Source: Pseudalkalibacillus salsuginis (GTDB lineage: Bacteria > Bacillota > Bacilli > Bacillales > Fictibacillaceae). From it: 64,000 bases of DNA. Numbering within the stretch: position 1 is the first letter of the stretch; every line of letters begins with the position of its first letter. The DNA is taken from positions 868,001-932,000 of the forward strand of contig NZ_JAKJHW010000002.1 in assembly GCF_021646685.1 (NCBI RefSeq). The letters are read 5' to 3'. Made by a program: the position numbers and the translations under genes. Below, piece by piece: positions 1 through 64,000 of this stretch. The notes beneath the pieces were generated by a model. That model had not been told where the DNA came from, searched no databases, and saw nothing but the letters and a program-made list of their open reading frames with translations.

Positions 1-37
1 CAATATCATGAAAATGGACTCGATCAGTCTTGATTTT

Positions 38-580
38 TCATTTTTCCCAAAGCCGCTCCACCTCATGAGCATCATCCTCAAACGAAACAAGGAATACATC
101 AGGGTTGCTGAGCTTTTTCCATTCTTCAAATCCATATGTATCATCGAAATATTTCAGCAGCAGAGTCATCAGGTTTCCATGTGTGACCAGAATGATATTT
201 TGTTCTGTACGCTCCTTCAGATCAATAATCAACCTTTCCGCTCGTTCCATCGCTTCCTCGTTTGATTCTCCACCTTGTAATCTCATCTTCATGTAATCAA
301 ATGAATGCCGTAATTTTTCGAGCCAGTCCTCATGATGCTCTGTACTCAAAATCCGCTCTGCCAGGCGGTCATCCGTCTCGATTTGGAGGCCCTTCCTTCT
401 TGCCGTCGGTTCAATTGATTGCTGTGCTCTCGTAAAAGGGCTTGATATGATCCGATCGATCTGGATCGCTGTAAAGAAATCTGCTAATTCCTTTGCTTGA
501 TTAAAACCTTCTTCAGTAAGCCGGGCTTCAGGCGGCTGCCCTTCAGCTTTGCAGTGTCTGACGATATAGAGCTTTTGCAT
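38..580 (-). CDS. Histidine phosphatase family protein (phosphoglycerate mutase-like)
   Basis: The 180-residue protein begins MQKLYIVRHCKAEG, which holds the RH signature of the histidine phosphatase superfamily (phospho-acceptor His9, Arg8). A second active-site His lies in VTHGNL near residue 134, and an SSPFTRAQQ motif sits near residue 47. These phosphatases act on small phosphorylated metabolites or phosphoproteins in the cytoplasm; the substrate cannot be read from sequence. The open frame extends 40 codons further upstream, but I chose the ATG at 580 because it has AGGAAAGGGGAAAG before it and gives the normal family N-terminus. It follows the response regulator on the same strand after a 147-bp gap, so co-transcription is possible but unproven. 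Confidence 0.9.
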   Translation of the reverse strand: MQKLYIVRHCKAEGQPPEARLTEEGFNQAKELADFFTAIQIDRIISSPFTRAQQSIEPTARRKGLQIETDDRLAERILSTEHHEDWLEKLRHSFDYMKMRLQGGESNEEAMERAERLIIDLKERTEQNIILVTHGNLMTLLLKYFDDTYGFEEWKKLSNPDVFLVSFEDDAHEVERLWEK

Positions 581-727
581 AACAAACTTTCCCCTTTCCT
601 TTCGTATTCGAGAATCTTCCGGGGATGGATCAATAAGATATAACTGAACACCACAATCCCCCAAAAATGACGACAATTCCATAAAAAAGCTTCTCTTCAA
701 TAAAAGAGAAGCCTCCGTTTCAGATGA

Positions 728-1366
728 TCAAGGCAATGGTACAAGCTGATTCTGGACGGCGTAGATAACGGCCTGGGACCGGCTCTTCACGTTGATTTTC
801 TTAAAAATCTTGCTGACATGGATTTTGACTGTTTTGTCACTGATATACAGCCTTTCTCCAATCTCTTTGTTGCTTAGCCCGTCAACCAGACAGATCAGCA
901 CTTCCTTTTCTCGTTCTGTCAATTCCGATTTACCAGCTGGTTCACTTTTCTGGTTGTAATAGCCAAGCAGCTTCTTCGTCAATGAAGGATCGATCACAGA
1001 TTCACCTTTCGCTACGGTCCTGATCGCCTCGACGACTTGGACGGAAGGTGCGTCCTTCAGTAAATACCCATCCGCCCCTTCCCGGATTGCAGCCATGAAA
1101 TACTCGTCCATACTATGCATCGTCAAAATCAATATCTTCACATCTGGGTAATCCCTCTTTATAATCGCTGTCAGCTCGACCCCGTTTTTATCAGGTAAAT
1201 TGATATCCAGTAAGACGACATCCGGCTTCAACCCCTTAAGGATCTCTAAGGCGTTGTTCCCATTGACTGCCTCACCGACTACTTGAATGTCTTCTTCCAT
1301 TTCGAAAATATTTTTCAGCCCATCCCTTAAGACAGCATGATCATCCACGAGCATGACGTTGATCAT
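728..1366 (-). CDS. NarL/FixJ-family response regulator
   Basis: The 212-residue protein has a receiver domain (about residues 2-120) with the acidic pair DD at 8-9, phospho-acceptor Asp54 in VLLDINLPDKNG, the Thr of ILTMHS and the Lys of LLKDAP. A LuxR-type helix-turn-helix follows (about 145-205; LTEREKEVL...SNKEIGERL...KTVKIHVSKIF). It is a DNA-binding transcription factor activated by phosphorylation. It overlaps the 3' end of the upstream histidine kinase gene by 26 bp, so the two form a translationally coupled two-component pair. The resemblance is to the LiaR/DegU/VraR class. The signal and regulon are unknown, and no obvious target operon lies next to it. Confidence 0.93.
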   Translation of the reverse strand: MINVMLVDDHAVLRDGLKNIFEMEEDIQVVGEAVNGNNALEILKGLKPDVVLLDINLPDKNGVELTAIIKRDYPDVKILILTMHSMDEYFMAAIREGADGYLLKDAPSVQVVEAIRTVAKGESVIDPSLTKKLLGYYNQKSEPAGKSELTEREKEVLICLVDGLSNKEIGERLYISDKTVKIHVSKIFKKINVKSRSQAVIYAVQNQLVPLP

Positions 1367-3200
1367 CTTCCATTCCTCCTTCGAACCCGAGTTTCGGGAT
1401 CGTTAAATTGATCTCGGTTCCTTTTCCTTCTTTACTATCAATCTGCAAAACAGCACCGACTTTATCCGCTTGTTCATTCATGCTAAGTATTCCGAAGTGC
1501 GGATCGTTCTTCGCCTTCACCATCGCATCGAGTAATGAAAAGCCGATGCCATTGTCGGTCACCTTCAGGAGGACGTGTTCCTTCTGGTAACTGAGAAGCA
1601 CGTTTACTTTTGATGCCTCTGCATGCTTGATGATGTTCTGAAAGCTCTCCTGAAAAATATCGAACATGATTTTCTCCACCATCGTACTCAGAAAGATCGG
1701 GTTCCCTCTTTCTTCATAGCTGATATCAAGCCCGGTTTCCTGTTTGATGACATCGATCCGCTTAAGAACCGCTTGTTTCAAGCCGACTCGTTCTGTTTCG
1801 TATGGCCTCAATGCATAAATCGATTGTCGGATTTCTGTTAAACTGAGCCGGAGCTTAGCAAGGCTGTCCTTAACAAGATGATGGGACTCAGGTGGTTTTT
1901 GGTAGAATTTCCGTTCGGCGGTTTCCAGTTTCATGACTGCTCCTGCAAGCGATTGGGCAACACCATCATGTATGTCTCGAGCAATCCGGTTCCTCTCTTC
2001 CAATAAAGTCCGTTTCTCTTGTTCCACGATCAACATCCTCGTTTTTATGACAACCGCGAGCTGGTTCGCCAGGGTTGCGATCGATTGCACATCTTCGTTT
2101 CGGAAGCTCTTGCTGCGTGTCCTCGCTACTGCCAGCATCCCAAGGGAGTTCCCTTCAAGGACAATCGGAGCATAGACGAATGCTTTCATCGCTTTATTGA
2201 AGCAAGTTGGAGTGAGTCCTGGATCCTTTTTCCTGTCCTGGAATACAAGTGTATCTTTTACCTCTTCAAAATGGCGGACTTCTTTGATGCATTCCCCTTT
2301 TCCTTTTATAACCTGTCCATGTTGGAAACGGACTTTCCATTGTCCATCTTCTTTTACCCATAGAACGGTTGCATCAGCTTCCACAAACTCATTCAAGCTT
2401 GATCTGATCGACTCCACCCAATCCTTAGACGGCAGCAATCGGTTCAATTCAGTCGAGATGTTGAACAGTGCGTTCAATCGGTTTCGTTCGGACTGTATCC
2501 TGACAATAAAAGAGCTCAGCAATGCCAGACCAACAAGTGGAGAGAAAAAGAAGAAATAGGAATAGACATCGACTACACCACGATTCTGATTTCCCAGTAT
2601 AAGCATGATTGCTATATAACTGATCGAGATGAACGCACTGATCAATTCAGAGTTGAATTTCTTTAACCACAGACGGACAGGGTATACTTGCGGTCTGATC
2701 AATAAAACAAGGTCTACAAAGATATTATTGATGACAAAATAAAAGACGGTGATCATCAACATAGACAGCATTGTAACCGGTAGGAATAGTTCTTCTGGGT
2801 TTATTATTCCATGTATGAATCGGGAAAGTTGGATTGCTGCTATAAAACTCAATACCAATTGTGAAGGATTGAAAAACAATATTCTTAAAGGACGTCTTTG
2901 GGCAATATTGACCGTCAAGACGATAAGTCCATATACAATCACGACTATAGGCAAACCATAAATCAGATACAGGGTGAATACTAAAGGAAAACTTAGTGAG
3001 CTATGTCCCTTCCAGACAGCCATAGGAAAGAATTCGGTTATGAAAAGGAAAAGCACGAATAACAGCAAGACGATCAAGTTGTCTGGAACTTCAGCTATGT
3101 AGATGGCAATGCCGAATGTAATCAAACCTAAAATTGAAACGGACCTTAAGAACAAATTGGCAAGTGTTTCTTTTTTCTGTAGCTGTGAATTGTCAACCAT
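1341..3200 (-). CDS. Membrane sensor histidine kinase with GAF domain (HisKA_3 type)
   Basis: The protein has 619 residues. Roughly the first 235 are hydrophobic with about seven or eight membrane segments. A GAF-like domain follows (about 245-390), then a HisKA_3 dimerisation and phosphoacceptor segment with His411 in RIARDIHDGVAQ, and a C-terminal HATPase domain (QESFQNIIKHA and DNGIGFS). This is the standard partner of a NarL-type regulator, here encoded immediately downstream with overlap. The ATG is preceded by GGGGAGGG. The multi-pass sensor without an extracellular loop domain suggests detection of a membrane or cytoplasmic cue; this is inference. The ligand of the GAF domain is unknown. 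Confidence 0.92.
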   Translation of the reverse strand: MVDNSQLQKKETLANLFLRSVSILGLITFGIAIYIAEVPDNLIVLLLFVLFLFITEFFPMAVWKGHSSLSFPLVFTLYLIYGLPIVVIVYGLIVLTVNIAQRRPLRILFFNPSQLVLSFIAAIQLSRFIHGIINPEELFLPVTMLSMLMITVFYFVINNIFVDLVLLIRPQVYPVRLWLKKFNSELISAFISISYIAIMLILGNQNRGVVDVYSYFFFFSPLVGLALLSSFIVRIQSERNRLNALFNISTELNRLLPSKDWVESIRSSLNEFVEADATVLWVKEDGQWKVRFQHGQVIKGKGECIKEVRHFEEVKDTLVFQDRKKDPGLTPTCFNKAMKAFVYAPIVLEGNSLGMLAVARTRSKSFRNEDVQSIATLANQLAVVIKTRMLIVEQEKRTLLEERNRIARDIHDGVAQSLAGAVMKLETAERKFYQKPPESHHLVKDSLAKLRLSLTEIRQSIYALRPYETERVGLKQAVLKRIDVIKQETGLDISYEERGNPIFLSTMVEKIMFDIFQESFQNIIKHAEASKVNVLLSYQKEHVLLKVTDNGIGFSLLDAMVKAKNDPHFGILSMNEQADKVGAVLQIDSKEGKGTEINLTIPKLGFEGGMEDDQRHARG

Positions 3201-3572
3201 CCCATCCCTCCCCTGTATTTATAATTTTCTGTTACTTTTTATTTTACCTTGAAACTATTAAACAATAAAGAACATCTACTATAAAAAACCATTTAGACCT
3301 ATCTGTCTTAAGATGAACATGAAAATACCCGGAACTAGTAAAATGGTTTCCCACTAACCAATTCCGGGTCCAATCCCACCAATGAGGGATTCGTTATCAC
3401 ATTATCTCAAATCCCTGAACCATTACCAATTCATCCAAGGTTATAAATCTCCTAGTACATTCGGTATATGTAAGTTCGGAAGGTGAATTGACCTGCCTAA
3501 TCCCCTTTTGACCAAGAGGTTTTTTTGCTCAGTGAGGTGCATTCCTTTTAGAGCGTCACCTAGAACTGAATT
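3201..3572. other. Intergenic region with two inverted repeats
   Basis: No coding signal was seen. It holds an inverted repeat with CCCGGAA / TTCCGGG arms at 3328-3368 and a smaller one, AATCCC / GGGATT, at about 3372-3390. Neither has a convincing T-tract. It must carry the promoter of the sensor kinase operon at its left end. Confidence 0.5.
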
Positions 3573-4637
3573 TTACGCTGGTACAGCTCTGGTCCCGAAA
3601 TATGCATTGATGATCATTCGGATCGCTTCTTCTGAAAGGTTGAGATGTTCAATGCCAGAACCTGCAATCAACCGTTTTGTATTTCCATCGTCAAAAATGA
3701 TCGAACTTTTCAAATAGGCTGCAAATACATCAATCATACCGTTAAGCCGCTTTTCTTCCGGGCTCAAATCTTGTACATCTTCATCCTCTACGATCGATAG
3801 ATTATTCATCTCCAATGCCTGCTGGATCCACGTGAGGATGTCCATGTTTGTTGGTGGGTTCGGATTGGTGATGTTATACACTGTCTCGTTCTCAGCCCTG
3901 TACAAAGCGAGGCTCAGGATATTGGCAACGTAGTCGACTGGGACGAAGTTTGATGTCCCTCTCATTGCACCGATGATCCTGTAGACCCGGCCAGTACTTC
4001 CTGCTCTTATCGTCCTCTTTTTAAAGACTTCCAACGACCGCATAAAACCGTACAACGTGAATGCCGAATCCGCTTCGCCAGTCTTTGAATCCCCTACGAT
4101 GATGGCCGGTCTGAATATCGAGATATCCATTTGATCACGGTACGAGTCTACTAGATGCTCAGATTGGACTTTACTTTCCTCATAGGGGTTATTGTAGTCA
4201 GCAGCTCGATCATATAATGCTTCAACCCCGACATTTCTTCTGCCGACAGTGTAAGCCGTACTCACGTGGAAAAATTTCTTCGCCCCCAGCTCTACTGCAA
4301 GATTGAGAATGTTCTTTGTACCTTGATAGTTTATCGTAAACAATTCATCCCTTAAATCCTCTTCAAATTTTACTAGAGCAGCAAGGTGATAGACAACATC
4401 CATCTTCCCGGCTACTATTTTCTTATCCTTTTCCCGTATACCACAATCAGGAGAAGTGATATCACCTTGGACGAGATGGATCCTTTTTCTTTGTGTCCTC
4501 GTAAAAGCCGATATGATTTTTTCCGCTTTCTTTTCATTCCGAAACAGTAGGTAAAGGTGATGATCTGTTTCCTCAATCAAGTTTCGTATCAGCTTCCCAC
4601 CTAAAAAGCCTGTCGAGCCTGTTAAAAATATGTTCAA
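3573..4637 (-). CDS. Extended SDR (NAD-dependent epimerase / thioester-reductase-like)
   Basis: The 354-residue protein starts NIFLTGSTGFLGGKLI, a Rossmann-fold nucleotide-binding motif (TGxxGxxG) of extended short-chain dehydrogenases. Other signatures are HLAALVKF, the NYQGTKN segment, STAYTVG, and the catalytic YEESK near residue 160. The family includes the reductase domains of carboxylic acid and thioester reductases as well as sugar epimerases; VSTAYTVG and FRPAIIVGDS fit the NAD-binding-4 (male-sterility-like) branch. The start is the TTG at 4637, with AGGGG eight bases upstream; a GTG three codons earlier is too close to that ribosome binding site. A same-strand alpha/beta hydrolase lies 24 bp upstream, so the two are likely co-transcribed and may act on the same acyl or lipid substrate (inference). 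Confidence 0.85.
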   Translation of the reverse strand: MNIFLTGSTGFLGGKLIRNLIEETDHHLYLLFRNEKKAEKIISAFTRTQRKRIHLVQGDITSPDCGIREKDKKIVAGKMDVVYHLAALVKFEEDLRDELFTINYQGTKNILNLAVELGAKKFFHVSTAYTVGRRNVGVEALYDRAADYNNPYEESKVQSEHLVDSYRDQMDISIFRPAIIVGDSKTGEADSAFTLYGFMRSLEVFKKRTIRAGSTGRVYRIIGAMRGTSNFVPVDYVANILSLALYRAENETVYNITNPNPPTNMDILTWIQQALEMNNLSIVEDEDVQDLSPEEKRLNGMIDVFAAYLKSSIIFDDGNTKRLIAGSGIEHLNLSEEAIRMIINAYFGTRAVPA

Positions 4638-4661
4638 AAAAATCACCCCTAAAATTATCCC

Positions 4662-5453
4662 TTACAAAGATGCTGCTTTATCCATATTCTCATCTAAAAA
4701 TTCCAATGACAATGCGTTGAATTCTTTCGGTTTTTCAATGTTGCACACGTGCCCGCAACGATCGATTACGGTCAGCTTGGCATTCAGATCGCCACTGATA
4801 TCTTTACGCAAGAAACTGATGAAAAAGTAATCTTCTTCACCCGAAATATATAGTTTCGGTACCTCTTTCGCAATCTGTTGGACGAACTGATACGAATGTG
4901 GCACTTTATCGTAAAGATAGAAATAGGACAATAGATTTTTACGGGTCATCTTTTTCGCCTCATTGATGAAAACCAGGCGGGACTGCTTGTGGTTCCTATG
5001 AGGCATGAGAATCCTCGCAAATAGCACATACAGCCACATATGGGGAATAAAGCCTTTGACCAGTCTTCCTGTGATGATTAAAAGTTTTGAGGTAAAATTA
5101 AAACGCGTGATTGCCCCTGCTAAAACGGCGCTGCTGATCCGTTTCGGATTCACTTTCATCAAATGATGGATGATGATCGCTCCTAACGAAACCCCTACAA
5201 AATGCGCCTTTTTGATATGTAAATGGTCCATTACTTTAAAAATCTCACGAGCAATGAGATCAAAAGTCAATTCATCCTTATAGTCATGAACATCCGGTGA
5301 GCCGCCATGTCCGGGTAAATGGATCGTTACTACATTATAGCGTTTTCGATAATCCTTAAGCTGTTTATAAAAGATATTGGAGTTCCCGCCGATGCCGTGG
5401 ATCAACACTACATGCTCTCCTCCAGATTTTTTGAAAAGTTTGTATTCCAGCAA
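4662..5453 (-). CDS. Alpha/beta-fold hydrolase
   Basis: The 263-residue protein has the alpha/beta hydrolase oxyanion motif VLIHGIGGNSN near residue 17 and the nucleophile elbow GVSLGA with Ser89. It also has a likely acid in GEEDYF and the catalytic His of CGHVCNIEKP near the C-terminus, so the triad looks complete. The substrate is unknown; esterase, lipase or thioesterase activity are all possible. The start is TTG at 5453 with AAGGGGAT upstream; no better in-frame ATG exists before the conserved region. It is the first gene of a probable two-gene operon with the extended SDR. Confidence 0.88.
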   Translation of the reverse strand: MLEYKLFKKSGGEHVVLIHGIGGNSNIFYKQLKDYRKRYNVVTIHLPGHGGSPDVHDYKDELTFDLIAREIFKVMDHLHIKKAHFVGVSLGAIIIHHLMKVNPKRISSAVLAGAITRFNFTSKLLIITGRLVKGFIPHMWLYVLFARILMPHRNHKQSRLVFINEAKKMTRKNLLSYFYLYDKVPHSYQFVQQIAKEVPKLYISGEEDYFFISFLRKDISGDLNAKLTVIDRCGHVCNIEKPKEFNALSLEFLDENMDKAASL

Positions 5454-5748
5454 TAGATATATCCCCTTCTGTTTTCTGCATATTCATCCATTATAATCTA
5501 AAACCTATTCTTATTGTTGATGTTCAAGGAATTATCAAAACTAAAACACATCCATGATTTTACAAGCCGTAACACGGTCTGGAATATTTATTGGGCGGTG
5601 GAGTTTTTGCCTTCAAAGAAAACTCGGGCTTTGCCAAGCCTTGGTGAAGGCTAAGCCTTAGCTGCGCTAATATTGAAGAAAGTATTTTATACTTTCTTCA
5701 AATGTAAAAAAAGGATAGCCCTTCCAAAGGACCACCCTTTCTGCCAAA
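5454..5748. other. Intergenic region with perfect 10-bp inverted repeat
   Basis: No gene was found. There is a perfect inverted repeat, GAAGAAAGTA - TTTTA - TACTTTCTTC, at 5675-5699, followed by the terminator of the NlpC/P60 gene. The imperfect palindromic stretch TTGCCAAGCC...GGCTAAGCC lies around 5630-5660. Confidence 0.5.
5706..5741 (-). terminator. Intrinsic terminator of the NlpC/P60 gene
   Basis: Read on the minus strand, a 9-bp stem (GGGTGGTCC with GGGCTATCC, including G-U pairs) is followed by a run of seven T residues. It lies directly after the stop codon of the endopeptidase gene. Confidence 0.8.
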
Positions 5749-6393
5749 TTACCGATATCTTTTTGCCCCTATGTAACCATCGCTCCAATAAGAGTTGTTA
5801 AGATCGCTTGTTGTGACACCTTTTGATGAAGAAGCATGCATGAATTCACCATCTCCAATATATACACCAGCATGATCAGGTCCATCGCCTTCCAATTCAA
5901 AAAACACGATATCTCCAATTGCAGGAGAGCTGACTTCTTTTCCATCCTCATGTATTTGGGAGACGGTACGATCAAGCTCAACTCCTACGCCTTCATCAAA
6001 GATATATTGTAAATAACCGCTGCAGTCAAAACCATCGGGTGATTCCCCACCCCATTCATAAGGAGTGCCTTCATATTTTTTAGCTGTTTCGACAATCGCT
6101 TCTTTACTGAAAATACTTAAGGCTTTATACGTTTCTTGTCCTGTTATACCGTCTACCGCAAGTCCTTTGTCACGTTGGAATTCTTTCACAGCTTCAGTCG
6201 TATAGTCACCGTAAAAATCCGTCGTTTTGCTGTAAGTAAAATACCCTTTTCCCTCTAATGTTTCCTGGAGTTCTTGTACGTCTGAATGCTGCATCTCAGG
6301 CTTCAATGTCTGGTCACCAAGTGCCGCATGTCCGACAATTGGATTGAAGGCTACAGCACTTGCTAATGCTAATCCCGCTGTTAATTTTTTCAA
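5749..6393 (-). CDS. Secreted NlpC/P60 peptidoglycan endopeptidase with peptidoglycan-binding domain
   Basis: The 214-residue preprotein starts with a signal peptide (KKLTAGLALASAVAF...GHA, cleavage near residue 23). A PG_binding_1 domain follows (about 38-90; DVQELQETL...TEAVKEFQRDKGLAVDGITG). The C-terminal NlpC/P60 domain has catalytic Cys124 in GFDCSGYLQY, His174 in DHAGVYIG and His186 in FMHASS. Such enzymes cut gamma-D-Glu to diamino-acid bonds in cell-wall stem peptides outside the cell. The start is TTG at 6393: AAGGAGAG lies six bases before it and the signal peptide begins exactly there, whereas the longer frame starting at 6453 would bury the signal sequence. It has its own terminator and no operon partner. 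Confidence 0.92.
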   Translation of the reverse strand: MKKLTAGLALASAVAFNPIVGHAALGDQTLKPEMQHSDVQELQETLEGKGYFTYSKTTDFYGDYTTEAVKEFQRDKGLAVDGITGQETYKALSIFSKEAIVETAKKYEGTPYEWGGESPDGFDCSGYLQYIFDEGVGVELDRTVSQIHEDGKEVSSPAIGDIVFFELEGDGPDHAGVYIGDGEFMHASSSKGVTTSDLNNSYWSDGYIGAKRYR

Positions 6394-6565
6394 ATTAATC
6401 TCTCCTTGTGCATGGATTCGTACTCGTCCTATGCTAACAGGGGAAAATGACACAGGGATTTTATTTCAATTACAACTGAATAACAATTTCGCTAAATACG
6501 TTTATTCCCCGCCTTGAAAGGTAATATTGTATACTTGTACCAAATCAAGGATTGGAGAAAAGTTC

Positions 6566-7408
6566 ATGACAAGAAAAACAGCCATTGTCACCGGTACTTC
6601 CAGTGGTTTCGGCATGTTATGTGCTGTCGAACTAGCAAAGGCAGGATTAAGAGTCATAAGTACGATGAGAAAACTGGATAAGGCTGGACCACTGTTGAAA
6701 TTAGCGAAGGAATACAATGTATCAGAATTGATCCACTTGCATAAGCTGGATGTCACCTCTTCACCCTCTATTCGGGACTTTCGGGATTCGGTTTCAGAGT
6801 TTGAGAGTATCGATGTACTTGTGAACAATGCAGGTATTGCAACTGCCGGATTTTGTGAAGAATTGTCTGTGGATGATTATCGGCTGCAATTTGAAACGAA
6901 CGTTTTCGGGTTGATTGATGTAACGCAGACAGTACTTCCGATCATGCGGGAAAATTGCAGTGGACGCATCATCAATATCAGTAGTATAAGTGGAAGTTTC
7001 GGTTTCCCTGGGTTGTCCCCATACACGTCTTCAAAACATGCACTCGAAGGGTTCAGTGAAAGCCTCCGATTGGAAGTGAAATCGTTCGGTATTGATGTCG
7101 TGCTTGTCAAACCGGGCTCCTATAAAACGAATATCTGGTCAACGATCGACAATATGACCCTTGACCCGAAATCTCCCTATTTTGCATATATGGAAGCAAT
7201 TTTAGACAACATCAACAATGAGAAAGAAACACATGGGAACCCATTAGATGTCGCCAAGCTTGTGACCCGGCTCGCTACTCAAAGAAAGTCACCAAAGCTC
7301 CGTTACCCGATCGGTAATGGGGTGAAGATGTACATGTTGTTGAAGACCATTTTACCGTGGAAGACATTGGAGAGACTCATATTGAATACACTTTTGAAAA
7401 AAAGATAG
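6566..7408 (+). CDS. Classical SDR-family oxidoreductase
   Basis: The 280-residue protein has the cofactor motif VTGTSSGFG at its N-terminus, the NNAGIA motif, the catalytic Ser of INISSISG and Tyr-Lys of YTSSKHALEGFSES, followed by VKPGSYKT. This is the arrangement of classical NAD(P)-dependent short-chain dehydrogenases (YusZ/retinol-dehydrogenase-like branch). It probably reduces or oxidises a lipophilic alcohol or ketone, with unknown substrate. The ATG at 6566 is preceded by GGAGAAAA; an upstream frame of 13 codons lacks a ribosome binding site and was dropped. It stands alone between a divergent secreted enzyme gene and a convergent P-loop gene. Confidence 0.9.
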   Translation: MTRKTAIVTGTSSGFGMLCAVELAKAGLRVISTMRKLDKAGPLLKLAKEYNVSELIHLHKLDVTSSPSIRDFRDSVSEFESIDVLVNNAGIATAGFCEELSVDDYRLQFETNVFGLIDVTQTVLPIMRENCSGRIINISSISGSFGFPGLSPYTSSKHALEGFSESLRLEVKSFGIDVVLVKPGSYKTNIWSTIDNMTLDPKSPYFAYMEAILDNINNEKETHGNPLDVAKLVTRLATQRKSPKLRYPIGNGVKMYMLLKTILPWKTLERLILNTLLKKR

Positions 7409-7424
7409 AATCGTAGGTAAAAAC

Positions 7425-7970
7425 TCAATGAGTAGTAGAGATCTTTCCCTCCATCTTCTTCTCCTGATGGGCGAGTTCAAGGAATAATTCCACATCCTTG
7501 TTGCTCTTGAGGATGATCACTCGTTTTTCCTTTTCGAATTGTTCTAGACTTTTAAGAAGTTGAGGGCGGCGGGCCTTGCTGAAATTCCACACGTACTTGA
7601 GGAATTCGGAATCGAGTTTCTCAGGACAACCTTCACCCATATCACTTCTCATCTTGTTATGATGGATGATTCTTCTTTTTATGACACGGTAAAAACAAAT
7701 GTGCCTTGGTATGTCAAGAAACACGATCGTGTCGGCAGCTTGGAGCCTGACATCCATCGTTGCACCGTAATTCCCGTCAAAAATCCAACTATCCTTCTTC
7801 ACCAGCTTTTCCTGTTTGTTCCGTAGCTCTTCCCTCGGAGTCTCAACCCAGCCGGGATTCCAATTCAGACGGTCTAAATGGATGACTTCTATTCCGAGGA
7901 TGTTCCCTAATGTTTTAGACAACGTCGATTTCCCAGCACCACCGCAACCAACAATGGCAATCCGTTTCAA
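7425..7970 (-). CDS. P-loop kinase-like protein (adenylate kinase / topology-modulation-like)
   Basis: The 181-residue protein has a Walker A motif IVGCGGAGKST at the N-terminus, then HLDRLNWNPGW, which is typical of the FlaR/topology-modulation branch of small adenylate-kinase-like P-loop proteins. DGNYGATMDVRL and IVFLDIPR follow. It likely binds ATP and phosphorylates a small molecule; the name topology modulation is historical and no DNA role should be assumed. The TTG at 7970 follows GAGGAGG by eight bases; the frame begins nine codons earlier, but that start overlaps the ribosome binding site. It converges on the SDR gene with only 16 bp between. Confidence 0.85.
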   Translation of the reverse strand: MKRIAIVGCGGAGKSTLSKTLGNILGIEVIHLDRLNWNPGWVETPREELRNKQEKLVKKDSWIFDGNYGATMDVRLQAADTIVFLDIPRHICFYRVIKRRIIHHNKMRSDMGEGCPEKLDSEFLKYVWNFSKARRPQLLKSLEQFEKEKRVIILKSNKDVELFLELAHQEKKMEGKISTTH

Positions 7971-8440
7971 TGGTTCAACCTCCTCTTTTCTACCCAAGTT
8001 ACAAGTTGATGGAATTTAATGTTAATCCATTAGTAGTTGAACTGCAATATTTTTTATTTATATGTAGGGATTGATGGGGTGGTTTTCGGTTTTCTAAGTT
8101 GCTTGCTTTTATTTGCAGGAATTATTGAATTTGAGATGCAAGAAACTACCCGTATGAGGATGAGTGTCATTAATGTTAAGAGATTGTCTTGTACGAATGT
8201 ACTCACGACTAATTGGGTTGGTGGTTGAAGAATTTTATCTATATGTAAAATATAAAGTTCATATTCATTTGTCATTGGTACAGCCAACATTTTAACATTA
8301 TCTTAACTTTGATGTGAGAACTATTGGAATATCAATGGTTCTCACATCATTTACATGTATTCAGTGTAAATATTGGTTTAAATAAAGTTTAATCATTTAT
8401 GGTGTTAAATTAACGCAGATAGATGTATAAGTTCAAAATA
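7971..8440. other. Intergenic region with a long perfect inverted repeat
   Basis: Only weak overlapping short frames exist, with no ribosome binding site. A perfect 11-bp inverted repeat (GATGTGAGAAC at 8311-8321, GTTCTCACATC at 8338-8348) is present. It lacks a clear T-tract, so its function is unknown. Confidence 0.45.
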
Positions 8441-8767
8441 TTACATTTCGAAAAAGTTATCTCTTTCTACTTTACAAACTCTAAGTGCGAAGTTTTTGTA
8501 CCATTCGTTTTTACCTCTATCTTGTGCAACTTGATGCGCTGAATGTTCCTTCCATTTCCTTATCGCATCTAAAGATTCCCAGTATGAAACAGTAATTCCC
8601 AGTCCCTCGTCACGGGCACTTTCTACACCTAAGAAACCTTTCTGTTGAGACGCCAACTCTACCATTTTTTCAGTCATTTTCCCATAACCTTTGTCATCCT
8701 CAGTTCGTTGTGAAGCAAATATCACCGCATAGTATGGTGGTTGAGGAGTTTTAGCAATTCCACTCAT
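8441..8767 (-). CDS. Antibiotic biosynthesis monooxygenase (ABM) domain protein
   Basis: The 108-residue single-domain protein has YYAVIFASQR...MVELASQQKGFLGVESARDEGLGITVSYWESLDAIRKWKEH, the ferredoxin-like ABM fold signature. The Trp-rich SYWESLDAIRKWKEHSAHQ segment is typical of the YqjZ/HmoA-like branch. Members include heme- and quinone-modifying enzymes and proteins without known activity; the heme-ligand pattern cannot be judged here. The gene is monocistronic and its stop is followed by no obvious terminator. The start ATG has a GGGGGAAC-type ribosome binding site upstream. Confidence 0.85.
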   Translation of the reverse strand: MSGIAKTPQPPYYAVIFASQRTEDDKGYGKMTEKMVELASQQKGFLGVESARDEGLGITVSYWESLDAIRKWKEHSAHQVAQDRGKNEWYKNFALRVCKVERDNFFEM

Positions 8768-8897
8768 TTTAGTTCCCCCAATATGTTTAATTCCTAATTT
8801 AGAAATATTAACATAATTTTAAGTTTCCTTATTTAATCGAACTACTTACGTTAGGACAATAAGTAAAACCGAAATACAGTAGTAAAGTTTTTTATTC

Positions 8898-8984
8898 TCA
8901 AAATTTATCGTAGACCATACCACGTAATTTCAATAATTCATCCTTTAGACGTTTATTTTCTTCTTCAAGTTTTTTTATTGGCAA
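8898..8984 (-). other. Short coiled-coil-encoding remnant
   Basis: The minus-strand frame reads IKKLEEENKRLKDELLKLR and then RGMVYDKF-stop, a heptad-like charged helix of about 28 residues. It begins where homology of the adjacent MFS remnant ends, so it is probably the C-terminal tail of another lost gene, joined by deletion. No start signal was seen. Confidence 0.4.
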
Positions 8985-9322
8985 AATGGAGTGAGGAGTC
9001 TCCTACACCTATAATCATACTAAAAATAAACCAATATCAAAAAGTCTTCCATAAAGGAAATAATAGAAGACATAGTATAACCAAAAGCCCCCCAACAATG
9101 ATCTATACCCGTATTTTCTTAAAGGTTTTTCCATGAATGGAGATGTCAAAATTACCCTGTATAAAAGCTAGTTACATTTAAACCATTAAGAGACGAGGAC
9201 ATACCATCTTGTTCAAAAATAATAGCAATCACAAGAAGCAACATCCCTTGGATAAAACCGGAAATGGCAGCAAACCAGATTAATATTCAAAACAGAAGGG
9301 TTTTATTATCATGTATTTTCAT
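8981..9322 (-). pseudogene. MFS transporter remnant (N-terminal part)
   Basis: Starting at an ATG at 9322 with AGAGG upstream, the minus strand reads MKIHDNKTLLF, a stop, and then a helix (IWFAAISGFIQGMLLLVIA). FEQDGMSSSLNGLN, a frameshift, SPFMEKPLRKYGY, LLFPLWKTF, another stop, and IIGVGDSSLHFAN follow. This is the N-terminal third of a major facilitator transporter with two in-frame stops and at least one frameshift, cut off at about 8981. The rest of the gene is missing, so the fragment cannot work. Confidence in the family is good because several conserved MFS segments appear in the correct order. Confidence 0.75.
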
Positions 9323-9624
9323 AAGTATACCTCTTAGGAGATTTTGATTTCTTGAAAAAATTAATAATCTATTTAACTAATGATTGTCTCATCCAGTTGT
9401 TACTGTTTTAAAGGGTGACATTATCTTCTTACATATATATATAAGATAGGGTGTAATTCTGAAGTTAAGAATTACTCTGAATGATAATAAGATGCCAGAT
9501 AATAAAACAGATTGGTACAATTTCGATAAGCTAAAAACCCTATTTTTTAATGGGAAAAGAGAAATAACGTTATACGATGATACCGATTCTGGTAAATAGA
9601 ATTTGTACTCTTTCTTTAAAGATG
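9323..9624. other. AT-rich intergenic region, no supported gene
   Basis: The only open frame is a 35-codon plus-strand frame at 9492-9599 (MPDNKTDWYNFDKL...), without a good ribosome binding site. It may be a fragment of a lost gene. Confidence 0.4.
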
Positions 9625-10341
9625 TTATGCATTCGTATCTAACATAGCCGGCATAGTAATTTCTTTAACACAGGATGCTTTGGAAAGGGTTGTAATCGTC
9701 TTTACCAATGACACGATATCCTGCACAGGGATTCTCCTATTATTATAAGTGGCTAAGGCCTTTTCGAGCCCTTCCTCATATGGTATTGTAGCAGCGATTT
9801 CACCTGGGTTTATACAAGTCACGGCAATTTCGTGTTCCCTTAGATTCTCTCTCAATGAATTCCCAATACCACGTATACCGAACTTAGAAGCAACATATGT
9901 TACTTGTTTACTTTCGTTGTTCTCATTTCCATCATTGGAGCCTATCAAAATCACTTTTGCGTTTTTCGATTTTTTTAGGTTAGGGAGTATTTTTTGAGTA
10001 CATAAGATGGCTGACGTCGTATTTACATAAAGGATGTTTTCGATATCTTTTGGATCGTCCTTCTCAAAATCATAATGTTCCTTAAATCCTTCTTTTTCCC
10101 ATATTCCTGCATTATAGATGAACACATCAATTGGTACATCTTTTAACTCAACCGCAATTTGATCGCTTGAAGTGATTTGTGATAAGTCAGCTTGTATCCA
10201 GGTCCTATGAATACCATCATCAAGTTTCAAACTTCTAGGACGGTTTCTGGAAACAATCCATACATGATCTCCTTTTTCAGGTAGCCCTTTTACGAAAGCA
10301 TCACCTAATCCTTTACTTGCCCCAACAACAACAAAATTCAT
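9625..10341 (-). CDS. SDR-family oxidoreductase
   Basis: The 238-residue protein begins MNFVVVGASKGLGDAFVKGL (TGxxxGxG-type cofactor motif). It has YNAGIW in place of NNAG, LIGSNDGN for the catalytic Ser region, YVASKFGIRG for the Tyr-Lys pair and NPGEIAATIP. It is a typical cytoplasmic NAD(P)-dependent short-chain dehydrogenase with unknown substrate. The start is the ATG at 10341 with AGGAGGAG six bases upstream. It sits isolated in decayed accessory DNA, but its frame is intact. Confidence 0.88.
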   Translation of the reverse strand: MNFVVVGASKGLGDAFVKGLPEKGDHVWIVSRNRPRSLKLDDGIHRTWIQADLSQITSSDQIAVELKDVPIDVFIYNAGIWEKEGFKEHYDFEKDDPKDIENILYVNTTSAILCTQKILPNLKKSKNAKVILIGSNDGNENNESKQVTYVASKFGIRGIGNSLRENLREHEIAVTCINPGEIAATIPYEEGLEKALATYNNRRIPVQDIVSLVKTITTLSKASCVKEITMPAMLDTNA

Positions 10342-11409
10342 TTTAACTCCTCCTATAATTTAAAAGTAAATAGTTTGGTTGCTTAAATAATAGCAATTAT
10401 TATTTGGAAAATACTCCGTAAAAATGCTGATAATTCCTAGAACTTTAGATTGAATCAGAATTTGACTGTTTATTGATGTACTAATAAGGTTAAAGAAATA
10501 AAGTAGATTCAAAGTGGTATGCCAACACTAAACTAGACAACTTTTTAAAAGGCGTAAAAACCGTAGCCAAATCAAGACTAAACTGAAAAAAGAATAGAAA
10601 AAATAAGTCTTACTTTTTGTACATGACCACAACAGCTTTCCTTGTACCCGTACCATGAGCTACAACCCGACCCACTGCAAATCTTGCGCCCTCCTCTGAC
10701 GTCCCATTTATACGGTTTAGACCCGGTTGTTTAAGAAAATGAAAAAGACACCTGCCGATTACCGATATAGCGTCATGGGATCCTCAATGTTTTCTTTCTT
10801 AACAGTAAGTGTATTCAGGGGGCTAACGCCAATTGGATACGTCTCGATTATGTATAAATGCGATTATGTCCAGTACCGTTTTAACTGCTGAAAGAAGTTT
10901 TCACTTGACCCAACAAGAATTGATCAAAACGATGTTACCCTCTTCGTTTTTTTTGAGGGTATACGCAATCTTGAACTGTACCCTTGAAAATTGACAGTTT
11001 AATAAAAAGTCCTATGGAGCTAAGAGGAGACCTCAGAATTGTTACGGGTTCATCTTTTGTAATCCCCATTAGTACCTTGAGGAATTGTAGTAGTCCATGA
11101 AATCTTCTACTTTCGTACCTGTGTGAATTAACACAAAAAATCCCGAATAGTGGACTTTTTTATAAGTGTCCATTATTCGGGATACAGTTCATTAAACTTG
11201 GTAGAGATTTTTTTATTACGGAACAGATATTTAACTCTATAACCTTTTATAGAACAGTTGTCCTTGCTTCTTTTTACTCAGCCATGTACTGGTCCCAGTA
11301 CAAACAACTGATTACCTATAATGAAAGTTATACGTTTCTCAGGGAAAAATCAGGCGGAATCCCTACGGAATTTCCCGGAAATCAGGACTGAAGAGTAATA
11401 GAGTTTCAT
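10342..11409. other. Long gene-poor region with decayed coding traces
   Basis: No intact gene is present. A minus-strand fragment near 10608-10730 reads GTSEEGARFAVGRVVAHGTG and then TRKAVVVMYKK-stop, which looks like the C-terminal end of a lost protein I cannot name. An inverted repeat sits at 11141-11183. The remaining sequence shows no frame over about 40 codons with a ribosome binding site. Confidence 0.5.
11141..11183. repeat. 16-bp inverted repeat
   Basis: The arms are ATCCCGAATAGTGGAC and GTCCATTATTCGGGAT, separated by 11 bases; one position is a G-T mismatch that would pair in RNA. It could be a terminator-like hairpin or a relic of a transposon end; there is no transposase next to it. 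Confidence 0.6.
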
Positions 11410-12615
11410 TTAAAATCCATAGTTTTGATCGCGGTCTGTCAAAGGAATGTCATTGTACTCATCAGCATCTATTTCATATACGTCACCGGATGCCACACCG
11501 TTAATAATGCCATAAAGGCCTGTTTCAACGGCCTTCACTAACTGTCCTCTCTTTTTCTGCCCGAAACTCTGGGTTTGCCCGGTCACTTCAAACAGGACTG
11601 ACCCGCTTCCATTCATAGCGAAAGATCCAAGAGCTGTTCCGGGAAGGTCAAGACCTTGTGGATAGAGCGAAATATTGCCGAATGGTGAATTACCCATTTG
11701 TTGAAGGGCGTCATATGCCGCTACATTCAATTGTTTAGCAAACTCTCCATCATATTGATCAGCATATTCACTGTACTTTGCTCCCTCTGGAGTATCCGGG
11801 TCTGGAATGAATTGTCCAGAAATGGAAAGGGTTACAGGTTCTCCGCTTCCTTCAATATTATAGATCCCTTGATGATGGAGGTCGACGAACACATCGACTT
11901 TTCCAAATTGTCCTTTCAAATTTTCATATACATCCCGTACGGTTTGAGATTCAGGTGTAATATACCAGCCAGGTAAAGATGAGTTGCCCGGAAAATCCTC
12001 TGCTTGAGGCATATAATCAAGGTCTGGGTTAAAATCACGATTGACATCGAATCCCGGATTGGAAGCATAATCCCAATATTGATTCTGGTAGGTATAATAG
12101 TTCCAAGAAGGTTCAGAATCGCTTAATTGAGGAAATGCTTGGACAACTTCATCCCACGACATTTCATTCCCTCTGCGGTCAAGTTCTGCTGCATCAGGGT
12201 TGACCATCGGCATGGCCACGATTGTGACTTCCTCCCTGATCTTTTCTGCTTCTTGAGAGTTGTTGGATCCAAGATATTGAAGAATATTCAACAAAGCCGC
12301 CGTACCAGTCTTTTCGTTCCCATGTATTTCACTTTGCAGCAATAACACCTTATCACCTGTACCAACTGTCGCCGTGTAAATTTCTCGTCCTTGATTTGAA
12401 TAGCCGGCAACTTCAACATCCACTTGTCCATTACTGGTATTCTCAATCTGTTCTAGCCTCTCACTTAATTCTTCATGACTGATAAATCCTGAAATAGCAT
12501 AGTTTTGATTTTCCGGAGTCCCAGATCCTTTACTTTGGGCATCCGTATGGACAGGGCTGAGCAATCCTGCAGACAATACGAGTGAACTGAATACTAGGGC
12601 GATTTTGTTCTTCAT
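11410..12615 (-). CDS. Secreted M14-family zinc carboxypeptidase
   Basis: The 401-residue preprotein has a signal peptide (MKNKIALVFSSLVLSAGLL...HTDAQS). The M14 metallopeptidase domain shows the zinc ligands His98 and Glu101 in SEIHGNEKTGT, the third ligand His247 in VDLHHQG, substrate-binding NRDFN, and the catalytic Glu343 in VLFEVTGQ. The protein probably trims C-terminal residues from peptides outside the cell for nutrition. The ATG at 12615 has AGGAGGG upstream, and the signal peptide begins there; a 29-codon upstream extension is not supported. There is no operon partner. The closest described relatives I can name are M14 carboxypeptidase T/A-like enzymes. Confidence 0.9.
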   Translation of the reverse strand: MKNKIALVFSSLVLSAGLLSPVHTDAQSKGSGTPENQNYAISGFISHEELSERLEQIENTSNGQVDVEVAGYSNQGREIYTATVGTGDKVLLLQSEIHGNEKTGTAALLNILQYLGSNNSQEAEKIREEVTIVAMPMVNPDAAELDRRGNEMSWDEVVQAFPQLSDSEPSWNYYTYQNQYWDYASNPGFDVNRDFNPDLDYMPQAEDFPGNSSLPGWYITPESQTVRDVYENLKGQFGKVDVFVDLHHQGIYNIEGSGEPVTLSISGQFIPDPDTPEGAKYSEYADQYDGEFAKQLNVAAYDALQQMGNSPFGNISLYPQGLDLPGTALGSFAMNGSGSVLFEVTGQTQSFGQKKRGQLVKAVETGLYGIINGVASGDVYEIDADEYNDIPLTDRDQNYGF

Positions 12616-12901
12616 TTGCACTGAATCCCTCCTGAAATATATTATATTTGTACTTTCTTCTTCAAATTTCGATCTCCTTTTTATTGTCGAAAAACACAAC
12701 ATTTGTCATATAAGAGTGAAATAACCAGGACATTTTGGACGAGTGATAAGTCATATAGATAGATTTTGTCGATCACATTTATTGGGCTAGTCTTTTATCG
12801 TTTAGGCATAAGGGAAAGTTTCGCCACTAAAATTTACAATATATGCTAATATTTAAGTGTAGTCTACTACTTATAATATCAGTCAAGGGGATGGTATCGG
12901 G

Positions 12902-13018
12902 GTGTTTGAGACATTTTTAATTTTACATATCATAGCGGGGCTTATTTGTTTATTTATTGGGCTTATTGCTGGAGCAGCCAGGAAAAGAAAAGGAGTCCAT
13001 ACCCGTTTTCTAGTGTGA
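12902..13018 (+). pseudogene. Truncated small membrane protein (first helix only)
   Basis: A GTG with AAGGGG upstream starts a 38-codon frame reading VFETFLILHIIAGLICLFIG, then LIAGAARKRKGVHTRF, then stop. This looks like the first transmembrane helix and first loop of a larger multi-helix protein (the HxxAGxxCLxxGLxAG pattern resembles DUF2306-like proteins), cut after residue 38. The neighbouring minus-strand frame is cut at the same junction near 13020-13045. Confidence 0.5.
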
Positions 13019-13044
13019 CCATTTTGTAGGGTCGATCGAATTTT

Positions 13045-13362
13045 TCAATCTCTTCGGTTGGTATAATAAATGGCAAAATGATAAACGTCTTTATAATACA
13101 GATCGTATATTTCTTCTATCGTCAATCGTGTATCTTCCACGACCCCTCCCCCTTTACTACCAATAAGACGTAAATGTTCAATGTTTGTTTCAATTTCTTT
13201 GTAAAAAAATTCAAGATAGTTTTTCTGCCGTTCCCCACTAAAAAAGCGATTACTCATATTCGTAATCGCAGCTATCAAACTTGTTAAAAGGACTGTGATC
13301 ATACCTGACAAAATTGGCTTCCTGTGAATTTTTACCCCCCCCGCATCTTTTCTAACTTTCAA
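13045..13362 (-). pseudogene. Truncated ECF sigma factor joined to a membrane-anchored segment
   Basis: The C-terminal part of the 105-codon frame reads RLTIEEIYDLYYKDVYHFA and YYTNRRD-stop, a clear ECF sigma-factor region 2.1 start that ends where region 2.2 should continue. A GTG with GGGGGAGG just before it could be the original sigma start. The upstream part of the same frame has one hydrophobic helix (ILSGMITVLLTSLIAA) and a charged tail; it begins at a TTG at 13362 beside a run of eight G residues. The product cannot be a working sigma factor because regions 2.2 to 4 are missing. Confidence 0.6.
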
Positions 13363-13451
13363 TTACAAAATCTGCTTTTCAACCGGAGAGACTGTTTTTA
13401 TATAGAACTCTACGGCCTTCCAATATCTGTTTTTGACTTTCTTAACTGTCT

Positions 13452-13646
13452 TTATGAGGCTGCACTTTCGCGGTGAAATTGTTTATTTCTTGGACAATTC
13501 AAATAGGCTACAAAATCAAAGTATTCTTTCCATTCTTCCTTACCAGTATCATATCGCTTTTTCCGTTCAACAATATGGTCATCGATATGGATGATCTGAC
13601 GGGGCATCCTCTTACTTTTTAGACTCTGGCAAAGTTCCTTTGCATA
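13452..13646 (-). pseudogene. Uridine kinase-like P-loop protein remnant with internal deletion
   Basis: The minus strand reads YAKELCQSLKSKRMPRQ, IIHIDDHIVERKKRYDTGKE, EWKEYFDFVAYLNCPRN and KQFHRES before a stop. The IIHIDDHIVERKKRY segment and the VAYLNCPR segment are both hallmarks of the bacterial uridine kinase-like family. In intact proteins they are separated by about 60-80 residues that are absent here. The N-terminal Walker A region is also gone. This is a relic formed by in-frame internal deletion plus 5' loss. Confidence 0.65.
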
Positions 13647-13686
13647 TTATTCAATTTACCATCTCCAGAATTGTTTTCAGTCTGCC

Positions 13687-14097
13687 TTATAAAGTCTTTA
13701 CTAATAAAAGTTCATCACGAATAGGTATTCCATTTGCAGCAGTTAGAGGGATTTCAGGTTTGATTCTCCTGGATTTTTCTACTGCATTCGGGAATACCTG
13801 AGTGAGTCAATCCTTCGTTTTGAGATACCTCTTAGTTTCTCGGATCAACGTACTTCCAATCCCCTTATTTTCTTGGATGCTGTCCAGTGAGATAATTTCA
13901 CATTCATCCTTTTCTATGATGTAGGTAAACAATCCGATGATTTCACCATTACCGTCCAGGATTGTAAAACCGTCTAGTGTGTGACAATCATAAGTTCCAG
14001 TTGAAAGGACCATTCGTGGACTCCCCCATTGTTTTATGAAGAAGTCTTCTATTTTCTGTTTGTTTAATGCTTGTGTTGAAACAATCTCCATAACCAA
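13687..14097 (-). pseudogene. GNAT acetyltransferase with in-frame stop and internal deletion
   Basis: The frame starts with an ATG at 14097 and AGAGGGG upstream. It encodes an N-terminal GNAT half with FTILDGNGEIIGLFTYIIE, ECEIISLDSIQENKGIGSTL (acetyl-CoA loop NKGIGS) and a stop after YLKTKD. The same frame continues after the stop with QVFPNAVEKSRRIKPEIPL and GIPIRDELLLVKTL-stop, the normal GNAT C-terminal end. About 25 residues between the two parts are missing. The 96-codon N-terminal piece alone lacks the last two strands and is unlikely to be active. Confidence 0.7.
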
Positions 14098-14145
14098 ATC
14101 CCCTCTTATATCCAGGAGTCTGAAACCTGAATGCTTTGTGCCATC

Positions 14146-14562
14146 TTATGTAATCTGATATTTCTCTTTGAACTCGGGACTCAGTTCACTCCACACATCG
14201 AATTTGTTTCCATCTAAGTCATAAAAAACGAAATTGCTCCCTGTATGGCCGCGGTCTTCGATTTCCCCGACTCTCATGTCCTGATTAATGAATTCTTGAT
14301 GAAGGCTTTCGAGAGCTGATAATCCGTTCACTTCAAAAGTTACAGAAAACCGCTCATTCCCACCCGCATCCATAAAATTGGCAGTCTGGTCTTTATCTGA
14401 TTTCACAAGGAAGAAGCTCTGATTCGCAAGATTGATAATCGCTTTATTCTGATCGATGTAAGTTGTTTCGGCTCCTAATTTTTGTTCATACCATTCAGCT
14501 GAGCTCACTACATTACCTACAGGGATATAGGTAGTGCCTACTCGTAATAGTTTTCCATTCAT
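14146..14562 (-). CDS. VOC-family (glyoxalase/bleomycin-resistance-like) protein
   Basis: The 138-residue protein has two beta-alpha-beta-beta-beta modules typical of the vicinal oxygen chelate fold: VGTTYIPVGNVVSSAEWYEQ at the N-terminus and GHTGSNFVFYDLDGNKFDVWSEL near the C-terminus. It may bind a metal through residues such as His and Glu, but exact ligands cannot be assigned; the activity is unknown. The ATG at 14562 is seven bases after AAAGGGG; the TTG two codons earlier overlaps that site. Its start overlaps the stop of a decayed VOC gene, so the pair was once a translationally coupled tandem duplication or operon. Confidence 0.8.
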   Translation of the reverse strand: MNGKLLRVGTTYIPVGNVVSSAEWYEQKLGAETTYIDQNKAIINLANQSFFLVKSDKDQTANFMDAGGNERFSVTFEVNGLSALESLHQEFINQDMRVGEIEDRGHTGSNFVFYDLDGNKFDVWSELSPEFKEKYQIT

Positions 14563-14564
14563 TT

Positions 14565-14877
14565 TCAAACCCCTTTCTCACTTTTGGTCAAGCCTTCAAA
14601 CAATCCAATAAGGTTTCCATCTGGGTCCTCAAACGTCAACCAAGCTGCACGGACACTTTCTATTTATCCATAAGTCGTTTTCTTTCTTTTTTAATGTCAG
14701 TTACACCCATTCGAATAGGACCGTTACCGACCAAAGGACTCCCTTTCGCAACCTGGACCCAAGTATCCGGAAGCAATGTGGTATGAAATTTGGTTTTAAT
14801 AGGATCCCATACCATTGCACTTCCTTTTCAAAATCCGTTACCCTGATTTAAAATGTTACTTCTCTCAAATTCTCCAT
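14565..14877 (-). pseudogene. Decayed VOC/glyoxalase-family gene
   Basis: The gene starts at an ATG at 14877 with AAGGGG upstream (MENLREVTF). Different frames successively read VTDFEKEVQWYG, LLPDTWVQVAKGSPLVG, NGPIRMGVTDIKKERKRL, a stop, and AAWLTFEDPDGNLIGLFEG, with the final stop overlapping the next gene's start. Together these rebuild a complete glyoxalase-like protein interrupted by frameshifts and a nonsense codon. Confidence 0.7.
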
Positions 14878-14964
14878 GGTTGAACCCCTTTGAATTCGAT
14901 TCATTTAAAAGTTCCATAATCCCCTAAAATTTCCTTCCTACTTGCTGAAAAACTTCACAATCGA

Positions 14965-15846
14965 TCAATTTGCTTTTTGATGCTTTCCATTTTTTTTATA
15001 TCTTTTGAAGAGCAAAGACATTACGTAGAGAAAGGCCAGGATGACCGTACATCCAAATACCAATTGCGGACCAGTAAGGGGTAGCAACTGTGCAAGATGA
15101 ACAGAATAAGCTAAGAGTGTAGAGGTCAAAAGCTTTGCGATAGAAGCAATGATGAAGAATTTTCTGAAGGCGACAGCTCCGATTCCAGCACCTACACAGA
15201 TGATTTCATCCGGAAGGATCGGGATGATGAACAAAAGGATTAAGATTGTCGTTTCATTTTTTTCGACATACGCTTTGTATTTATCTAAATGTTTTTCTTT
15301 TACCAGCTTAGATATGAGCTTCTGTCCACCATAACGGGCAATGAAAAACATCGCGATAATTCCTGACATCGTACCAATGAAACCTAATATCGCAGCAGAA
15401 AACGGGCCAAAAACAGCACTCCCTGCACCGATGGTTACAGCTTCCGGGATCGGAAGGATAATCGGTTGTGCTAAACAAATCAAGAAGAAAATAAACTTTG
15501 CTGACGGTTCATATGCCCTTAGTACATTTTCAATTCCATAAGTGTCTGTCAAAGCAACAAATTTTGTAAAGTAATAAATGAGGAGTAGAATCAAAACAAA
15601 AGAACATAAGTAGAGTAAGGCAACTTTTGTAACCTTCAACAACTGCCATTTTCGATATAATACAAATAAGACATCAAGCAGTAAAAGTACAAACACCAAA
15701 ACGACTAGACTCCATTTGTATACAGGCATCATCGTTGGCATCGTGCTGGTAAGCAGGTAAACGATCAAACCGCATAATGACAGATGCAAGATGATTTCTG
15801 AAGGCAGTTTATATTTTTGTTCAATCAACTGGTTTCTCTCCCTCAT
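14965..15846 (-). CDS. VTT-domain (DedA/TVP38-type) membrane protein
   Basis: The 293-residue integral membrane protein has about seven hydrophobic segments. The VTT (SNARE-associated) domain is seen in IPEAVTIGAGSAVFGPFSAA, LGFIGTMSGIIAMFFIARYG and PILPDEIICVGAGIGAVAF, where the GxxxG-rich re-entrant pattern and the acidic PDE are characteristic. DedA/TVP38 proteins act in membrane homeostasis and lipid-carrier or phospholipid flipping. An N-terminal block of four helices precedes the domain, longer than minimal TVP38 proteins. The gene is monocistronic, with the ATG at 15846 after a GAGGG stretch. Confidence 0.85.
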   Translation of the reverse strand: MRERNQLIEQKYKLPSEIILHLSLCGLIVYLLTSTMPTMMPVYKWSLVVLVFVLLLLDVLFVLYRKWQLLKVTKVALLYLCSFVLILLLIYYFTKFVALTDTYGIENVLRAYEPSAKFIFFLICLAQPIILPIPEAVTIGAGSAVFGPFSAAILGFIGTMSGIIAMFFIARYGGQKLISKLVKEKHLDKYKAYVEKNETTILILLFIIPILPDEIICVGAGIGAVAFRKFFIIASIAKLLTSTLLAYSVHLAQLLPLTGPQLVFGCTVILAFLYVMSLLFKRYKKNGKHQKAN

Positions 15847-16037
15847 AAATATAAGCTGAAATTATTAGTGTATTAAGTATAGGGCTTTCTTAACAGGTCC
15901 AAAATGAACTTCAAATGTATTTTTGTCTCAGCCCTCAGACGTAGTTAAAAAAGTTATAAAATAATAATTAAACACCCGTATCTTTTTTCCTCTTTTATTC
16001 GTTATAAGGGTAGAGAGGAGCTAAAGGAGTGAGAAAA

Positions 16038-16727
16038 ATGTACGCCAGGCCTGGCATCCATGTAAAAAATGATAAGGTTGAAACATTGGAGATTGATGAT
16101 TTGTATCTTAAGCTGAAACGTTATTGCCACTTCCTTTCCCAAAACAAATGGGATGGAGAAGATCTTGCCCAGGAAACGATATTCAAAGCGGTGGAGCGTT
16201 ATGGAGACAGAATCGAGTTGAATGGCCCATTGTTGAAAAAGATGGCCTACAATTTATGGATCGACCATCTTAGGAAACACAATCGTGAAGTACTCGGGTT
16301 GATGCCTGAAGAAAACAAAAGGGACATGGACGATATTGACGATCTTATAGAAAAACTCGTCATGGAGCTGACGCCGAAACAGTCCGTCATTTATACTTTG
16401 AAGGAAGCATTCCGATATCAAATTTCCGAGATTGCTGGAATTTTCGGGATGACTGAAACAGCTGTCAAAGCAATTTTAAATCGAGCTAGAAAAAAGCTCT
16501 CGAAAATCTCATTGGAAGAAAATGACGATTCAGTTCAAGTAACGGGGCATGAACCTGAAGAGGATGATTATCGCGAGTTGACAAGTACACTGATCCAAGC
16601 AATCCGTTCAGAGGATCCGTCTGTGCTCATCACACTTATACCGACATTCTTCCCGGTTGAAACCCAGCCGAAGCTCAAGCTCATGAACTTTTCCTCTCCT
16701 TCAAGCTCCCTCTCGATGGCAGCTTAA
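16038..16727 (+). CDS. Sigma-70 family RNA polymerase sigma factor (ECF-like)
   Basis: The 229-residue protein has a sigma region 2 ([42 protein letters not shown]) and a region 4 helix-turn-helix ([40 protein letters not shown]). A 70-residue C-terminal extension without a recognised domain follows. It should direct RNA polymerase to a small regulon. No anti-sigma gene lies next to it; instead a clpP paralogue starts 26 bp downstream, so the two probably share a transcript. The ATG at 16038 is eight bases after AAAGGAG; the GTG at 16029 lies inside that site. The short N-terminus ahead of region 2 suggests no region 1. Confidence 0.87.
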
Positions 16728-16753
16728 GCTGTATAACGAAGGAGGAAAAGAGT

Positions 16754-17338
16754 ATGGCAACCATTCCTTATGTCATTGAACAATCGAGCCATGGTGAGCG
16801 TTCGTATGATATATACTCTAGATTATTGAAGGATCGGATCATCATGGTAAGTGATGAAATCAACGATCATATGGCAAACAGTATCGTCGCACAATTGTTA
16901 TTCTTAGCGGCTGATGATCCAGATAAGGATATTTCCCTATATATTAACAGTCCTGGTGGATCGACCTCTGCCGGATTTGCGATTTTTGATACAATGCAAT
17001 ACATCAAGCCTGATATCACCACCATTTGTACGGGAATGGCGGCATCATTCGGTGCTATGCTGTTGTTAGCAGGGACCAAAGGAAAAAGGTATGCACTCCC
17101 GAACAGTGAAGTTATGATTCATCAACCTTTAGGAGGGGCGCGTGGCCAAGCGACAGAAATTGAAATCTCGGCAAAAAGGATTTTGAAGCTTCGCGAACAT
17201 ATTAATAAGATCATTGCAGAACGAACCGGTCAACCCATTGAAAAAGTGGCAGTGGATACCGATCGCGACTATTTCTTGAGCGCCCAAGACGCCAAGGACT
17301 ATGGGATCATTGACGATATCATCCAATCAAAGAATTGA
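16754..17338 (+). CDS. clpP: ATP-dependent Clp protease proteolytic subunit (ClpP paralogue)
   Basis: The 194-residue protein carries the full ClpP triad at canonical positions: Ser98 in [11 protein letters not shown], His123 in [12 protein letters not shown] and Asp172 in DTDRDYFLS. The N-terminal [20 protein letters not shown] matches the axial-loop region of bacterial ClpP. It forms a tetradecameric cytoplasmic protease that works with ClpX or ClpC unfoldases. Being co-transcribed with a sigma factor rather than alone is unlike the housekeeping clpP of Bacillus; it is likely a second copy, though whether the genome has another cannot be seen here. AAGGAGGAAAAGAG precedes the ATG. A bidirectional terminator follows directly. 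Confidence 0.93.
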
Positions 17339-17341
17339 TCG

Positions 17342-17373
17342 AAAAAACGGCAGTCATCCAGCTGCCGTTTTCA
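17342..17373. terminator. Bidirectional intrinsic terminator after clpP
   Basis: The stem is AAACGGCAG / CTGCCGTTT with an 8-base loop, flanked by six A residues on the left and TTTTC on the right. It therefore can end transcription of clpP (plus) and of the convergent small gene (minus). Confidence 0.9.
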
Positions 17374-17380
17374 TATGGGG

Positions 17381-17539
17381 TCATTTCTTTTTCTTATTTT
17401 GTGCCATGTCATAAGCAATTCCCAGGGCTACTCCTATCCCGATTCCGATTCCAATATTATCGATCACCAACCCCAAAACTACACCAATCCCAGTTCCGAT
17501 CGTCAGCCCGTTGTTGGATTTTAAAGCTTTTTTAGACAA
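17381..17539 (-). CDS. Small glycine-zipper-like protein
   Basis: This 52-residue frame starts at a TTG with AAGGAGGGG seven bases upstream. The sequence MSKKALKSNNGLTIGTGIGV continues into a run of alternating Gly and hydrophobic residues (DNIGIGIGIGVALGIAYDM) and ends with a Lys-rich tail. Gly-X-Gly spacing and the lack of other polar residues suggest a short membrane-associated or self-assembling helix pair. The function is unknown. It converges on clpP and shares its terminator. The strong ribosome binding site and the clean end are the evidence for a real gene. Confidence 0.7.
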   Translation of the reverse strand: MSKKALKSNNGLTIGTGIGVVLGLVIDNIGIGIGIGVALGIAYDMAQNKKKK

Positions 17540-17784
17540 AACAGCCCCTCCTTATGAAATTTGCCTGCTATTTTTTCTGTCTGAGAGGGCCCGAACTTGA
17601 TCATTGCACCATTCTGCAAATAAATCGCACTAAATCCGAGAATAATTGCTTCATTTTCAGAAATGATGGCACAGTTTTAAAATTGAATTACGCGGCTTTT
17701 TAAAATAACTGAGCTGTTCTTGAATTGCACGAAAATAATATGAACAGCACAACCTTAGTGATTATTGCACCAAATCCATTAACA
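17540..17784. other. Intergenic region with scattered ATTGCAC motifs
   Basis: ATTGCACC or ATTGCACG occurs three times (near 17602, 17725 and 17763) along with related GCAC and AAATAAAT words. The pattern resembles a degraded version of the short periodic repeats seen elsewhere in the window. No gene was seen. Confidence 0.4.
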
Positions 17785-18189
17785 TCAGACAAAAGAGGTG
17801 TCTTCAAGTAATTGTTTCAATGTATCAAGATCTTTTTGGACCTGAAACACGTCTTGGTTGAACTGTTCATCTGACATCATTGGCTCTTGGAAAATTGTAA
17901 ATATGACTTCACAACCTGTACCGTTCGGAATCACCCGCATCGGTACCATGATAGACTCTTCTGGAGAAGGTGTGACAAAGTGATCCAGTATGCCGAATTC
18001 ATTTTGATCGACGAAACGGATGTTCATCTGCCCGTCTACAGTCTCAGCGATCCACTGGTCATTCACCTTTTTCACGGATTCGAAAAACGACCACTGGGGC
18101 AGGTTTTCAGGGTTGGATATGAAGGAATATGCTTTATTGACACTACAATCGATCGAAATGGATAACGTTCTTGTATTTGATAAAGCCAC
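17785..18189 (-). CDS. SRPBCC-family (START/polyketide-cyclase-like) protein
   Basis: The 134-residue protein has the SRPBCC N-terminal signature SIDCSVNKAYSFISNPENLPQW and a helical C-terminus (FQVQKDLDTLKQLLED) that closes the hydrophobic pocket. Such proteins bind or convert hydrophobic small molecules, with unknown ligand here. The start is a GTG at 18189 with AAAGGATG upstream. It lies 36 bp downstream of a DUF3224 protein gene on the same strand, so the two are probably co-transcribed. Confidence 0.8.
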   Translation of the reverse strand: MALSNTRTLSISIDCSVNKAYSFISNPENLPQWSFFESVKKVNDQWIAETVDGQMNIRFVDQNEFGILDHFVTPSPEESIMVPMRVIPNGTGCEVIFTIFQEPMMSDEQFNQDVFQVQKDLDTLKQLLEDTSFV

Positions 18190-18225
18190 TTTGTCACATC
18201 CTTTTGCATTTTATTTTAAGCCTCA

Positions 18226-19053
18226 CTATAAAACTTTATCCGTCTCTTGTAATCCTGCTGCTTTCAGAGCTTTGTCAAGATCGTCGAACCTGGAGATGAA
18301 AGCTACTTTCCCATCCCTCACTTTAATGACAGAAGCGACGTTCGCTTCGCCTGCAGTCCTTCCTTCTTTTCCATTCCATCTCGCCAGTTGTTCATAAACA
18401 AGCAAGCCTTTTCTTCCGTAGATGGATAGAGTTTCGAGGGTCAGCCCGGTCCGTTCCAGCCAGTCCACTAGCAGGACTTTCCCATATCCAGAACCTCTGG
18501 GGCCTGAAATTTCAATGGTAGGAGAGGTTATTTCCGATAAGGCATCAACATCTTGTGTATTGCATGCATCAATCCATTTATCGGCAACATTGATCTCTTC
18601 CTCAATGAATTTGTCCTCTTCTTCTTCCTTTTCTTTTAAAAAGGTTGCCATTTCCTCATCAAACGAATATTTGAAGGTGATCGAAAAAGCATCCGAGTCA
18701 CTTGATTCCACATTAATCACCCCATCGATTCCTTTCAAATCACCTGTTCCCGATTGGGGAATTACTTTTTGCGTAGAAGCCAAAACGCCATTTTCAAACG
18801 TTCCAGTGTGCTCTAAGACGAAACTGCCGATCCGGTCCCTGATACTGCCCGTAAATCGCTCGAGGCCATATATGGTGGCTGATGTTTCTGTAAAATAACA
18901 TTTCAATTCTTCCAGTATACCTTCGCCTTGAAGATCGCCTTCGTAACTCATTTCGAAATGACCTTTCGTCAGCTTAGGCCCACCTTTCATGTCACTATAA
19001 GGGATCTCACTTCCCCGTTTGATTTTTATGATTGATGTTGCTTGTCCATCCAT
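18226..19053 (-). CDS. DUF3224 protein fused to an NTF2/SnoaL-like domain
   Basis: The first 140 residues of this 275-residue protein match the DUF3224 beta-barrel pattern (GHFEMSYEGDLQGEG, GLERFTGSIRDRIGSFVLEH, GTFENG, GTGDLKGIDGVINVE). An acidic linker rich in Glu follows. A C-terminal NTF2/SnoaL-like module comes last (VADKWIDACNTQDVDALSEI and IKVRDGKVAFISRFDD). Each half normally occurs as a separate protein, so the fusion suggests one ligand path or a joint role. The ATG at 19053 is placed nine bases after GGGGAGG; a TTG two codons before is too close. The gene is first in a likely operon with the SRPBCC gene. Confidence 0.75.
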   Translation of the reverse strand: MDGQATSIIKIKRGSEIPYSDMKGGPKLTKGHFEMSYEGDLQGEGILEELKCYFTETSATIYGLERFTGSIRDRIGSFVLEHTGTFENGVLASTQKVIPQSGTGDLKGIDGVINVESSDSDAFSITFKYSFDEEMATFLKEKEEEEDKFIEEEINVADKWIDACNTQDVDALSEITSPTIEISGPRGSGYGKVLLVDWLERTGLTLETLSIYGRKGLLVYEQLARWNGKEGRTAGEANVASVIKVRDGKVAFISRFDDLDKALKAAGLQETDKVL

Positions 19054-19467
19054 AGTCAAAAACCTCCCCTTTGATATTAAAAAAGTAAATCATAAACGAC
19101 GAATTCAAAAAATGATAAGAGGCAGGATCTATTCACTGCTTTTCGCCTCCTTATAGTAATTCGGAGAGAGTAAAAGCATTTCGGCATAACTATGGTAATT
19201 TTTTAAATAGGATTTGATATTCTTTATAGTCAGCGAAATTCAATCCCGTTCCGCGGATGATACGCAAGCCTCCTCGCTACGGGGTCTCGCTCCCGCAGGA
19301 GTGTTCACGAATTTTGCTTAAGGAATCTTCTATCAAAAATCAATAGTAAAATTTATCAAAGCCTTTAAAAAATCATCGCTGTATTTGCTAATTCGATTTC
19401 TAAAAGGATTTTCCTTTAGATATCGAAAAAAAGAACGCCATCATTTTGTGATGACGCCAGCTTTCTT
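19054..19467. other. Intergenic region with a Bacillaceae-type dispersed repeat
   Basis: The stretch at about 19245-19315 (CCGTTCCGCGGATGATACGC, then AAGCCTCCTCGCT, GGGGTCTCGCTCCCGCAGGA) is a degenerate copy of a GC-rich non-coding repeat that is common between genes in Bacillaceae. A related degraded copy lies at about 23425-23575. No gene was seen. Confidence 0.5.
19425..19457 (-). terminator. Intrinsic terminator of the iron alcohol dehydrogenase gene
   Basis: On the minus strand, CGTCATCA - CAAAA - TGATGGCG is followed by TTCTTTTTTTC. It lies just after the stop codon. Confidence 0.85.
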
Positions 19468-20628
19468 TTAATTGCTATAGGCTTTTCGGAAAAGCCGGAG
19501 GTAATCGTCTTTGTTGATTTCTCTGGCATTACTCGGTGTAGAGCCGTTATTATAGGCTGCTTCTGATAAGTAATCGAAGTCATCTTCACTAACCTCAGGT
19601 AGTGAAGAGAATGTTGGAATTGAGATATCTTCAGCCAGCTGCTTCATTTCATCTACTAAAAGGGTTGCTGCTAGCTGATCAGGATCTGACTCCTTTGCGA
19701 TGCCGAGCGTCCTTGCAATGGTCGCATGTTTCTGGATATCTGCTTGGGCATTGTATTCGACGATGTATGGCAGGAACATGGAATTCGCCACTCCATGGGG
19801 CGTATCGTATAACCCTCCGATTGCTTCTGCCATGCAATGGACAGAGGCAACATCCGCATGTGAAAAAGCCATTCCTGCAATTGTGGAGCCGATCATCATA
19901 TTGTAACGTGCCTCTTGATCCTCACCAAATTTTACGGCCCGTCTCAAATTCGGATAGATATGCTTCATTGCTTGTAAGGCTAACCCGTCAGCAATCGGGT
20001 TCGACCGTTTGCACGTATACGCCTCTATAGCATGGACAAGCGCATCCATTCCAGTCGAAGCCGTCAGATGCGGAGGCAAATTATATGTAAGTTCAGGATC
20101 GACAATCGCCAAAATAGGTGCAATCTGGACTGACTTGATCGTGAACTTTATTTTTCCAGCAGTATCAGTTATGACAGAAGAACGTGTCACTTCAGCCCCG
20201 GTCCCTGCGGTCGTCGGAATGACGATCAGTGGCGTCACCCCTTCCGGCACGTTACCCCGGCCTGCATAATCCTGAGGACGGCCACCATGGACACGGAGGA
20301 TCGCAATCGCTTTTGCAGAATCGATAACAGAGCCTCCGCCCAATGCTACAATTGCGTCTGCTCTGAATTCATACGCTGCTTGCCCACCTACTATACAATC
20401 CACATCTCTAGGGTTCGGTTTCACCTGATTGAAAACTTCAGTCTCATAACCTTCTGTTCTCAGAGTTTGTTCCAGCTTACCAACGAAACCCGCCTGTTCG
20501 ATACCAGGATCGGTGACGATAAAAATCCTTTTTCCCTTGACGGCCTCCTTCACATATGATCCTGTTTGCGCTAACACACCATTACCTGCCTGGATTTTGG
20601 TCGGCAAATTGAACTCGACTAATTTCAT
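19468..20628 (-). CDS. Iron-containing (class III) alcohol dehydrogenase
   Basis: The 386-residue protein has the NAD-binding GGGSVIDSAK motif and TTAGTGAEVT. The metal-ligand region follows, with Asp and His in TGMDALVHAIEAY and the later His residues in SHADVASVHCMAEAIGGLYD and TPHGVANSMFLPY. These enzymes oxidise or reduce short alcohols, aldehydes or diols (FucO, propanediol and 1,3-propanediol dehydrogenases). The substrate cannot be inferred from context. The gene is monocistronic, with its own terminator and an ATG at 20628 preceded by GGGGTGAC. Confidence 0.92.
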   Translation of the reverse strand: MKLVEFNLPTKIQAGNGVLAQTGSYVKEAVKGKRIFIVTDPGIEQAGFVGKLEQTLRTEGYETEVFNQVKPNPRDVDCIVGGQAAYEFRADAIVALGGGSVIDSAKAIAILRVHGGRPQDYAGRGNVPEGVTPLIVIPTTAGTGAEVTRSSVITDTAGKIKFTIKSVQIAPILAIVDPELTYNLPPHLTASTGMDALVHAIEAYTCKRSNPIADGLALQAMKHIYPNLRRAVKFGEDQEARYNMMIGSTIAGMAFSHADVASVHCMAEAIGGLYDTPHGVANSMFLPYIVEYNAQADIQKHATIARTLGIAKESDPDQLAATLLVDEMKQLAEDISIPTFSSLPEVSEDDFDYLSEAAYNNGSTPSNAREINKDDYLRLFRKAYSN

Positions 20629-20701
20629 ACTTTGTCACCCCATTCTATTCATCTCTTTATGATAATCGAAGAATCAATCTATTTGCAGCAAAAGTGCTTG
20701 C

Positions 20702-20730
20702 AAAATAAAAAGCCAGCAAATGTGCTGACT
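20702..20730 (-). terminator. Terminator of the 59-residue small protein gene
   Basis: On the minus strand, AGTCAGCA - CATT - TGCTGGCT with one mismatch is followed by TTTTTATTTTG. Confidence 0.8.
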
Positions 20731-20735
20731 ATAAG

Positions 20736-20915
20736 TTACTTATCGATTTTCTCAAATTCTTCTTCAAAATAAAATGTACTTGGGTGTTCATCGACGATAT
20801 AGGAGTATCTCTTCATATTCTTCACATATTGCCATTTTCTGATGGTTACGGATTCACCCGTTTTTTGGATTTTTACAATATCCCCAGGTTTGAATAGATT
20901 GTTTGAACGTTTCAA
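20736..20915 (-). CDS. Small basic protein of unknown function
   Basis: The 59-codon frame starts at TTG 20915 with AAGGGGAG eight bases upstream and ends just before an intrinsic terminator. The product (MKRSNNLFKPGDIVKIQKTG, then ESVTIRKWQYVKNMKRYSYI, then VDEHPSTFYFEEEFEKIDK) begins with a PGDIVKIQKTGE segment reminiscent of small SH3-like or KOW-like beta folds. I do not recognise the family. The strong ribosome binding site, the terminator and the balanced amino acid composition support a real gene. Confidence 0.75.
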   Translation of the reverse strand: MKRSNNLFKPGDIVKIQKTGESVTIRKWQYVKNMKRYSYIVDEHPSTFYFEEEFEKIDK

Positions 20916-21039
20916 AAGATCACTCCCCTTCTAAGTCCATTATACCATAAGGTTTCAGCTACATTTTCTTGCTTTTTCCCTTATTCCTTTTAATTCACAA
21001 CAAGCTTTTAACATTTTTTCATGAACAGGAGAAAATCTA

Positions 21040-21115
21040 TGGTATAATTCGGTTGAACCATTTAATTTTTCCTGAAATATATTGGGCTGGCACATATGTG
21101 TCAGTCCACTTTTTA
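21040..21115 (+). ncRNA. Candidate small RNA: extended -10 promoter followed by a terminator
   Basis: TGGTATAAT at 21040-21048 is a consensus extended -10 element. About 35 bases after the expected start site, a GGGCTGGCACAT / ATGTGTCAGTCC hairpin (21084-21107, two G-U pairs) is followed by ACTTTTTAT, an intrinsic terminator in the plus direction. No open frame lies between, so a transcript of about 60 nt is predicted. It points toward the 3' end of the convergent cold-shock gene. No -35 match was found, which is tolerable for an extended -10 promoter. Confidence 0.45.
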
Positions 21116-21121
21116 TGTACT

Positions 21122-21151
21122 AAAAAACAGACCCTGTGCAGGATCTGTTTT
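21122..21151 (-). terminator. Terminator of the cold-shock gene
   Basis: On the minus strand, AAACAGATCCT - GCAC - AGGGTCTGTTT with one mismatch is followed by TTTAG. It ends the csp transcript 15 bp after the stop codon. Confidence 0.85.
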
Positions 21152-21165
21152 GAGTTCATTGTCAG

Positions 21166-21366
21166 TTAGACTTTTTGTACGTTTGAAGCTTGAGGTCCGC
21201 GTTGTCCTTCTTCAACTTCAAAAGTAACTTCTTGACCTTCGTCTAAAGATTTGAATCCTTCTGATTGGATAGCTGAAAAGTGAACGAATACGTCGTCTGC
21301 ACCTTCACGCTCGATGAATCCAAAACCTTTTTCTGCATTAAACCATTTTACTTTACCATGTTCCAT
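21166..21366 (-). CDS. Cold-shock protein (CspA/CspB family)
   Basis: The 66-residue protein is a complete cold-shock domain with RNP1 (KGFGFIE) and RNP2 (VFVHFS), plus the N-terminal [11 protein letters not shown] and C-terminal [10 protein letters not shown]. It binds single-stranded RNA and DNA and prevents RNA secondary structure at low temperature. The ATG is preceded by AGGAGGCAAC. The upstream gap of about 190 bp leaves room for the long structured 5' leader usual for csp genes, which controls cold induction. It has its own terminator. Confidence 0.96.
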
Positions 21367-21556
21367 TTTTGTTGCCTCCTAGTGCTCTTTGCACATTGTT
21401 TTTCCTATTCTTGCTCAAAACTAGACGTAAAGTTTTCACTTTTAACTATCCTATAGATCGAACAAAAATAACTGTTTTTAATGATAGCAGTTTGTGCTTA
21501 AAATAGCAAGTTCTTTAACATATACCCAATAATTTGTAATGTTTGTAACCTTTCCG

Positions 21557-22013
21557 CTATGAAACTACATATTTCAACAAAGGCAGGTTTCTATCCGCGA
21601 AAACTGTCGATGGGGTTTCGCCAATAACCACTGCCCCCATTCTTTCATAGAACCCTTTTGCATTTGGGTCGCTGTCGATCGTAAAATCTGCTGATGTCCA
21701 GTTCCTTAGCCTTGTCTACCACATGAGACCATAGTATTTTTCCATACCCTCTTCCAATGAACTCTGGATTGAGATACATGAAATCCAAGGCAGCCTGTCC
21801 ATTCTTAATTAAAAATGCAAAGAAACCAAGCATTTTTCGATCTTCTTCCATAACGAAAACATGATTCTTAAGAATATAATTTTCATTGATCGAAAGTGCA
21901 TCACGACAGGCTAAAATGAACTCTTCTGAATAATCCCACTGCGCTTTTGACAGCAATGCAAGATCACTTAATAACTGGGCTTCATCAGGTTTCGCCCTTC
22001 TGATCGTTGCTAT
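21557..22013 (-). pseudogene. GNAT acetyltransferase with lost start codon and a frameshift
   Basis: Read on the minus strand, an ATA codon at 22013 stands where a start should be, seven bases after AAAGGGGCC. It is followed in frame by ATIRRAKPDEAQLLSDLALL and the GNAT core (FMYLNPEFIGRGYGKILWSH, with the acetyl-CoA loop). After KAKELDIS the frame is lost, and the +1 frame continues DFTIDSDPNAKGFYERMGAV to the end at 21557. One inserted base explains the break. Both the start and the C-terminal third are disabled. The longest intact piece is only 103 codons. Confidence 0.75.
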
Positions 22014-22062
22014 AGGACCAGGCCCCTTTTACTTTTTTCATTACCCTGGTATTAGATAAAGC

Positions 22063-22938
22063 TTAGCCTCCGAACTTCGGGGAAGGGATTCCATTCACTC
22101 CGTTAAGGGTGACTTTAAATAAGCCTCCAGCATTTGGATAGGTTTCAAGCTGATCTTTATCCATCCCTTTTCTAGCAGTCGTAATGAACAGCTCATTCAA
22201 GTCCTTCCCTCCGAAGGTACAACTGGTCACATTACACGCAGGTACTGTAATTTCTTGCATCTTCTCACCAGTCACTGGATTCCACCGGGATACTTTTGAA
22301 CCTCCCCAGTGGGCAATCCAAAGCATATTGTCAGCATCAATCGTCATCCCATCTGGTTTTCCTTCCTCTTCTTGAACAAAGATGACATCCTTAGGTTTCT
22401 GAATCCCTCCTGTCAGTCGGTCATACTCATAGCGGACGACCTTTTGCGTTGGCGTATCGATATAATAGAAGTATTCACTGTCTAATGACCAGACTAAACC
22501 ATTCGAGTTACTAACATCAGCGATCTTTTTGGTGACGCTCAAGTCTGTGTCTAAACAATAAAGAGCAGCATTTCCGTCACGATCCTCGTCAATCGTTCCT
22601 GCCCAAAACCTGCCAGCAGGGTCGCATTTCCCATCATTGAAACGATTACCGGGAAGATGGGATTCAGGGTCATGTATTTGTTCGCGTTCTTCCGTTACCA
22701 GATTGATCGAATAGAAACCATTTTCAAGTGCGGCGATAACACCTCCGGATTTTCTTGGAACAATCGCCCCTGGCATTTGGTCCAATTGGATTTTTCGATT
22801 CATTTTCGCTTCCGGGTCATAGATGAAGATCTGACCTTCTTCAATATCGACCCAGTACAGCGTTTGATTTTCATGGTCCCAACACGGTCCTTCCCCTAGG
22901 GTTGCTTTCGCATCTACTAGCAGTTCAACATCAGCCAA
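22063..22938 (-). CDS. SMP-30/gluconolactonase/regucalcin-family protein
   Basis: The 291-residue six-bladed beta-propeller shows LGEGPCWDHENQTLYWVDIE at the N-terminus (metal-ligand Glu in EGP), RFNDGKCDPAGRFWAGT with the conserved Asn-Asp, SNGLVWS, and KPDGMTIDADNMLWIAHWGG, all SMP-30 signatures. Family members are metal-dependent lactonases that hydrolyse sugar lactones. It may act on gluconolactone or a related lactone (family inference). The start is TTG at 22938, eight bases after GGAGG. The broken lipoprotein gene upstream is only 3 bp away on the same strand, so the two formed an operon. Confidence 0.9.
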   Translation of the reverse strand: MADVELLVDAKATLGEGPCWDHENQTLYWVDIEEGQIFIYDPEAKMNRKIQLDQMPGAIVPRKSGGVIAALENGFYSINLVTEEREQIHDPESHLPGNRFNDGKCDPAGRFWAGTIDEDRDGNAALYCLDTDLSVTKKIADVSNSNGLVWSLDSEYFYYIDTPTQKVVRYEYDRLTGGIQKPKDVIFVQEEEGKPDGMTIDADNMLWIAHWGGSKVSRWNPVTGEKMQEITVPACNVTSCTFGGKDLNELFITTARKGMDKDQLETYPNAGGLFKVTLNGVNGIPSPKFGG

Positions 22939-22941
22939 GGT

Positions 22942-23355
22942 TCAGCCTCCTTGATTCCGGGTGACTTTTATAATTGCGTTGTTAGGTGTATACCCTTCCT
23001 TTTCCCCATTTAAAAGGTCTCCACTCTTACGCTCAACTTCGGCATAATGGACTTTATTCTCCTTGTCTACAAGGATGAGCAATGAGATGTCATCCCTGAG
23101 TTCAATATTGCTTGGATCGTCATAAGAAAATCCCAATTCGTCGTTAATCATACGCTCAGTCGTATACGGGTAAAAGACATATGCTTTCGCCCACTTGAAA
23201 CCAGAGACCTCATTTAAGTCAATTTATGTTACGGTTTCATCAGAGAGTTTGGATTCAATCGTCTTTTCCAAATCTGTTTCATAGATAGGGCTTGATGATT
23301 GGCAGCCAAGAAGCATAACAAGGAACATCAGCAAGATTGGATGTTTGATAGTCAG
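22942..23355 (-). pseudogene. Lipoprotein gene with in-frame stop and missing canonical start
   Basis: The minus strand reads IKHPILLMFLVMLLGCQSSS, a lipoprotein signal with lipobox LLGC. It continues to SDETVT, a TAA stop at 23224-23226, and then in the same frame IDLNEVSGFKWAKAYVFYPY to NNAIIKVTRNQGG-stop. The codon where a start is expected (23349) is ATC, with GAGGG upstream; a CTG two codons before (23355) is the only alternative. A 69-codon downstream part remains open but has no signal peptide. One nonsense mutation plus a lost start is the simplest reading. Confidence 0.65.
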
Positions 23356-23851
23356 AATCCCTCTTTTCTTAAGGCGGTTTTCGTATAGATTGTTGTCTTA
23401 CAATTTGAGAAATATACTCGCTTTTCGCGGCAATCCGCAAGCCTTCTCACTTGCTCAGGAAGTGCTGGGTTTGACGTTCACCAAAGGACGTAGTAATTTT
23501 CAGTCGAAGATCCCTAACGTGTAGGTCACTGAGAGGTCTCGCTTAGCTTGCTTTCCCGCAGAAGTCTTGCATATTTCCCCTGTTATTGGTTTCATCTCCT
23601 TATCTATAAAAAGAAAACAGCCTTGCTTACAATCAATCCTCCCCTAAAATCAAACCTTTTCGATCGAGACCACTGAAAAAGCGGGAAACCGATTTTGAGG
23701 TACTCATGAAGGCGTTATGAGACCCTGAAAAAGTGGAAACCCGATTTTGATGTACTCATACAACCCTTTAGGGAGACTGAAAATGAGAAAAATGGAATAT
23801 GGGTTTCCTAAAGGGGCAGGTGGTGAACGTTGAGTAAGGAGGCGTATATAC
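23356..23851. repeat. Gap with a degraded dispersed repeat and three 53-bp tandem units
   Basis: Units starting GAGAC at about 23666, 23719 and 23773 share CTGAAAAAG, GGAAACC(C)GATTTTGA and TACTCAT. The period is 53-54 bp and the third copy is divergent. At 23425-23575 a GC-rich degraded dispersed repeat is visible (GTCTCGCTTAGCTTGCTTTC, CCGCAGAAGTC). No gene was seen. Confidence 0.6.
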
Positions 23852-24814
23852 TTATTCAAAATAAGTATATTTTCCTTGTCCTGTTTCGATCAGATTCTTT
23901 TTCTCGGTTTTGATTTCTTCAATCTCTCGCCTTTTCTGTGTAACTTGGCCTTCTAGATTCGATAGGACAGCCTTTATTTGACGGTGGTGCGTTTTTGTTT
24001 GATCCAGTGATTCTTCGATCCTACCTTGTACCATCCAGTCTGCGATCAACCCATCAAAGAAAAAGTCAGCGAATTTCAACAGGCCTGGAATGTTCACCTG
24101 AATATCTGCCTCTCCCTCGATATCTGATAGTTCTTTTTGAAATCGGCGCATCCTGCTTTGGGCTTGATGGATGTGTTCTGTGGCCCGGTCCAAATGGCTA
24201 TGTTTTACCGCACCTGAGATCGCACCTCCACCAAGCAGGTCGAATGTTCCCCAACCTTTCGCTTTCTCAAGGAATTCCACGGCTTTCTCAAGGGATTGAT
24301 TGACCAGACTACCGGCACTCACCGCTTCATTCAATTCATTTAGAAAAGCGATCATATCCCCTTCAAGCTCTATAAGTTTATCCAACTGAATGGATGTAGG
24401 AGAGGTATTCTCAAGTATGTACCTTTCTTTCCGCTGAAGGATGTCGGAATATTCGTTTTCGACATTTCCCAGTAATTCTATTTTTTTAGTTAATTCATCG
24501 ATTGTTTGGTCTATTTCATCCTTTGATTGTATTGCTTCCTCTAATTTCAATTGGACTATGGCTACTTCTTGTTTTTCCTTGTCCAACCGTTCTTCCTTTG
24601 TCCCTTTTAACGTTAATAACCATCTGGTTACACTTAATCCTTCCATTTTTTCAACATCAGCCTGTTCCGATGACAGTTTTTCCTTCAAGTCGGCGATCAT
24701 ATGTTTAGTTTCAGTCAACTCTTTTTTATAATCGATCAATTGCTTTTTCCATTTCTGCTTCTTTCTAAGCTTTCCTTTGACCGATATGAGTTGTTCGTTA
24801 AGCTCTTGAACCAT
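23852..24814 (-). CDS. Coiled-coil protein of unknown function
   Basis: The 320-residue protein is almost entirely predicted helix with heptad character: about residues 1-60, 80-130 and 270-310 are charged coiled-coil. A Gly-rich turn sits in the middle (KGWGTFDLLGGGAISGAVKH near residue 200). No signal peptide or membrane helix is present, so it is cytoplasmic. It may be a structural or membrane-remodelling protein, but the family is not one I recognise. The ATG has GGGGGG upstream. It is divergent from the FAD oxidase gene. Confidence 0.75.
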   Translation of the reverse strand: MVQELNEQLISVKGKLRKKQKWKKQLIDYKKELTETKHMIADLKEKLSSEQADVEKMEGLSVTRWLLTLKGTKEERLDKEKQEVAIVQLKLEEAIQSKDEIDQTIDELTKKIELLGNVENEYSDILQRKERYILENTSPTSIQLDKLIELEGDMIAFLNELNEAVSAGSLVNQSLEKAVEFLEKAKGWGTFDLLGGGAISGAVKHSHLDRATEHIHQAQSRMRRFQKELSDIEGEADIQVNIPGLLKFADFFFDGLIADWMVQGRIEESLDQTKTHHRQIKAVLSNLEGQVTQKRREIEEIKTEKKNLIETGQGKYTYFE

Positions 24815-24997
24815 GCAAATCCCCCCTTATATTCTTACTATTACGTACGGGGGTCATTGAAAAAAGTTCCAACGCTTTGACCATTTTTAATCGCGGATTC
24901 TTGAACGATCACCATTTTTTACTTGTCATTTCGTTTAAAAAGTGTAAAATTACACTAAATATAAGTATTTACTCTTTTGTTTTGAATGGGGGTCCCT

Positions 24998-26437
24998 ATG
25001 AAAAAATTAATCGTACTTGCCATTTGTACCGCTCTATACACTTCGTTTGTTATCTTCTCACTTCATAAGCCATCCTCAGTGGTTTCAGATGACCATATGA
25101 CAGATGTCGGTAAACTGATGCCGGTCAAGGTGAAGCAGGTAGTAAAAGAAACTGAGCTTACAAGTATCAAGGAAGTGATTGAGGAAGCCAAACGGGAAGA
25201 TCTCAAGGTTTCGATAGCTGGAAAACGCCATAGCATGGGCGGGCATACCTATTATCATGATTCGGTTGTGCTCGACATGACTGGCTATAACAAAGTACTT
25301 GATTTCGATAAAGAAAAGAAGACAATCACAGTCCAAAGCGGGATCACCTGGGATGATATACAGCAGTACATAAACAAGCATGGTCTTGCCATTCAAGTAA
25401 TGCAATCACAGAACATTTTTACTGTAGGCGGTTCGATCAGTGTCAATGCGCACGGGCGGGATATCCGAAAAGGTTCCCTCATAAGCACGGTCAACTCTTT
25501 CCGCCTTCTTACAGCTGATGGAGAAATTCCCACCGTCAGCCGTAAGCAGAACGAGGAGCTTTTTTATTTGGCGTTGGGGGGATATGGGCTGTTCGGTGTG
25601 ATCTTGGATGTCGAACTCCAATTGATGGACGACGAACTGTATGAAATGACTACTGAGAAGCTCGATTATACCGAATACAGCGATTACTTCCGGGAGAAAG
25701 TCCTGGATAATCAACAAGCTAAAATGCACCTTGCCCGAATTTCGACAGCCCCGGATTCGTTTTTGACTGAAATGTATGTAACGAATTATGAACTTGCTTC
25801 TGAAGAAGGACCTCTTCAAGAGCATGACGAGCTTCGGAAAGAACGTATGACCGGAATATCCAAATTCGCCTTAGGGATGGCCCGTAATTTTGACTGGGCG
25901 AAGGATGTTTTTTGGGAAATTCAAAAGCAATATTTTTTGAAAGCCAATGGGGACTTGATATCACGCAACAATGTGATGCGCAGCGAATCGAAGTTTCTTG
26001 AATACGAAGCGGAAAACGACAACGATGTACTTCAGGAATATTTTGTCCCTGTTGATAAATTTACAGATTACATCGATGATTTGCGCGATGTGTTGACAGC
26101 AGAAGAACTCAATCTATTGAACATCACTGTCCGCTACGTCAATCATGAGGAAGGGCCAGTCCTTTCTTATTCCGATGAGGAAATGTTCGCACTTGTCTTA
26201 CTCATCAACCAGGGCTTATCTAAAAAAGAACAGAAGAAAACCGGAGAGATAGTACGAAAAATGATCGATGTAACACTAACTCATGGTGGAAGGTATTACT
26301 TGCCATACATGCCGTATCCGACAAAAGAACAGATGAAACGTACGTATCCTCGCTCGGAAGAGTTTTTTGAAAAGAAGAAACAGTACGATCCTGATGAGCG
26401 GTTCACTAACTTTTTTTATGAGGAGTATAAACAATGA
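24998..26437 (+). CDS. FAD-binding oxidoreductase (aldonolactone-oxidase/VAO-like), membrane-anchored
   Basis: The 479-residue protein starts with a hydrophobic signal or anchor (KKLIVLAICTALYTSFVIFS). The FAD_binding_4 (VAO-fold) domain shows LKVSIAGKRHSMGGHTYY, where the His of the GxxHS motif is the usual site of covalent flavin. VQSGITWDDIQ, NIFTVGGSISVNAHGRD and GGYGLFGVILDVELQL follow. A C-terminal cap domain with a YLPYMPYPT motif comes after. The relatives are L-gulono/aldono-lactone and alditol oxidases, which transfer electrons to oxygen or quinone. The ATG at 24998 follows GGGGG; the first ATG four codons before has no site. The stop overlaps the next gene by four bases (ATGA), so they are coupled. 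Confidence 0.85.
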   Translation: MKKLIVLAICTALYTSFVIFSLHKPSSVVSDDHMTDVGKLMPVKVKQVVKETELTSIKEVIEEAKREDLKVSIAGKRHSMGGHTYYHDSVVLDMTGYNKVLDFDKEKKTITVQSGITWDDIQQYINKHGLAIQVMQSQNIFTVGGSISVNAHGRDIRKGSLISTVNSFRLLTADGEIPTVSRKQNEELFYLALGGYGLFGVILDVELQLMDDELYEMTTEKLDYTEYSDYFREKVLDNQQAKMHLARISTAPDSFLTEMYVTNYELASEEGPLQEHDELRKERMTGISKFALGMARNFDWAKDVFWEIQKQYFLKANGDLISRNNVMRSESKFLEYEAENDNDVLQEYFVPVDKFTDYIDDLRDVLTAEELNLLNITVRYVNHEEGPVLSYSDEEMFALVLLINQGLSKKEQKKTGEIVRKMIDVTLTHGGRYYLPYMPYPTKEQMKRTYPRSEEFFEKKKQYDPDERFTNFFYEEYKQ

Positions 26438-27030
26438 ATGATACTAGATTGAAAGGATTGATCATATCACAGAGCAGCGTGTTCTTTGCTAGCAGCCTCA
26501 TATTCCCGTATTACATTCTGTTCATTAAAAACGTCGGCTCAAGCTTCGCACAATTCGGTTTATCCTATGGGTTATTCGGTTTATCGTCAGCCCTTCTCCA
26601 CCCAGTCATCGGCCGGTTTTCCCCGCTGATCGATCATCGGTTGTTTCTGGTTGTGAACGCATGGGGGATGGCTTCCGTGCTTTTACTTTTTCCGCATGTA
26701 GGGAGTATCTCACAGGTATATGCCATTCAACTATTGCTTGGCATGTTCGGCGCATTTCAAAAGCATGGGGAGAAGATCATGATTGCCGAATTCACAGACG
26801 GAGCGGAGCGGGGGATGAAAATCGGAAATTACCACTTTTGGACATCAATCTTTTCAGCTGTTGCAATCATGGCTGGTGGTTATCTCGCAGATTATTTTAC
26901 TATCCATTTCATCTTTTATATGAGCTCTGCCCTTTATTTCGGAAGCGGCCTTGTCGTGATGAGGATAAACAGCAACAAATCCATTCTAGTTAAAAAGGAT
27001 AAAGGATATGAGATGTCAACCGAGAAGTAG
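26434..27030 (+). CDS. Half-length MFS-like membrane protein
   Basis: The 198-residue protein has about six transmembrane helices: ISQSSVFFASSLIFPYYIL, FGLSYGLFGLSSALLHPVIG, LFLVVNAWGMASVLLLFP, IQLLLGMFGAFQKHG, IFSAVAIMAGGYLA and FIFYMSSALYFGSGLVVM. It has MFS-like G-x-L and GRF motifs between helices 2 and 3. It is half the usual 12-helix length, ends cleanly and has a hydrophilic C-terminal tail, so it does not look truncated by mutation. It may act as a dimer. It overlaps the FAD oxidase gene by 4 bp and is probably its membrane partner or exporter/importer (inference). Confidence 0.7.
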   Translation: MNDTRLKGLIISQSSVFFASSLIFPYYILFIKNVGSSFAQFGLSYGLFGLSSALLHPVIGRFSPLIDHRLFLVVNAWGMASVLLLFPHVGSISQVYAIQLLLGMFGAFQKHGEKIMIAEFTDGAERGMKIGNYHFWTSIFSAVAIMAGGYLADYFTIHFIFYMSSALYFGSGLVVMRINSNKSILVKKDKGYEMSTEK

Positions 27031-27060
27031 GTTGGAAGATTTTTTAAGTTAGGTGTTGAC

Positions 27061-27984
27061 ATGTTAGGAAGAAAGATGAAAATCAGAGGGAAGTATCTAC
27101 ACGTTGAAACCTATGGATACAGGGAAAAACCCGCCCTTCTTTATTTGCATGGGGGACCTGGGGAAACGTGCTATGACTTCACCTTCAACCAAAAAGAAAG
27201 ATTGGAAGACTCCTTTTATATTGTAGCCATCGATCAGCGCGGGGTTGGTCGATCGGAAGCCGTTGGTGAAAAGGAAGAATTCGGATTTCAAGATTTAGTG
27301 GAGGATTGTGAAGCATTGCGAAAAGAGCTTGGGATCGAGTGCTGGTCTATCGTGGGTCATTCCTTTGGTGGATTTTTAGGTCTCACTTATGTTCACCAAT
27401 ACCCCCTGTCCATCCATAAAGTGATTTTCGAGTGTCCTACATTTGATTTCGGACTGACATCAAAGGAATTGCTTCAGAAGGCAGCAAAGCTTTTTGAGAA
27501 ATACGGCATGGATGAGTTGAAAAAAGAGGCATTTGCATTGATTATGAGTGACTCTTCAACTCGTGAATTGACAGAAGGGTATCATAGATTAAGTGATAGA
27601 CTCGGTGAAAAAAGAATGGAAATCTATCGGTACATACCTGAAAATCCGACGGACTATTACGCGGCTTACTCTGAAGAGGAATGGGAAGCCTTTTTTGACA
27701 ACTCAGAATATCACGGAAAATTATTATTTGAAGAGGGCATTATTTTTGAATCGCTTTTGCCGAAATTAAAAGAAGTGAAAGTTCCGATGCTGTTAATGAC
27801 CGCAGAACATGATGCTGTTACTTGTAAATATCATATTGAGGCCTTTAAAAAGGATGCAGAAAATGGAGAAACCATCCATTTCGAACAGTGTGGCCATACC
27901 CCCCATTACGAAGATCCAGACCGGTTTGAGGAAATTGTAAAAGATTATCTAAAAACTGAAGTGGCGACCTCTACCGATTTGTAG
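27061..27984 (+). CDS. Alpha/beta hydrolase, proline-iminopeptidase-like
   Basis: The 307-residue protein has the HGGPGE oxyanion motif at 30-35, DQRGVGRSE typical of proline iminopeptidases, the nucleophile Ser101 in GHSFGG, an acid in TAEHDAVT and the His of CGHTPHYEDP. It may be an aminopeptidase or a general esterase (S33 family). The start is ATG at 27061 with GTTAGGTGTTGAC before it, a modest ribosome binding site; only 30 bp separates it from the half-MFS gene, so it likely ends the same operon. A bidirectional terminator follows 65 bp later. Confidence 0.88.
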   Translation: MLGRKMKIRGKYLHVETYGYREKPALLYLHGGPGETCYDFTFNQKERLEDSFYIVAIDQRGVGRSEAVGEKEEFGFQDLVEDCEALRKELGIECWSIVGHSFGGFLGLTYVHQYPLSIHKVIFECPTFDFGLTSKELLQKAAKLFEKYGMDELKKEAFALIMSDSSTRELTEGYHRLSDRLGEKRMEIYRYIPENPTDYYAAYSEEEWEAFFDNSEYHGKLLFEEGIIFESLLPKLKEVKVPMLLMTAEHDAVTCKYHIEAFKKDAENGETIHFEQCGHTPHYEDPDRFEEIVKDYLKTEVATSTDL

Positions 27985-28049
27985 GTATCATTCGTTTTCG
28001 TAGATCGGGATTAAGGAGCATGTTGGATCAAAATCGGATAATACGATAA

Positions 28050-28085
28050 GAGGAGGACAATTCCGGAAATTGTCCTCCTTTTTAT
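28050..28085. terminator. Bidirectional terminator
   Basis: The stem is AGGAGGACAATT - CCGGA - AATTGTCCTCCT, with TTTTTAT to the right and AAGAGG to the left. It ends the hydrolase operon in the plus direction and probably the SDR operon in the minus direction. Confidence 0.85.
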
Positions 28086-28088
28086 CCT

Positions 28089-28880
28089 TTACAATGCTTT
28101 GACCATACCGCCGTCGACAAGGAATGATTGTCCTGTAACATAGGTATTGACTCCGGATCCAAGGAAAACGACCATTCTGGCGAATTCCTCAGGTGTTCCG
28201 TAGCGTTGAAGTGGTATCGACTTTTCTGTATTCTTAACATGCTCTTCATAGTCCACTCCAAGCTGCCCTGCACGGATTTCATCCAATTCAGCGACCCGGT
28301 CCGTACCAATTCGCCCGGGACCGACCGTATTGACGAGAATCTGATGCTCGGCAAGTTCCTGGGAAAGGCTTTTTGCAAGGCCGACGATCCCTGCGCGGAA
28401 AGTATTCGATAAAATCAAATTGTCAAGCGGTTGTTTAATGGAAGATGAAGCAAAATTGATGATACGCCCGCTTTGTTGTTTTTGCATATGCTGAAGAACC
28501 TCGCGGATCAGTCGGATGAAACTCAGCAAATTGAGCTCAAACGATTTTTGCCAATCTTCATCCTTCATGTTCTCAAAACGGCCAGCAGGAGGTCCTCCGG
28601 CATTATTGATCAGCACATCGACTGTCCCGTTCTTTTCCACAGCAGTGTTCACCAGATTTTTGATCTGATCATAATCCGTGATGTCACAGACGACATAATC
28701 GATATTTCCATTCCTTGTCTCCTGGTAGATTTCCTCTTTCGCCTGTTGAAGCTGTTCCTCGTTACGGCTTGCAATAAGGACATTCGCCCCTTCTCTTGCA
28801 AATTCCAACGCTGTGGCTTTCCCTAGTCCTTTACTTCCAGCAGTCACGATGACGCTTTTATTTTTCAATTGTAAGTCCAT
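28089..28880 (-). CDS. SDR-family protein lacking the canonical Tyr-Lys pair
   Basis: The 263-residue protein has the SDR cofactor motif VTAGSKGLGKA, NNAGGPP, INFASSSIKQ and a C-terminal TGQSFLVDGGMVKAL as in FabG-like enzymes. Where YxxxK is expected it has LILSNTFRAGIVGLAKSLS, so the catalytic Tyr and Lys appear replaced (Asn and Arg). This pattern recurs in a known group of FabG-like SDRs with an SNTFRAG motif, so it is a subfamily rather than a broken gene. The gene overlaps the FAH-family gene upstream by 23 bp and ends the TAXI-TRAP catabolic operon. It may oxidise a product of that pathway. Confidence 0.85.
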   Translation of the reverse strand: MDLQLKNKSVIVTAGSKGLGKATALEFAREGANVLIASRNEEQLQQAKEEIYQETRNGNIDYVVCDITDYDQIKNLVNTAVEKNGTVDVLINNAGGPPAGRFENMKDEDWQKSFELNLLSFIRLIREVLQHMQKQQSGRIINFASSSIKQPLDNLILSNTFRAGIVGLAKSLSQELAEHQILVNTVGPGRIGTDRVAELDEIRAGQLGVDYEEHVKNTEKSIPLQRYGTPEEFARMVVFLGSGVNTYVTGQSFLVDGGMVKAL

Positions 28881-29766
28881 GTTCTGATTCTTCCTTTCTA
28901 CGCTTCAAGTCCTTGACTGGATTGACGAGTGGATGGAATCCTTCAATGTGGCATTCGACCACATCTCCGTCCTGGATGACGACAGCACCCGGTGTCCCTG
29001 TCGAAATGATATCCCCCGGGAGCAGAGTCATCACTTTTGAATGGAAGCTCACCAGGTTGTACGGGTTGAAGGTCATGTTCTGTATTTTATTTTTACGATG
29101 GAGTTCGCCATTGATCATGGTTGAGACCTCCAGATTCATCAATTCCTCTATTTCATCTGATGTAACGAGTTCCGGTCCGAAGCTGAAAAATGTATCGAAG
29201 CTTTTTGAACGGGTCAAGTACCTTGGATTGACCTGTAAAATATCTTCCGCCGTCATATCGATGATCGTAGTGTATCCGGCGATGTAAGACTCCGCATCCT
29301 CTTCGGAAACATCCTTGCATATTTTACCGATAATGACACCCAACTCCGCTTCCGCTGTCGTCCTCTCGGATTGATGAGGGATGGTGATCGTATCTCCTGG
29401 TCCGATGATCGTCGTATCAGGTTTCATAAAACTTGCCGGTTCTGTCGAAGGTGCTTTTTCATGGAGGTCTGACGCGTGCTCGACATAGTTGAGACCGATG
29501 CCCCAAATCTTTCGCGGATGGCGGTAGAGAGGACCGAATTGAACGCTGTCTGCCGGGTGACCAAGATCATCTTTCAGCCGTTCCAAATCAACAGAATCCC
29601 ACCAGATTCGAAAGGTACTGAAAGCTTGCGGTTGGATTAAATCATACAATGTTTCCGGATGATCAAGGTTCAAGTAACGATTAATTTCTGATATGACAAT
29701 CGCTTTACCGTCCACAAGAACGGCAGCATTTTCTTTTTCCCCTACCATGATTGTTGCCAAACGCAT
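28858..29766 (-). CDS. Fumarylacetoacetate hydrolase (FAH) family protein
   Basis: The 302-residue protein has the FAH C-terminal domain. KIWGIGLNYVEHASDLH, PASFMKPDTTIIGPGDTITI, EAELGVIIGK (metal ligand Glu), GYTTIIDMTAEDI, RSKSFDTFFSFGPEL and DIISTGTPGAVV are all family motifs. Members are hydrolases, hydratases or decarboxylases acting on beta-diketo or 2-keto acids, with Mg or Mn. The exact substrate is unknown. The ATG at 29766 is eight bases after AGGGGG; the GTG three codons upstream overlaps that site. It follows the TRAP permease at 15 bp spacing, so the imported acid is probably degraded by this enzyme and the SDR next to it. Confidence 0.9.
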   Translation of the reverse strand: MRLATIMVGEKENAAVLVDGKAIVISEINRYLNLDHPETLYDLIQPQAFSTFRIWWDSVDLERLKDDLGHPADSVQFGPLYRHPRKIWGIGLNYVEHASDLHEKAPSTEPASFMKPDTTIIGPGDTITIPHQSERTTAEAELGVIIGKICKDVSEEDAESYIAGYTTIIDMTAEDILQVNPRYLTRSKSFDTFFSFGPELVTSDEIEELMNLEVSTMINGELHRKNKIQNMTFNPYNLVSFHSKVMTLLPGDIISTGTPGAVVIQDGDVVECHIEGFHPLVNPVKDLKRRKEESEHGLTIEK

Positions 29767-29781
29767 TTTTGACACCCCCTG

Positions 29782-31920
29782 TTATTTTGCTGAAAGTGAC
29801 GTTTCAGATGATGTTGATTTTTTTACATAGGCCGTAATGAACAGTAACGCTAATACCCCTAGTCCGATCAAATCTGTAAATAATCCCGGATAGATCAATA
29901 ACAATGCTCCTATGCACGAAATGATGCGTAACCAGCCCGGCACACGTTCATTGATGTACCCTTCTACCGTAACCGATAACAGGAATACCCCTAATAAGGA
30001 GGTGACGCCAATAAGCAAGACTGTAGTGAATGTGGCATCTAACATGAGCATTTCCGGTGAAAACACAAACATGAAAGGAACGATGAAGCCTGCGATCGCA
30101 AGCACCATTGCCTGTACACCTGTCTTGTTCGGATTCCCGCCGCTGATCCCTGCTCCAGCAAAGGCGGCAAGTGCAACAGGTGGTGTGATGTTCGCAAAAA
30201 TACCGAAATAGAAAACGAACATGTGGGCAACGAATACAGCATTCGCCGTATTACCGGTAAGTTCCTGGAACAACGGTAATTGTAAAAGGATCGGTGCGGC
30301 CATCGTACTTGTGATAATATAGGTCGGGATGCTTGGCAGCCCCATTCCTAAGATGATTGACGTGATCATCGTCAATACAAGCGTGATCACCAACTGGATA
30401 AGCGGGCTGTTGACAGCTGAACCGATACTGACAATACTGTTTGCAATCTCTAGGGCAACCCCTGTAAGAGAGGCGATCCCGACAACAATACCTACTGCAC
30501 CACAAGCAAGTGCTACAGGAATCGTCGTTCTTGCCCCATTTTCGAGAGCTTCTGCACAATCCTTGATATCCACTTCCTCTGCTTCAATCTTCAACACCTT
30601 ACGCCAAATATTGATTACAGCAGGAATGGCAATGATAAGAACAAGCTCCCACCAGTCACTGCGCAATGAACCGCCTGTCAATGCAGGTCCGAAGATCAAT
30701 GCGAACGAAACGGCTGACATGATTGCTAGCATCCTGGTTGAGCCGGCAATTATGACTGTCGCAATGATCGACCAGAATGCAGCGAAGAACGGGGTCTTCC
30801 CTGAGAAAAGCAAATACAAAAGGATGAACATCGGGATTAACAGATGCCCGCGTTCCACCATGACTTCCTTGAACCTTGGCAGCTGCGCTTTAGGGATACC
30901 TTTCAATCCTCGCTTTGATGCACGGAAATGGACCTGAAGCAGAATACCGATGTAATAGAGCAATGCAGGGATGATACCTGCTAAGATGACCTTCGTATAA
31001 GGAATGTTGAGATTTTCAGCCATTATAAAGGCTGCTGCTCCCATAATCGGTGGCAAGATTTGCCCTCCGACGCTGGCTGCTGCTTCAACAGCCCCTGCAA
31101 ACTCTCTTTTATACCCGATCTTCTTCATTAATGGAATGGTGAAGGTTCCTGTCGTAACAACGTTGGCGATTGCAGATCCGTTGATCGAGCCTAAGAACCC
31201 ACTCGCAAGGACAGCCACTTTTGCTGGCCCGCCTTTCGTATGGCCTGCAACTGCTAATGCCATATCATTGAATAGTTGACCCATTCCAGACTTCCCGAGA
31301 AATGCCCCGAATAAAATGAAAAGGATGATATAAGAAGCCGAAACGCCAATCGCCGTCCCTAAAATCCCTTCAGTTATATAAACGAGTTGAGCGATGATCT
31401 GTTTCGAGACGCTCAGAACAACCGGGCTTGTCAATTCAGGATAGATGGATAGCTTTACATAGAATCCGTATGCCAGGAATCCGAGTCCTAAGATGACGAG
31501 TCCCCATCCAGTCACCCGGCGTGTCAGCTCCAGCAAAAGAATGATCGCCAAAACACCGACATAAAAATCCGTGTCATTGATCCGCCCGCCAGTCTGGATG
31601 ATTCGTTCTGCTGTCATCAACATATAAATCCCGACAAACATGGAAAGCCCAGCTGTAATGTAGTCGATAATCGGTACGGTTCCCTTCCCTTTCTTCTTCA
31701 ACACCGGATATAGGAGGAACCCGATTGTCATCAATGTATAAAGATGGATGCTCCGCTGCTTGACGTCAACGAGTGCACCCGCATATGACGTGTATAAATG
31801 GAAAATGGATAAAGTAACAGCTGCAATCGTAATGAACCATAATACCGGTTTAGCTATAGAGGTCCTGATGTTGCTTTCCCGGTCGTATTTTTCGACGACA
31901 TCTTTCATTTCTTCTGCCAT
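29782..31920 (-). CDS. TRAP transporter fused permease (TAXI type, small and large subunits in one chain)
   Basis: The 712-residue polytopic protein has about 18-20 hydrophobic segments, an N-terminal DctQ-like part and a DctM-like part. The signature patches are ALAVAGHTKGGPAKVAVLAS, GFLGSINGSAIANVV, AASVGGQILPPIMGAAAF and GMGLPSIPTYI. TRAP permeases import organic acids with a periplasmic-type binding protein, driven by a Na+ or H+ gradient. In this class the receptor is TAXI-type, encoded two genes upstream, and a DUF1850 gene sits between. FAH and SDR genes follow. The gap to the DUF1850 gene is 4 bp, which implies translational coupling. Confidence 0.94.
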   Translation of the reverse strand: MAEEMKDVVEKYDRESNIRTSIAKPVLWFITIAAVTLSIFHLYTSYAGALVDVKQRSIHLYTLMTIGFLLYPVLKKKGKGTVPIIDYITAGLSMFVGIYMLMTAERIIQTGGRINDTDFYVGVLAIILLLELTRRVTGWGLVILGLGFLAYGFYVKLSIYPELTSPVVLSVSKQIIAQLVYITEGILGTAIGVSASYIILFILFGAFLGKSGMGQLFNDMALAVAGHTKGGPAKVAVLASGFLGSINGSAIANVVTTGTFTIPLMKKIGYKREFAGAVEAAASVGGQILPPIMGAAAFIMAENLNIPYTKVILAGIIPALLYYIGILLQVHFRASKRGLKGIPKAQLPRFKEVMVERGHLLIPMFILLYLLFSGKTPFFAAFWSIIATVIIAGSTRMLAIMSAVSFALIFGPALTGGSLRSDWWELVLIIAIPAVINIWRKVLKIEAEEVDIKDCAEALENGARTTIPVALACGAVGIVVGIASLTGVALEIANSIVSIGSAVNSPLIQLVITLVLTMITSIILGMGLPSIPTYIITSTMAAPILLQLPLFQELTGNTANAVFVAHMFVFYFGIFANITPPVALAAFAGAGISGGNPNKTGVQAMVLAIAGFIVPFMFVFSPEMLMLDATFTTVLLIGVTSLLGVFLLSVTVEGYINERVPGWLRIISCIGALLLIYPGLFTDLIGLGVLALLFITAYVKKSTSSETSLSAK

Positions 31921-31924
31921 GATC

Positions 31925-32410
31925 TCACCTCACAATGAATAGTAGTTTTTGCGACAATGCTTGTATGGACGGCATGGTTTTGGTTTCAATGGTATATGAT
32001 GTACCGGGCTGGTTCATTTCGATCGTTTTTCCATCGATTATGAACTTGTGCCCTGTCGTTTTTCCAGTGCGAACACGCAGCTCTTTCCCGATTTCACGAT
32101 TGATTCCGACCATATACACCCAGCCATCTTTTATATACGTATCATTACCTGCATTGCTCGGAACACCGGCCCCGAAGGTTTTGAATCTTGTTCCATCAAT
32201 ATAAATCACATTCTCTTTCACTAGGAAAAATTCTTCCCATAATTCCTTCTCAACCGAGTGACGCCATTGGATCGTAAACGAACTTCCTGCTGCAGCTGGT
32301 TGAATGACCTTGATATCGGTATCTGTTTTGAGGAGCAGGAATGGTTTTGGTATAAACGAAAGCGTGATCCCGATGATAATCGCCGCCATCATAAGGTATC
32401 GAATCCTCAT
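31925..32410 (-). CDS. DUF1850 domain protein of the TAXI-TRAP operon
   Basis: The 161-residue protein has an N-terminal hydrophobic helix (RYLMMAAIIIGITLSFI) and the DUF1850 core with FTIQWRHSVEKELWEEFF, GTRFKTFGAGVPSNAG and VYMVGINREIG. The WRHSVEK and AGVP motifs are typical. DUF1850 genes recur between TAXI receptor and permease genes, and the product probably assists the transporter at the membrane. Its ATG follows the intra-operon terminator by only a few bases, so its expression depends on read-through from the receptor gene. Confidence 0.85.
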   Translation of the reverse strand: MRIRYLMMAAIIIGITLSFIPKPFLLLKTDTDIKVIQPAAAGSSFTIQWRHSVEKELWEEFFLVKENVIYIDGTRFKTFGAGVPSNAGNDTYIKDGWVYMVGINREIGKELRVRTGKTTGHKFIIDGKTIEMNQPGTSYTIETKTMPSIQALSQKLLFIVR

Positions 32411-32412
32411 GG

Positions 32413-32444
32413 TAAAAAAAGGGCACCTCTGTGATGCCCCTTTT
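32413..32444 (-). terminator. Intra-operon attenuating terminator after the TAXI receptor gene
   Basis: On the minus strand, the GGGGCA / TGCCC(T) hairpin (GGGGCATCACAGAGGTGCCC) is followed by seven T residues. It lies between the receptor and DUF1850 genes. Leaky termination here would make more receptor than permease, as is common for binding-protein operons. Confidence 0.75.
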
Positions 32445-32451
32445 CCTCGAC

Positions 32452-33450
32452 TTATTCAGTGATACCTTGTTCTTCATAGAATTTCTTCGCTCCAGGGTGC
32501 AAGTCGACGATCAGCCCTTTTGCAATTTCATCCCGGTCAAGCTGCTTCAATGCACCTACTGCAACTCCATCGGTACCGAGATATTCGTAATAACGTTTCG
32601 TCAAATCATACACAAGGTCTTCACTCAAGTCTGGTGGAACGATGATCATATTTTGGATTCCGACTGTCTTCACTTCTTTATCCAAACCATACGCTGCTTC
32701 ATTACCAGCTTCGATTGTGTATTCCTTATAGAAAGGATACTTGTCCATCAATTTCGTTGCTAAATCCTCTTTGATTTCAACAAAATTCACGTCTGTCTGT
32801 TGCATGAGATCTGTAATGTTGCTGTTCGGAACTCCTGATGTGAAGAAGGCTGCATCCAGGCTGCCGTTCTTCATTTCCTGGACACTGTCTGCATAACCTG
32901 TATGTGTTACTTTTGATAGGTCATCATATGTTATTCCTGCTGCTTCGAGTACTTTCTTAGCACTTTGTTCAACACCGGAGCCTACTTGTCCAACACCGAC
33001 TTTTTTACCTTTCAGATCTTTGATTGTTTCGATGTTACTGCCTTTTAATGCCACAACCTGGACAACGTTTTGGTACATGCCCGCCATAGCTGTGATTTCG
33101 ACTTTGTTCCCTTCAAACTGTCCTTCTCCGTTCATCGCATCATAACCGACATCACTCATGATGATGGACATCTGATTAAGACCGTCCTGGATGTTTTGTA
33201 TATTCGCGACGGATGCACCTGTCGATTCGACGGTAACGTTCGAGACAAGGTCACTTTCTTCAAAAATCGGCTTCAACGCTCCCCCGATCGGGTAATAGAC
33301 ACCAGATGTACCACCTGTTCCAAATACGATGGATTGAGCTTCTCCCGAACCGCCGTCAGATCCACCTTCTCCTCCTGAAGAACCATTGCTGCATGCGGCT
33401 ATCAACATTGAAAGTGCGAGTATGAACATAAATATGAGTTTTCTTTTCAT
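32452..33450 (-). CDS. TAXI-family TRAP transporter solute-binding lipoprotein
   Basis: The 332-residue lipoprotein has signal peptide KRKLIFMFILALSMLIAAC with lipobox IAAC at Cys20, then a Gly/Ser-rich linker. The TAXI domain shows IVFGTGGTSGVYYPIGGALK, VESTGASVANIQNIQDG, KGKKVGVGQVGSGVEQSAKK and an ITDLMQQTD segment. It captures an organic acid outside the membrane and delivers it to the fused permease. Its promoter lies at about 33483-33511 and is overlapped by a cre site, so it is expected to be repressed by glucose through CcpA. It is the first gene of the five-gene operon. Confidence 0.93.
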   Translation of the reverse strand: MKRKLIFMFILALSMLIAACSNGSSGGEGGSDGGSGEAQSIVFGTGGTSGVYYPIGGALKPIFEESDLVSNVTVESTGASVANIQNIQDGLNQMSIIMSDVGYDAMNGEGQFEGNKVEITAMAGMYQNVVQVVALKGSNIETIKDLKGKKVGVGQVGSGVEQSAKKVLEAAGITYDDLSKVTHTGYADSVQEMKNGSLDAAFFTSGVPNSNITDLMQQTDVNFVEIKEDLATKLMDKYPFYKEYTIEAGNEAAYGLDKEVKTVGIQNMIIVPPDLSEDLVYDLTKRYYEYLGTDGVAVGALKQLDRDEIAKGLIVDLHPGAKKFYEEQGITE

Positions 33451-33482
33451 TTGTATTCCCTCCCCAAATAATCAATATATTC

Positions 33483-33511
33483 ATGATAGCGTTTTCATTG
33501 ATATTTTTGAA
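33483..33511 (-). promoter_or_regulatory. Probable SigA promoter of the TAXI-TRAP operon
   Basis: On the minus strand, TTCAAA (33506-33511) is followed by a 17-bp spacer and TATCAT (33483-33488). Transcription would start near 33476, about 25 bases before the receptor's start codon. Confidence 0.6.
33484..33497 (-). promoter_or_regulatory. cre site (CcpA operator) in the TAXI-TRAP promoter
   Basis: TGAAAACGCTATCA on the minus strand matches the Bacillus consensus TGWAANCGNTNWCA at all 14 positions. It overlaps the -10 box, a position from which CcpA blocks initiation. Carbon catabolite repression of the operon is therefore expected. Confidence 0.8.
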
Positions 33512-33523
33512 TGTTTAGAACAT

Positions 33524-33550
33524 ATTGGACATTTTGGTCATTTTGGTCAT
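33524..33550 (-). promoter_or_regulatory. Three 9-bp direct repeats upstream of the TAXI promoter
   Basis: On the minus strand, ATGACCAAA ATGACCAAA ATGTCCAAT, with no gaps. They lie 48 to 75 bases upstream of the predicted start site, where an activator would bind. The activator is unknown. Confidence 0.5.
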
Positions 33551-33706
33551 GTGGAATTTAAGCCTTTTTTGGGGTTGTTTCTTTGTTTTTGTAGATGATT
33601 TCCGTTTTTTTTGTAGATAACTCCATCTTATCGTAGAAAAAACGTTCGATGAGCTATAATGAACACAACAAAGTGGTAACACTATACATAGAAAGGGGCA
33701 AGCTCT

Positions 33707-34885
33707 ATGTTGATTTTAATACGTAACGGAGAAGTTTACGCTCCAGAATATCTTGGCCAAAAAGATATTTTGATCGTGAATGATAAAATTGGATTTGTCG
33801 AAGATCACATTGAAGTTCCAGAAGGCTTCTTTTCCCAGCAGATCCAGGTAATCGAGGCAGATGGTAAAATTGCCGTACCCGGCTTCATCGACTCACATGT
33901 CCATATCATTGGTGGTGGGGGTGAAGGAAGCTTTAAAACACGGACACCTGAAATAAAGCTGACGGATGCCACTTTAGCAGGGATCACAACATTGATTGGG
34001 GTCATCGGTACTGATGGAACGACACGGACGATGTCCAGTCTTGTAGCCAAGGCTAAAGCACTTGAAGAGGAAGGGATCACCTGTTACGTCCAAACCGGAT
34101 CCTATCAAGTCCCTGTCAAAACTCTGACTGGTAGAATCGAAGACGACATCATCCTTGTGGATAGGATCATAGGGGCCGGTGAAATCGCGATCGCCGACCA
34201 CCGTTCATCACAACCGACTGTGGAGGAATTGGCGAAAATCGGGGCTGCTGCACGGAACGGCGGTATTTTATCGGGAAAAGCGGGTATCGTCAACGTTCAT
34301 GTAGGTGACAGCAAGGATTGCTTAAAGATTCTTGAGGAAGTTGTCGAGCGCACAGACCTGCCGATCAAACAGTTCTATCCCACCCATATCAACCGGAATC
34401 CGCATGTGTTCAAAGCCGGGATCAAATATGCAAAAAAAGGCGGGTATGTCGACTTTACGACAAGCACCATCCCTCAATTTCTTCATGAGGGAGAGATCAG
34501 ATGCAGCAGAGGACTGAAACGGATGCTTGATGAAGGGGTCCCGATCGAACAGATCACCTTCACATCAGATGCCCAAGGGAGCCTGCCGGATTTCAGTCCA
34601 GATGGCGAACTGAAAGGGCTCAAAATCGGAAAAGTATCAAGCTTGTTCGCGGCTGTCCAGGAGGCAGTCCTAAAAGAGGATATTCCATTAGAGACTGTGC
34701 TTAAAGTGATCACTTCAAATCCAGCACAAATCCTGAAGTTGAAAGGTAAAGGAAAGATCGGAGCTGGCTTTGATGGTGATATCGTCCTTTTAAACAAAAA
34801 GTCACTTGAAATAAGGGACGTATTTGCAAAAGGGAAAATGATGGTGGAAGAGCGAAAAGCGATTGTAAAAGGGACATTTGAATAA
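33707..34885 (+). CDS. iadA: Isoaspartyl dipeptidase (beta-aspartyl peptidase)
   Basis: The 392-residue protein is an amidohydrolase-superfamily member with metal ligands His64 and His66 in GFIDSHVHIIGGGGEG. LIGVIGTDGTTRTM, AIADHRSSQPT, VNVHVGDS, the THINR segment and SNPAQILKLKGKGKIGAG follow, all as in bacterial IadA. It hydrolyses L-isoaspartyl dipeptides, releasing aspartate from damaged proteins. The start ATG has GAAAGGGGCAAG before it. A TATAAT-like -10 box is seen at about 33655. It diverges from the TAXI-TRAP operon; a functional tie is possible but not shown. A dispersed repeat begins immediately at its stop codon. Confidence 0.93.
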   Translation: MLILIRNGEVYAPEYLGQKDILIVNDKIGFVEDHIEVPEGFFSQQIQVIEADGKIAVPGFIDSHVHIIGGGGEGSFKTRTPEIKLTDATLAGITTLIGVIGTDGTTRTMSSLVAKAKALEEEGITCYVQTGSYQVPVKTLTGRIEDDIILVDRIIGAGEIAIADHRSSQPTVEELAKIGAAARNGGILSGKAGIVNVHVGDSKDCLKILEEVVERTDLPIKQFYPTHINRNPHVFKAGIKYAKKGGYVDFTTSTIPQFLHEGEIRCSRGLKRMLDEGVPIEQITFTSDAQGSLPDFSPDGELKGLKIGKVSSLFAAVQEAVLKEDIPLETVLKVITSNPAQILKLKGKGKIGAGFDGDIVLLNKKSLEIRDVFAKGKMMVEERKAIVKGTFE

Positions 34886-34998
34886 GAAAAGCGCAAACGC
34901 CCTGATTAGCCACGAAGGGCACTGGAAGCCCGACGAGGAGGCTGTAGCCGCCGCAGGAGGGCTGAAGTGATCCAAGTGGTTGGGCGTTGGAGCTAGAC
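34884..34998 (+). repeat. Dispersed structured repeat, copy 1 (short form)
   Basis: It begins AAGAAAAGCGCAAACGCCC directly at the iadA stop codon and ends GGGCGTTGGAGCTAGACATC. The AACGCCC and GGGCGTT ends pair. Internal landmarks are CACGAAGGGCACTGGAAG and GCCGCCGCAGGAGGGCTGAA. Confidence 0.75.
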
Positions 34999-35000
34999 AT

Positions 35001-35110
35001 CAAGAAAAGCGCAAACGCCCTGGTCAGCCACGAAGGGCACTGGAAGCCCGACGGGGAAGCTCGAACCAAACAAGTTCGGTTCTGCGTGGGCAAACACTTC
35101 GAACTAATTC
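35001..35110 (+). repeat. Dispersed structured repeat, copy 2 (5' part of the long form)
   Basis: It repeats AGAAAAGCGCAAACGCCCTG, then CACGAAGGGCACTGGAAGCC, then the long-form insert GCTCGAACCAAACAAGTTCG. The homology stops after CTTCGAACTAATTCAATACG, so the 3' half is missing. Confidence 0.7.
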
Positions 35111-35249
35111 AATACGTTTACAAACGTTGTATACAATTCATGAATACACATATATTCATGAATCCAGCTTATAAAACAGAATTCGGCTCATATCTGAAAA
35201 GGGAATGCCCAAAACAAAAATCAGAATGTATGAGATACATTTTAGGTCC
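35111..35249. other. Gap with two ATTCATGAAT palindromes
   Basis: The 10-bp palindrome ATTCATGAAT occurs at 35136-35145 and 35154-35163, 18 bp apart. No gene is supported. Confidence 0.4.
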
Positions 35250-36236
35250 TTATTTTTCTGTCCCGAAGACGATGTTATTTTGTTTTCTGGCCGTTTCCGT
35301 GATTCTCAAAACAGCCCGACTATAATCGGTCAGCTCATGATAGGCTTCCAGGTCATTTTCTTCTATTATCTTTGCAAAGGTTTCAATTTCATAAATCATG
35401 TCGTTTTCATTCAGCGGTTCTCCAAGCTTTTCGCTCTTTTTGGTTTTGCGATCAACCAATGAAATCTTATTGATCGGGGCAACATGGTCCAATACGAGCG
35501 ACACTTGCTCACCGTGAATTTCTGATGGAGTGAACGAATGAGCAATCTTTGAACATAAAATGGTACAAATGAATCCGTCATATTCCATGACCAGAGTCCC
35601 ACTTCCGTCAACACCGCTTTCCAGCATGACAGGGTGGTAGGAAACCTTTTCAGGCTCTCCGAATACGTATACCGCTAAACTGATCGGATAAACGCCAAGA
35701 TCGACCAACGTTCCACCCGAAAAATCAGTTGAAAAGATATTTGGCCTCTCTCCTTCTAAGAACCGGTCATACCGTGAAGAGTATTGGATGTATTGGAAGA
35801 CCGCACTTCGAAGTTTTCCAGCCTTATCTACTTGCTCCTTCAGGAGTTTGGCGTTTGGTGAGTGGATATTCCTCATCGCCTCAAATAGAAAAACACCATT
35901 TTCTTCAGCAACTTGATAGGCATCTTCCAACTCAGCTGTATTCGAGAAAATCGGTTTTTCACAAATGACATGCTTTTTGTGTCGTAAAAAAAGCTTCGCA
36001 TGCTCGTAATGATGAGAGTTGGGGGATGCAAGATAGACTGCATCGATCTCCTCGTTTGCTGCCATTCCTTCCAAATCATCATAAACCTGGGAGGCATCGT
36101 ATTTACCGCTAATTTTTCTCGCATTTTCAATCGATCTTGAGTAAACCGCCGTCAATTCCATTTTCCCGCTTTCCTTCGCCGCTTCGATGAAGGATTCCGT
36201 AATCCAGCTTGTCCCTACCGTTCCGAATTTCATCAT
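35250..36236 (-). CDS. Gfo/Idh/MocA-family oxidoreductase
   Basis: The 328-residue protein has the N-terminal Rossmann start KFGTVGTSWITESFIEAAKE, then AVYSRS, VYLASPNSHHYEHAK, the catalytic-Lys motif ICEKPIF, and a C-terminal substrate domain with SGGTLVDLGVYPIS. These NAD(P)-dependent enzymes act on sugars, inositols or related compounds. The substrate is not predictable. The frame starts with two ATGs at 36236 and 36233; AAGGCGG lies about 12 bases before, slightly far, so expression may be modest. The gene is monocistronic. Confidence 0.9.
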   Translation of the reverse strand: MMKFGTVGTSWITESFIEAAKESGKMELTAVYSRSIENARKISGKYDASQVYDDLEGMAANEEIDAVYLASPNSHHYEHAKLFLRHKKHVICEKPIFSNTAELEDAYQVAEENGVFLFEAMRNIHSPNAKLLKEQVDKAGKLRSAVFQYIQYSSRYDRFLEGERPNIFSTDFSGGTLVDLGVYPISLAVYVFGEPEKVSYHPVMLESGVDGSGTLVMEYDGFICTILCSKIAHSFTPSEIHGEQVSLVLDHVAPINKISLVDRKTKKSEKLGEPLNENDMIYEIETFAKIIEENDLEAYHELTDYSRAVLRITETARKQNNIVFGTEK

Positions 36237-36289
36237 CTAATATGTACACCGCCTTTTCAGAGTTACTACAAGAATACTAATTGTCGATG

Positions 36290-36652
36290 TCAGTTTCGAT
36301 TCATTTGCATCTTTTTGATGACATTTTTCGGTGCTGTCCTAAAATAGGCCTCCAAAAGATAGTCTTCGACCGCTTTCCAGTCCATCTTTTCAAGTGGAAA
36401 AGTAGTCCAGCCATGCCGGCCGATATATGGGGATTTTTTATAACCCTTTTGCTGGATCAACATTTCCTGAGTGGTTTTCAATGTTTTGATCGATAGCGAA
36501 GGATTCGATTCATCTCCTCCTAATATGACGAAAGGTTTGTCTTTAACCCGGAAAGAGGTATGCCCAAATCCATTCACTTTCTCTTCGACCATGGGGAAAC
36601 GATGACAAATCTCTTTGATATTTTCATAAAGTTTATCATATAGACCTTTCAT
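36290..36652 (-). CDS. MmcQ/YjbR-family protein
   Basis: The 120-residue protein shows the MmcQ/YjbR (CyaY-like DNA-binding superfamily) pattern: NGFGHTSFRVKDKPFVILGG near the middle, YIGRHGWTTFPLEKMDW, and a C-terminal LLEAYFRTAPKNVIKKM. The family has a double-wing DNA-binding-like fold, but no defined role. The ATG has a GAAAGG site upstream and overlaps the stop of the response-regulator gene by four bases, so it is translationally coupled to that two-component system. Confidence 0.85.
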   Translation of the reverse strand: MKGLYDKLYENIKEICHRFPMVEEKVNGFGHTSFRVKDKPFVILGGDESNPSLSIKTLKTTQEMLIQQKGYKKSPYIGRHGWTTFPLEKMDWKAVEDYLLEAYFRTAPKNVIKKMQMNRN

Positions 36653-37371
36653 TGTTCATACCCCACTTTCCCAACTAGCCGATACCGGTTGATCGGCCTG
36701 CCTACACCACCATATTGAACATCGAGTTCAACTTTTCCTGTTTTGCCTAAATAGTCTAGATAACGACGGGCTGTCACTCTTGCAATTCCGACTCCATCCG
36801 CGGTCTCTTCTGCAGAAAGTGAAGTTTCCTGATTGCTCAAATATCGCAGGATCTGCTTAAGTGTCTGCTGGTTCAGTCCTTTCGGCAGATAACCTTCATC
36901 CTTGCTGCTGTATACAGGAATATCATCCGTCGTCTTAATCAATCGATCAAGATCTTCTTGTCCTATTTTGCCCTCTTTAGAAAACGCAGTGTGTAATGCC
37001 TTGTATTTTTCCAAGGCTTTCTGGATACGGGTGAACTTGAAAGGCTTGATGATGTAATCGATTGCTCCGTTCAACAGCATTGTCCGAATCGTTTCTTTAT
37101 CATTCGCCGCTGTGATCACAAGAACATCGATGCCCAGCTGCAATGCTCGTAGCTCTGCCATCAGCTCCAGACCATCTTTTTCGGGCATATAGATATCGAG
37201 TATAATCAATTCTGGTTTCAGCGAACGCGCAAGTTCAAGTCCTTCTTTTCCATTGCTGGAAGATGCTATCACCTGGAAGCCTTCGACACGTTCAATAAAT
37301 TGACGATTAACCTCTCTGACCATAGGATCATCTTCGATCAACAGTACTTTAATGGCCGGATATTTGTTCAT
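36649..37371 (-). CDS. CitT/DcuR/DctR-family response regulator
   Basis: The 240-residue protein has a receiver domain with Glu-Asp-Asp at 13-15, phospho-acceptor Asp59 in LIILDIYMPEKDG, TAANDKETI and IKPFKFTRI. A C-terminal helix-turn-helix follows (QTLKQILRYLSNQETSLSAE, GIARVTARRYLDYL) of the YcbB/CitT type. It is the partner of the overlapping DctS-like kinase. In Bacillus subtilis DctR activates the C4-dicarboxylate transporter gene; no such transporter gene is in this window. Likely targets here are dctB or glaH-lhgO downstream of it on the other strand (inference). Confidence 0.9.
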   Translation of the reverse strand: MNKYPAIKVLLIEDDPMVREVNRQFIERVEGFQVIASSSNGKEGLELARSLKPELIILDIYMPEKDGLELMAELRALQLGIDVLVITAANDKETIRTMLLNGAIDYIIKPFKFTRIQKALEKYKALHTAFSKEGKIGQEDLDRLIKTTDDIPVYSSKDEGYLPKGLNQQTLKQILRYLSNQETSLSAEETADGVGIARVTARRYLDYLGKTGKVELDVQYGGVGRPINRYRLVGKVGYEQ

Positions 37372-38968
37372 GTGCGATTCCTCCTGGTCTCATCGGAAAT
37401 GACAGTTCGATACTTGTCCCTTCCTGAGGGATGCTTTTCACACGTGCAGAGCCTTCCCCTTTTTCGAGCACATTTCTGACGAGGTATAGACCGATCCCCG
37501 AGCCTTTGCTCCCTTTTGTTGTGTATCCTTTCGTAAACATAGCTGCCTGGTCATCTTCTGTCATCCCTTTGCCATTATCTTCAACAGATACATAGAGAAG
37601 ATCATTCGACTGTTCAATATGGATCTCGATCAGCTTCATATCCTGTTCTACATCAACAAAAGCGTCAAAGGCGTTTTCAATCAGATTCCCTAATACGAGA
37701 ACAAAATCATGCCGGTCAAGGAGTCCTGGAAACCTTTTCAGACGGCTCTCCGGAGTGATTGTCAAATCGATGTCGAGCTCTTTTGCCCGGCTTATTTTAC
37801 TTAATAATAGGCCAGCAATGCTTTCATCATGGATTTGTTTCGATAAAAATTTCGTCAGCGCTTGTTGTTCTTCCTGATTTTCAAACAAGAATTCGAGCGC
37901 TTTGTCATTTTCGTTCAACTGGATGAGTCCTGCAATCGTATGGAGACGGTTCATATGCTCATGGTTCTGGACACGGAGCGCCTCGACAAACGCTTTGACA
38001 CCTGTAAGCTCTTCCGCCATTGAAGTCACTTCTGTACGATCCTGGAAAACTTCTACCGCTCCCACGATTTCCCCTTCGACTAAAATCGGTACCCTGCTGC
38101 TCATGATGATGTTCTCATTGATCTTCATCCCTTCCTTGTACACACTAGCTCCATTTATCAGGACATCACCAAGCTTGGATTCAGGGATGACTTTTTCGAT
38201 TTGTTTCCCTGCAACCTCCTTTTGCAGGTTCAGGATCCGTTTCGCTTTATCGTTGAATACGGTGATTCTGCCATCGCGGTCGATCGCAATGATCCCTTCG
38301 TTCATAGCCTGGAGTGTAGCAGTCCGCTCTTTTAATAACCTTACAATCTCGTAGGGCTCGAGTTGGAAAGTTTCCTGTTTCAAATGCCGCGCTAGTAACC
38401 ATGACCCGATGATTCCGAATAGTAAGGCCAGTAGGGCAATGATCAAGATCTGATGCTTCAACTCTCCCAGAACTTCCCATAAAGTCGGTTGGATGATGCC
38501 GACGACAACTGTTCCGACCTGTTCCTTCTGCTCATTCATGATCGGCACGAACGCTCTTACTGCTGTACCGAGCTCGCCCTGCGCCTTGGACGTGTAGGTA
38601 TGTTCTGCAAAAGCCGGTCCCTCGTCCTTACCTGAGGATAATGTCCCAAGCATATCCTCATTCGGATGGGAATAACGGATACGATTCATATCAAGGATGA
38701 CGATATAATCAGCGTTATTGATTGTGCGGATCCGCTCAACAATCGGATTGATCTCGATCCATCCTCTGGATTCCACCACCCCCGACTGTACTTCAGGCAG
38801 GTTGGCGACTGTCCTTGCTGTCAGTAATGAACGATGACCGAGGTCCCTTTCTTTCATCTCATAAATGTTCCCTGTCAGAATGATCCCGCCTATGAGTAAT
38901 GAAAACAGGACGATGCCAAAAGATAGAATTGTAATCTTCCAACGAATCGGTAAACGTTGTAATGACAC
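37349..38968 (-). CDS. dctS: CitA/DcuS/DctS-family sensor histidine kinase
   Basis: The 539-residue kinase has helix 1 (KITILSFGIVLFSLLIGGII), an extracytoplasmic Cache/PASp domain (about 40-170) with the SHPNEDMLGT motif of dicarboxylate sensors, and helix 2 (HQILIIALLALLFGIIGSWL). A cytoplasmic PAS follows (about 215-310), then the phosphoacceptor His336 in LRVQNHEHMNRLHTIAGLIQ, and an HATPase domain ending with KGSKGSGIGLYLVRN. The start is a GTG at 38968, eight bases after GAGGGG; a longer open frame has no such site. It overlaps the regulator gene by 23 bp. It diverges from a TRAP-type binding protein gene 93 bp away, like dctS and dctB of B. subtilis, although the ligand may differ. Confidence 0.88.
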   Translation of the reverse strand: MSLQRLPIRWKITILSFGIVLFSLLIGGIILTGNIYEMKERDLGHRSLLTARTVANLPEVQSGVVESRGWIEINPIVERIRTINNADYIVILDMNRIRYSHPNEDMLGTLSSGKDEGPAFAEHTYTSKAQGELGTAVRAFVPIMNEQKEQVGTVVVGIIQPTLWEVLGELKHQILIIALLALLFGIIGSWLLARHLKQETFQLEPYEIVRLLKERTATLQAMNEGIIAIDRDGRITVFNDKAKRILNLQKEVAGKQIEKVIPESKLGDVLINGASVYKEGMKINENIIMSSRVPILVEGEIVGAVEVFQDRTEVTSMAEELTGVKAFVEALRVQNHEHMNRLHTIAGLIQLNENDKALEFLFENQEEQQALTKFLSKQIHDESIAGLLLSKISRAKELDIDLTITPESRLKRFPGLLDRHDFVLVLGNLIENAFDAFVDVEQDMKLIEIHIEQSNDLLYVSVEDNGKGMTEDDQAAMFTKGYTTKGSKGSGIGLYLVRNVLEKGEGSARVKSIPQEGTSIELSFPMRPGGIAHEQISGH

Positions 38969-39061
38969 CGCCCTCACCCCTCTCTGGTAATTTATCATTA
39001 TTGTACCATGAGAAAACCATTGTGATACACTATGGTAAAGGATTCTTGGAGGTGAGGCGTG

Positions 39062-40111
39062 ATGAGGACAGTCATATGGGTCGCAATTTTGGTTGCAGTC
39101 GGAATCGTGACGGCTGTCTTCGTCGGCTTCGATTTTTCCGGTTCTGCCGGAACGCCTGAATTTGATGATGAACAGAGTGGTTTGAAGGATCGGATCACGA
39201 TAAAATTCAGTCATGTTTATTCTGAGAATTCCCCGCAAGGACAAGCAGCAAGGTATTTTGCCAAACGGGTAGAAGAAAAGACTGATCGGCAAGTCGAAGT
39301 AGAAATCTATCCTAATGCCGTTCTCTACAATGAGGATGAACAGCTTAGTGCCTTGCGGGAAGGAAACGTGCAGATGATTGCGCCTTCAACCTCTGAGCTC
39401 ACATCGGAATATCCGCTATTCCAGGTGCTCGATCTCCCCTTTGTCTATACGAATCATGATTTGGTAAAAGAAGCCTATCAAGGAAAGATCGGGACTCGGC
39501 TTTTAAAGGAAACTGATGATGATCGTATGAAGGGGATGGATTTTTGGTTCGGCGGCTATAAACAGATGACGACGGACAAGAAGTTCGTCAAATACCCTTC
39601 CGATTTTAAACGAATGCATTTCGGAATCATGGAAAGCCCCATCATCAAATCTCAATTCAACATTTTCGGGGCGAGTACCAGTGGAATGAACTTCAACAGG
39701 CTTTACCGTGACCTTGAAGTCAATTTTATTGAAGGACAAGAAAACACGGTGTCTAATATATACACTAGAAAGCTTTACCAGGTGCAAGATTATCTTACCG
39801 TAAGCAACCACGCCATCATGAGCAATATCATTTTGATCAATAAAGACACATGGAAGGGCTTACCTCAAAATATACAAACAGACATAAATGAGGCGATGAG
39901 CGAGACGACGGACTGGATCAGCCGTCACGCCATCGAAATCAATGACAGGCAAATCAGGCAATTGAAGCGTGATAAAGCGATTGCTATACATCTGTTGACC
40001 AAAGATGAACGAAAAGCATGGATGGAAACGCTCACTCCCATCTATTCCAATCTTGAAACTGTCATAGGGAAAGAATTGGTGGATGAAATCGATCGAATAC
40101 GAACCCAATAG
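39062..40111 (+). CDS. dctB: Orphan DctP-type TRAP solute-binding protein, DctB-like
   Basis: The 349-residue protein has an N-terminal anchor (RTVIWVAILVAVGIVTAVFV) without lipobox. The DctP fold shows IKFSHVYSENSPQGQAARYF, VEVEIYPNAVLYNEDEQLSA, FQVLDLPFVYTNHD and FIEGQENTVSNIYTRKLYQV. There is no TRAP permease gene beside it. In B. subtilis DctB works with the sensor DctS and the transporter DctP as a co-sensor, and its gene lies next to dctS-dctR; this arrangement fits the same role. The ATG at 39062 follows GGAGG by nine bases. DUF3870 and glaH-lhgO genes follow on the same strand. Confidence 0.8.
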   Translation: MRTVIWVAILVAVGIVTAVFVGFDFSGSAGTPEFDDEQSGLKDRITIKFSHVYSENSPQGQAARYFAKRVEEKTDRQVEVEIYPNAVLYNEDEQLSALREGNVQMIAPSTSELTSEYPLFQVLDLPFVYTNHDLVKEAYQGKIGTRLLKETDDDRMKGMDFWFGGYKQMTTDKKFVKYPSDFKRMHFGIMESPIIKSQFNIFGASTSGMNFNRLYRDLEVNFIEGQENTVSNIYTRKLYQVQDYLTVSNHAIMSNIILINKDTWKGLPQNIQTDINEAMSETTDWISRHAIEINDRQIRQLKRDKAIAIHLLTKDERKAWMETLTPIYSNLETVIGKELVDEIDRIRTQ

Positions 40112-40124
40112 GAGGAAAAGAAAG

Positions 40125-40442
40125 ATGCCAAATACGAAGATGCTTGCAGGACATGCACGATTACCGAATGGTATGGCGGTCAGTGATTTACATGAAACGT
40201 TGACCGTTACGATCGAGGTCGATCACAATTATGGCGTGATTGTATGGGCAGATTGTACCCTAGCAACCGATCATGCCCAATCATACTTGGGGAATTTATT
40301 GAAAGGCTTCAGTCTCCGTGATGGAATTCAACTGATTGAAAAGGAAATTGAAAACCATTATTACGGAAAAGCAAAGTCGGCACTCCTTGCTGCTGTCCGC
40401 GATGCTTATAAACAATATCAAACCCCTCATGTCGTAAAATAA
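40125..40442 (+). CDS. DUF3870 domain protein
   Basis: The 105-residue protein carries the DUF3870 pattern: AGHARLPNGMAVSDLHETLT, VTIEVDHNYGVIVWADCTLA, SYLGNLLKGFSLRDGI. Its function is unknown; the family tends to sit near TRAP-type and organic-acid genes. It starts 13 bp after the binding protein's stop with AGGAGG eight bases before the ATG, so it is in the same operon. Two inverted repeats follow its stop (GCTTAGCTAAGC at 40466-40477 and TTAGGT / ACCTAA), but no strong T-run. Confidence 0.85.
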   Translation: MPNTKMLAGHARLPNGMAVSDLHETLTVTIEVDHNYGVIVWADCTLATDHAQSYLGNLLKGFSLRDGIQLIEKEIENHYYGKAKSALLAAVRDAYKQYQTPHVVK

Positions 40443-40521
40443 TTCCATGATTCAAAGAAAAATTGGCTTAGCTAAGCTTAGGTGCAGGTTGAACCTAAAA
40501 GTGAAAAATTGCAAAATATTC

Positions 40522-40537
40522 ATTGACAATCGTCAAT
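40522..40537 (+). promoter_or_regulatory. Perfect inverted-repeat operator overlapping the glaH -35 box
   Basis: ATTGAC - AATC - GTCAAT is a perfect 6+6 palindrome; its left arm contains the TTGACA -35 element. A repressor bound here would block the promoter. The size fits a GntR-type dimer, but no such regulator gene is nearby. Confidence 0.65.
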
Positions 40538-40551
40538 CCTGGTCTTAAGAT
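40523..40551 (+). promoter_or_regulatory. Probable SigA promoter of glaH-lhgO
   Basis: TTGACA (40523-40528), a 17-bp spacer and TAAGAT (40546-40551). Transcription would start near 40558, which gives a leader of about 215 nt before the glaH start codon. Confidence 0.65.
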
Positions 40552-40557
40552 AAAGGA

Positions 40558-40719
40558 TATAATCACCTGGAGAAAGGTACCCCCTTTCCCGTTCGGTGAA
40601 TTCGACGACAAATGAACATGTTCAGACCACTGAAAAATCTATCGGACTTTCTCATCCGGAAGCCGAGCGTAGATCGAGCCAGTGATATCTTCCACTTGGA
40701 GATATTGCTGGCTTTTTTT
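40558..40719 (+). promoter_or_regulatory. Structured leader of glaH with intrinsic terminator (candidate attenuator or riboswitch)
   Basis: Visible hairpins are CACC...GGTG closing a GAAAGG / CCTTTC stem (about 40565-40604), the palindrome TGAACATGTTCA (40612-40623), and ATCTA...TAGAT enclosing CGGA / TCCG (about 40638-40674). A 15-bp terminator stem follows at 40678-40712 (GCCAGTGATATCTTC with GGAGATATTGCTGGC), then seven T residues. A downstream segment TATCACTGGC (40732-40741) is perfectly complementary to the terminator's 5' arm. I could not match it to known riboswitch or T-box consensus sequences. Confidence 0.65.
40678..40719 (+). terminator. Intrinsic terminator in the glaH leader
   Basis: A 15-bp stem with G-U pairs and a five-base loop is followed by TTTTTTT. 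It lies 55 bases before the glaH start codon, inside the transcript, so it must be bypassed for glaH expression. Confidence 0.85.
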
Positions 40720-40773
40720 GATGCATCAGCCTATCACTGGCGGAATCGCCCAAAATTTCAAGGAGGAATTGAT

Positions 40774-41700
40774 ATGAATATGGTGAAATCTGATTTAGTG
40801 AAGTCTTTTGAGCATTTCAATGTAGTCCAACACCCGCAATCGAATCGTCTTTATCACATCGAACTGAAGGATGAAGCAGTGGCTGCCTTTTTGGAAAAAC
40901 ATCGTGATACGAGTCCACAACAACTCGAGTATATCCCTTACAGGCGTTATGTCATAGCAAATGATTTAAGAAAGGTACTTGGTGAGGATTTTTCAAAAAT
41001 GATCAATGAGGTGCTTCATGATCGTGAATTCGGCGGTTTCACTCTTGGAATCGGAAAGGTTGCATCCTCAGATGAAGATTACGTAAAATTCGCCACAGCC
41101 ATCACCCATCTGATCGGCGGCGTCAACTTTGATGCAATGTCAGGAAAATATTACGCTCGATTCACAGTAAAAGATACGGACAATAGCGACTCTTACCTGC
41201 GGCAGGCCTATCGCCTGTTCACCCTCCATACAGACGGGACATTCGTCGATGAGCCATGTGACTGGCTCTTGATGATGAAGTTCGCGGAGGAAAATGCATC
41301 AGGGGGAGAATCACGACTTTTACACCTGGATGATTGGGAAGAACTTGACTATTATGCAAACCATCCTGTCGCATCCACAAAAATACCATACAAATCCCCA
41401 GCAAGTAAAAATGTCAGCAAGACCGTTTACAACAATACTTTTTATGAGCATAACGGGAAAACCTGCATCCAATTCATCGATCAGTTTGCATATCCTGATA
41501 CAATAGAACAAGCGGAATATTTGAAGTCATTGTCTGAATCAATGGAGAGCAGTTCAGCTGTAGTCGAACTAGAGCTTCCTGTAGGTAGTCTCGTCGTATT
41601 GAACAACACGTTCTGGCTGCATGGAAGAGCAGCATTTGAAAAACACCCGGACTTGCATCGTGAGCTGTTGCGCCAACGAGGCTATTTTAAAAAAGTATAA
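40774..41700 (+). CDS. glaH: Glutarate 2-hydroxylase (CsiD/GlaH family)
   Basis: The 308-residue Fe(II)/2-oxoglutarate-dependent dioxygenase has the iron motif His152-x-Asp154 in FTLHTDGTFVDEP and the distal His283 in FWLHGRAAF, with Arg residues in ELLRQRGYF for 2-oxoglutarate. RFTVKDTDNSDSYLRQAYR and VLNNTFWLHGR are typical of CsiD. It converts glutarate to L-2-hydroxyglutarate. The ATG at 40774 has AAGGAGG eight bases before it; the frame is open for 54 more codons upstream, but that region is the RNA leader. lhgO, whose product oxidises the L-2-hydroxyglutarate, follows after 44 bp. Confidence 0.92.
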   Translation: MNMVKSDLVKSFEHFNVVQHPQSNRLYHIELKDEAVAAFLEKHRDTSPQQLEYIPYRRYVIANDLRKVLGEDFSKMINEVLHDREFGGFTLGIGKVASSDEDYVKFATAITHLIGGVNFDAMSGKYYARFTVKDTDNSDSYLRQAYRLFTLHTDGTFVDEPCDWLLMMKFAEENASGGESRLLHLDDWEELDYYANHPVASTKIPYKSPASKNVSKTVYNNTFYEHNGKTCIQFIDQFAYPDTIEQAEYLKSLSESMESSSAVVELELPVGSLVVLNNTFWLHGRAAFEKHPDLHRELLRQRGYFKKV

Positions 41701-41744
41701 AGTTGATCAAAGCGAAATCAACAATATAGAACGGAGGTAAACTT

Positions 41745-42956
41745 ATGTATGATGTCATGATCATCGGTGGTGGAATCGTCGGCCTTTCTACTGCCTATGC
41801 CCTGACCGAGCACCATCCGTCATTGAAAATCGCTGTGCTCGAAAAGGAGAACAGCTGGGCAAAACATCAGACCGGGCATAACAGTGGCGTCATCCACTCC
41901 GGTATCTATTATAAACCAGGCAGTCTGAAGGCTCGATTTGCTAAGGATGGTGGTCGTAAGCTTGCAGCCTTCTGTGGTCAATATGGGATTTCGTATGAAC
42001 AATGCGGGAAAGTGATCGTTGCGACTGATGAAAAAGAACTGGATGCCATGCAAAATCTTTATGAACGAGGCTTGAAGAACGGCTTGGACATTACGTTGTT
42101 GGATCAGGCGGGATTGAAAGAGGAAGAACCGTATGTGAACGGGATTAAAGCGATAAAAGTACCTCAAGCAGGGATCATCGATTATGTAGGCGTATGCTCG
42201 GCAATCGTATCGGTTTTGGAAAATCGTGGCGCAGATCTCTTCTTGAGTACTGAAGCGAATGATATCAAGGAAAGTCCAAACGAAGTTACGGTAGAAACAG
42301 CTTCCTACACTTACAGGACGAAACATCTGGTCAATTGCTGCGGCTTGCAAAGTGATCGTGTGGCGAAACGGAGCGGGCAGGACCCTGATCTGAAAATCGT
42401 GCCGTTTCGGGGAGAGTACTTTGAACTGAAGCCTGAAAAAGAATATCTCGTAAAAAACTTGATTTATCCTGTACCCAATCCTGATTTCCCATTCCTCGGC
42501 GTTCATTTTACACGGATGATCGGCGGTGGCGTGGAAGCTGGTCCGAATGCTGTTCTAGGCTTTAAAAGAGAGGGTTACCGTAAGCGCGACATCTCCTTGA
42601 AGGATTTATCCGAAACGTTGACCTATCCTGGCTTTTGGAAGCTGGCTTCAAGCTACTGGAGGGAAGGACTGGATGAAATGATCCGATCTTTCAATAAAGG
42701 GGCTTTTGTTCGCAGCTTACAACGATTGATTCCGTCCATTGAAGCTGATGACCTGAAGCCGGCACCTGCTGGAATCCGCGCACAAGCCTTGAAATCGGAT
42801 GGATCGCTTGTAGATGACTTTTTTCTAGTCCATAGCAAAAGAAGCACCCATGTCTGCAACGCCCCGTCCCCTGCTGCGACAGCTTGTTTTCCGATCGGTG
42901 AACACATCGCTAAAGAACTGGATATCGAACAACCTATTAAAATTTCAACATCCTGA
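41745..42956 (+). CDS. lhgO: L-2-hydroxyglutarate oxidase/dehydrogenase
   Basis: The 403-residue FAD enzyme has the dinucleotide-binding MIIGGGIVGLSTAYAL motif and then KHQTGHNSGVIHSGIYYKPG, the diagnostic LhgO motif. NCCGLQSDRVA, PFRGEYFELKPEKEYLV and FPFLGVHFTRMIGG follow, plus GIRAQALKSDG at the C-terminus. It oxidises L-2-hydroxyglutarate to 2-oxoglutarate and passes electrons to the membrane quinone pool. Together with GlaH it completes glutarate catabolism, the late part of lysine degradation through cadaverine and 5-aminovalerate. GGAGG lies before the ATG. A terminator follows directly. Confidence 0.94.
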   Translation: MYDVMIIGGGIVGLSTAYALTEHHPSLKIAVLEKENSWAKHQTGHNSGVIHSGIYYKPGSLKARFAKDGGRKLAAFCGQYGISYEQCGKVIVATDEKELDAMQNLYERGLKNGLDITLLDQAGLKEEEPYVNGIKAIKVPQAGIIDYVGVCSAIVSVLENRGADLFLSTEANDIKESPNEVTVETASYTYRTKHLVNCCGLQSDRVAKRSGQDPDLKIVPFRGEYFELKPEKEYLVKNLIYPVPNPDFPFLGVHFTRMIGGGVEAGPNAVLGFKREGYRKRDISLKDLSETLTYPGFWKLASSYWREGLDEMIRSFNKGAFVRSLQRLIPSIEADDLKPAPAGIRAQALKSDGSLVDDFFLVHSKRSTHVCNAPSPAATACFPIGEHIAKELDIEQPIKISTS

Positions 42957-42960
42957 TCAT

Positions 42961-43001
42961 AAACGGCCCGGTTGGAGTAAAATCCAGCTGAGGCCGTTTT
43001 T
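42961..43001 (+). terminator. Terminator of glaH-lhgO
   Basis: AAACGGCC and GGCCGTTT arms with an inner TTGGA / TCCAG stem are followed by TTTTCG. Confidence 0.8.
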
Positions 43002-43083
43002 CGAGTTTTCGAGATAATTTTCGAGTTGTTGAGATAATTTCAAACTTGTAGCGTTTCCCCTCTTAGTTGTTGAGATAAATCAT
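43001..43083. repeat. 20-bp imperfect direct repeats
   Basis: TCGAGTTTTCGAGATAATTT (43001-43020) and TCGAGTTGTTGAGATAATTT (43021-43040) are adjacent. A third unit, TTAGTTGTTGAGATAAATCA, lies about 22 bases further on. They share a GAGATAA core with the 21-bp array at 55419. Confidence 0.65.
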
Positions 43084-43374
43084 AAATATGAAGGGCTGTC
43101 CGATTTGGACCTCCCTTTTGAATAGGAAAAGCGAATTTTTTCCCCATTGGAGCATTAAGTGACCCTAAAAGCGCCAAAGACCACTGAATTTACTGTCCAA
43201 CTACGCCACATCCTGAACTGTCCGAGAATTTGTGTGCTTCATCATCACATCCTCCCAGAAAATAGTTTTAGGTATAACCGTATACTTTGCCGTGTACAAC
43301 AGAAATCCTTTAAATCGAATTAAATTCAGCATGTTGGTTATACCAATTGTAGTGATGAAAATGAGGGATCCATT
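43084..43374. other. Intergenic region, no supported gene
   Basis: No frame with a ribosome binding site was seen. The promoter of the BrkB-family gene is expected near its right end; TTGGTTATACCAA at 43334-43346 is a 13-base palindromic stretch in this area. Confidence 0.4.
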
Positions 43375-44196
43375 ATGATGACAATGGTGTGGCTACTAAA
43401 AACGCTTTATCGTGAATTTTTTGATCGTAAAATCTACGACCTTGCAGCTCAGATGTCGTACTATTTCCTATTGTCGCTTTTCCCATTCCTCATTGTCGTA
43501 TTCACAATGGTCGGGCACATACCGATAGACACCATATCAGTTTTGGATATGGTCGAACCTTACGCACCAGAACAGACGATTCAATTCTTAAGACATACAC
43601 TGAATGGCATTTTCGCTAACCAGGAAAAGAATTTATTGACTTTTGGATTCATCGCTTCTATCTGGCTTTCATCCTTTGCAATCCAATCCTTTTCACGGAT
43701 TTTGAACGAAAGCTACCCCCAACGTACAAAAAGCTCTTTCCTTGTTCAATTACTTGAAGGATTATTGTTGACCATCGCTTTCATCAGTGTGGTTGTCATT
43801 TCAGTCTTGGTACCCGTAGCCGAACGGTTCGTACTTAGTTCCCTCAACGAAGATGCATGGCTATTTGCATTTATCATCAAGTTCTGGAACCCGGTAAAAT
43901 GGATTGTCGGAAGTTTTGTCTTATTCTGTTTCTTTTATGTCCTCTATCAATTTGTCCCGAAAGCAAGGCTTAAATTTATTGAAGTACTCCCTGGGGCTGT
44001 GTTCTCAACCATTATATGGCAGCTAATTTCGTTAGGCTTTTCGTTCTATGTTCGATACAGCCAATATTCGATCATTTATGGCAATGTCAAAACCCTTATT
44101 ATTTTGATGATCTGGCTTTATTTGACAGCCCAGACGTTGATCCTCGGGGGAACCATCAATGCACTTTTATTTAGAAAAAAGTACAATTTGGATTGA
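43375..44196 (+). CDS. YihY/BrkB-family membrane protein
   Basis: The 273-residue polytopic protein has about six membrane helices. The YihY pattern appears in FFDRKIYDLAAQMSYYFLLS, LFPFLIVVFTMVGHI, FGFIASIWLSSFAIQSFSRI and VLPGAVFSTIIWQLISLGFS. Members are found in most Bacillaceae and were once thought to be RNase BN; the true function is unsettled. ATG ATG at 43375 is preceded by GAGGG. The gene is alone between terminated operons. Confidence 0.9.
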   Translation: MMTMVWLLKTLYREFFDRKIYDLAAQMSYYFLLSLFPFLIVVFTMVGHIPIDTISVLDMVEPYAPEQTIQFLRHTLNGIFANQEKNLLTFGFIASIWLSSFAIQSFSRILNESYPQRTKSSFLVQLLEGLLLTIAFISVVVISVLVPVAERFVLSSLNEDAWLFAFIIKFWNPVKWIVGSFVLFCFFYVLYQFVPKARLKFIEVLPGAVFSTIIWQLISLGFSFYVRYSQYSIIYGNVKTLIILMIWLYLTAQTLILGGTINALLFRKKYNLD

Positions 44197-44259
44197 AAAA
44201 AAATGTAGTATTTTGTATGGTAAAAATATGTAATTTAGTTGAATGGGGGATTGGATGTT

Positions 44260-44584
44260 TTGAAAAATCACTTTTTTGATTGCTTTTGTTTTCTGCCTGA
44301 TCGGTCTTTACCATTATGTCGATCAGATCTTTCTGGACTCGGATGACGTTATACCGGAACGTATTACCTTCCATCAAAATACATATGTAAGTACAGACTT
44401 TTACATACAGACGGAAGCGTCACGCCCGAAGCCTGAATTCTTACCTACAGGGTTTACAGTTGATGGTGAGGAATATGGTAATTTGAATGGCGGATGGGTC
44501 TTTCAAAACCCTAAGACAGATGAAATTTTCATCAAGGAAAAGGAATCGAATCCAACAAGATACCTACTCTATAAAAAGAAATAA
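44260..44584 (+). pseudogene. Small secreted or anchored protein with a poly-T frameshift
   Basis: A TTG at 44260 preceded by GGGGG starts MKNHF. In the run of six T residues at 44272-44277 the frame shifts: with five T it would continue LIAFVFCLIGLYHYVDQIFL, a good hydrophobic N-terminus, and then the 102-codon open frame (DDVIPERITFHQNTYVSTDF to RYLLYKKK). As it stands, only the frame from a TTG at 44276 is open, without a ribosome binding site. This may be a real frameshift, a phase-variable tract or a base-calling error. The family is unknown. Confidence 0.6.
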
Positions 44585-44688
44585 GGACCGCGCGGCAAAG
44601 GTTAACGAGTTCTATTTTGAAATACAAAACGCAGTTCGCGGCCTGAATCGCCCCTTCGTATTATAAGGCCAACCAGTCATTTAGTAGG

Positions 44689-44733
44689 TACCCTATAGAG
44701 TAGTCACTTCAAAAAAGTCTGCCCTATAGGGTA
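44689..44733. repeat. 10-bp perfect inverted repeat
   Basis: TACCCTATAG (44689-44698) and CTATAGGGTA (44724-44733) have 25 bases between them, including a run of six A residues. No gene overlaps it. The function is unknown; it could be a hairpin terminator between the two flanking genes. Confidence 0.55.
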
Positions 44734-44766
44734 TTTGTTGTAGAGAGTTTCTTGGGGGATAAAACT

Positions 44767-45042
44767 TTAATTTAATAATTCTTCTGCTTTTTGTTTAGCA
44801 TATAAACCAGCTTTAACTAAACCAATGGCTATTAGGGATAAAATTGCATTAAACACAATTGAAAACAAAGCTAATCCAGGTACATCAAATACGATTGAAT
44901 AAAAATATCCCACTAACACACAAAGCAAAACAATAATTAAAAAATGAATTTGTCTTATAAAATAAGTAGAAATGCCGCTTATTAACATTACTAAAGACCC
45001 CATTGTTAAATAGTGAAAACTAAAAACGAGCAAGAATTCCAT
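44767..45042 (-). CDS. Small membrane protein of unknown function
   Basis: The 91-residue protein has three hydrophobic segments: FLLVFSFHYLTMGSLVMLIS, FLIIVLLCVLVGYFYSIVF and FSIVFNAILSLIAIGLVKAG. It ends in a short charged tail (KQKAEELLN). AAAGGGGGGAG lies before the ATG, a strong site. The gene is richer in AT than its neighbours and sits in a decayed accessory stretch. I do not recognise the family. Confidence 0.7.
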   Translation of the reverse strand: MEFLLVFSFHYLTMGSLVMLISGISTYFIRQIHFLIIVLLCVLVGYFYSIVFDVPGLALFSIVFNAILSLIAIGLVKAGLYAKQKAEELLN

Positions 45043-45269
45043 TGTTAGCTTCTCCCCCCTTTAAAACATTAAATTGATAATGTCATAATCAACCTCAAGC
45101 CTTCTTGTTTAATATTTCAATTATTTCGATTTTATTGATTTAACTCAATTACTAATCTCATAAGAAAGAGGCTTATCCTATTTCGGGTATGCCTCCGTTT
45201 ATAAAGTAATTGTTTCAATTTATATTTATTTCTACAAGCACAATATGGTTGCTCTTTATTTGTTATACT
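45043..45269. other. Intergenic region with a GAGGC/GCCTC hairpin
   Basis: A hairpin AAGAGGCTTATCC - TATTTC - GGGTATGCCTC is seen at about 45168-45194. It could be the terminator of the broken DinB gene. No gene was seen. Confidence 0.45.
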
Positions 45270-45743
45270 TCAGTTTTTGACACCCGCATGTTCGATTATT
45301 CGCTTCATTGCCTGAATATGTCCCATATGGGCAGCTTCATGCATTAGTATTAAACCAGCCAGCTCTCCAAAGGTTTTACATCCTAGGAATGGCGTTTCCA
45401 AGGTGTTGTTTAGCTGATCAGCTGGAATTTGCCGAAGGCGAGCTAATTGATCATTTAGCTGTACCAAAAGCTCATCCATAGTAGGTACATTCCCTGTCCA
45501 ATCAGCTGGTTTAGTACCCCTCCCGAACAAATCGATATAATTTACAGGAAGATGGGTTGTTTTCATGAGGAAAACCAAACATAGTTTGTTCAGTGACTGT
45601 CAAAACGTGACCTGTATGCCAATGAATTGTATTGTTGAAACCCTCTGGCTGCACCACATAGTGATCCTCGGAAATAGACCCTAAGATCTTGATGAAGTAC
45701 TCTCTCTTGTCATTTCAAATTGCTTGAACACAAGTTTGTTCAT
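45270..45743 (-). pseudogene. DinB-family protein gene with two frameshifts
   Basis: An ATG at 45743 with AAGGGGAGG upstream starts MNKLVFKQFEMTRE. A two-base insertion breaks the frame, then YFIKILGSISEDHYVVQPEG and FNNTIHWHTGHVLTVTEQTM follow. A one-base insertion near 45565 shifts again, into KTTHLPVNYIDLFGRGTKPA and the C-terminus with MHEAAHMGHIQAMKRI. The metal-ligand His residues of DinB proteins are present (HWHTGH, HEAAHMGH). The last 102 codons form an open frame but lack a proper start. Confidence 0.75.
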
Positions 45744-45773
45744 CTCTTCCTCCCCTTTTACTGAATTAATCGC

Positions 45774-45917
45774 CTATATTATACCTTTAAAAAAGACCGG
45801 AGAATATAAATTACCATTAGATCTGAAGTATTCATTCCCATGTCTATTTTTAACCATTAAAATTCTTCCACTTGTATCATCAAATAGTATTACAGAAGCG
45901 ACATCTACCCTTTTCAT
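45774..45917 (-). pseudogene. Truncated Nudix hydrolase
   Basis: From an ATG at 45917 with AGGGGTAG upstream, MKRVDVASVILFDDTSGRIL and MVKNRHGNEY match the N-terminal strand region of Nudix hydrolases. The frame then runs into FRSNGNLYSPVFFKGII and stops before the Nudix box, so it cannot be active. Confidence 0.6.
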
Positions 45918-46501
45918 ATACTACCCCTATGTATTCCATAATAATGATTCATTCATTTCGAGCCAACTTCTCGATTATCCTTTTTCGATTTAAAGGTATG
46001 ATATTACACTCGACCTTACGTTGCTTAGAAAAGTTCCCCCTCCCGTACCTAAAATGACAACATACAACAGCTGAGTCTCAAAGAATTATGGAAAGAAGGA
46101 TGGACTTTCGTATTGAAACAACACGTAATCTTCACTACGCTGGGCAGTTAAACTCGTTGATTTTCTATTTCAAGTCCTCCTTCGTTCCTTTAATATTGGA
46201 AATTGATGAGTATAACGGGAATAGGGTTGTTCTAACCATTCCTTAGATGAATAGATTATAGCAATTCAATAAGGTTAGGTGATAACTAGTGGAGTAAAGG
46301 TAACCGGGTTCGGCTTTAAAGGGGTAGGTTGCTGAAGTCAATTATTATACATCTGCTTGTTGAATTAGGGGCGGTATTTGGATCGTCACCTTTAACTTCG
46401 CTCTACAAAAGGATCTCTAAACATATGGTCGTGGTATGTGATTGAAAAAGTGTAGACTTGTTTCACTGGGAAGGCATTACTAGGGGTATTTCGAATGGCT
46501 T
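45918..46501. other. Gene-poor region next to the peptide precursor gene
   Basis: No supported gene. A 38-codon TTG frame at 46329-46445 was considered and rejected. GGTAACCGGGTTCGGC is the only GC-rich patch; the area probably represents lost genes. Confidence 0.4.
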
Positions 46502-46831
46502 TTAAAGGGGCAATGCTGGGGAATCAGGCCAAACGGGATCTGATTCTGCAAGTGTCGGGCTGTCTGGCCAAACAGGATCGTCCTCGGGTTCTGGTCCATC
46601 AGGCCAAACGGGATCTGATTCTGCAAGTGTCGGGCTGTCTGGCCAAACCGGATCCTCCTCAGGTTTAGGTCCGTCAGGCCATACTGGGTCGGATTCAAAT
46701 GTAGATGAACTCTCCCACGGTGAGGTTTTATCCTCGCCTCCGCCATCATAAGCTTGTCCTCCTAATAGAACTCCTAGGACCATCACTCCACAACCGGACA
46801 GAAGAACCATTTTTTGAAACCATTTTGTCAT
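46502..46831 (-). CDS. Secreted tandem-repeat peptide precursor (candidate quorum-sensing pro-peptide)
   Basis: The 109-residue protein has an N-terminal export signal (KMVLLSGCGVMVLGVLLGGQ, likely cleavage after GGQA near residue 27; an LSGC lipobox-like match is also present). A short spacer follows, then two 25-residue repeats at 46-70 and 71-95 and a partial third at 96-105. They hold five copies of DPVWPD(G/S)P, at 48-55, 60-67, 73-80, 85-92 and 98-105, separated by short acidic linkers (KPEE, TLAES, EPED). No enzyme domain exists. GGAGG lies seven bases before the ATG and a consensus promoter is upstream. It diverges from an XRE-TPR regulator, as expected for a peptide and its receptor. 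The processing site and export route are unknown. Confidence 0.8.
   Translation of the reverse strand: MTKWFQKMVLLSGCGVMVLGVLLGGQAYDGGGEDKTSPWESSSTFESDPVWPDGPKPEEDPVWPDSPTLAESDPVWPDGPEPEDDPVWPDSPTLAESDPVWPDSPALPL
46517..46696 (-). repeat. 75-bp tandem repeats inside the peptide precursor gene
   Basis: Two nearly identical 75-bp units (46622-46696 and 46547-46621) and a 30-bp partial unit (46517-46546) are in frame. Such arrays can gain or lose units by recombination or slippage, which would change the number of peptide copies. Confidence 0.85.
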
Positions 46832-46868
46832 AAAGCACCTCCAAATAATTGAATATTTTTACATTTTT

Positions 46869-46897
46869 ATGATAATTTTAATATTTTAAATTGTCAA
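46869..46897 (-). promoter_or_regulatory. SigA-type promoter of the peptide precursor gene
   Basis: On the minus strand, TTGACA (46892-46897), a 17-bp spacer and TATCAT (46869-46874). Transcription would start near 46861, 30 bases before the ATG. The divergent regulator is encoded 152 bp away, so its binding site probably lies in this AT-rich gap. Confidence 0.75.
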
Positions 46898-46983
46898 TGC
46901 TTTTTTGAATAATATATTTAATTATTTAAAAATTCTTTCAATAAATTTACATTATGGTAAAATGAAATTGGGAGGCGATTTAT

Positions 46984-48315
46984 TTGGAAAGTAGTGTAGG
47001 ACTAAGGATTAAAAGGTTGAGGAAAGATTTAGGACTTACCCAGGGAGATTTAGCTGGGGATCAATTAAGCCGTGCCATGTTAAGCCTTATTGAACGAGAT
47101 TTGACTACCCCCTCCCTCCGGACGATTGAATACTTATCTCATAAGCTAGGTGTTTCCGTTGGTGATCTGCTAGGGGAAATCAAAGACACTTCCGTTTCTT
47201 CAACCACTTCAGAGGACATAAAGAAATCACTTAATATTTGTACAACGCTTTACAAAGTCAAGAAATATAAGGAAGCGGAATCTCGGTTGAAAGAACTCAT
47301 CACGATTGAACATGTCCCCTTCCCTGAAAAATGGCTGGCGCATAAACTGCTTGGCCAAATATATGAAAAACTGGATGAAGATGAAAAAGCACTGATCCAC
47401 TTCAAGGAATCCCTCTTTTATTTGTCTTCTACAGATACGAATGAAATTGTAGAGGTCTATTATTACAAGACTTTATCCAATCGAAAGCTTGGAAATTATA
47501 AAGATGGAATTGCGGCTGCCCTCAATGCTGCTGTACTTATCGAATCCTATCACACAAAGGTAGACAGTCTTCTTCAAATCAAACTTCTATATAACCTCGC
47601 CCTTTGTTATTGCCGTGTAAAAGAGTTCCAAAAAGGGCTTGATGTAATCAATAAAGCGATCGGAATCATGGAAGTGAATGAAGTCACTTATTCAAACGGG
47701 CATTTTTATATGTTGAAAGGTCTGGCGGAATTATATATGAACAAGTTTGCAGAAGGAATCGTTTCGACAAGAGGAGCGATTAAATACTTGAATCTCCATG
47801 AGCAGCCGGAAAGATATCTGGGCTCCAGAATCAATTTAGGGATTCTTTTACGAAAACACAACAAAATCGATGAGTCACTGAAGGAACTCCATGAATGTCT
47901 GGATGAAGCTTTAAAAGCAGATGTACCACGGATAACGGTGAATAATTACTATGAGCTTGCCCTGTCTTATCTCTACATGGAGAACATGAAACAAGCCGAA
48001 TATTTTGCTAAATGTGGTTTAGCCCTCGCCAAACCAAGATCCCATTTGCATGGTCAATGCCATTATGTACTTGGTAAAGTATTGATGAAACTAGGAAACT
48101 ATAAACAGGCACTGACAGAAATCATGAAATCCGAATCGATTTTCCAATCACAAAAAAACGAGTCATGGGTGGCACTGGTCATGTCCGAAAAAGCGATTTG
48201 CTATGCAAACCTGAATGAATATAAAAATGCTTTCCAATTTTCACTGCTGGCAAACCAGATGTTGCTGAAACAAGACATGAGGCTCATAAGTACCGAAATT
48301 CCGGTAATGAGTTGA
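46984..48315 (+). CDS. XRE-family regulator with TPR domain (RNPP/NprR-like peptide receptor)
   Basis: The 443-residue protein has an N-terminal XRE helix-turn-helix (about 6-62; IKRLRKDLGLTQGDLAGDQL, RAMLSLIERDLTTPSLRTIE). About nine helical TPR-like repeats follow (about 80-440; KYKEAESRLKELI, EDEKALIHFKESL, NYKDGIAAALNAA, EFQKGLDVINKAI, MKQAEYFAKCGLA, NYKQALTEIMKSE). This is the layout of NprR, PlcR and related RNPP receptors that bind imported peptides in the TPR groove. The start is TTG at 46984 with GGGAGG eight bases before and TGGTAAAAT as extended -10. It diverges from the repeat peptide gene, its likely ligand source and target. The signal is inferred, not shown. Confidence 0.85.
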   Translation: MESSVGLRIKRLRKDLGLTQGDLAGDQLSRAMLSLIERDLTTPSLRTIEYLSHKLGVSVGDLLGEIKDTSVSSTTSEDIKKSLNICTTLYKVKKYKEAESRLKELITIEHVPFPEKWLAHKLLGQIYEKLDEDEKALIHFKESLFYLSSTDTNEIVEVYYYKTLSNRKLGNYKDGIAAALNAAVLIESYHTKVDSLLQIKLLYNLALCYCRVKEFQKGLDVINKAIGIMEVNEVTYSNGHFYMLKGLAELYMNKFAEGIVSTRGAIKYLNLHEQPERYLGSRINLGILLRKHNKIDESLKELHECLDEALKADVPRITVNNYYELALSYLYMENMKQAEYFAKCGLALAKPRSHLHGQCHYVLGKVLMKLGNYKQALTEIMKSESIFQSQKNESWVALVMSEKAICYANLNEYKNAFQFSLLANQMLLKQDMRLISTEIPVMS

Positions 48316-48344
48316 TTCGTTCACCTTGAAGGAGGAATCAACCT

Positions 48345-48482
48345 GTGAACAGAGGTAGAAAAGTAGTCTATCGCGGTAGAACGTATATAGTGATATGGAG
48401 ATATGATTCCGGATACCTTGAGATAAAGGGTGACTTCAGAACATACCTTGTTCACGAAAGAGACGTTAAATATGTAGGATAG
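48345..48482 (+). CDS. Small basic protein downstream of the TPR regulator
   Basis: The 45-codon frame starts at GTG 48345, eight bases after AAGGAGG, and 29 bp after the regulator's stop, so it is probably co-transcribed. The product, MNRGRKVVYRGRTYIVIWRY and then DSGYLEIKGDFRTYLVHERD, ending VKYVG, has alternating beta-strand pattern and high charge. It has no signal sequence, so it is unlikely to be the pheromone. The family is not recognised. Confidence 0.65.
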   Translation: MNRGRKVVYRGRTYIVIWRYDSGYLEIKGDFRTYLVHERDVKYVG

Positions 48483-48638
48483 ACAAAAATCGAATATCAA
48501 TCAACAAACATAAAAACGCCCTGGTGCTTATGGCTCTGGGGCATTTGATGCTTATATCCCTCTGATTGTCATTTTAGTTCTCTTGTCCCCCTGAATCAAT
48601 ACTACTATTTTTTACAGGATAAGCTTTTTTCAGAGATA

Positions 48639-49232
48639 TCATGTGTTTGAATCTGTCGTTTGCTCCAGTGTATCTAATCGTTCTGTTTCCAATGTTCTAA
48701 ATCGGAACAACAGTATGAGAAGAACAATATCCATGATCAGACCTACACCTATCAAAACAAGTCCTGCTCCGGTCCTGATATCACTGTCGAGATTCATAAG
48801 GAATGGTTGCATACAAGAAACGATCAACATTGCGATAATATAGACTTTGGAAGTCTTCTCCGTCTTTTTCAGCATCTCTTCATCCCCAAACTTTTTAGCT
48901 AACTTCATCATGATTTGGAACACATAGAAGACGAGGATCAGTTTCCCTATCCCTAAGGCACTCATATATAACTGCCACCCATCACTCATAATTGCCCCGG
49001 TGATATCAGCATTTGACTGCTGGACGAATATCGTCGGAAGTGAAAACGCGAAAAGGATGATCGCTATTAGACGTGACCGATTCCTTATTTTATATTCTGA
49101 CCATATCTTCTCAAGTGCAAGGTAAATGAAAAAGTATCCCAAAGGATCTGGCAGGATATCTAAAGCGATGATATTGATTTCAACCAATACAAATAAGAAA
49201 CCCAAAAACATTTTTGTGAAGACCTGCTTCAT
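48639..49232 (-). CDS. Polytopic membrane protein of unknown function
   Basis: The 197-residue protein has about five to six hydrophobic segments: TKMFLGFLFVLVEINIIALD, LIAIILFAFSLPTIF, ALGIGKLILVFYVFQIMM, VYIIAMLIVSCMQPFL and AGLVLIGVGLIMDIVLLILL. DILPDPLGYFFIYLAL near residue 25 is a distinctive motif. Its ATG overlaps the stop of the upstream gene by four bases, so the two are coupled and probably act together. The function is unknown. Confidence 0.75.
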   Translation of the reverse strand: MKQVFTKMFLGFLFVLVEINIIALDILPDPLGYFFIYLALEKIWSEYKIRNRSRLIAIILFAFSLPTIFVQQSNADITGAIMSDGWQLYMSALGIGKLILVFYVFQIMMKLAKKFGDEEMLKKTEKTSKVYIIAMLIVSCMQPFLMNLDSDIRTGAGLVLIGVGLIMDIVLLILLFRFRTLETERLDTLEQTTDSNT

Positions 49233-50155
49233 CGATCCTCCCCACCTTGCTGCTCTGAAATAAGTTCGTTTATATCTTTCTGATCTAAATGGGGCTCATC
49301 CCAAATGTGAATCGGAATCTCGAAAGCTTCCCCTTCTGCTGAAGTTCCTTTGATCCAGACGTTGAATCTTAAATACATTTTACTGTCGTCATCCACTTCC
49401 GTATAAAAGCTCACCCAGTCGTCCTTTCCAATTTCAATTGGAAACTCGATATCCTGTATAGATGTGCCATTGACCTTGCCCCATGGCCTATTCAAATCTT
49501 CATGATGGTCTTCAGGATCTTTTTTCACAGGGGGATGCTTTACTTGTGGAGCATTGACTTTCATTTCAACCAAACCTGGGAATTCATCTAATAACGGGAT
49601 CTCGACCTTTTCAATCAAAAGTGCTTCTTTTGCTGACATTTCAAATTTGCTGCGACGGTTACTGCTACTTCCACTCAATTTAAACTTAAACGGCGGCTTC
49701 TGGGGTAATTTCCCACTTAAATTCACATATCCGATATCCACAGCCTGTTTCAAGCCAGAATCAGCGTTGAAAGAAGGCGTAATTTCAGTAAACGACCATT
49801 CGTTGTCGCTTGCCCTTTCAATCGGAAGTTTGCCTTCATGAATCTCTACTCTTAAGGACCGTAATTGATGGTGGATGTACTCGTCTTTATAAATGGGGCC
49901 TTCGTGCTGGAACATGGAACCATCCCAGGATGAATGAAAATGGAGCCCATTTACAGAGATGCCATCTACCGTCCTTGTGTCCCCCTTATTTGTAACATAA
50001 TAAAACTCTAGAGGTGTCCTTTCCTCAATTGGAATCTCATAATAATGTTTCAAAAAAATAGGTTGGGCTAATTGTTTAGATTTTAAATATGTATAATTCC
50101 CTGTCCACATCATAACGGCCGCTATGATCGCTACCCAAAAATACCTCTCGTTCAA
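49229..50155 (-). CDS. Membrane-anchored protein of unknown function
   Basis: The 308-residue protein has one N-terminal helix (ERYFWVAIIAAVMMWTGNYT) and a long beta-rich outer domain (VTNKGDTRTVDGISVNGLHF, SSWDGSMFQHEGPIYKDEYI) with a His/Pro/Asp-rich linker (KHPPVKKDPEDHHEDL). It most resembles an extracytoplasmic sensor or assembly domain. The start is a TTG at 50155 six bases after AGGGGGG. It is the first gene of a two-gene operon with the membrane protein downstream. I do not recognise the family. Confidence 0.7.
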   Translation of the reverse strand: MNERYFWVAIIAAVMMWTGNYTYLKSKQLAQPIFLKHYYEIPIEERTPLEFYYVTNKGDTRTVDGISVNGLHFHSSWDGSMFQHEGPIYKDEYIHHQLRSLRVEIHEGKLPIERASDNEWSFTEITPSFNADSGLKQAVDIGYVNLSGKLPQKPPFKFKLSGSSSNRRSKFEMSAKEALLIEKVEIPLLDEFPGLVEMKVNAPQVKHPPVKKDPEDHHEDLNRPWGKVNGTSIQDIEFPIEIGKDDWVSFYTEVDDDSKMYLRFNVWIKGTSAEGEAFEIPIHIWDEPHLDQKDINELISEQQGGEDR

Positions 50156-50368
50156 AAAAATCCCCCCTATGAAACTCAACACCTGCACATTTTACCATAT
50201 TTAGGTGAGAGGAAAGTTATACAAAAGAATTGTAGATAGAATTTTACACTATCCAACAGATAATCAGGTATTTCACACTATTGTATTTTTACATCATTTC
50301 ATTTATAGTTTGATTATTCAGAATAGTTTTATTGCATTCGATGATTATATTAAAAAGGAGGATGAAAA

Positions 50369-51379
50369 ATGACTGATGTCCGACTGATTCCTTATCAAGT
50401 GGAAGAGATCATCGAAGAATTGACGAATATCCCTGAAGGTGTCCAGATGATTGAAGCTCCTGAATTATGGGACAAGGCTGACAAGGGTAAAGGGAACGTC
50501 GTTGCAATCATTGATACGGGTTGCCAAACAAACCATCCTGACTTAGAAGGGCGGGTGATTGCGGGCCGTAACTTTACAACTGACTATAATAGTGATCCAG
50601 ACAATTATTTAGATAACAACGGACATGGCACTCACGTTGCTGGTACCATCGCTGCGATCGGAAGAGATAACCGGATTGCAGGTGTTGCCCCCGAAACCAA
50701 TCTGTTGATATTGAAAGTATTGACCAAGCAAGGAAGCGGCAGGATGGAATGGATTGTCGATGCAATTCGCCATGCTGTTGACTGGACTGGGCCTGATGGA
50801 GAAAAAGTGAAGGTCATCTCCATGTCGCTTGGTGGTCCTCAAGGTACTGATGAATTACATGATGTAATCAAATATGCTGTCGACAATCATGTATGTGTCG
50901 TTTGCGCTGCAGGTAATGAAGGTGACAATCAAGAGGATACTGATGAGTTCTCCTATCCAGGTGCTTATAATGAAGTCATCCAAGTCGGCGCAGTTGACTT
51001 CCAGCGAAGAATCGCCCGGTTTACGAATACGAACGATGAAATCGATTTAGTTGCACCTGGCGTCAATGTCTTATCAACGTTTCCAGATAACAGGTATGCC
51101 AAGTTATCGGGAACCTCCATGTCAACGCCACATGTATCCGGTGCTTTGGTATTATTGAACACCCTTACGGCAAAGGAATTCGGGCGTTTCTTGACTGAGC
51201 CTGAGTTGTATGCACAGCTCATAAGGCGGACAACCCCGCTTGATTATTCTAAGAAAGCTGTTGGGAATGGTCTCCTGACCCTCGGGCTCGTTGATAAACT
51301 CGAAAGTTTGTTCAATCCCTATACGAAAATGTGGGAAAAAGAAGGTAAGAGCATATTGATGGCTGAAAGACGAGCTTAG
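50369..51379 (+). CDS. Intracellular subtilisin-family serine protease
   Basis: The 336-residue protein has no signal peptide and begins with the inhibitory pro-segment containing LIPYQVEEI, the LIPY motif of intracellular subtilisins. The S8 domain has the catalytic triad Asp49 (AIIDTGC), His86 (NGHGTHVAGT) and Ser250 (SGTSMSTPHVSG), plus oxyanion Asn183 in AAGNEGDN. Its size and pattern match Bacillus IspA. It degrades proteins in the cytoplasm after pro-segment removal, mainly in stationary phase. AAGGAGG lies eight bases before the ATG. A dispersed repeat follows its stop within 10 bp. Confidence 0.93.
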   Translation: MTDVRLIPYQVEEIIEELTNIPEGVQMIEAPELWDKADKGKGNVVAIIDTGCQTNHPDLEGRVIAGRNFTTDYNSDPDNYLDNNGHGTHVAGTIAAIGRDNRIAGVAPETNLLILKVLTKQGSGRMEWIVDAIRHAVDWTGPDGEKVKVISMSLGGPQGTDELHDVIKYAVDNHVCVVCAAGNEGDNQEDTDEFSYPGAYNEVIQVGAVDFQRRIARFTNTNDEIDLVAPGVNVLSTFPDNRYAKLSGTSMSTPHVSGALVLLNTLTAKEFGRFLTEPELYAQLIRRTTPLDYSKKAVGNGLLTLGLVDKLESLFNPYTKMWEKEGKSILMAERRA

Positions 51380-51388
51380 TTTGGCAAA

Positions 51389-51562
51389 CAAGAAAAGCGT
51401 AAACGCCCTGTCCACACGAAGGGCACTGGAAGTCCGTCGAGGAGGCTCGAACCAAACAAAGTTCGGTTCTGCGTGGGTAAATCCTTCGATCTAAATCAAT
51501 GTGTCGACCGCCGCAGGAGGACTGAAGTGATCCAAGTTGTTAGGCGTTGAAGCTAGACATCA
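51389..51562 (+). repeat. Dispersed structured repeat, copy 3 (long form)
   Basis: It begins AACAAGAAAAGCGTAAACGC and contains CACGAAGGGCACTGGAAGTC. The insert GCTCGAACCAAACAAAGTTC with a GAACC/GGTTC hairpin follows, then GCCGCAGGAGGACTGAAGTG, and the end is TAGGCGTTGAAGCTAGACAT. The long insert is absent from copy 1 and present in copy 2. Confidence 0.75.
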
Positions 51563-51595
51563 CTTCATCGAAACAAAATTTTTACACTCTTTCAA

Positions 51596-51641
51596 AAAGA
51601 GGATGACTTTCATAGGGGAAACCCTGAAAGTATCCTCTTTT
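51596..51641. terminator. Bidirectional terminator between subtilisin and MFS genes
   Basis: A long stem (AAAGAGGATGACTTTCA / TGAAAGTATCCTCTTT) has runs of A and T on both sides. It can end both convergent transcripts. Confidence 0.85.
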
Positions 51642-51649
51642 CTATTTCT

Positions 51650-52915
51650 CTAAGCTTTTTCAGGTTTTGGAGATATGAGGGCAAAAATAAATCCGAGTAT
51701 AGGAAAAACCATGGTCAGCAAAAGGATTTCTGTATAACCCCCAAAAAGGTCATAAGCAAACCCATACGGCAGTGGCCCGAATGCTGAACCAATTACCATT
51801 GTCGTCATCGCCAATCCTTTTATACTTCCTAAATGCTTACGGCCAAAGTAATCTGGCCAAATAATCGACAAAGTAATCCTCTCTAAACCATTTACCATAC
51901 CCCATACAACACCGAATAAGATCGCCATCCAATATGACTCTGTATATATAAGGATGATAACGAATGCCAACTGGCCAAGAAAACTTACGGACAGGACCAC
52001 ATTCACTTTCACTCTTTCAAGAATAAAACCCGAAACCATCGTAATCGGGAAACCGATGATAGCCATAAGGCTTAAAATGAAAGCGGCTGTCCCCCTGCCT
52101 AAACCGCCTTCTGTGAAAATGGAAACGAGGTGGAATGTAATCCCTGTATTCACTAGTGCCGGAATACTGACACAAAACAGGATCATCCAAAATTGCCTTG
52201 TCTTCATCGCTTCCTTCAGTGTCCAGGAAATATCGTTCGGGTTTTCGTCTTCTATTACAGTTCCGTCTTCCCTGAGTTGCCTTACGGTATTATCCGGCTT
52301 AAGCCCCATGTCCTCAGGACGGTTTTTCATGAAGAGGAAGACAAGCGGTACGAAAATCAACAGAATGGTTGCTCCTAATATACGGAATGCAACCTCCCAG
52401 CTGAATGCACCTATAAGCCATGCGGTAAGTGGAGGGAATAAAGCTGAACTTAAGAATCCTCCGATGGCCATGAAACTGAGTGCACGTCCACGTTTCTCAA
52501 TGAACCATTGAGGTACGAGCGTATTCGGAACAAGCGTCATTGAACCTTGCCCGAAAAAACGTAGCATGAAAAAACCGACGAATAACATCGCAGGCATGAA
52601 TACAAGGCTGTTCCAAAAACAAGCCACAGCAAGCATCACACCGATAATCAGAGACATCCTGCGCTGTCCGTATTTATCTACAGCTCTGCCTATTAAAAAG
52701 AGTAAAGAACCAGACAAAAGCGTTGCGCCGGAATATATTCCAGAAACTAGTGACCTGCTCCATCCGAATTCATCAATATATGAATCAATGAATACTGCGT
52801 TGACGTAGGTTTGGCCAGGTCCAGAAAAGAATAAACCAAGGCCGCCTAAAAAGACGATGATCCATCCATAGAAAAAGGAGAATCGTGATTGTATGTAGTT
52901 GCTGACACGGTTCAT
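51650..52915 (-). CDS. MFS transporter (oxalate/formate- or monocarboxylate-type)
   Basis: The 421-residue protein has 12 predicted helices. The MFS motif A appears as FLIGRAVDKYGQRRMSLIIG between helices 2 and 3, and a central loop of about 40 residues (MKNRPEDMGLKPDNTVRQLR) follows helix 6. FSFFYGWIIVFLGGLGLFFS at the start and the RPEDMGLKPD loop fit the OFA/monocarboxylate-type MFS group. It probably transports an organic anion. The ATG at 52915 follows GAGGTGG; a longer frame has no site. It converges on the subtilisin gene and is not in an operon. Confidence 0.88.
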   Translation of the reverse strand: MNRVSNYIQSRFSFFYGWIIVFLGGLGLFFSGPGQTYVNAVFIDSYIDEFGWSRSLVSGIYSGATLLSGSLLFLIGRAVDKYGQRRMSLIIGVMLAVACFWNSLVFMPAMLFVGFFMLRFFGQGSMTLVPNTLVPQWFIEKRGRALSFMAIGGFLSSALFPPLTAWLIGAFSWEVAFRILGATILLIFVPLVFLFMKNRPEDMGLKPDNTVRQLREDGTVIEDENPNDISWTLKEAMKTRQFWMILFCVSIPALVNTGITFHLVSIFTEGGLGRGTAAFILSLMAIIGFPITMVSGFILERVKVNVVLSVSFLGQLAFVIILIYTESYWMAILFGVVWGMVNGLERITLSIIWPDYFGRKHLGSIKGLAMTTMVIGSAFGPLPYGFAYDLFGGYTEILLLTMVFPILGFIFALISPKPEKA

Positions 52916-53094
52916 AGCTGCCACCTCAAGTCTGTTCACTTGAACATTTTAACAAATCCTTGCTGGTAATCCTAAAATTCTGACTTGGGATGGGGTATAG
53001 ATTAATACTTTGGAGTCTTTATCTCTCCTTCATTAAATATTCACTCTTTATACCTTCAACCTTGTAAACTATTTCATCATGAAGATATTGAATA

Positions 53095-53130
53095 AACAAA
53101 AGGCAGCCTACTCCTAGGCTGTCCTTTGTT
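53095..53130. terminator. Hairpin terminator-like element
   Basis: The 15-bp stem has one mismatch and a CTCC-type loop, and is followed by ATTATT rather than a long T-run. Confidence 0.55.
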
Positions 53131-53149
53131 ATTATACACCTACGTTATG

Positions 53150-53220
53150 CCCCTATTTGACTGCAGCATCTAGGATATGTTCCCGACAAACTTCGTACCG
53201 CCAAAAACTAAAATATCCAT
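53150..53220 (-). pseudogene. NAD-dependent epimerase-like 5' remnant
   Basis: From an ATG at 53220 (with AAGGAG directly before), the minus strand reads MDILVFGGTKFVGNIS-stop and then MLQSNRGI. This is the Rossmann GGTKFVG start of an epimerase/dehydratase, with a stop after 16 codons and no further homology. Only about 25 codons remain. Confidence 0.5.
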
Positions 53221-53302
53221 CTCCTTACTTCTCCATTTTATTCTTTTAAAGATCTAAGGTGTATTGTGATGCTTATATATGGGTGTCTACTGGCTTATAA
53301 CT

Positions 53303-54235
53303 TCAGGATTGAACAGGTTGCTTTTCATACCGGTTGTATGCTTTTAAAAGTTTTAAATTTTCGTAGGTTAAGATTCCCTTCCACTCATCCTTCGCTTTTG
53401 TCCAGTCCTCTTCAAACTGTCCCCATTCCCAATTAGGATGCCATGAGCCGTCAGCCTGTTGTTGTTCGATGATATAATCAAGGTTCGATTCAACAGCTTC
53501 GCTCATTTCTTTATAAAACAGTGAGTTTGGATGTTCTGCTAATTGGACTGGATGCATCCCATAATGGGCCCATTGTTCGCGCTTCAAATTTACTAGTTCA
53601 GGGATGTGTTCCTTCACCTTTTCCACAATCATGTCTCGGTTCGATTCGCTTAACTCGTCTGCTAGCCTTAAATAACAAAAGGTTTCATGCATGTCCAGGG
53701 TATCGAGCGCTTTAAAATGTGCAAGGGACCTCGCTTCCAGATTTTCACGCATTTCCACTTGCGAGAGTTCTTTGTAGCGCAATAAATAACCGGTCAATTC
53801 AGCGTTCGGATTTCCCCAGGCTGCTTCCACCATTACACGTTCATTTTCGTGGTCGTAATGCCACCAAGGTGCATGAGGGACATCGTTCACTTCAGGTGGC
53901 ACAGCATGCCATCGGCCTTGATCCTGATCATAGCTTACAGTCAAAAAATCCATAGCTTCCTGGACCATTGGATAATCAGCCGAAACCTCTAGCTCTTTGA
54001 ATATTTGAAAGGCCTTTGACGTTGCCATTGGCGAAGAAGTTCCCAGCTGAAAATCTGGCTCCATCCGGTTCCCGAAACCTCCATCTGCATTCTGGTAGTT
54101 TTTGAGGGCCTTCAATACATCTTCCTTTGATCCGTCCTCGAAGTGGTAGCGGAATAATGCTTTTTCTAATTCCCGCCCATTGTTTATAAGGTACTTTTTT
54201 GCACGGTGGAATGAACCTTCATCCAAGCGTTTCAT
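53303..54235 (-). CDS. Terpene-cyclase/prenyltransferase-repeat-like alpha-helical protein
   Basis: The 310-residue protein shows two QxDG(G/S)-type motifs seen in squalene-cyclase or prenyltransferase alpha/alpha-barrel repeats: NYQNADGGFGNRMEPDFQLG near residue 46 and QQQADGSWHPNWEWGQFEED near residue 270. Between them are helical pairs. There is no DxDD catalytic motif that I can see, so enzymatic activity is doubtful. Similar proteins in Bacillaceae are annotated as hypothetical. GAGGATATA precedes the ATG. It is monocistronic. Confidence 0.75.
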   Translation of the reverse strand: MKRLDEGSFHRAKKYLINNGRELEKALFRYHFEDGSKEDVLKALKNYQNADGGFGNRMEPDFQLGTSSPMATSKAFQIFKELEVSADYPMVQEAMDFLTVSYDQDQGRWHAVPPEVNDVPHAPWWHYDHENERVMVEAAWGNPNAELTGYLLRYKELSQVEMRENLEARSLAHFKALDTLDMHETFCYLRLADELSESNRDMIVEKVKEHIPELVNLKREQWAHYGMHPVQLAEHPNSLFYKEMSEAVESNLDYIIEQQQADGSWHPNWEWGQFEEDWTKAKDEWKGILTYENLKLLKAYNRYEKQPVQS

Positions 54236-54361
54236 TATATCCTCCTCATTAAAACGAAAATATGTTCGGTATTAAATTTTCGGGATAGAAGCTGGTTCTC
54301 CTTCTTTCATAGGGAGGATGAAACTGAAAAATTTTGCAGTGATACTTAAGATCCAAAACCC

Positions 54362-54997
54362 TCAATTGGAAGGACACTTATACAATCGGCTGTCGATTAA
54401 TTGTTTCAGAGAAGTAATATATTTGTCGAAAAATCCGATGATCGGTCCTACACAAATGACTACGATCAATGTACCGATTCCGACCGGACCCCCAGCTATC
54501 AGTGCAAGCATCAAGATGAAAACACCGGCAATCGTCTTGGCTACTGCAAGCCTGTATCCATATCGCTTGTGAAGGGCGATCATCGTACCATCAACTGGGA
54601 TCAATGCCAAATTGGAATGCAGATAGATCGAGATCCCCAATCCAAGCAACAGTAGACCTGATCCAAGCACTGATGCCTTCAACAAAAGGCCCGTTGGTTC
54701 CCAAACTGTCCAAAGAGTAAAAAGCCAGAAATCAATGAAAATTCCCGTGATCATTGCGGTTACAATCGCAAAATAAGATGGTTTCGATTTCTGAATCCAT
54801 GCGTTGAGAAAGACGAGGATGATTCCTCCGATCACTTCCCAACTGCCGACAGTCAAGCCAAAATGCTTCGTCAATCCAACGTTCAATGCATCCAGTGGAG
54901 AAGCACCTAATCCGGAGACGATCGTCGCACTGATACCAAGAGTCATGATGAATAGACCGATGACAAAAAAGCTGATGTTCTCAAGTGTTCCTTTCAC
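54362..54997 (-). CDS. YczE/YyaS-family membrane protein
   Basis: The 211-residue protein has about five helices: FFVIGLFIMTLGISATIVSG, VGSWEVIGGIILVFLNAWI, MITGIFIDFWLFTLW, LGSGLLLLGLGISIYLHSNL and IAGVFILMLALIAGGPVGIG. LGASPLDALNVGL after helix 1 and GTLIVVICVGPIIGFF near the end are hallmarks of YczE/YitT-like proteins. The function of the family is unsettled. GGAGGGAGATC lies before the ATG. Confidence 0.85.
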   Translation of the reverse strand: MKGTLENISFFVIGLFIMTLGISATIVSGLGASPLDALNVGLTKHFGLTVGSWEVIGGIILVFLNAWIQKSKPSYFAIVTAMITGIFIDFWLFTLWTVWEPTGLLLKASVLGSGLLLLGLGISIYLHSNLALIPVDGTMIALHKRYGYRLAVAKTIAGVFILMLALIAGGPVGIGTLIVVICVGPIIGFFDKYITSLKQLIDSRLYKCPSN

Positions 54998-55191
54998 AAG
55001 ATCTCCCTCCTTCTCCGCGATATCGTATTTCAGCTCTATTTTATTAAAAAGAATTTATCTAAAACAAGCATTATGCACCAAAAATACGCCCTATGAATCT
55101 TTCATACGGAAAAGATAAATTCGATATGATTAGTAATAACAAGTAGATGGGAGACTGCAAACAAAAGCATATTAATGAACATGAAGTATAA

Positions 55192-55344
55192 GCGATTTTA
55201 CAACCAATTTTCAACATTATAAAAGCAGAGCCCCACGCCTAAAATTTAGAGATTGAACTTGTGGAGCTTGGAGAAGGTACAGCAACTGCGGAGGTGGGAG
55301 CGAGGGTTCATAAGCTAATAGCCATCACACAATACATGGGGTGA
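55192..55344 (+). pseudogene. PaaI-like (hotdog) thioesterase remnant
   Basis: The frame reads AILQPIFNIIKAEPHA, a stop, then NLEIELVELGEGTATAEVGA and RVHKLIAITQYMG-stop. IELVELGEGTATAEV is a characteristic N-terminal strand of PaaI/YbgC hotdog thioesterases, but the catalytic HGG part is missing, and a stop interrupts the segment. Confidence 0.6.
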
Positions 55345-55418
55345 TCACTTTTGCCATTACAAATTATGTATAAGCAGCCGCATGGAATTCATAAGGGAAA
55401 ACTTCTGTAATAATTTGA

Positions 55419-55523
55419 GTTTGCTACGATAAATTTTAGGTTTGCTACGATAAATTTTGAGTTTGCTCCGAAATATTTTCAACTTGCACCGATAAATTCC
55501 ACATTTGCACCGATATCAGAAAG
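55419..55523. repeat. 21-bp tandem repeat array (five units)
   Basis: The units start at 55419, 55440, 55461, 55482 and 55503. Units 1 and 2 differ in two bases (GTTTGCTACGATAAATTTTA plus G, and GTTTGCTACGATAAATTTTG plus A). The later units diverge to GTTTGCTCCGAAATATTTTC, ACTTGCACCGATAAATTCCA and ATTTGCACCGATATCAGAAA. The common core is TTGC(T/A)(A/C)CGATAAATT. There are no spacers, so this is not CRISPR. Confidence 0.8.
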
Positions 55524-55575
55524 AGACAAAGAATACGTCACATAAGCTGACCCGCAAAAAATGGGGCCCGATCAC

Positions 55576-55617
55576 ACAACATGAGATATAAACGGATGAT
55601 TAATGAGCTTATGTTGT
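55576..55617. repeat. 10-bp inverted repeat near the nadA end
   Basis: ACAACATGAG and CTTATGTTGT pair with one G-U, and GGGCCC / GGGACCC patches lie outside. No T-run follows, so a terminator for nadBCA is not proven. Confidence 0.5.
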
Positions 55618-55662
55618 AGTGGCCGGGGACCCTCATCTTTCAAAGGAGTCAGCCTACTTACA

Positions 55663-56772
55663 TTATATGGATTTATTCAACATACGTTCTAGTGCAATTT
55701 TTGCCAAATCAGCGGTTTCCTTATCCACCTTGATCTGATTGATCACTTCACCTTCTACGATTGAGTCTAATGCCCATAACAAATGGGGAAGATCGATCCG
55801 GTTCATGGTGAGGCAAGGACACATATTCGGATTCAATGATACGATGTTTTTGTCGGGATGGGTTTGGATCAGCCGATTGACGAGATTCATTTCTGTACCG
55901 ATTGCCCATGATGAACCTGCTGGTGCATTTTCGATCGTATCAATGATCTTTTTCGTCGAGCCATTGATATCCGATGCTTGCACGACATCAAACGTGCATT
56001 CAGGATGAACAAGTACAGTCACATCTGGCATCTCTTTTCGGACTTGCTTGATGTTTTCCATCGTGAATTTTTCATGGACGGAGCAATGCCCTTTCCATAA
56101 AATCACTCGTACCTCCTCAATCGGCCCATCACATTCTAAAATATTCGAAATCGGATCCCATACCGCCATCTGTTCCAGCGGTACACCCAGGTCGTAAGCA
56201 GTGTTCCTTCCTAAATGTTGGTCCGGTAAAAACAGGATGCGCTCCTTTTTTGTCAATGCCCACTCGACCATGGCCTTCGCATTCGAAGAGGTCACTGTGG
56301 CTCCCCCATTTTTACCGACAAAGCTCTTGATGCTTGCCGTCGAATTGACATAGGTGAGCGGGATGATCGTATCCCCGAACGTACCCTGCAGCATTTCCCA
56401 CGCTTTTTCGGTCTGATGGATATCCGCCATATCCGCCATTGAACAACCGGCCCTCATGTCAGGCAACACGACAATTTGATTATCGCTTGATAAAATGTCC
56501 GCTGTTTCCGCCATGAAATGGACACCGCAGAAGACGATATATTCGGCTTTTTCATTTTCAGCGGAAAGTTGCGCAAGCTTCAAGGAATCACCCGTATCAT
56601 CTGCAAACTGGATGATTTCATCCTTTTGATAATGGTGTCCTGGAAGATACAATTGCGCTCCCAACTGTTCTTTGATAGCTTGGATCCGAGAAACCATTTC
56701 AAGTTCACTCAATTGACGATAATGTTCCGGCAATCCAGTCTTCTTCGCCTGTAAAATATCTAATACGCCCAT
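55663..56772 (-). CDS. nadA: Quinolinate synthase
   Basis: The 369-residue protein has the cluster Cys in [15 protein letters not shown], a second in VHPECTFDV and a third in [13 protein letters not shown], as needed for the [4Fe-4S] cluster of Nad[21 protein letters not shown] and [13 protein letters not shown] are family motifs. It condenses iminoaspartate (from NadB) with dihydroxyacetone phosphate to quinolinate in NAD synthesis. The ATG at 56772 has GGAGGTCGATTAAGG before it, overlapping the nadC stop; a longer frame into nadC was rejected. It is the last gene of the nadBCA operon. Confidence 0.95.
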
Positions 56773-56774
56773 CC

Positions 56775-57611
56775 TTAATCGACCTCCAATTCGAGACTGA
56801 TGTCCAGCCCTCTTGCTGAATGTGTCAATGCACCCAATGAAATGAACTGCACACCGCAATCCTTATAAGTTCCCAGTGTTTCGAGGGTAATTCCTCCTGA
56901 TGCTTCAGTAGCGATATGATCTGGTACCAATCCCGCCATTTCTTTTATTTCCTGCGGGGATCTGTTATCGAACATGATGATATCCGCTTTCGCCTCGACG
57001 GCAGCCTTTACTTGTTCCACTGATTCTGTCTCCACTTCGATCTTCGTCATCGGGCCGAGTGCCTTTCGAACATGTTGAACCGCATTCTTAATACTTCCGA
57101 ACATTGCGATATGGTTATCCTTGATCATAACTCCGCCATCGAGTGTCATCCTGTGATTCACCCCACCACCACAACGGACCGCATATTTTTCAAACATCCG
57201 TAGACCTGGTGTCGTTTTACGGGTATCGCAGATTTTCGTGTCAGAGCCTTCCAGGAGACTTATTGCTTTCCCCGTCAACGTTGCAATCCCTGACATCCGC
57301 TGGATCAGATTGAGGATCACCCGCTCCCCTTCTAGAATCGATACGACAGGCCCTGAAATTGTCGCGATGGTTTCCCCTTTCGTCAATTGCGCCCCATCCT
57401 GCACATGAAATTCAACCTTTATTTGTTCTGAAATGAGATTGAATCCTTCACGGACAATCGGCTCTCCTGCAAAGACCCCTTCCTCTTTCATGAAAAACCG
57501 ACCTGCTCCCAATTGATCAGGCGGAAACAATAACTGGCTTGTAAGGTCGGAAGAAGCGATATCCTCAATAAAAAATCTTTCAAGCTCCTGCCGTACTTTC
57601 AACCGATTCAT
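56775..57611 (-). CDS. nadC: Nicotinate-nucleotide pyrophosphorylase (quinolinate phosphoribosyltransferase)
   Basis: The 278-residue protein has [14 protein letters not shown] at the N-terminus and the QPRTase core with [66 protein letters not shown], and the DNRSPQEI and [14 protein letters not shown] strands that bind phosphate. It converts quinolinate and PRPP to nicotinate mononucleotide. It overlaps nadB by 32 bp and meets nadA with two bases between, so the operon is tightly coupled. Confidence 0.96.
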
Positions 57612-59133
57612 AGCACTCTTTCCTCCTCTTCACTCTTCGCTGCTGCCATTTTTCCCTTTGATACGGATGATCTGTACGATAATGGCTGCCGCGGCTTTCC
57701 GTTCGCTGCAAGGCTGAGCCCGCAACCAACCAGCCTACTAAAATCTGATTTCGTTTCTTAATATCTTCTAAACTAGGAAATTCGTGTATCACAGTTGTAT
57801 TTAGATATCGTTCAAACCATCGGACAGCCTGGTTCAAACCACGTTCATCCCGTTCAATTCCGATATGATTGTTCATTATTTCACGTATTTCTTCAAACGT
57901 CGGTGAATCAGCTAGTACCTCGATTCCTTCCCACTCTGCTTCTAGCGTAAGCTCAACATCAGTTTCAGATCGTACCGTTTGGGCTAACCGATTTGCGAAG
58001 ACAACCCCTTCCAACAAGGAATTGCTTGCGAGTCGATTTGCCCCGTGCACACCCGTATTCGCTACCTCCCCAACAGCATACAAACCAGTGATTGAGGTAC
58101 GGCCGCCCACATCTGTTCCAACGCCCCCCATAGTAAAATGGGCACCAGGTGCAACAGGGATCAATCCTTTTTCGATAGAAACACGATTTTTTGCACATAA
58201 ACGTGTGACCGTCGGAAAACGCTTCTGAAAATCATTGATGTTCCTGATATCAAGGAATGTTTCCTTACCAGCCATTTGAGCCCTGTAAAGGACACGGGAA
58301 ACGACGTCACGCGGGGCTAAATCCTCTAGTGGATGCTCATTTTTCATAAGCCGGTTGCCGCTTTCATCTACTAAGGCCGCTCCTTCACCTCTGATCGCTT
58401 CGGTTACAAGGCCGACACTCTTCCCATCATCATTCACTAACAGCGTCGGATGGAACTGGATGAATTCCAAATCCGTCAGTTCTGCACCTGCATCATAGGC
58501 GAGGGCCAATCCATCTCCTGTTATGGTCGAAGCATTCGAGTTCAATGGATACAGACCTGATAAACCACCGGTTGCCAAAATGACAGCGCTGGCATAGGTT
58601 GCAGTCATTTCACCAAGCTCATCCATGCTCCAAACACCTATGCATCTATTGTTTTTAACGATCAGTTTTAGCACTGTCTCCCCTTCGACGACGAGGTTCT
58701 TCTCAATGATTCTCTTTTTCACAGTGTCGATCAGATGTTTTCCTGTTGAATCACCGCCGATATGAAGGATACGTGCATGGCTGTGAGCCCCTTCTTTTCC
58801 ATATTGATAAGTCCCATCTGGTTGGCGATCGAATTGGACGCCGAGCCCAACAAGCTTCTGGATCATTTCAAGCCCATCTGTTACAAGTTGCCTCGCCGCA
58901 GCTGTTTCGTTATGGAAACAACCGGCTTGCAACGTATCCAGAAAGTGATCATACCAGGCATCCTTTTCCTGCACCGCAGCTGCTATCCCACCTTGCGCTA
59001 AATAAGAATTGCTGTCCTCCAACCTTTTCTTTGTGAAAATCATCACATTCTTTTGTAAAGAAAGAAGCTCTGCAGTCATTAATCCAGAGAGTCCGCTTCC
59101 GATGATAAGGACATCCGTTTTTCGTGTTTTCAT
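57580..59133 (-). CDS. nadB: L-aspartate oxidase
   Basis: The 517-residue flavoprotein has the FAD motif VLIIGSGLSGLMTAEL and SNSYLAQGGIAAAV, then EGAHSHARILHIGGDSTGK, the active-site FHPT in LEFIQFHPTLLV, and VAPGAHFTMGGVGTDVGGRT. HGANRLASNSLLEGVVFA is the second flavin motif. It oxidises L-aspartate to iminoaspartate, the first step of NAD synthesis. The ATG at 59133 follows GGGAGG by seven bases; nine more codons upstream lack a site. Its promoter region is shared with the divergent nifS and has a palindrome expected to bind NiaR. Confidence 0.96.
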   Translation of the reverse strand: MKTRKTDVLIIGSGLSGLMTAELLSLQKNVMIFTKKRLEDSNSYLAQGGIAAAVQEKDAWYDHFLDTLQAGCFHNETAAARQLVTDGLEMIQKLVGLGVQFDRQPDGTYQYGKEGAHSHARILHIGGDSTGKHLIDTVKKRIIEKNLVVEGETVLKLIVKNNRCIGVWSMDELGEMTATYASAVILATGGLSGLYPLNSNASTITGDGLALAYDAGAELTDLEFIQFHPTLLVNDDGKSVGLVTEAIRGEGAALVDESGNRLMKNEHPLEDLAPRDVVSRVLYRAQMAGKETFLDIRNINDFQKRFPTVTRLCAKNRVSIEKGLIPVAPGAHFTMGGVGTDVGGRTSITGLYAVGEVANTGVHGANRLASNSLLEGVVFANRLAQTVRSETDVELTLEAEWEGIEVLADSPTFEEIREIMNNHIGIERDERGLNQAVRWFERYLNTTVIHEFPSLEDIKKRNQILVGWLVAGSALQRTESRGSHYRTDHPYQREKWQQRRVKRRKECYESVESTAGA

Positions 59134-59177
59134 AAAAGGACCTCCCAGACAGTTTAGCAAATCAGAATTATTTACAT

Positions 59178-59189
59178 GTGTCTTGACAC
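59178..59189. promoter_or_regulatory. Candidate NiaR operator between nadB and nifS
   Basis: GTGTC-TT-GACAC is a perfect palindrome core within ATGTGTCTTGACACCTAT, placed in the 111-bp divergent promoter region. In B. subtilis, NiaR (YrxA) represses both nadBCA and nifS from this region. TTGACA at 59184 could also serve as a -35 box for nifS. Confidence 0.65.
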
Positions 59190-59244
59190 CTATATTTACA
59201 CAAAACTAAACTTATAGCAAGAGGTTTTCTTTAGGAGGTTACCT

Positions 59245-60387
59245 ATGATTTATTTGGATCACGCTGCAACGACACCTATAGCGGAAACAGCATTACGTGT
59301 ATATTCTGAAGTTTCCAGAAGATATTTCGGGAATTCATCCAGTCTCCACGATATTGGAAGTGATGCTGAAACATTACTTGAAGAATCCCGCAGACAACTT
59401 GCCACCCACTTCAACGGCAATCCAAAAGGGGTCTATTTTACAAGCGGTGGATCGGAAAGCAACCATCTGGCCATTGTCTCGATAGTACACGGCAATGCAT
59501 CCAAGGGGAAGCATTTGATCACGACGGAGACTGAACACGCATCGGTCGCCAATACCTTTTTACTTTTGGAAAAGGAAGGTTTCCAGGTTACGAAAATACC
59601 TGTCGACTCAACAGGTATCATAAAGGTTGAGGCTTTAAGAGAAGCTTTGGAGGAGGATACGATCCTTGTGAGCATCGGACACGCCAATAGTGAAATCGGC
59701 ACTGTGCAGCCTTTAAAAGAAATCGGCATGCTCTTACAAGAACACGGCATCCTGTTCCATAGTGATTGTGTTCAAACATTCGGGAAAATTCCGATTGATG
59801 TGGAAGCCATCGGTTTGGATAGCATATCCATCTCAAGCCATAAAGTGTATGGACCTAAAGGAGTCGGGGCGTGTTATATTGCCCCAGATGTCTCCTGGTA
59901 CCCCACCATTCCAGGCTCATCCCATGAAAATGGATTCCGTGGAGGTACTGTGAATGTCCCAGGTAATGCTGCTTTCGTCACTGCCGCTGAGCAAATGATA
60001 GAGGGGATGTCCCGATATGAAGCACACTTCCGTAAGTTACGGAACAAGTTTATGGACTTCGCAAAGCATGAGGACCGGATCGTCGTTGAAGGACAACTTG
60101 CTGAACATCTGCCTGCAATCATCGGTTTCCGGATAAAAGGTATCGAAGGGCAATATATTATGCTAGAGCTTAACCGAAAAGGGTTCGCAGTTTCGACTGG
60201 ATCGGCATGCTCAGTCGGTAAACAATCCCCTTCAAAAACGATGCTTTCACTCGGCAGATCACCTGACGAAGCTAGAGAACTCGTCCGTATTTCGTTCGGA
60301 ATTTCAACCTCGGAAAAAGATGTTGAAGCCTTTGTCCAGGCACTCAAGGGGATTGTTTCAAGTATGAAACATGCTAAGTCCGTATAA
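59245..60387 (+). CDS. nifS: Cysteine desulfurase (NifS-type) for NadA Fe-S maturation
   Basis: The 380-residue PLP enzyme begins MIYLDHAATTPIAETAL and has FTSGGSESNHLAI, the TETEHASV motif, HSDCVQTFGKIPID, the PLP Lys in ISSHKVYGPKGVGA and the catalytic Cys in STGSACSVGKQSPS. It takes sulfur from cysteine. Next to nadBCA, NifS usually supplies the Fe-S cluster of NadA. AGGAGG lies seven bases before the ATG. In B. subtilis niaR follows nifS; here a sulfotransferase gene follows and no niaR gene is seen in the window. Confidence 0.94.
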   Translation: MIYLDHAATTPIAETALRVYSEVSRRYFGNSSSLHDIGSDAETLLEESRRQLATHFNGNPKGVYFTSGGSESNHLAIVSIVHGNASKGKHLITTETEHASVANTFLLLEKEGFQVTKIPVDSTGIIKVEALREALEEDTILVSIGHANSEIGTVQPLKEIGMLLQEHGILFHSDCVQTFGKIPIDVEAIGLDSISISSHKVYGPKGVGACYIAPDVSWYPTIPGSSHENGFRGGTVNVPGNAAFVTAAEQMIEGMSRYEAHFRKLRNKFMDFAKHEDRIVVEGQLAEHLPAIIGFRIKGIEGQYIMLELNRKGFAVSTGSACSVGKQSPSKTMLSLGRSPDEARELVRISFGISTSEKDVEAFVQALKGIVSSMKHAKSV

Positions 60388-60620
60388 GTAGAAATAGGAG
60401 GAGTGGTGTATTCCTAGAAAAGTTGAGCGGAATTCTGGAATTTCTTGAAGTCATCGTGGAAAAACACTCCACAATCCTGCAATATAATAATTATGTACCA
60501 TTAAACAATTCATAACTTTTGTAAAATTTCGCCGTATCTCTTAGATGATGGTCCAAGCTCTTTTCCTTATTCCACCATATGATAAATATGACTATTGATA
60601 CGGAAGAAGGGCGCAATCTT
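60388..60620. other. Gap between nifS and the sulfotransferase gene
   Basis: AGGAGGAG just after nifS is followed by GTGGTGTATTCC and a stop. Another frame reads VFLEKLSGILEFLEVIVEKH and ends after about 40 codons without a proper start. This may be the trace of a gene lost after nifS, but it is too short to identify. Confidence 0.4.
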
Positions 60621-61382
60621 ATGAAACAATATGGAAATAAACAAATCCAACCTTTCTTTGCCAATTCCATCGCCAAAAGCGGCACACATCTATTACGGCC
60701 ATTATTGGAGGGAATTCCTTCCTTGAATCATCACACTTTCATCTACCCTGGACGACTTGACCAATTAGAGGAACATAGGAGGATCCTGGCTACGATGGCC
60801 ACCAACCATTTCGCGAATGGGCATCTGCATTATTCACCCCAATACTCGGCACTTTTCAAGCATCTCAATATGAAACAGTTATTTTTATATCGTGATCCGA
60901 GAGACATTGTCGTTTCGTATGCCTACTTTTTCATGAAGTTCAAAGGCCATCCTTATGAGCGCTACTTCACCGAAAATAACATGAACATCAAAGAAAGATG
61001 CACGGCATTGATCAACGGATTCAATACTGTATACGCTCACCGTTCGAACATCAATATGTTCTATCAAAATTTCTTAGGCTGGATGTCTGAGGCGAATATT
61101 CTACTCGTACCTTATGAAAGTCTTGTCCACTCTAAAGAATCTCAGAGAAACGAACTCAGGAAAATCCTCCGATTCTTGGAGGTTGAAAAAAGGCCGATGA
61201 AAATCGAGGAGATCGTCAATATGATGCAAGCCAATGTAGATCCTGCCAAATCCCCTACATTCCGTAAAGGACAAGCTGGAAATTGGCAGATGATATTTGA
61301 TGAAGAAATAAAGAATCAATTCAAGGCTATTGCAGGTGACCTTTTAATCAAGCTGGGTTATGAAAATAATCATGACTGGTAG
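60621..61382 (+). CDS. PAPS-dependent sulfotransferase-like protein
   Basis: The 253-residue protein has the sulfotransferase 5'-phosphosulfate loop in FANSIAKSGTHLLRPLLEGI, the 3'-phosphate motif in QLFLYRDPRDIVVSYAYFFM and the C-terminal RKGQAGNWQMIFDEE (RKGxxGxW). These bind PAPS and transfer sulfate to a hydroxyl or amine. The acceptor cannot be predicted. Sulfotransferases are uncommon in Bacillaceae. The ATG at 60621 follows GGAAGAAGGG by nine bases; an ATG 14 codons earlier has no site. It is monocistronic and convergent with a small gene that owns the terminator between them. Confidence 0.85.
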   Translation: MKQYGNKQIQPFFANSIAKSGTHLLRPLLEGIPSLNHHTFIYPGRLDQLEEHRRILATMATNHFANGHLHYSPQYSALFKHLNMKQLFLYRDPRDIVVSYAYFFMKFKGHPYERYFTENNMNIKERCTALINGFNTVYAHRSNINMFYQNFLGWMSEANILLVPYESLVHSKESQRNELRKILRFLEVEKRPMKIEEIVNMMQANVDPAKSPTFRKGQAGNWQMIFDEEIKNQFKAIAGDLLIKLGYENNHDW

Positions 61383-61397
61383 AATCACTTAGTCTGT

Positions 61398-61430
61398 AAA
61401 AAAGCCTCTCTGAAGACTCCTTCAAAGAGG
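61398..61430 (-). terminator. Terminator of the 93-residue protein gene
   Basis: On the minus strand, the CCTCTTTGAAG / CTTCAGAGAGG hairpin is followed by CTTTTTTAC. In the plus direction a long T-run is missing, so it mainly serves the minus gene. Confidence 0.8.
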
Positions 61431-61460
61431 TTACCTAGCAGGTTCTATTTGGTTGTTCAG

Positions 61461-61742
61461 TTAAAAAAATAAGGTCTCTTTCAGATAAAAATACACATTC
61501 TGGAGCTTAAGGGTCGTTCCCTCGATCCGGTCGACTTCTTTTTCTGTTGCGACTGTAATCATGATCCTTGCCTCTCCATTCCTTTCAATCGTACCGTATA
61601 GCTCCTCTGTGGAGAAATATACGGTCTTTCCTTCCCTTATCTGTGAACATAAATCCTCGAATGATTGAATATAGGTTTTATTTTCGCTTTCTACTACTGT
61701 TTTGTTCACTTGAGCAAAACGTTCTAACCCAATGTTCAACAT
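61461..61742 (-). CDS. Small protein of unknown function
   Basis: The 93-residue protein (MLNIGLERFAQVNKTVVESE to YFYLKETLFF) is acidic to neutral and without signal or membrane segments. SFEDLCSQIREGKTVYFSTE and NGEARIMITVATEKEVDRIE suggest a small alpha/beta fold. The family is not recognised. GGGGGGAGAATG gives a GAGA-type site before the ATG, and a good terminator follows. It diverges from ytvI. Confidence 0.7.
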   Translation of the reverse strand: MLNIGLERFAQVNKTVVESENKTYIQSFEDLCSQIREGKTVYFSTEELYGTIERNGEARIMITVATEKEVDRIEGTTLKLQNVYFYLKETLFF

Positions 61743-62042
61743 TCTCCCCCCTTCTTGCTATACTTGTAGAATAACAGAAATAAAGGTGTTATTATTATAT
61801 AAATTGACAAAAAACGAATAAAATTTCATAAATAGTGTTATAGGAACAGACCTTTCTATTCATATGAATTCGAAACCCGCCTGTTTTACATAACTATATT
61901 ACTATAAAATACCTATTTAAAATCACATCGTGTTTGTCGATTTTTTTAGAATAGCTGTTCTTTTCACTTTTAAAAGGTATAATAATGATAATTTATATTT
62001 GACAAAAACCAAATAGGTTTTTGTCTTTAAGGAGACACAAAG
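61743..62042. other. AT-rich divergent promoter region
   Basis: No gene was seen. Several A/T runs fit promoters. The inverted repeat at 62001-62025 lies just before the ytvI ribosome binding site. Confidence 0.5.
62001..62025 (+). promoter_or_regulatory. Perfect 10-bp inverted repeat before ytvI
   Basis: GACAAAAACC - AAATA - GGTTTTTGTC, followed by TTTAAGGAGACAC. The hairpin ends six bases before the AAGGAG ribosome binding site, so it could mark an operator or an RNA hairpin that affects ytvI translation. TTGACA overlaps the left arm at 61999. Confidence 0.55.
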
Positions 62043-63074
62043 TTGGAGTTGAAGAAATACATTCCGTTCCTGTTACTTATCGGTTTCATTATTTTTCTAA
62101 TTCCATACAGTATTCCGCTCGTGTTAGCTCTTTTGACAGCTATACTGCTTGAGCCTTTTGTAAAACTGTTGATACGGTCGTTTTCACTGAAACGGGTCTG
62201 GAGTGTAACCTTTACATTTACACTGTTTCTTGCTTTGATGGCGCTCGGTACGTATTGGGCAGTTACCACATTGGTTGTCCAGATCATTGATTTTACTGAA
62301 CAACTTCCACAATACGCCCAATATATCTTTGAAAACGTTGAAAGCCTTGTTTTCCAATTGGAGCAGTATTATCAGGAAATACCCCCTGAATATGTTTCCA
62401 CAATTCAGGATGCGCTTAACGATCTAAGGCAATTTTCAGTCGACTTCCTTTCGAATATCGCGAATGGCTTGGTCGGATTCCTTACAGCAGTACCGGTTCT
62501 GCTCATCAAGCTGCTCATTTATCTTGTGAGTTTATTCTTGATCAGCCTGGACCTTCCAAAGATCCATTCTGGGTTTCTCAACCTATTTTCTGAAAAAGCG
62601 AAAGAGAAAGTCCAACTCGTACTTCAACAGCTTTCACTTGCATTCATCGGTTTTCTTAGAGCTCAAGTGATCTTGAGTTTCCTTACATTCATCATCGCTT
62701 GGATCGGTCTATTGGTTTTGAACGTCAAATACGCCTTGGTCTTTTCTCTATTGATTGTCATTGTAGATATCCTTCCGATTCTCGGAGCAGGTTCGTTCCT
62801 TGTACCCTGGGCCTTGTACAATCTATATGTAGGCGATCAGCGGTTAGCGATCGGTTTGCTCGTCCTCTTCCTATTGATAACGATTTTCCGAAGGATCATA
62901 GAACCGAAGATCCTGGGCTCGAGCCTTGGAATCAGCGCTTTGGCGGCACTTGCAAGTCTATATATCGGTTTTGCCCTGTTAGGTATAGTCGGGTTGATCA
63001 TCGGACCAGCGTTAGTCATCATCATAAAGTCCCTTGTTAAAGCGGGCTTCCTGAATGTTAAAATTGATTTTTAG
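62043..63074 (+). CDS. ytvI: Sporulation-type AI-2E-family membrane protein YtvI
   Basis: The 343-residue protein has about eight membrane helices. The AI-2E transporter superfamily pattern is in LIPYSIPLVLALLTAILLEP, the central amphipathic loop (FTEQLPQYAQYIFENVESLV), then KAKEKVQLVLQQLSLAFIGF, VIVDILPILGAGSFLVPWAL and the C-terminal IIEPKILGSSLGISALAAL. YtvI of B. subtilis belongs to this family and is linked to sporulation; the transported solute is unknown. The start is TTG at 62043 with AAGGAG eight bases before. A strong terminator follows the stop. Confidence 0.87.
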   Translation: MELKKYIPFLLLIGFIIFLIPYSIPLVLALLTAILLEPFVKLLIRSFSLKRVWSVTFTFTLFLALMALGTYWAVTTLVVQIIDFTEQLPQYAQYIFENVESLVFQLEQYYQEIPPEYVSTIQDALNDLRQFSVDFLSNIANGLVGFLTAVPVLLIKLLIYLVSLFLISLDLPKIHSGFLNLFSEKAKEKVQLVLQQLSLAFIGFLRAQVILSFLTFIIAWIGLLVLNVKYALVFSLLIVIVDILPILGAGSFLVPWALYNLYVGDQRLAIGLLVLFLLITIFRRIIEPKILGSSLGISALAALASLYIGFALLGIVGLIIGPALVIIIKSLVKAGFLNVKIDF

Positions 63075-63106
63075 GAGGTGGACCACGATTGGTCGACCTC
63101 TTTTTT
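63073..63106 (+). terminator. Terminator of ytvI
   Basis: GAGGTGGACCA - CGAT - TGGTCGACCTC is followed by TTTTTT. It begins at the stop codon. Confidence 0.9.
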
Positions 63107-63285
63107 CATAGCTCGGACTTTTGGCTTAATTTTCTTGGAACGATGAAAGTGAACTGTATTGATGACGATGTCTAAGGATAAGACCTAAAATAAACGTCAC
63201 ATTTAAGGAAGGAATATGAATAACATTAGAAGAATGCTTAATACTGATGACTTTTGTCGAAGTACCTGGCAAAGGGGGTGAAAAG

Positions 63286-64000
63286 TTGAAGCCATTTGAA
63301 CAAACACTATTAGATAGTTATCCAGAGCCTTATATACTTCTTGTTTTTATAGATGAACAGCAAGGACACGTCAATTATATCAATGAAGCCGCAAGGGAAG
63401 TCCTTCAGACGGATAAAAGTTGTATCGGGCAACCTATTGAAAGGATATTCCCCAATCCGAAGACCTTTACCGATTCATGCAGACAAGCCATAGAAGATGG
63501 TCAACCAGTGATTCTCGAACATTTTTCCATTTTACCGAATGACCTCATGTTCGAATCAGTCAGAATAATGCCTTTATGTCCCCAAAGCGGTGCTGACTAT
63601 TGTGGGGTCATTTTAGATACCCCATATAAAGCGACGAAGATGATGACAGATGAACGGATGTTGCAGTCTATTTTCCTGTCTTCTCCAAATGCAGTTTTAA
63701 TACAAAATGTGGATGGGGAAGTGTACAACGTCAATCCAGCTTTCACGGAAATGTTCGGGTGGAAGGATTACGAGGTGATCGGTAACTCGGTCTCATTATT
63801 CCCATCCGGTTACGAGAAAGAATATGAAGAAATCGTACGCCAATTACGACAAAATGATACATATCTAGTTACGAATACAAAACGTGTACATAAAAATGGC
63901 ATCATTAAAGATGTGTCGATCTGTTACATGAACATTTACAATCATAGAAGGGAACGGACTGCTGTAGCAAGGTTATACATCGATATCTCTAAACAGATCC
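63286..64000 (+). CDS. PAS-domain sensor protein, incomplete at the window edge
   Basis: A TTG at 63286, six bases after AAAGGGGG, opens a frame that runs off the window after 238 codons. It encodes KPFEQTLLDSYPEPYILLVF, a first PAS-like domain (about 10-110; NYINEAAREVLQTDKSCIGQ) and a second PAS (about 125-238; SIFLSSPNAVLIQNVDGEVY, MFGWKDYEVIGNSVSLFPSG, RVHKNGIIKDVSICYMN). No output domain is visible yet; a histidine kinase, GGDEF/EAL or HTH module may follow. It has no signal peptide. It may start an operon, 180 bp after the ytvI terminator. Confidence 0.8.
   Translation, partial: MKPFEQTLLDSYPEPYILLVFIDEQQGHVNYINEAAREVLQTDKSCIGQPIERIFPNPKTFTDSCRQAIEDGQPVILEHFSILPNDLMFESVRIMPLCPQSGADYCGVILDTPYKATKMMTDERMLQSIFLSSPNAVLIQNVDGEVYNVNPAFTEMFGWKDYEVIGNSVSLFPSGYEKEYEEIVRQLRQNDTYLVTNTKRVHKNGIIKDVSICYMNIYNHRRERTAVARLYIDISKQI

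Follow-up and report, generated by a model that had tools for sequence, protein, structure and literature searches.

A probable RRNPP-type peptide-signaling pair with a multicopy precursor encoded divergently from its proposed receptor in Pseudalkalibacillus

Introduction

Does a small repeat protein encoded back to back with an HTH-TPR regulator supply the signal to which that regulator responds? The question is raised by a locus in a 64,000-nucleotide stretch of the Pseudalkalibacillus salsuginis genome, referred to here as the window. The original prediction, made from this DNA alone, paired a 109-residue exported protein carrying five copies of DPVWPD(G/S)P with a divergently encoded 443-residue regulator laid out like the RNPP receptors NprR and PlcR. 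We followed up this pairing at the locus itself, in the genus, and among relatives in other families.

A five-copy pro-peptide gene

The repeat frame was as predicted, with five DPVWPD(G/S)P units following a hydrophobic region in the minus-strand ORF 46502-46831 (Table 1). Its N terminus is basic and then hydrophobic and signal-like by hydropathy, at about residues 1 to 28. With regard to the Sec export criterion for RRNPP(A) systems, hydropathy and the basic N terminus are the sole indications in the pro-peptide. The linkers read, in order, GPKPEE, SPTLAES, GPEPED, and SPTLAES, with SPALPL after the last unit. The short acidic linkers that had been predicted are present between the units and contain proline as well, but they alternate, and the block repeated at the DNA level therefore spans two units, or 75 bp. 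Independent detection of tandem arrays returned a period of 75, with 2.3 copies and a score of 278.

A degenerate motif pattern matched five times genome-wide, always inside the pro-peptide gene, compared to one match for a reversed control pattern. Searches of Pfam and NCBIfam to an E value of 1 gave no match for the pro-peptide. A chance repeat or low-complexity artifact was ruled out, as the units differ at synonymous sites. We also rejected a lipoprotein reading. LSGC in the window precursor and LAGC in that of another genus genome, G004, are absent from the other six genus precursors, and with two of eight there is therefore no conserved lipobox.

Table 1. Features of the locus, in window coordinates
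Feature	Position	Strand	Remark
Multicopy pro-peptide gene, 109 aa	46502..46831	-	ATG start; signal-like N terminus, then repeats
DPVWPD unit 1	46673..46690	-	
DPVWPD unit 2	46637..46654	-	
DPVWPD unit 3	46598..46615	-	
DPVWPD unit 4	46562..46579	-	
DPVWPD unit 5	46523..46540	-	
Ribosome-binding site GGAGGTGC of pro-peptide gene	46836..46843	-	Read from sequence
Sigma-A-type promoter match of pro-peptide gene, TTGACA-17-TATCAT	46869..46897	-	11 of 12 consensus positions
AT-rich block between both promoters, candidate operator	46902..46932		Kept in most genus loci
Extended -10 TGGTAAAAT of regulator gene	46955..46963	+	Same sequence at all eight genus loci
XRE-type HTH plus TPR regulator, 443 aa, proposed receptor	46984..48315	+	TTG start with GGGAGGCGAT
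HTH_3 domain, residues 9-62	47008..47169	+	Pfam
TPR superhelix, 18 helices (9 pairs), residues 76-429	47209..48270	+	AlphaFold2 model, Pfam
45-aa ORF directly downstream of regulator	48345..48482	+	Conserved by tblastn at all seven other genus loci (49-96% identity)

The pro-peptide and regulator genes diverge from a gap of 152 bp. This region holds nine promoter-like sites, against a shuffle mean of 6.3. A TTGACA box with 16 to 18 spacing occurred in seven of eight genus loci, that of the window included; G004 is without it. The AT-rich block lies directly upstream of the -35 box of the peptide promoter, a position that would suit activation of that promoter. A dyad operator was unsupported, with its symmetry reached by anything from 2 of 40 to 39 of 40 shuffles across the eight genus loci.

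Conservation of the pair and of the peptide core in the genus

We looked among relatives for a repeat gene lying away from an XRE-TPR gene, the finding that would speak against the pairing. In all eight genus genomes, the motif lay divergently beside the regulator, which is 62 to 97% identical to that of the window in the other seven. At these eight loci, no exported-looking ORF was listed downstream of the regulator. The precursor frame is intact in seven of the eight. These seven precursors, of 79 to 182 residues (five above 100), hold 5 (window), 3, 8, 3, 5, 5 plus one degenerate, and 11 units. The genus precursor grew by in-frame repetition, to between 3 and 11 units.

Forty units in the intact precursors read DP(V/I)WPD, in 26 different 18-mer spellings. 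Compared pair by pair, they differed 256 times at the first codon position, 0 times at the second, and 2264 times at the third, with the first-position differences arising from the V/I exchange. The 41st unit is degenerate (DLAWPG, in G006), and the linkers vary in both sequence and length. That forty units are spelled in 26 ways implies that the peptide itself is under selection. Judged from this pattern, slippage would account for the amplification but not for the synonymous-only differences, and the peptide appears to be what is kept.

In G004, the array has contracted and the peptide gene meets a stop after 37 codons, ahead of its single remaining unit. The regulator of this strain is intact, at 97% identity, and the match to the peptide promoter is weaker. 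With the receptor intact and the peptide gene truncated, the strain lives without the peptide or only listens; it could be a listener, or the loss could be simple decay.

Among the remaining 26 family genomes, profile A1 found no regulator at 1e-30 and the motif pattern had one stray match, so the DPVWPD array seems to be specific to the genus. More distant regulators were found in the sister genus g2 with the broader A3 profile. A scan for two neighboring motifs in the GTDB-220 contigs (84,980 species, perhaps not including the window's own genome) returned 31 stretches, and three of these were the DPVWPD system, in Pseudalkalibacillus decolorationis DSM 14890, Bacillus sp. Marseille-Q3570, and “Rossellomorea aquimaris” EaN35-1. 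The other 28 came from other taxa with one match each and were set aside; none of the six that were run against the receptor profile matched. Isolated single motif matches (G015, G006:45416, and G007:C17) fell in frames without the layout of the pair and were likewise discarded.

The regulator resembles RRNPP receptors

Pfam bore out the predicted HTH-TPR regulator, as both HTH_3 and TPR_12 exceeded the Pfam cut-offs. Its 443 residues fall within the size and domain range of RRNPP(A) receptors (250 to 500 aa, TPRs, with or without an HTH). The AlphaFold2 model, built on the A2 alignment (pLDDT, 87.9; pTM, 0.74), shows an HTH plus 18 helices, and we propose that the modeled superhelix forms the peptide-binding groove. 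The NprR/PlcR receptor layout also held, since the model joins an HTH to nine helical pairs and the A3 receptor profile search matched both proteins: PlcR (2qfc) at 8e-19 over residues 3 to 175, that is, the HTH and first TPRs, and NprR (4gpk) at 3.3e-18 over residues 280 to 429, the C-terminal TPRs. Rap (3q15) followed below these at 2.5e-11.

The top of the same search, above PlcR and NprR, was occupied by engineered TPR proteins (best, 1.5e-67). After these came 5dbk, titled “Transcriptional regulator/TPR domain protein,” which we take to be NprR, and many generic TPR proteins were found as well. Given these generic and engineered hits, the homology match to RRNPP receptors is by itself unspecific. 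Foldseek comparison of the model to the PDB placed generic peptide-binding TPR proteins (LGN) first, with Rap-CSF (4gyo) at rank 39 and PlcR-PapR7-DNA (3u3w) at rank 43, at modest TM-scores. With LGN-type proteins in the lead, the fold alone therefore does not single out RRNPP.

Divergent W-P peptides beside related regulators in other families

Regulator profiles A1, A2, and A3 were run over the order, the class, and three other families, for 1327 genomes including overlaps. Relatives were the best matches per profile search, up to 30 each, and with loci taken for these best matches the set is a sample. After L094, L108, and L109 had been excluded, 114 regulator loci entered and gave 82 unique regulators. 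We then applied a filter for a divergent ORF with W-P. By position, the ORF had to start 20 to 500 bp upstream of the regulator on the opposite strand and span 22 to 220 codons. By features, it had to combine a ribosome-site match with a basic N terminus and a hydrophobic stretch, and its W-P had to come after residue 18.

Such an ORF accompanied 29 of the 82 unique regulators among the best matches (seven from the window's own genus), which is not a count of independent events, since the filter was devised after examples had been seen, the A3 profile drew in part on loci known to carry W-P, and related species overlap. In controls, the same filter passed 8 of 1155 other windows of these loci, 0 of 82 on the other strand of the same region, and 3 of 1640 mononucleotide shuffles. 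By A3 score, W-P was present in 20 of 29 regulators at 450 and up, 9 of 21 at 250 to 450, and 0 of 32 below 250. The 29 regulators carry nine family codes and twelve genus codes, and the more distant ones with divergent W-P peptides are 18 to 36% identical. The adjacency thus extends to other families, where W-P peptides lie divergently beside related receptors.

The core DPVWP or DPIWP was found in the window genus and at L082, L083, L088, L102, and L173. DPVWPD(G/S)P, predicted as the repeated signal, therefore holds for the window gene, but the most widely common core is DP(V/I)WP and not the 8-mer. Other cores were DEIWP, DEVWP, and DEEWP (L175, L177, and L180 to L183), LVWP and VIWP (family code f80), PPIWP (L106 and L107), SPVWP (L115), and RTWP (L105). 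Beside distant receptors, single-copy divergent peptides carry TDPVWP, FDPVWPTVK, MDPVWP, MDPIWP, or ADPVWPGGP, with the core at or near the C terminus. L175, from another genus of the window's family, has a separate five-copy DEIWP precursor, and the SPVWP precursor of L115 has two copies.

Of 50 regulators scoring at least 250, 21 had no W-P ORF by this filter; one of them, L004, is the G004 locus with its truncated peptide gene. At other regulators among these 21, divergent peptides that look exported do occur, carrying DPI or DPVGP at L090 and L128 and ending in ESDAWG at L124, and L091 has a leaderless DPIWPDA frame. No convincing divergent peptide candidate was seen at L084 to L087, L089, L092, L110, L119 to L122, L174, L176, and L178. 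A PW variant of the core occurs at L179 and L101, which also belong to the 21, and at L189, of lower score; their divergent exported-looking peptides end in ILPWIIKS, ILPWSIKA, or DALPW.

A quick receptor tree of 82 rows (SH-aLRT only, many long branches, arbitrary root) requires 11 changes in W-P presence over its whole extent and groups the f80 receptors lacking W-P, 24 in all, as a single starred clade. From these sequences, W-P is best seen as an old feature of these receptors that was often kept and sometimes lost. Three asparagines, N204, N284, and N320, lie in the first helices of their respective TPRs. They were found in 93, 100, and 93% of the W-P receptors (n = 29) and in 92, 83, and 29% of the 24 f80 receptors without W-P. 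In RRNPP receptors, such asparagines contact the peptide. R30, in the HTH, was present in all 29 W-P receptors and in none of the 24 f80 receptors without W-P.

Small peptide frames beside regulator relatives on Priestia plasmids

A tblastn search of PLSDB turned up a relative of the regulator on seven Priestia plasmids, 24 to 25% identical to that of the window and 70 to 100% identical to L102. Their hosts are P. megaterium, P. aryabhattai, P. filamentosa, and P. sp. J2. The divergent gap in all seven holds one to three small frames of about 28 to 31 codons, which in four of the plasmids were taken stop to stop, with no ribosome-site filter. They end in SDPVWPRV, ADPVWPRV, TDPVWP, MDPVWP, and, once, TDPAWP. 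None of the frames is a gene in the PLSDB table, itself incomplete. Carriage by viruses or phages was rejected: one viral contig matched, over residues 9 to 63 only, and no phage record did so with the L102 receptor as the query.

Past the gap, a gene annotated as RCCLKC-tail radical SAM is found together with an aquaporin-type channel; ArsR, ATP-grasp, and others lie on the opposite side of the locus, in an ars-like cluster. The Burkholderia radical SAM enzyme ArsL is described in an excerpt of PMC8552651 as making hydroxyarsinothricin. By analogy, our guess is that the Priestia cluster may do something similar. Quorum control of an arsenical product on these plasmids (L197 to L203) is possible.

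Comparison to known systems

In NprR-NprX, PlcR-PapR, and AloR-AloP, the peptide gene lies downstream of the receptor on the same strand, whereas in the genus loci it is divergent, and the pair is outside all three layouts. The NprX signal is SKPDIVG, unlike the core DPVWP. NprR itself is similar to the window receptor, being an HTH plus nine-TPR protein whose C-terminal TPRs our receptor profile matches. The available text of PMC9765709 places NprX downstream and notes repeats in 17 of 17 atypically large NprR-type precursors. PlcR is also an HTH-TPR regulator, matched by our profile over the HTH and first TPRs, with five TPRs (PMC12700828, in part) and with papR downstream (PMC9765709, in part). 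PapR7 is given as ADLPFEF (PMC6568020) and by eye is loosely like ADLVWPE of L114 and L116. AloR-AloP of Paenibacillaceae shares an HTH-nine-TPR receptor and a small exported precursor; an excerpt of PMC7425212 puts aloP directly downstream of the receptor and gives AloP13 as SHGRGG. Alo-like paralogues were recovered in family code f80. From family code and layout, we infer that the 24 f80 receptors without W-P are Alo, and in the quick tree, with its long branches, they sit apart, with the window regulator outside their clade.

In Rgg-SHP systems, the peptide gene is upstream of the receptor, as for the window pair, and is frequently outside the receptor operon. They differ in belonging to Lactobacillales, in PptAB export, and in degenerate TPRs (excerpts of PMC9765709 and PMC10075063). 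Rap-Phr systems with repeated Phr (phi105 and phi3T) similarly place several pheromone copies in one precursor, and an excerpt of PMC11343458 reports that duplicated copies are produced and active, with up to 8 copies. Unlike the window regulator, Rap has no HTH (PMC9765709, in part), and phr lies downstream. Multicopy RRNPP precursors of up to 6 copies, and Bacillales pheromones encoded downstream, are also in the part of PMC9765709 available. The original prediction had contrasted the repeats with RNPP signals that come mostly from single-copy precursors. With multicopy precursors already published (PMC9765709 and PMC11343458), repetition alone is not novel.

RRNPP_detector takes precursors of 10 to 100 aa by default and yielded 34 clusters, 13 of them known (PMC10075063, in part), and a range of 20 to 120 aa was used in PMC9765709 (in part). 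The 109-residue window precursor is above the former range, which is a search default and not a biological definition. A catalogue made at that default would miss longer members, including five of the seven intact genus precursors. The published 34 clusters (PMC10075063, in part) may hold members of the W-P receptor clade. We found no divergent layout with a W-P core across families in the texts searched, and supplementary candidate lists may hold relatives; nor did motif strings of the W-P type turn up in a signaling paper among those texts. Pseudalkalibacillus is unmentioned among the literature matches listed.

Interpretation of the locus

Conserved divergent linkage and PlcR/NprR-like sequence and architecture support the predicted pairing of the repeat gene with an RNPP-like receptor. 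From the sequences, we consider it likely that the locus is an RRNPP-type peptide-signaling pair whose precursor has been amplified in the genus. By the example of the RRNPP family, the exported precursor would deliver five copies of a short signal with the core DPVWPD, and extracellular proteases would cut the acidic and proline-containing linkers. The freed peptides would re-enter via an oligopeptide permease and bind in the groove of the TPR superhelix. Bound peptide would then alter the action of the HTH in the 152-bp gap between the genes, and perhaps at other sites.

Divergent regulator-target pairs are common, and the repeat protein might instead be the regulator's target, an exported effector (antimicrobial, immunity, or surface/ion binding), with the regulator sensing something else. 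Acidic, proline-rich repeats could act as a polymer, and we infer the ligand role of the peptide. However, the whole Priestia product of about 28 to 31 residues is a hydrophobic leader plus DPVWP, into which an effector would hardly fit. The short core is also retained as copy number and the remaining precursor sequence vary, and the regulator has a peptide-receptor architecture with profile similarity to PlcR and NprR. We therefore regard an effector as improbable. A small protein that is membrane anchored or secreted intact, never processed, and active outside the cell, with repeats that are mere slippage growth, seems to us more improbable still. Slippage alone would produce DNA-identical units, while those observed differ almost only at synonymous sites, and distant single-copy precursors keep the core at or near the C terminus, where known RRNPP precursors usually have their signal according to an excerpt of PMC10075063. 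What such a protein would explain is that copy number varies among species and that one species has a broken, contracted array, as slippage and decay give.

Along with its receptor, the short, sharply conserved core of the proposed signaling pair makes a candidate signal that is cheap to synthesize. The natural series of 1 to 11 copies lets the effect of precursor copy number in peptide signaling be tested, and a core common to several families raises the question of cross-species listening. More tentatively, and with some doubt, these pairs might form an undescribed RRNPP subfamily in at least two orders of the class. DP(V/I)WP would then have been kept in several genera despite receptors that are about 20 to 36% identical, the reverse of the usual fast diversification of signals. 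Dose might be set through copy number (in-frame repeats versus separate genes), hearing across genera could occur, and in Priestia the system might gate an ars-type biosynthetic cluster.

Neighboring genes and other peptide candidates

The 45-aa ORF downstream of the regulator matched no Pfam or NCBIfam family and is possibly cotranscribed with the regulator. A subtilisin-type serine protease (50369-51379, +), IspA-like by eye, is present in 8 of 8 genus neighborhoods; it has no visible leader, and we dropped it as a dedicated processing enzyme despite this conservation. Two genes at 40612-42956 (+) resemble, by eye, glutarate hydroxylase (CsiD/GlaH) and L-2-hydroxyglutarate oxidase and occur in 2 of 8 genus neighborhoods, within about 6 kb.

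The same genome encodes, beyond the window, another HTH-TPR regulator (L002; G000:C4:63311-64546, -) of 24% identity. Downstream of it, on that strand, lies a small ORF that looks exported and repeats AIDELPPM four times. Relatives of L002 are on plasmids of Cytobacillus, Mesobacillus, Priestia koreensis, and Geobacillus, and from its sequence it looks like a multicopy system of the NprR-NprX type. A weak peptide match in G003 was rejected as a different repeat. It is a 55-residue frame (L020; G003:C1:3337462-3337593) with three copies of RDAIIPD and no leader that we could see; a Rap-like protein of 361 aa is encoded divergently from it. The frame may be another repeat peptide or a decayed remnant. 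Finally, L129 and L130 of f80 have an exported-looking ORF with two to three copies of (V/I/F)E(D/E)PGP(L/M) upstream of the receptor on the same strand, and these repeats recall the DPG motif that an excerpt of PMC12700828 reports in AimR and subfamily 08 peptides.
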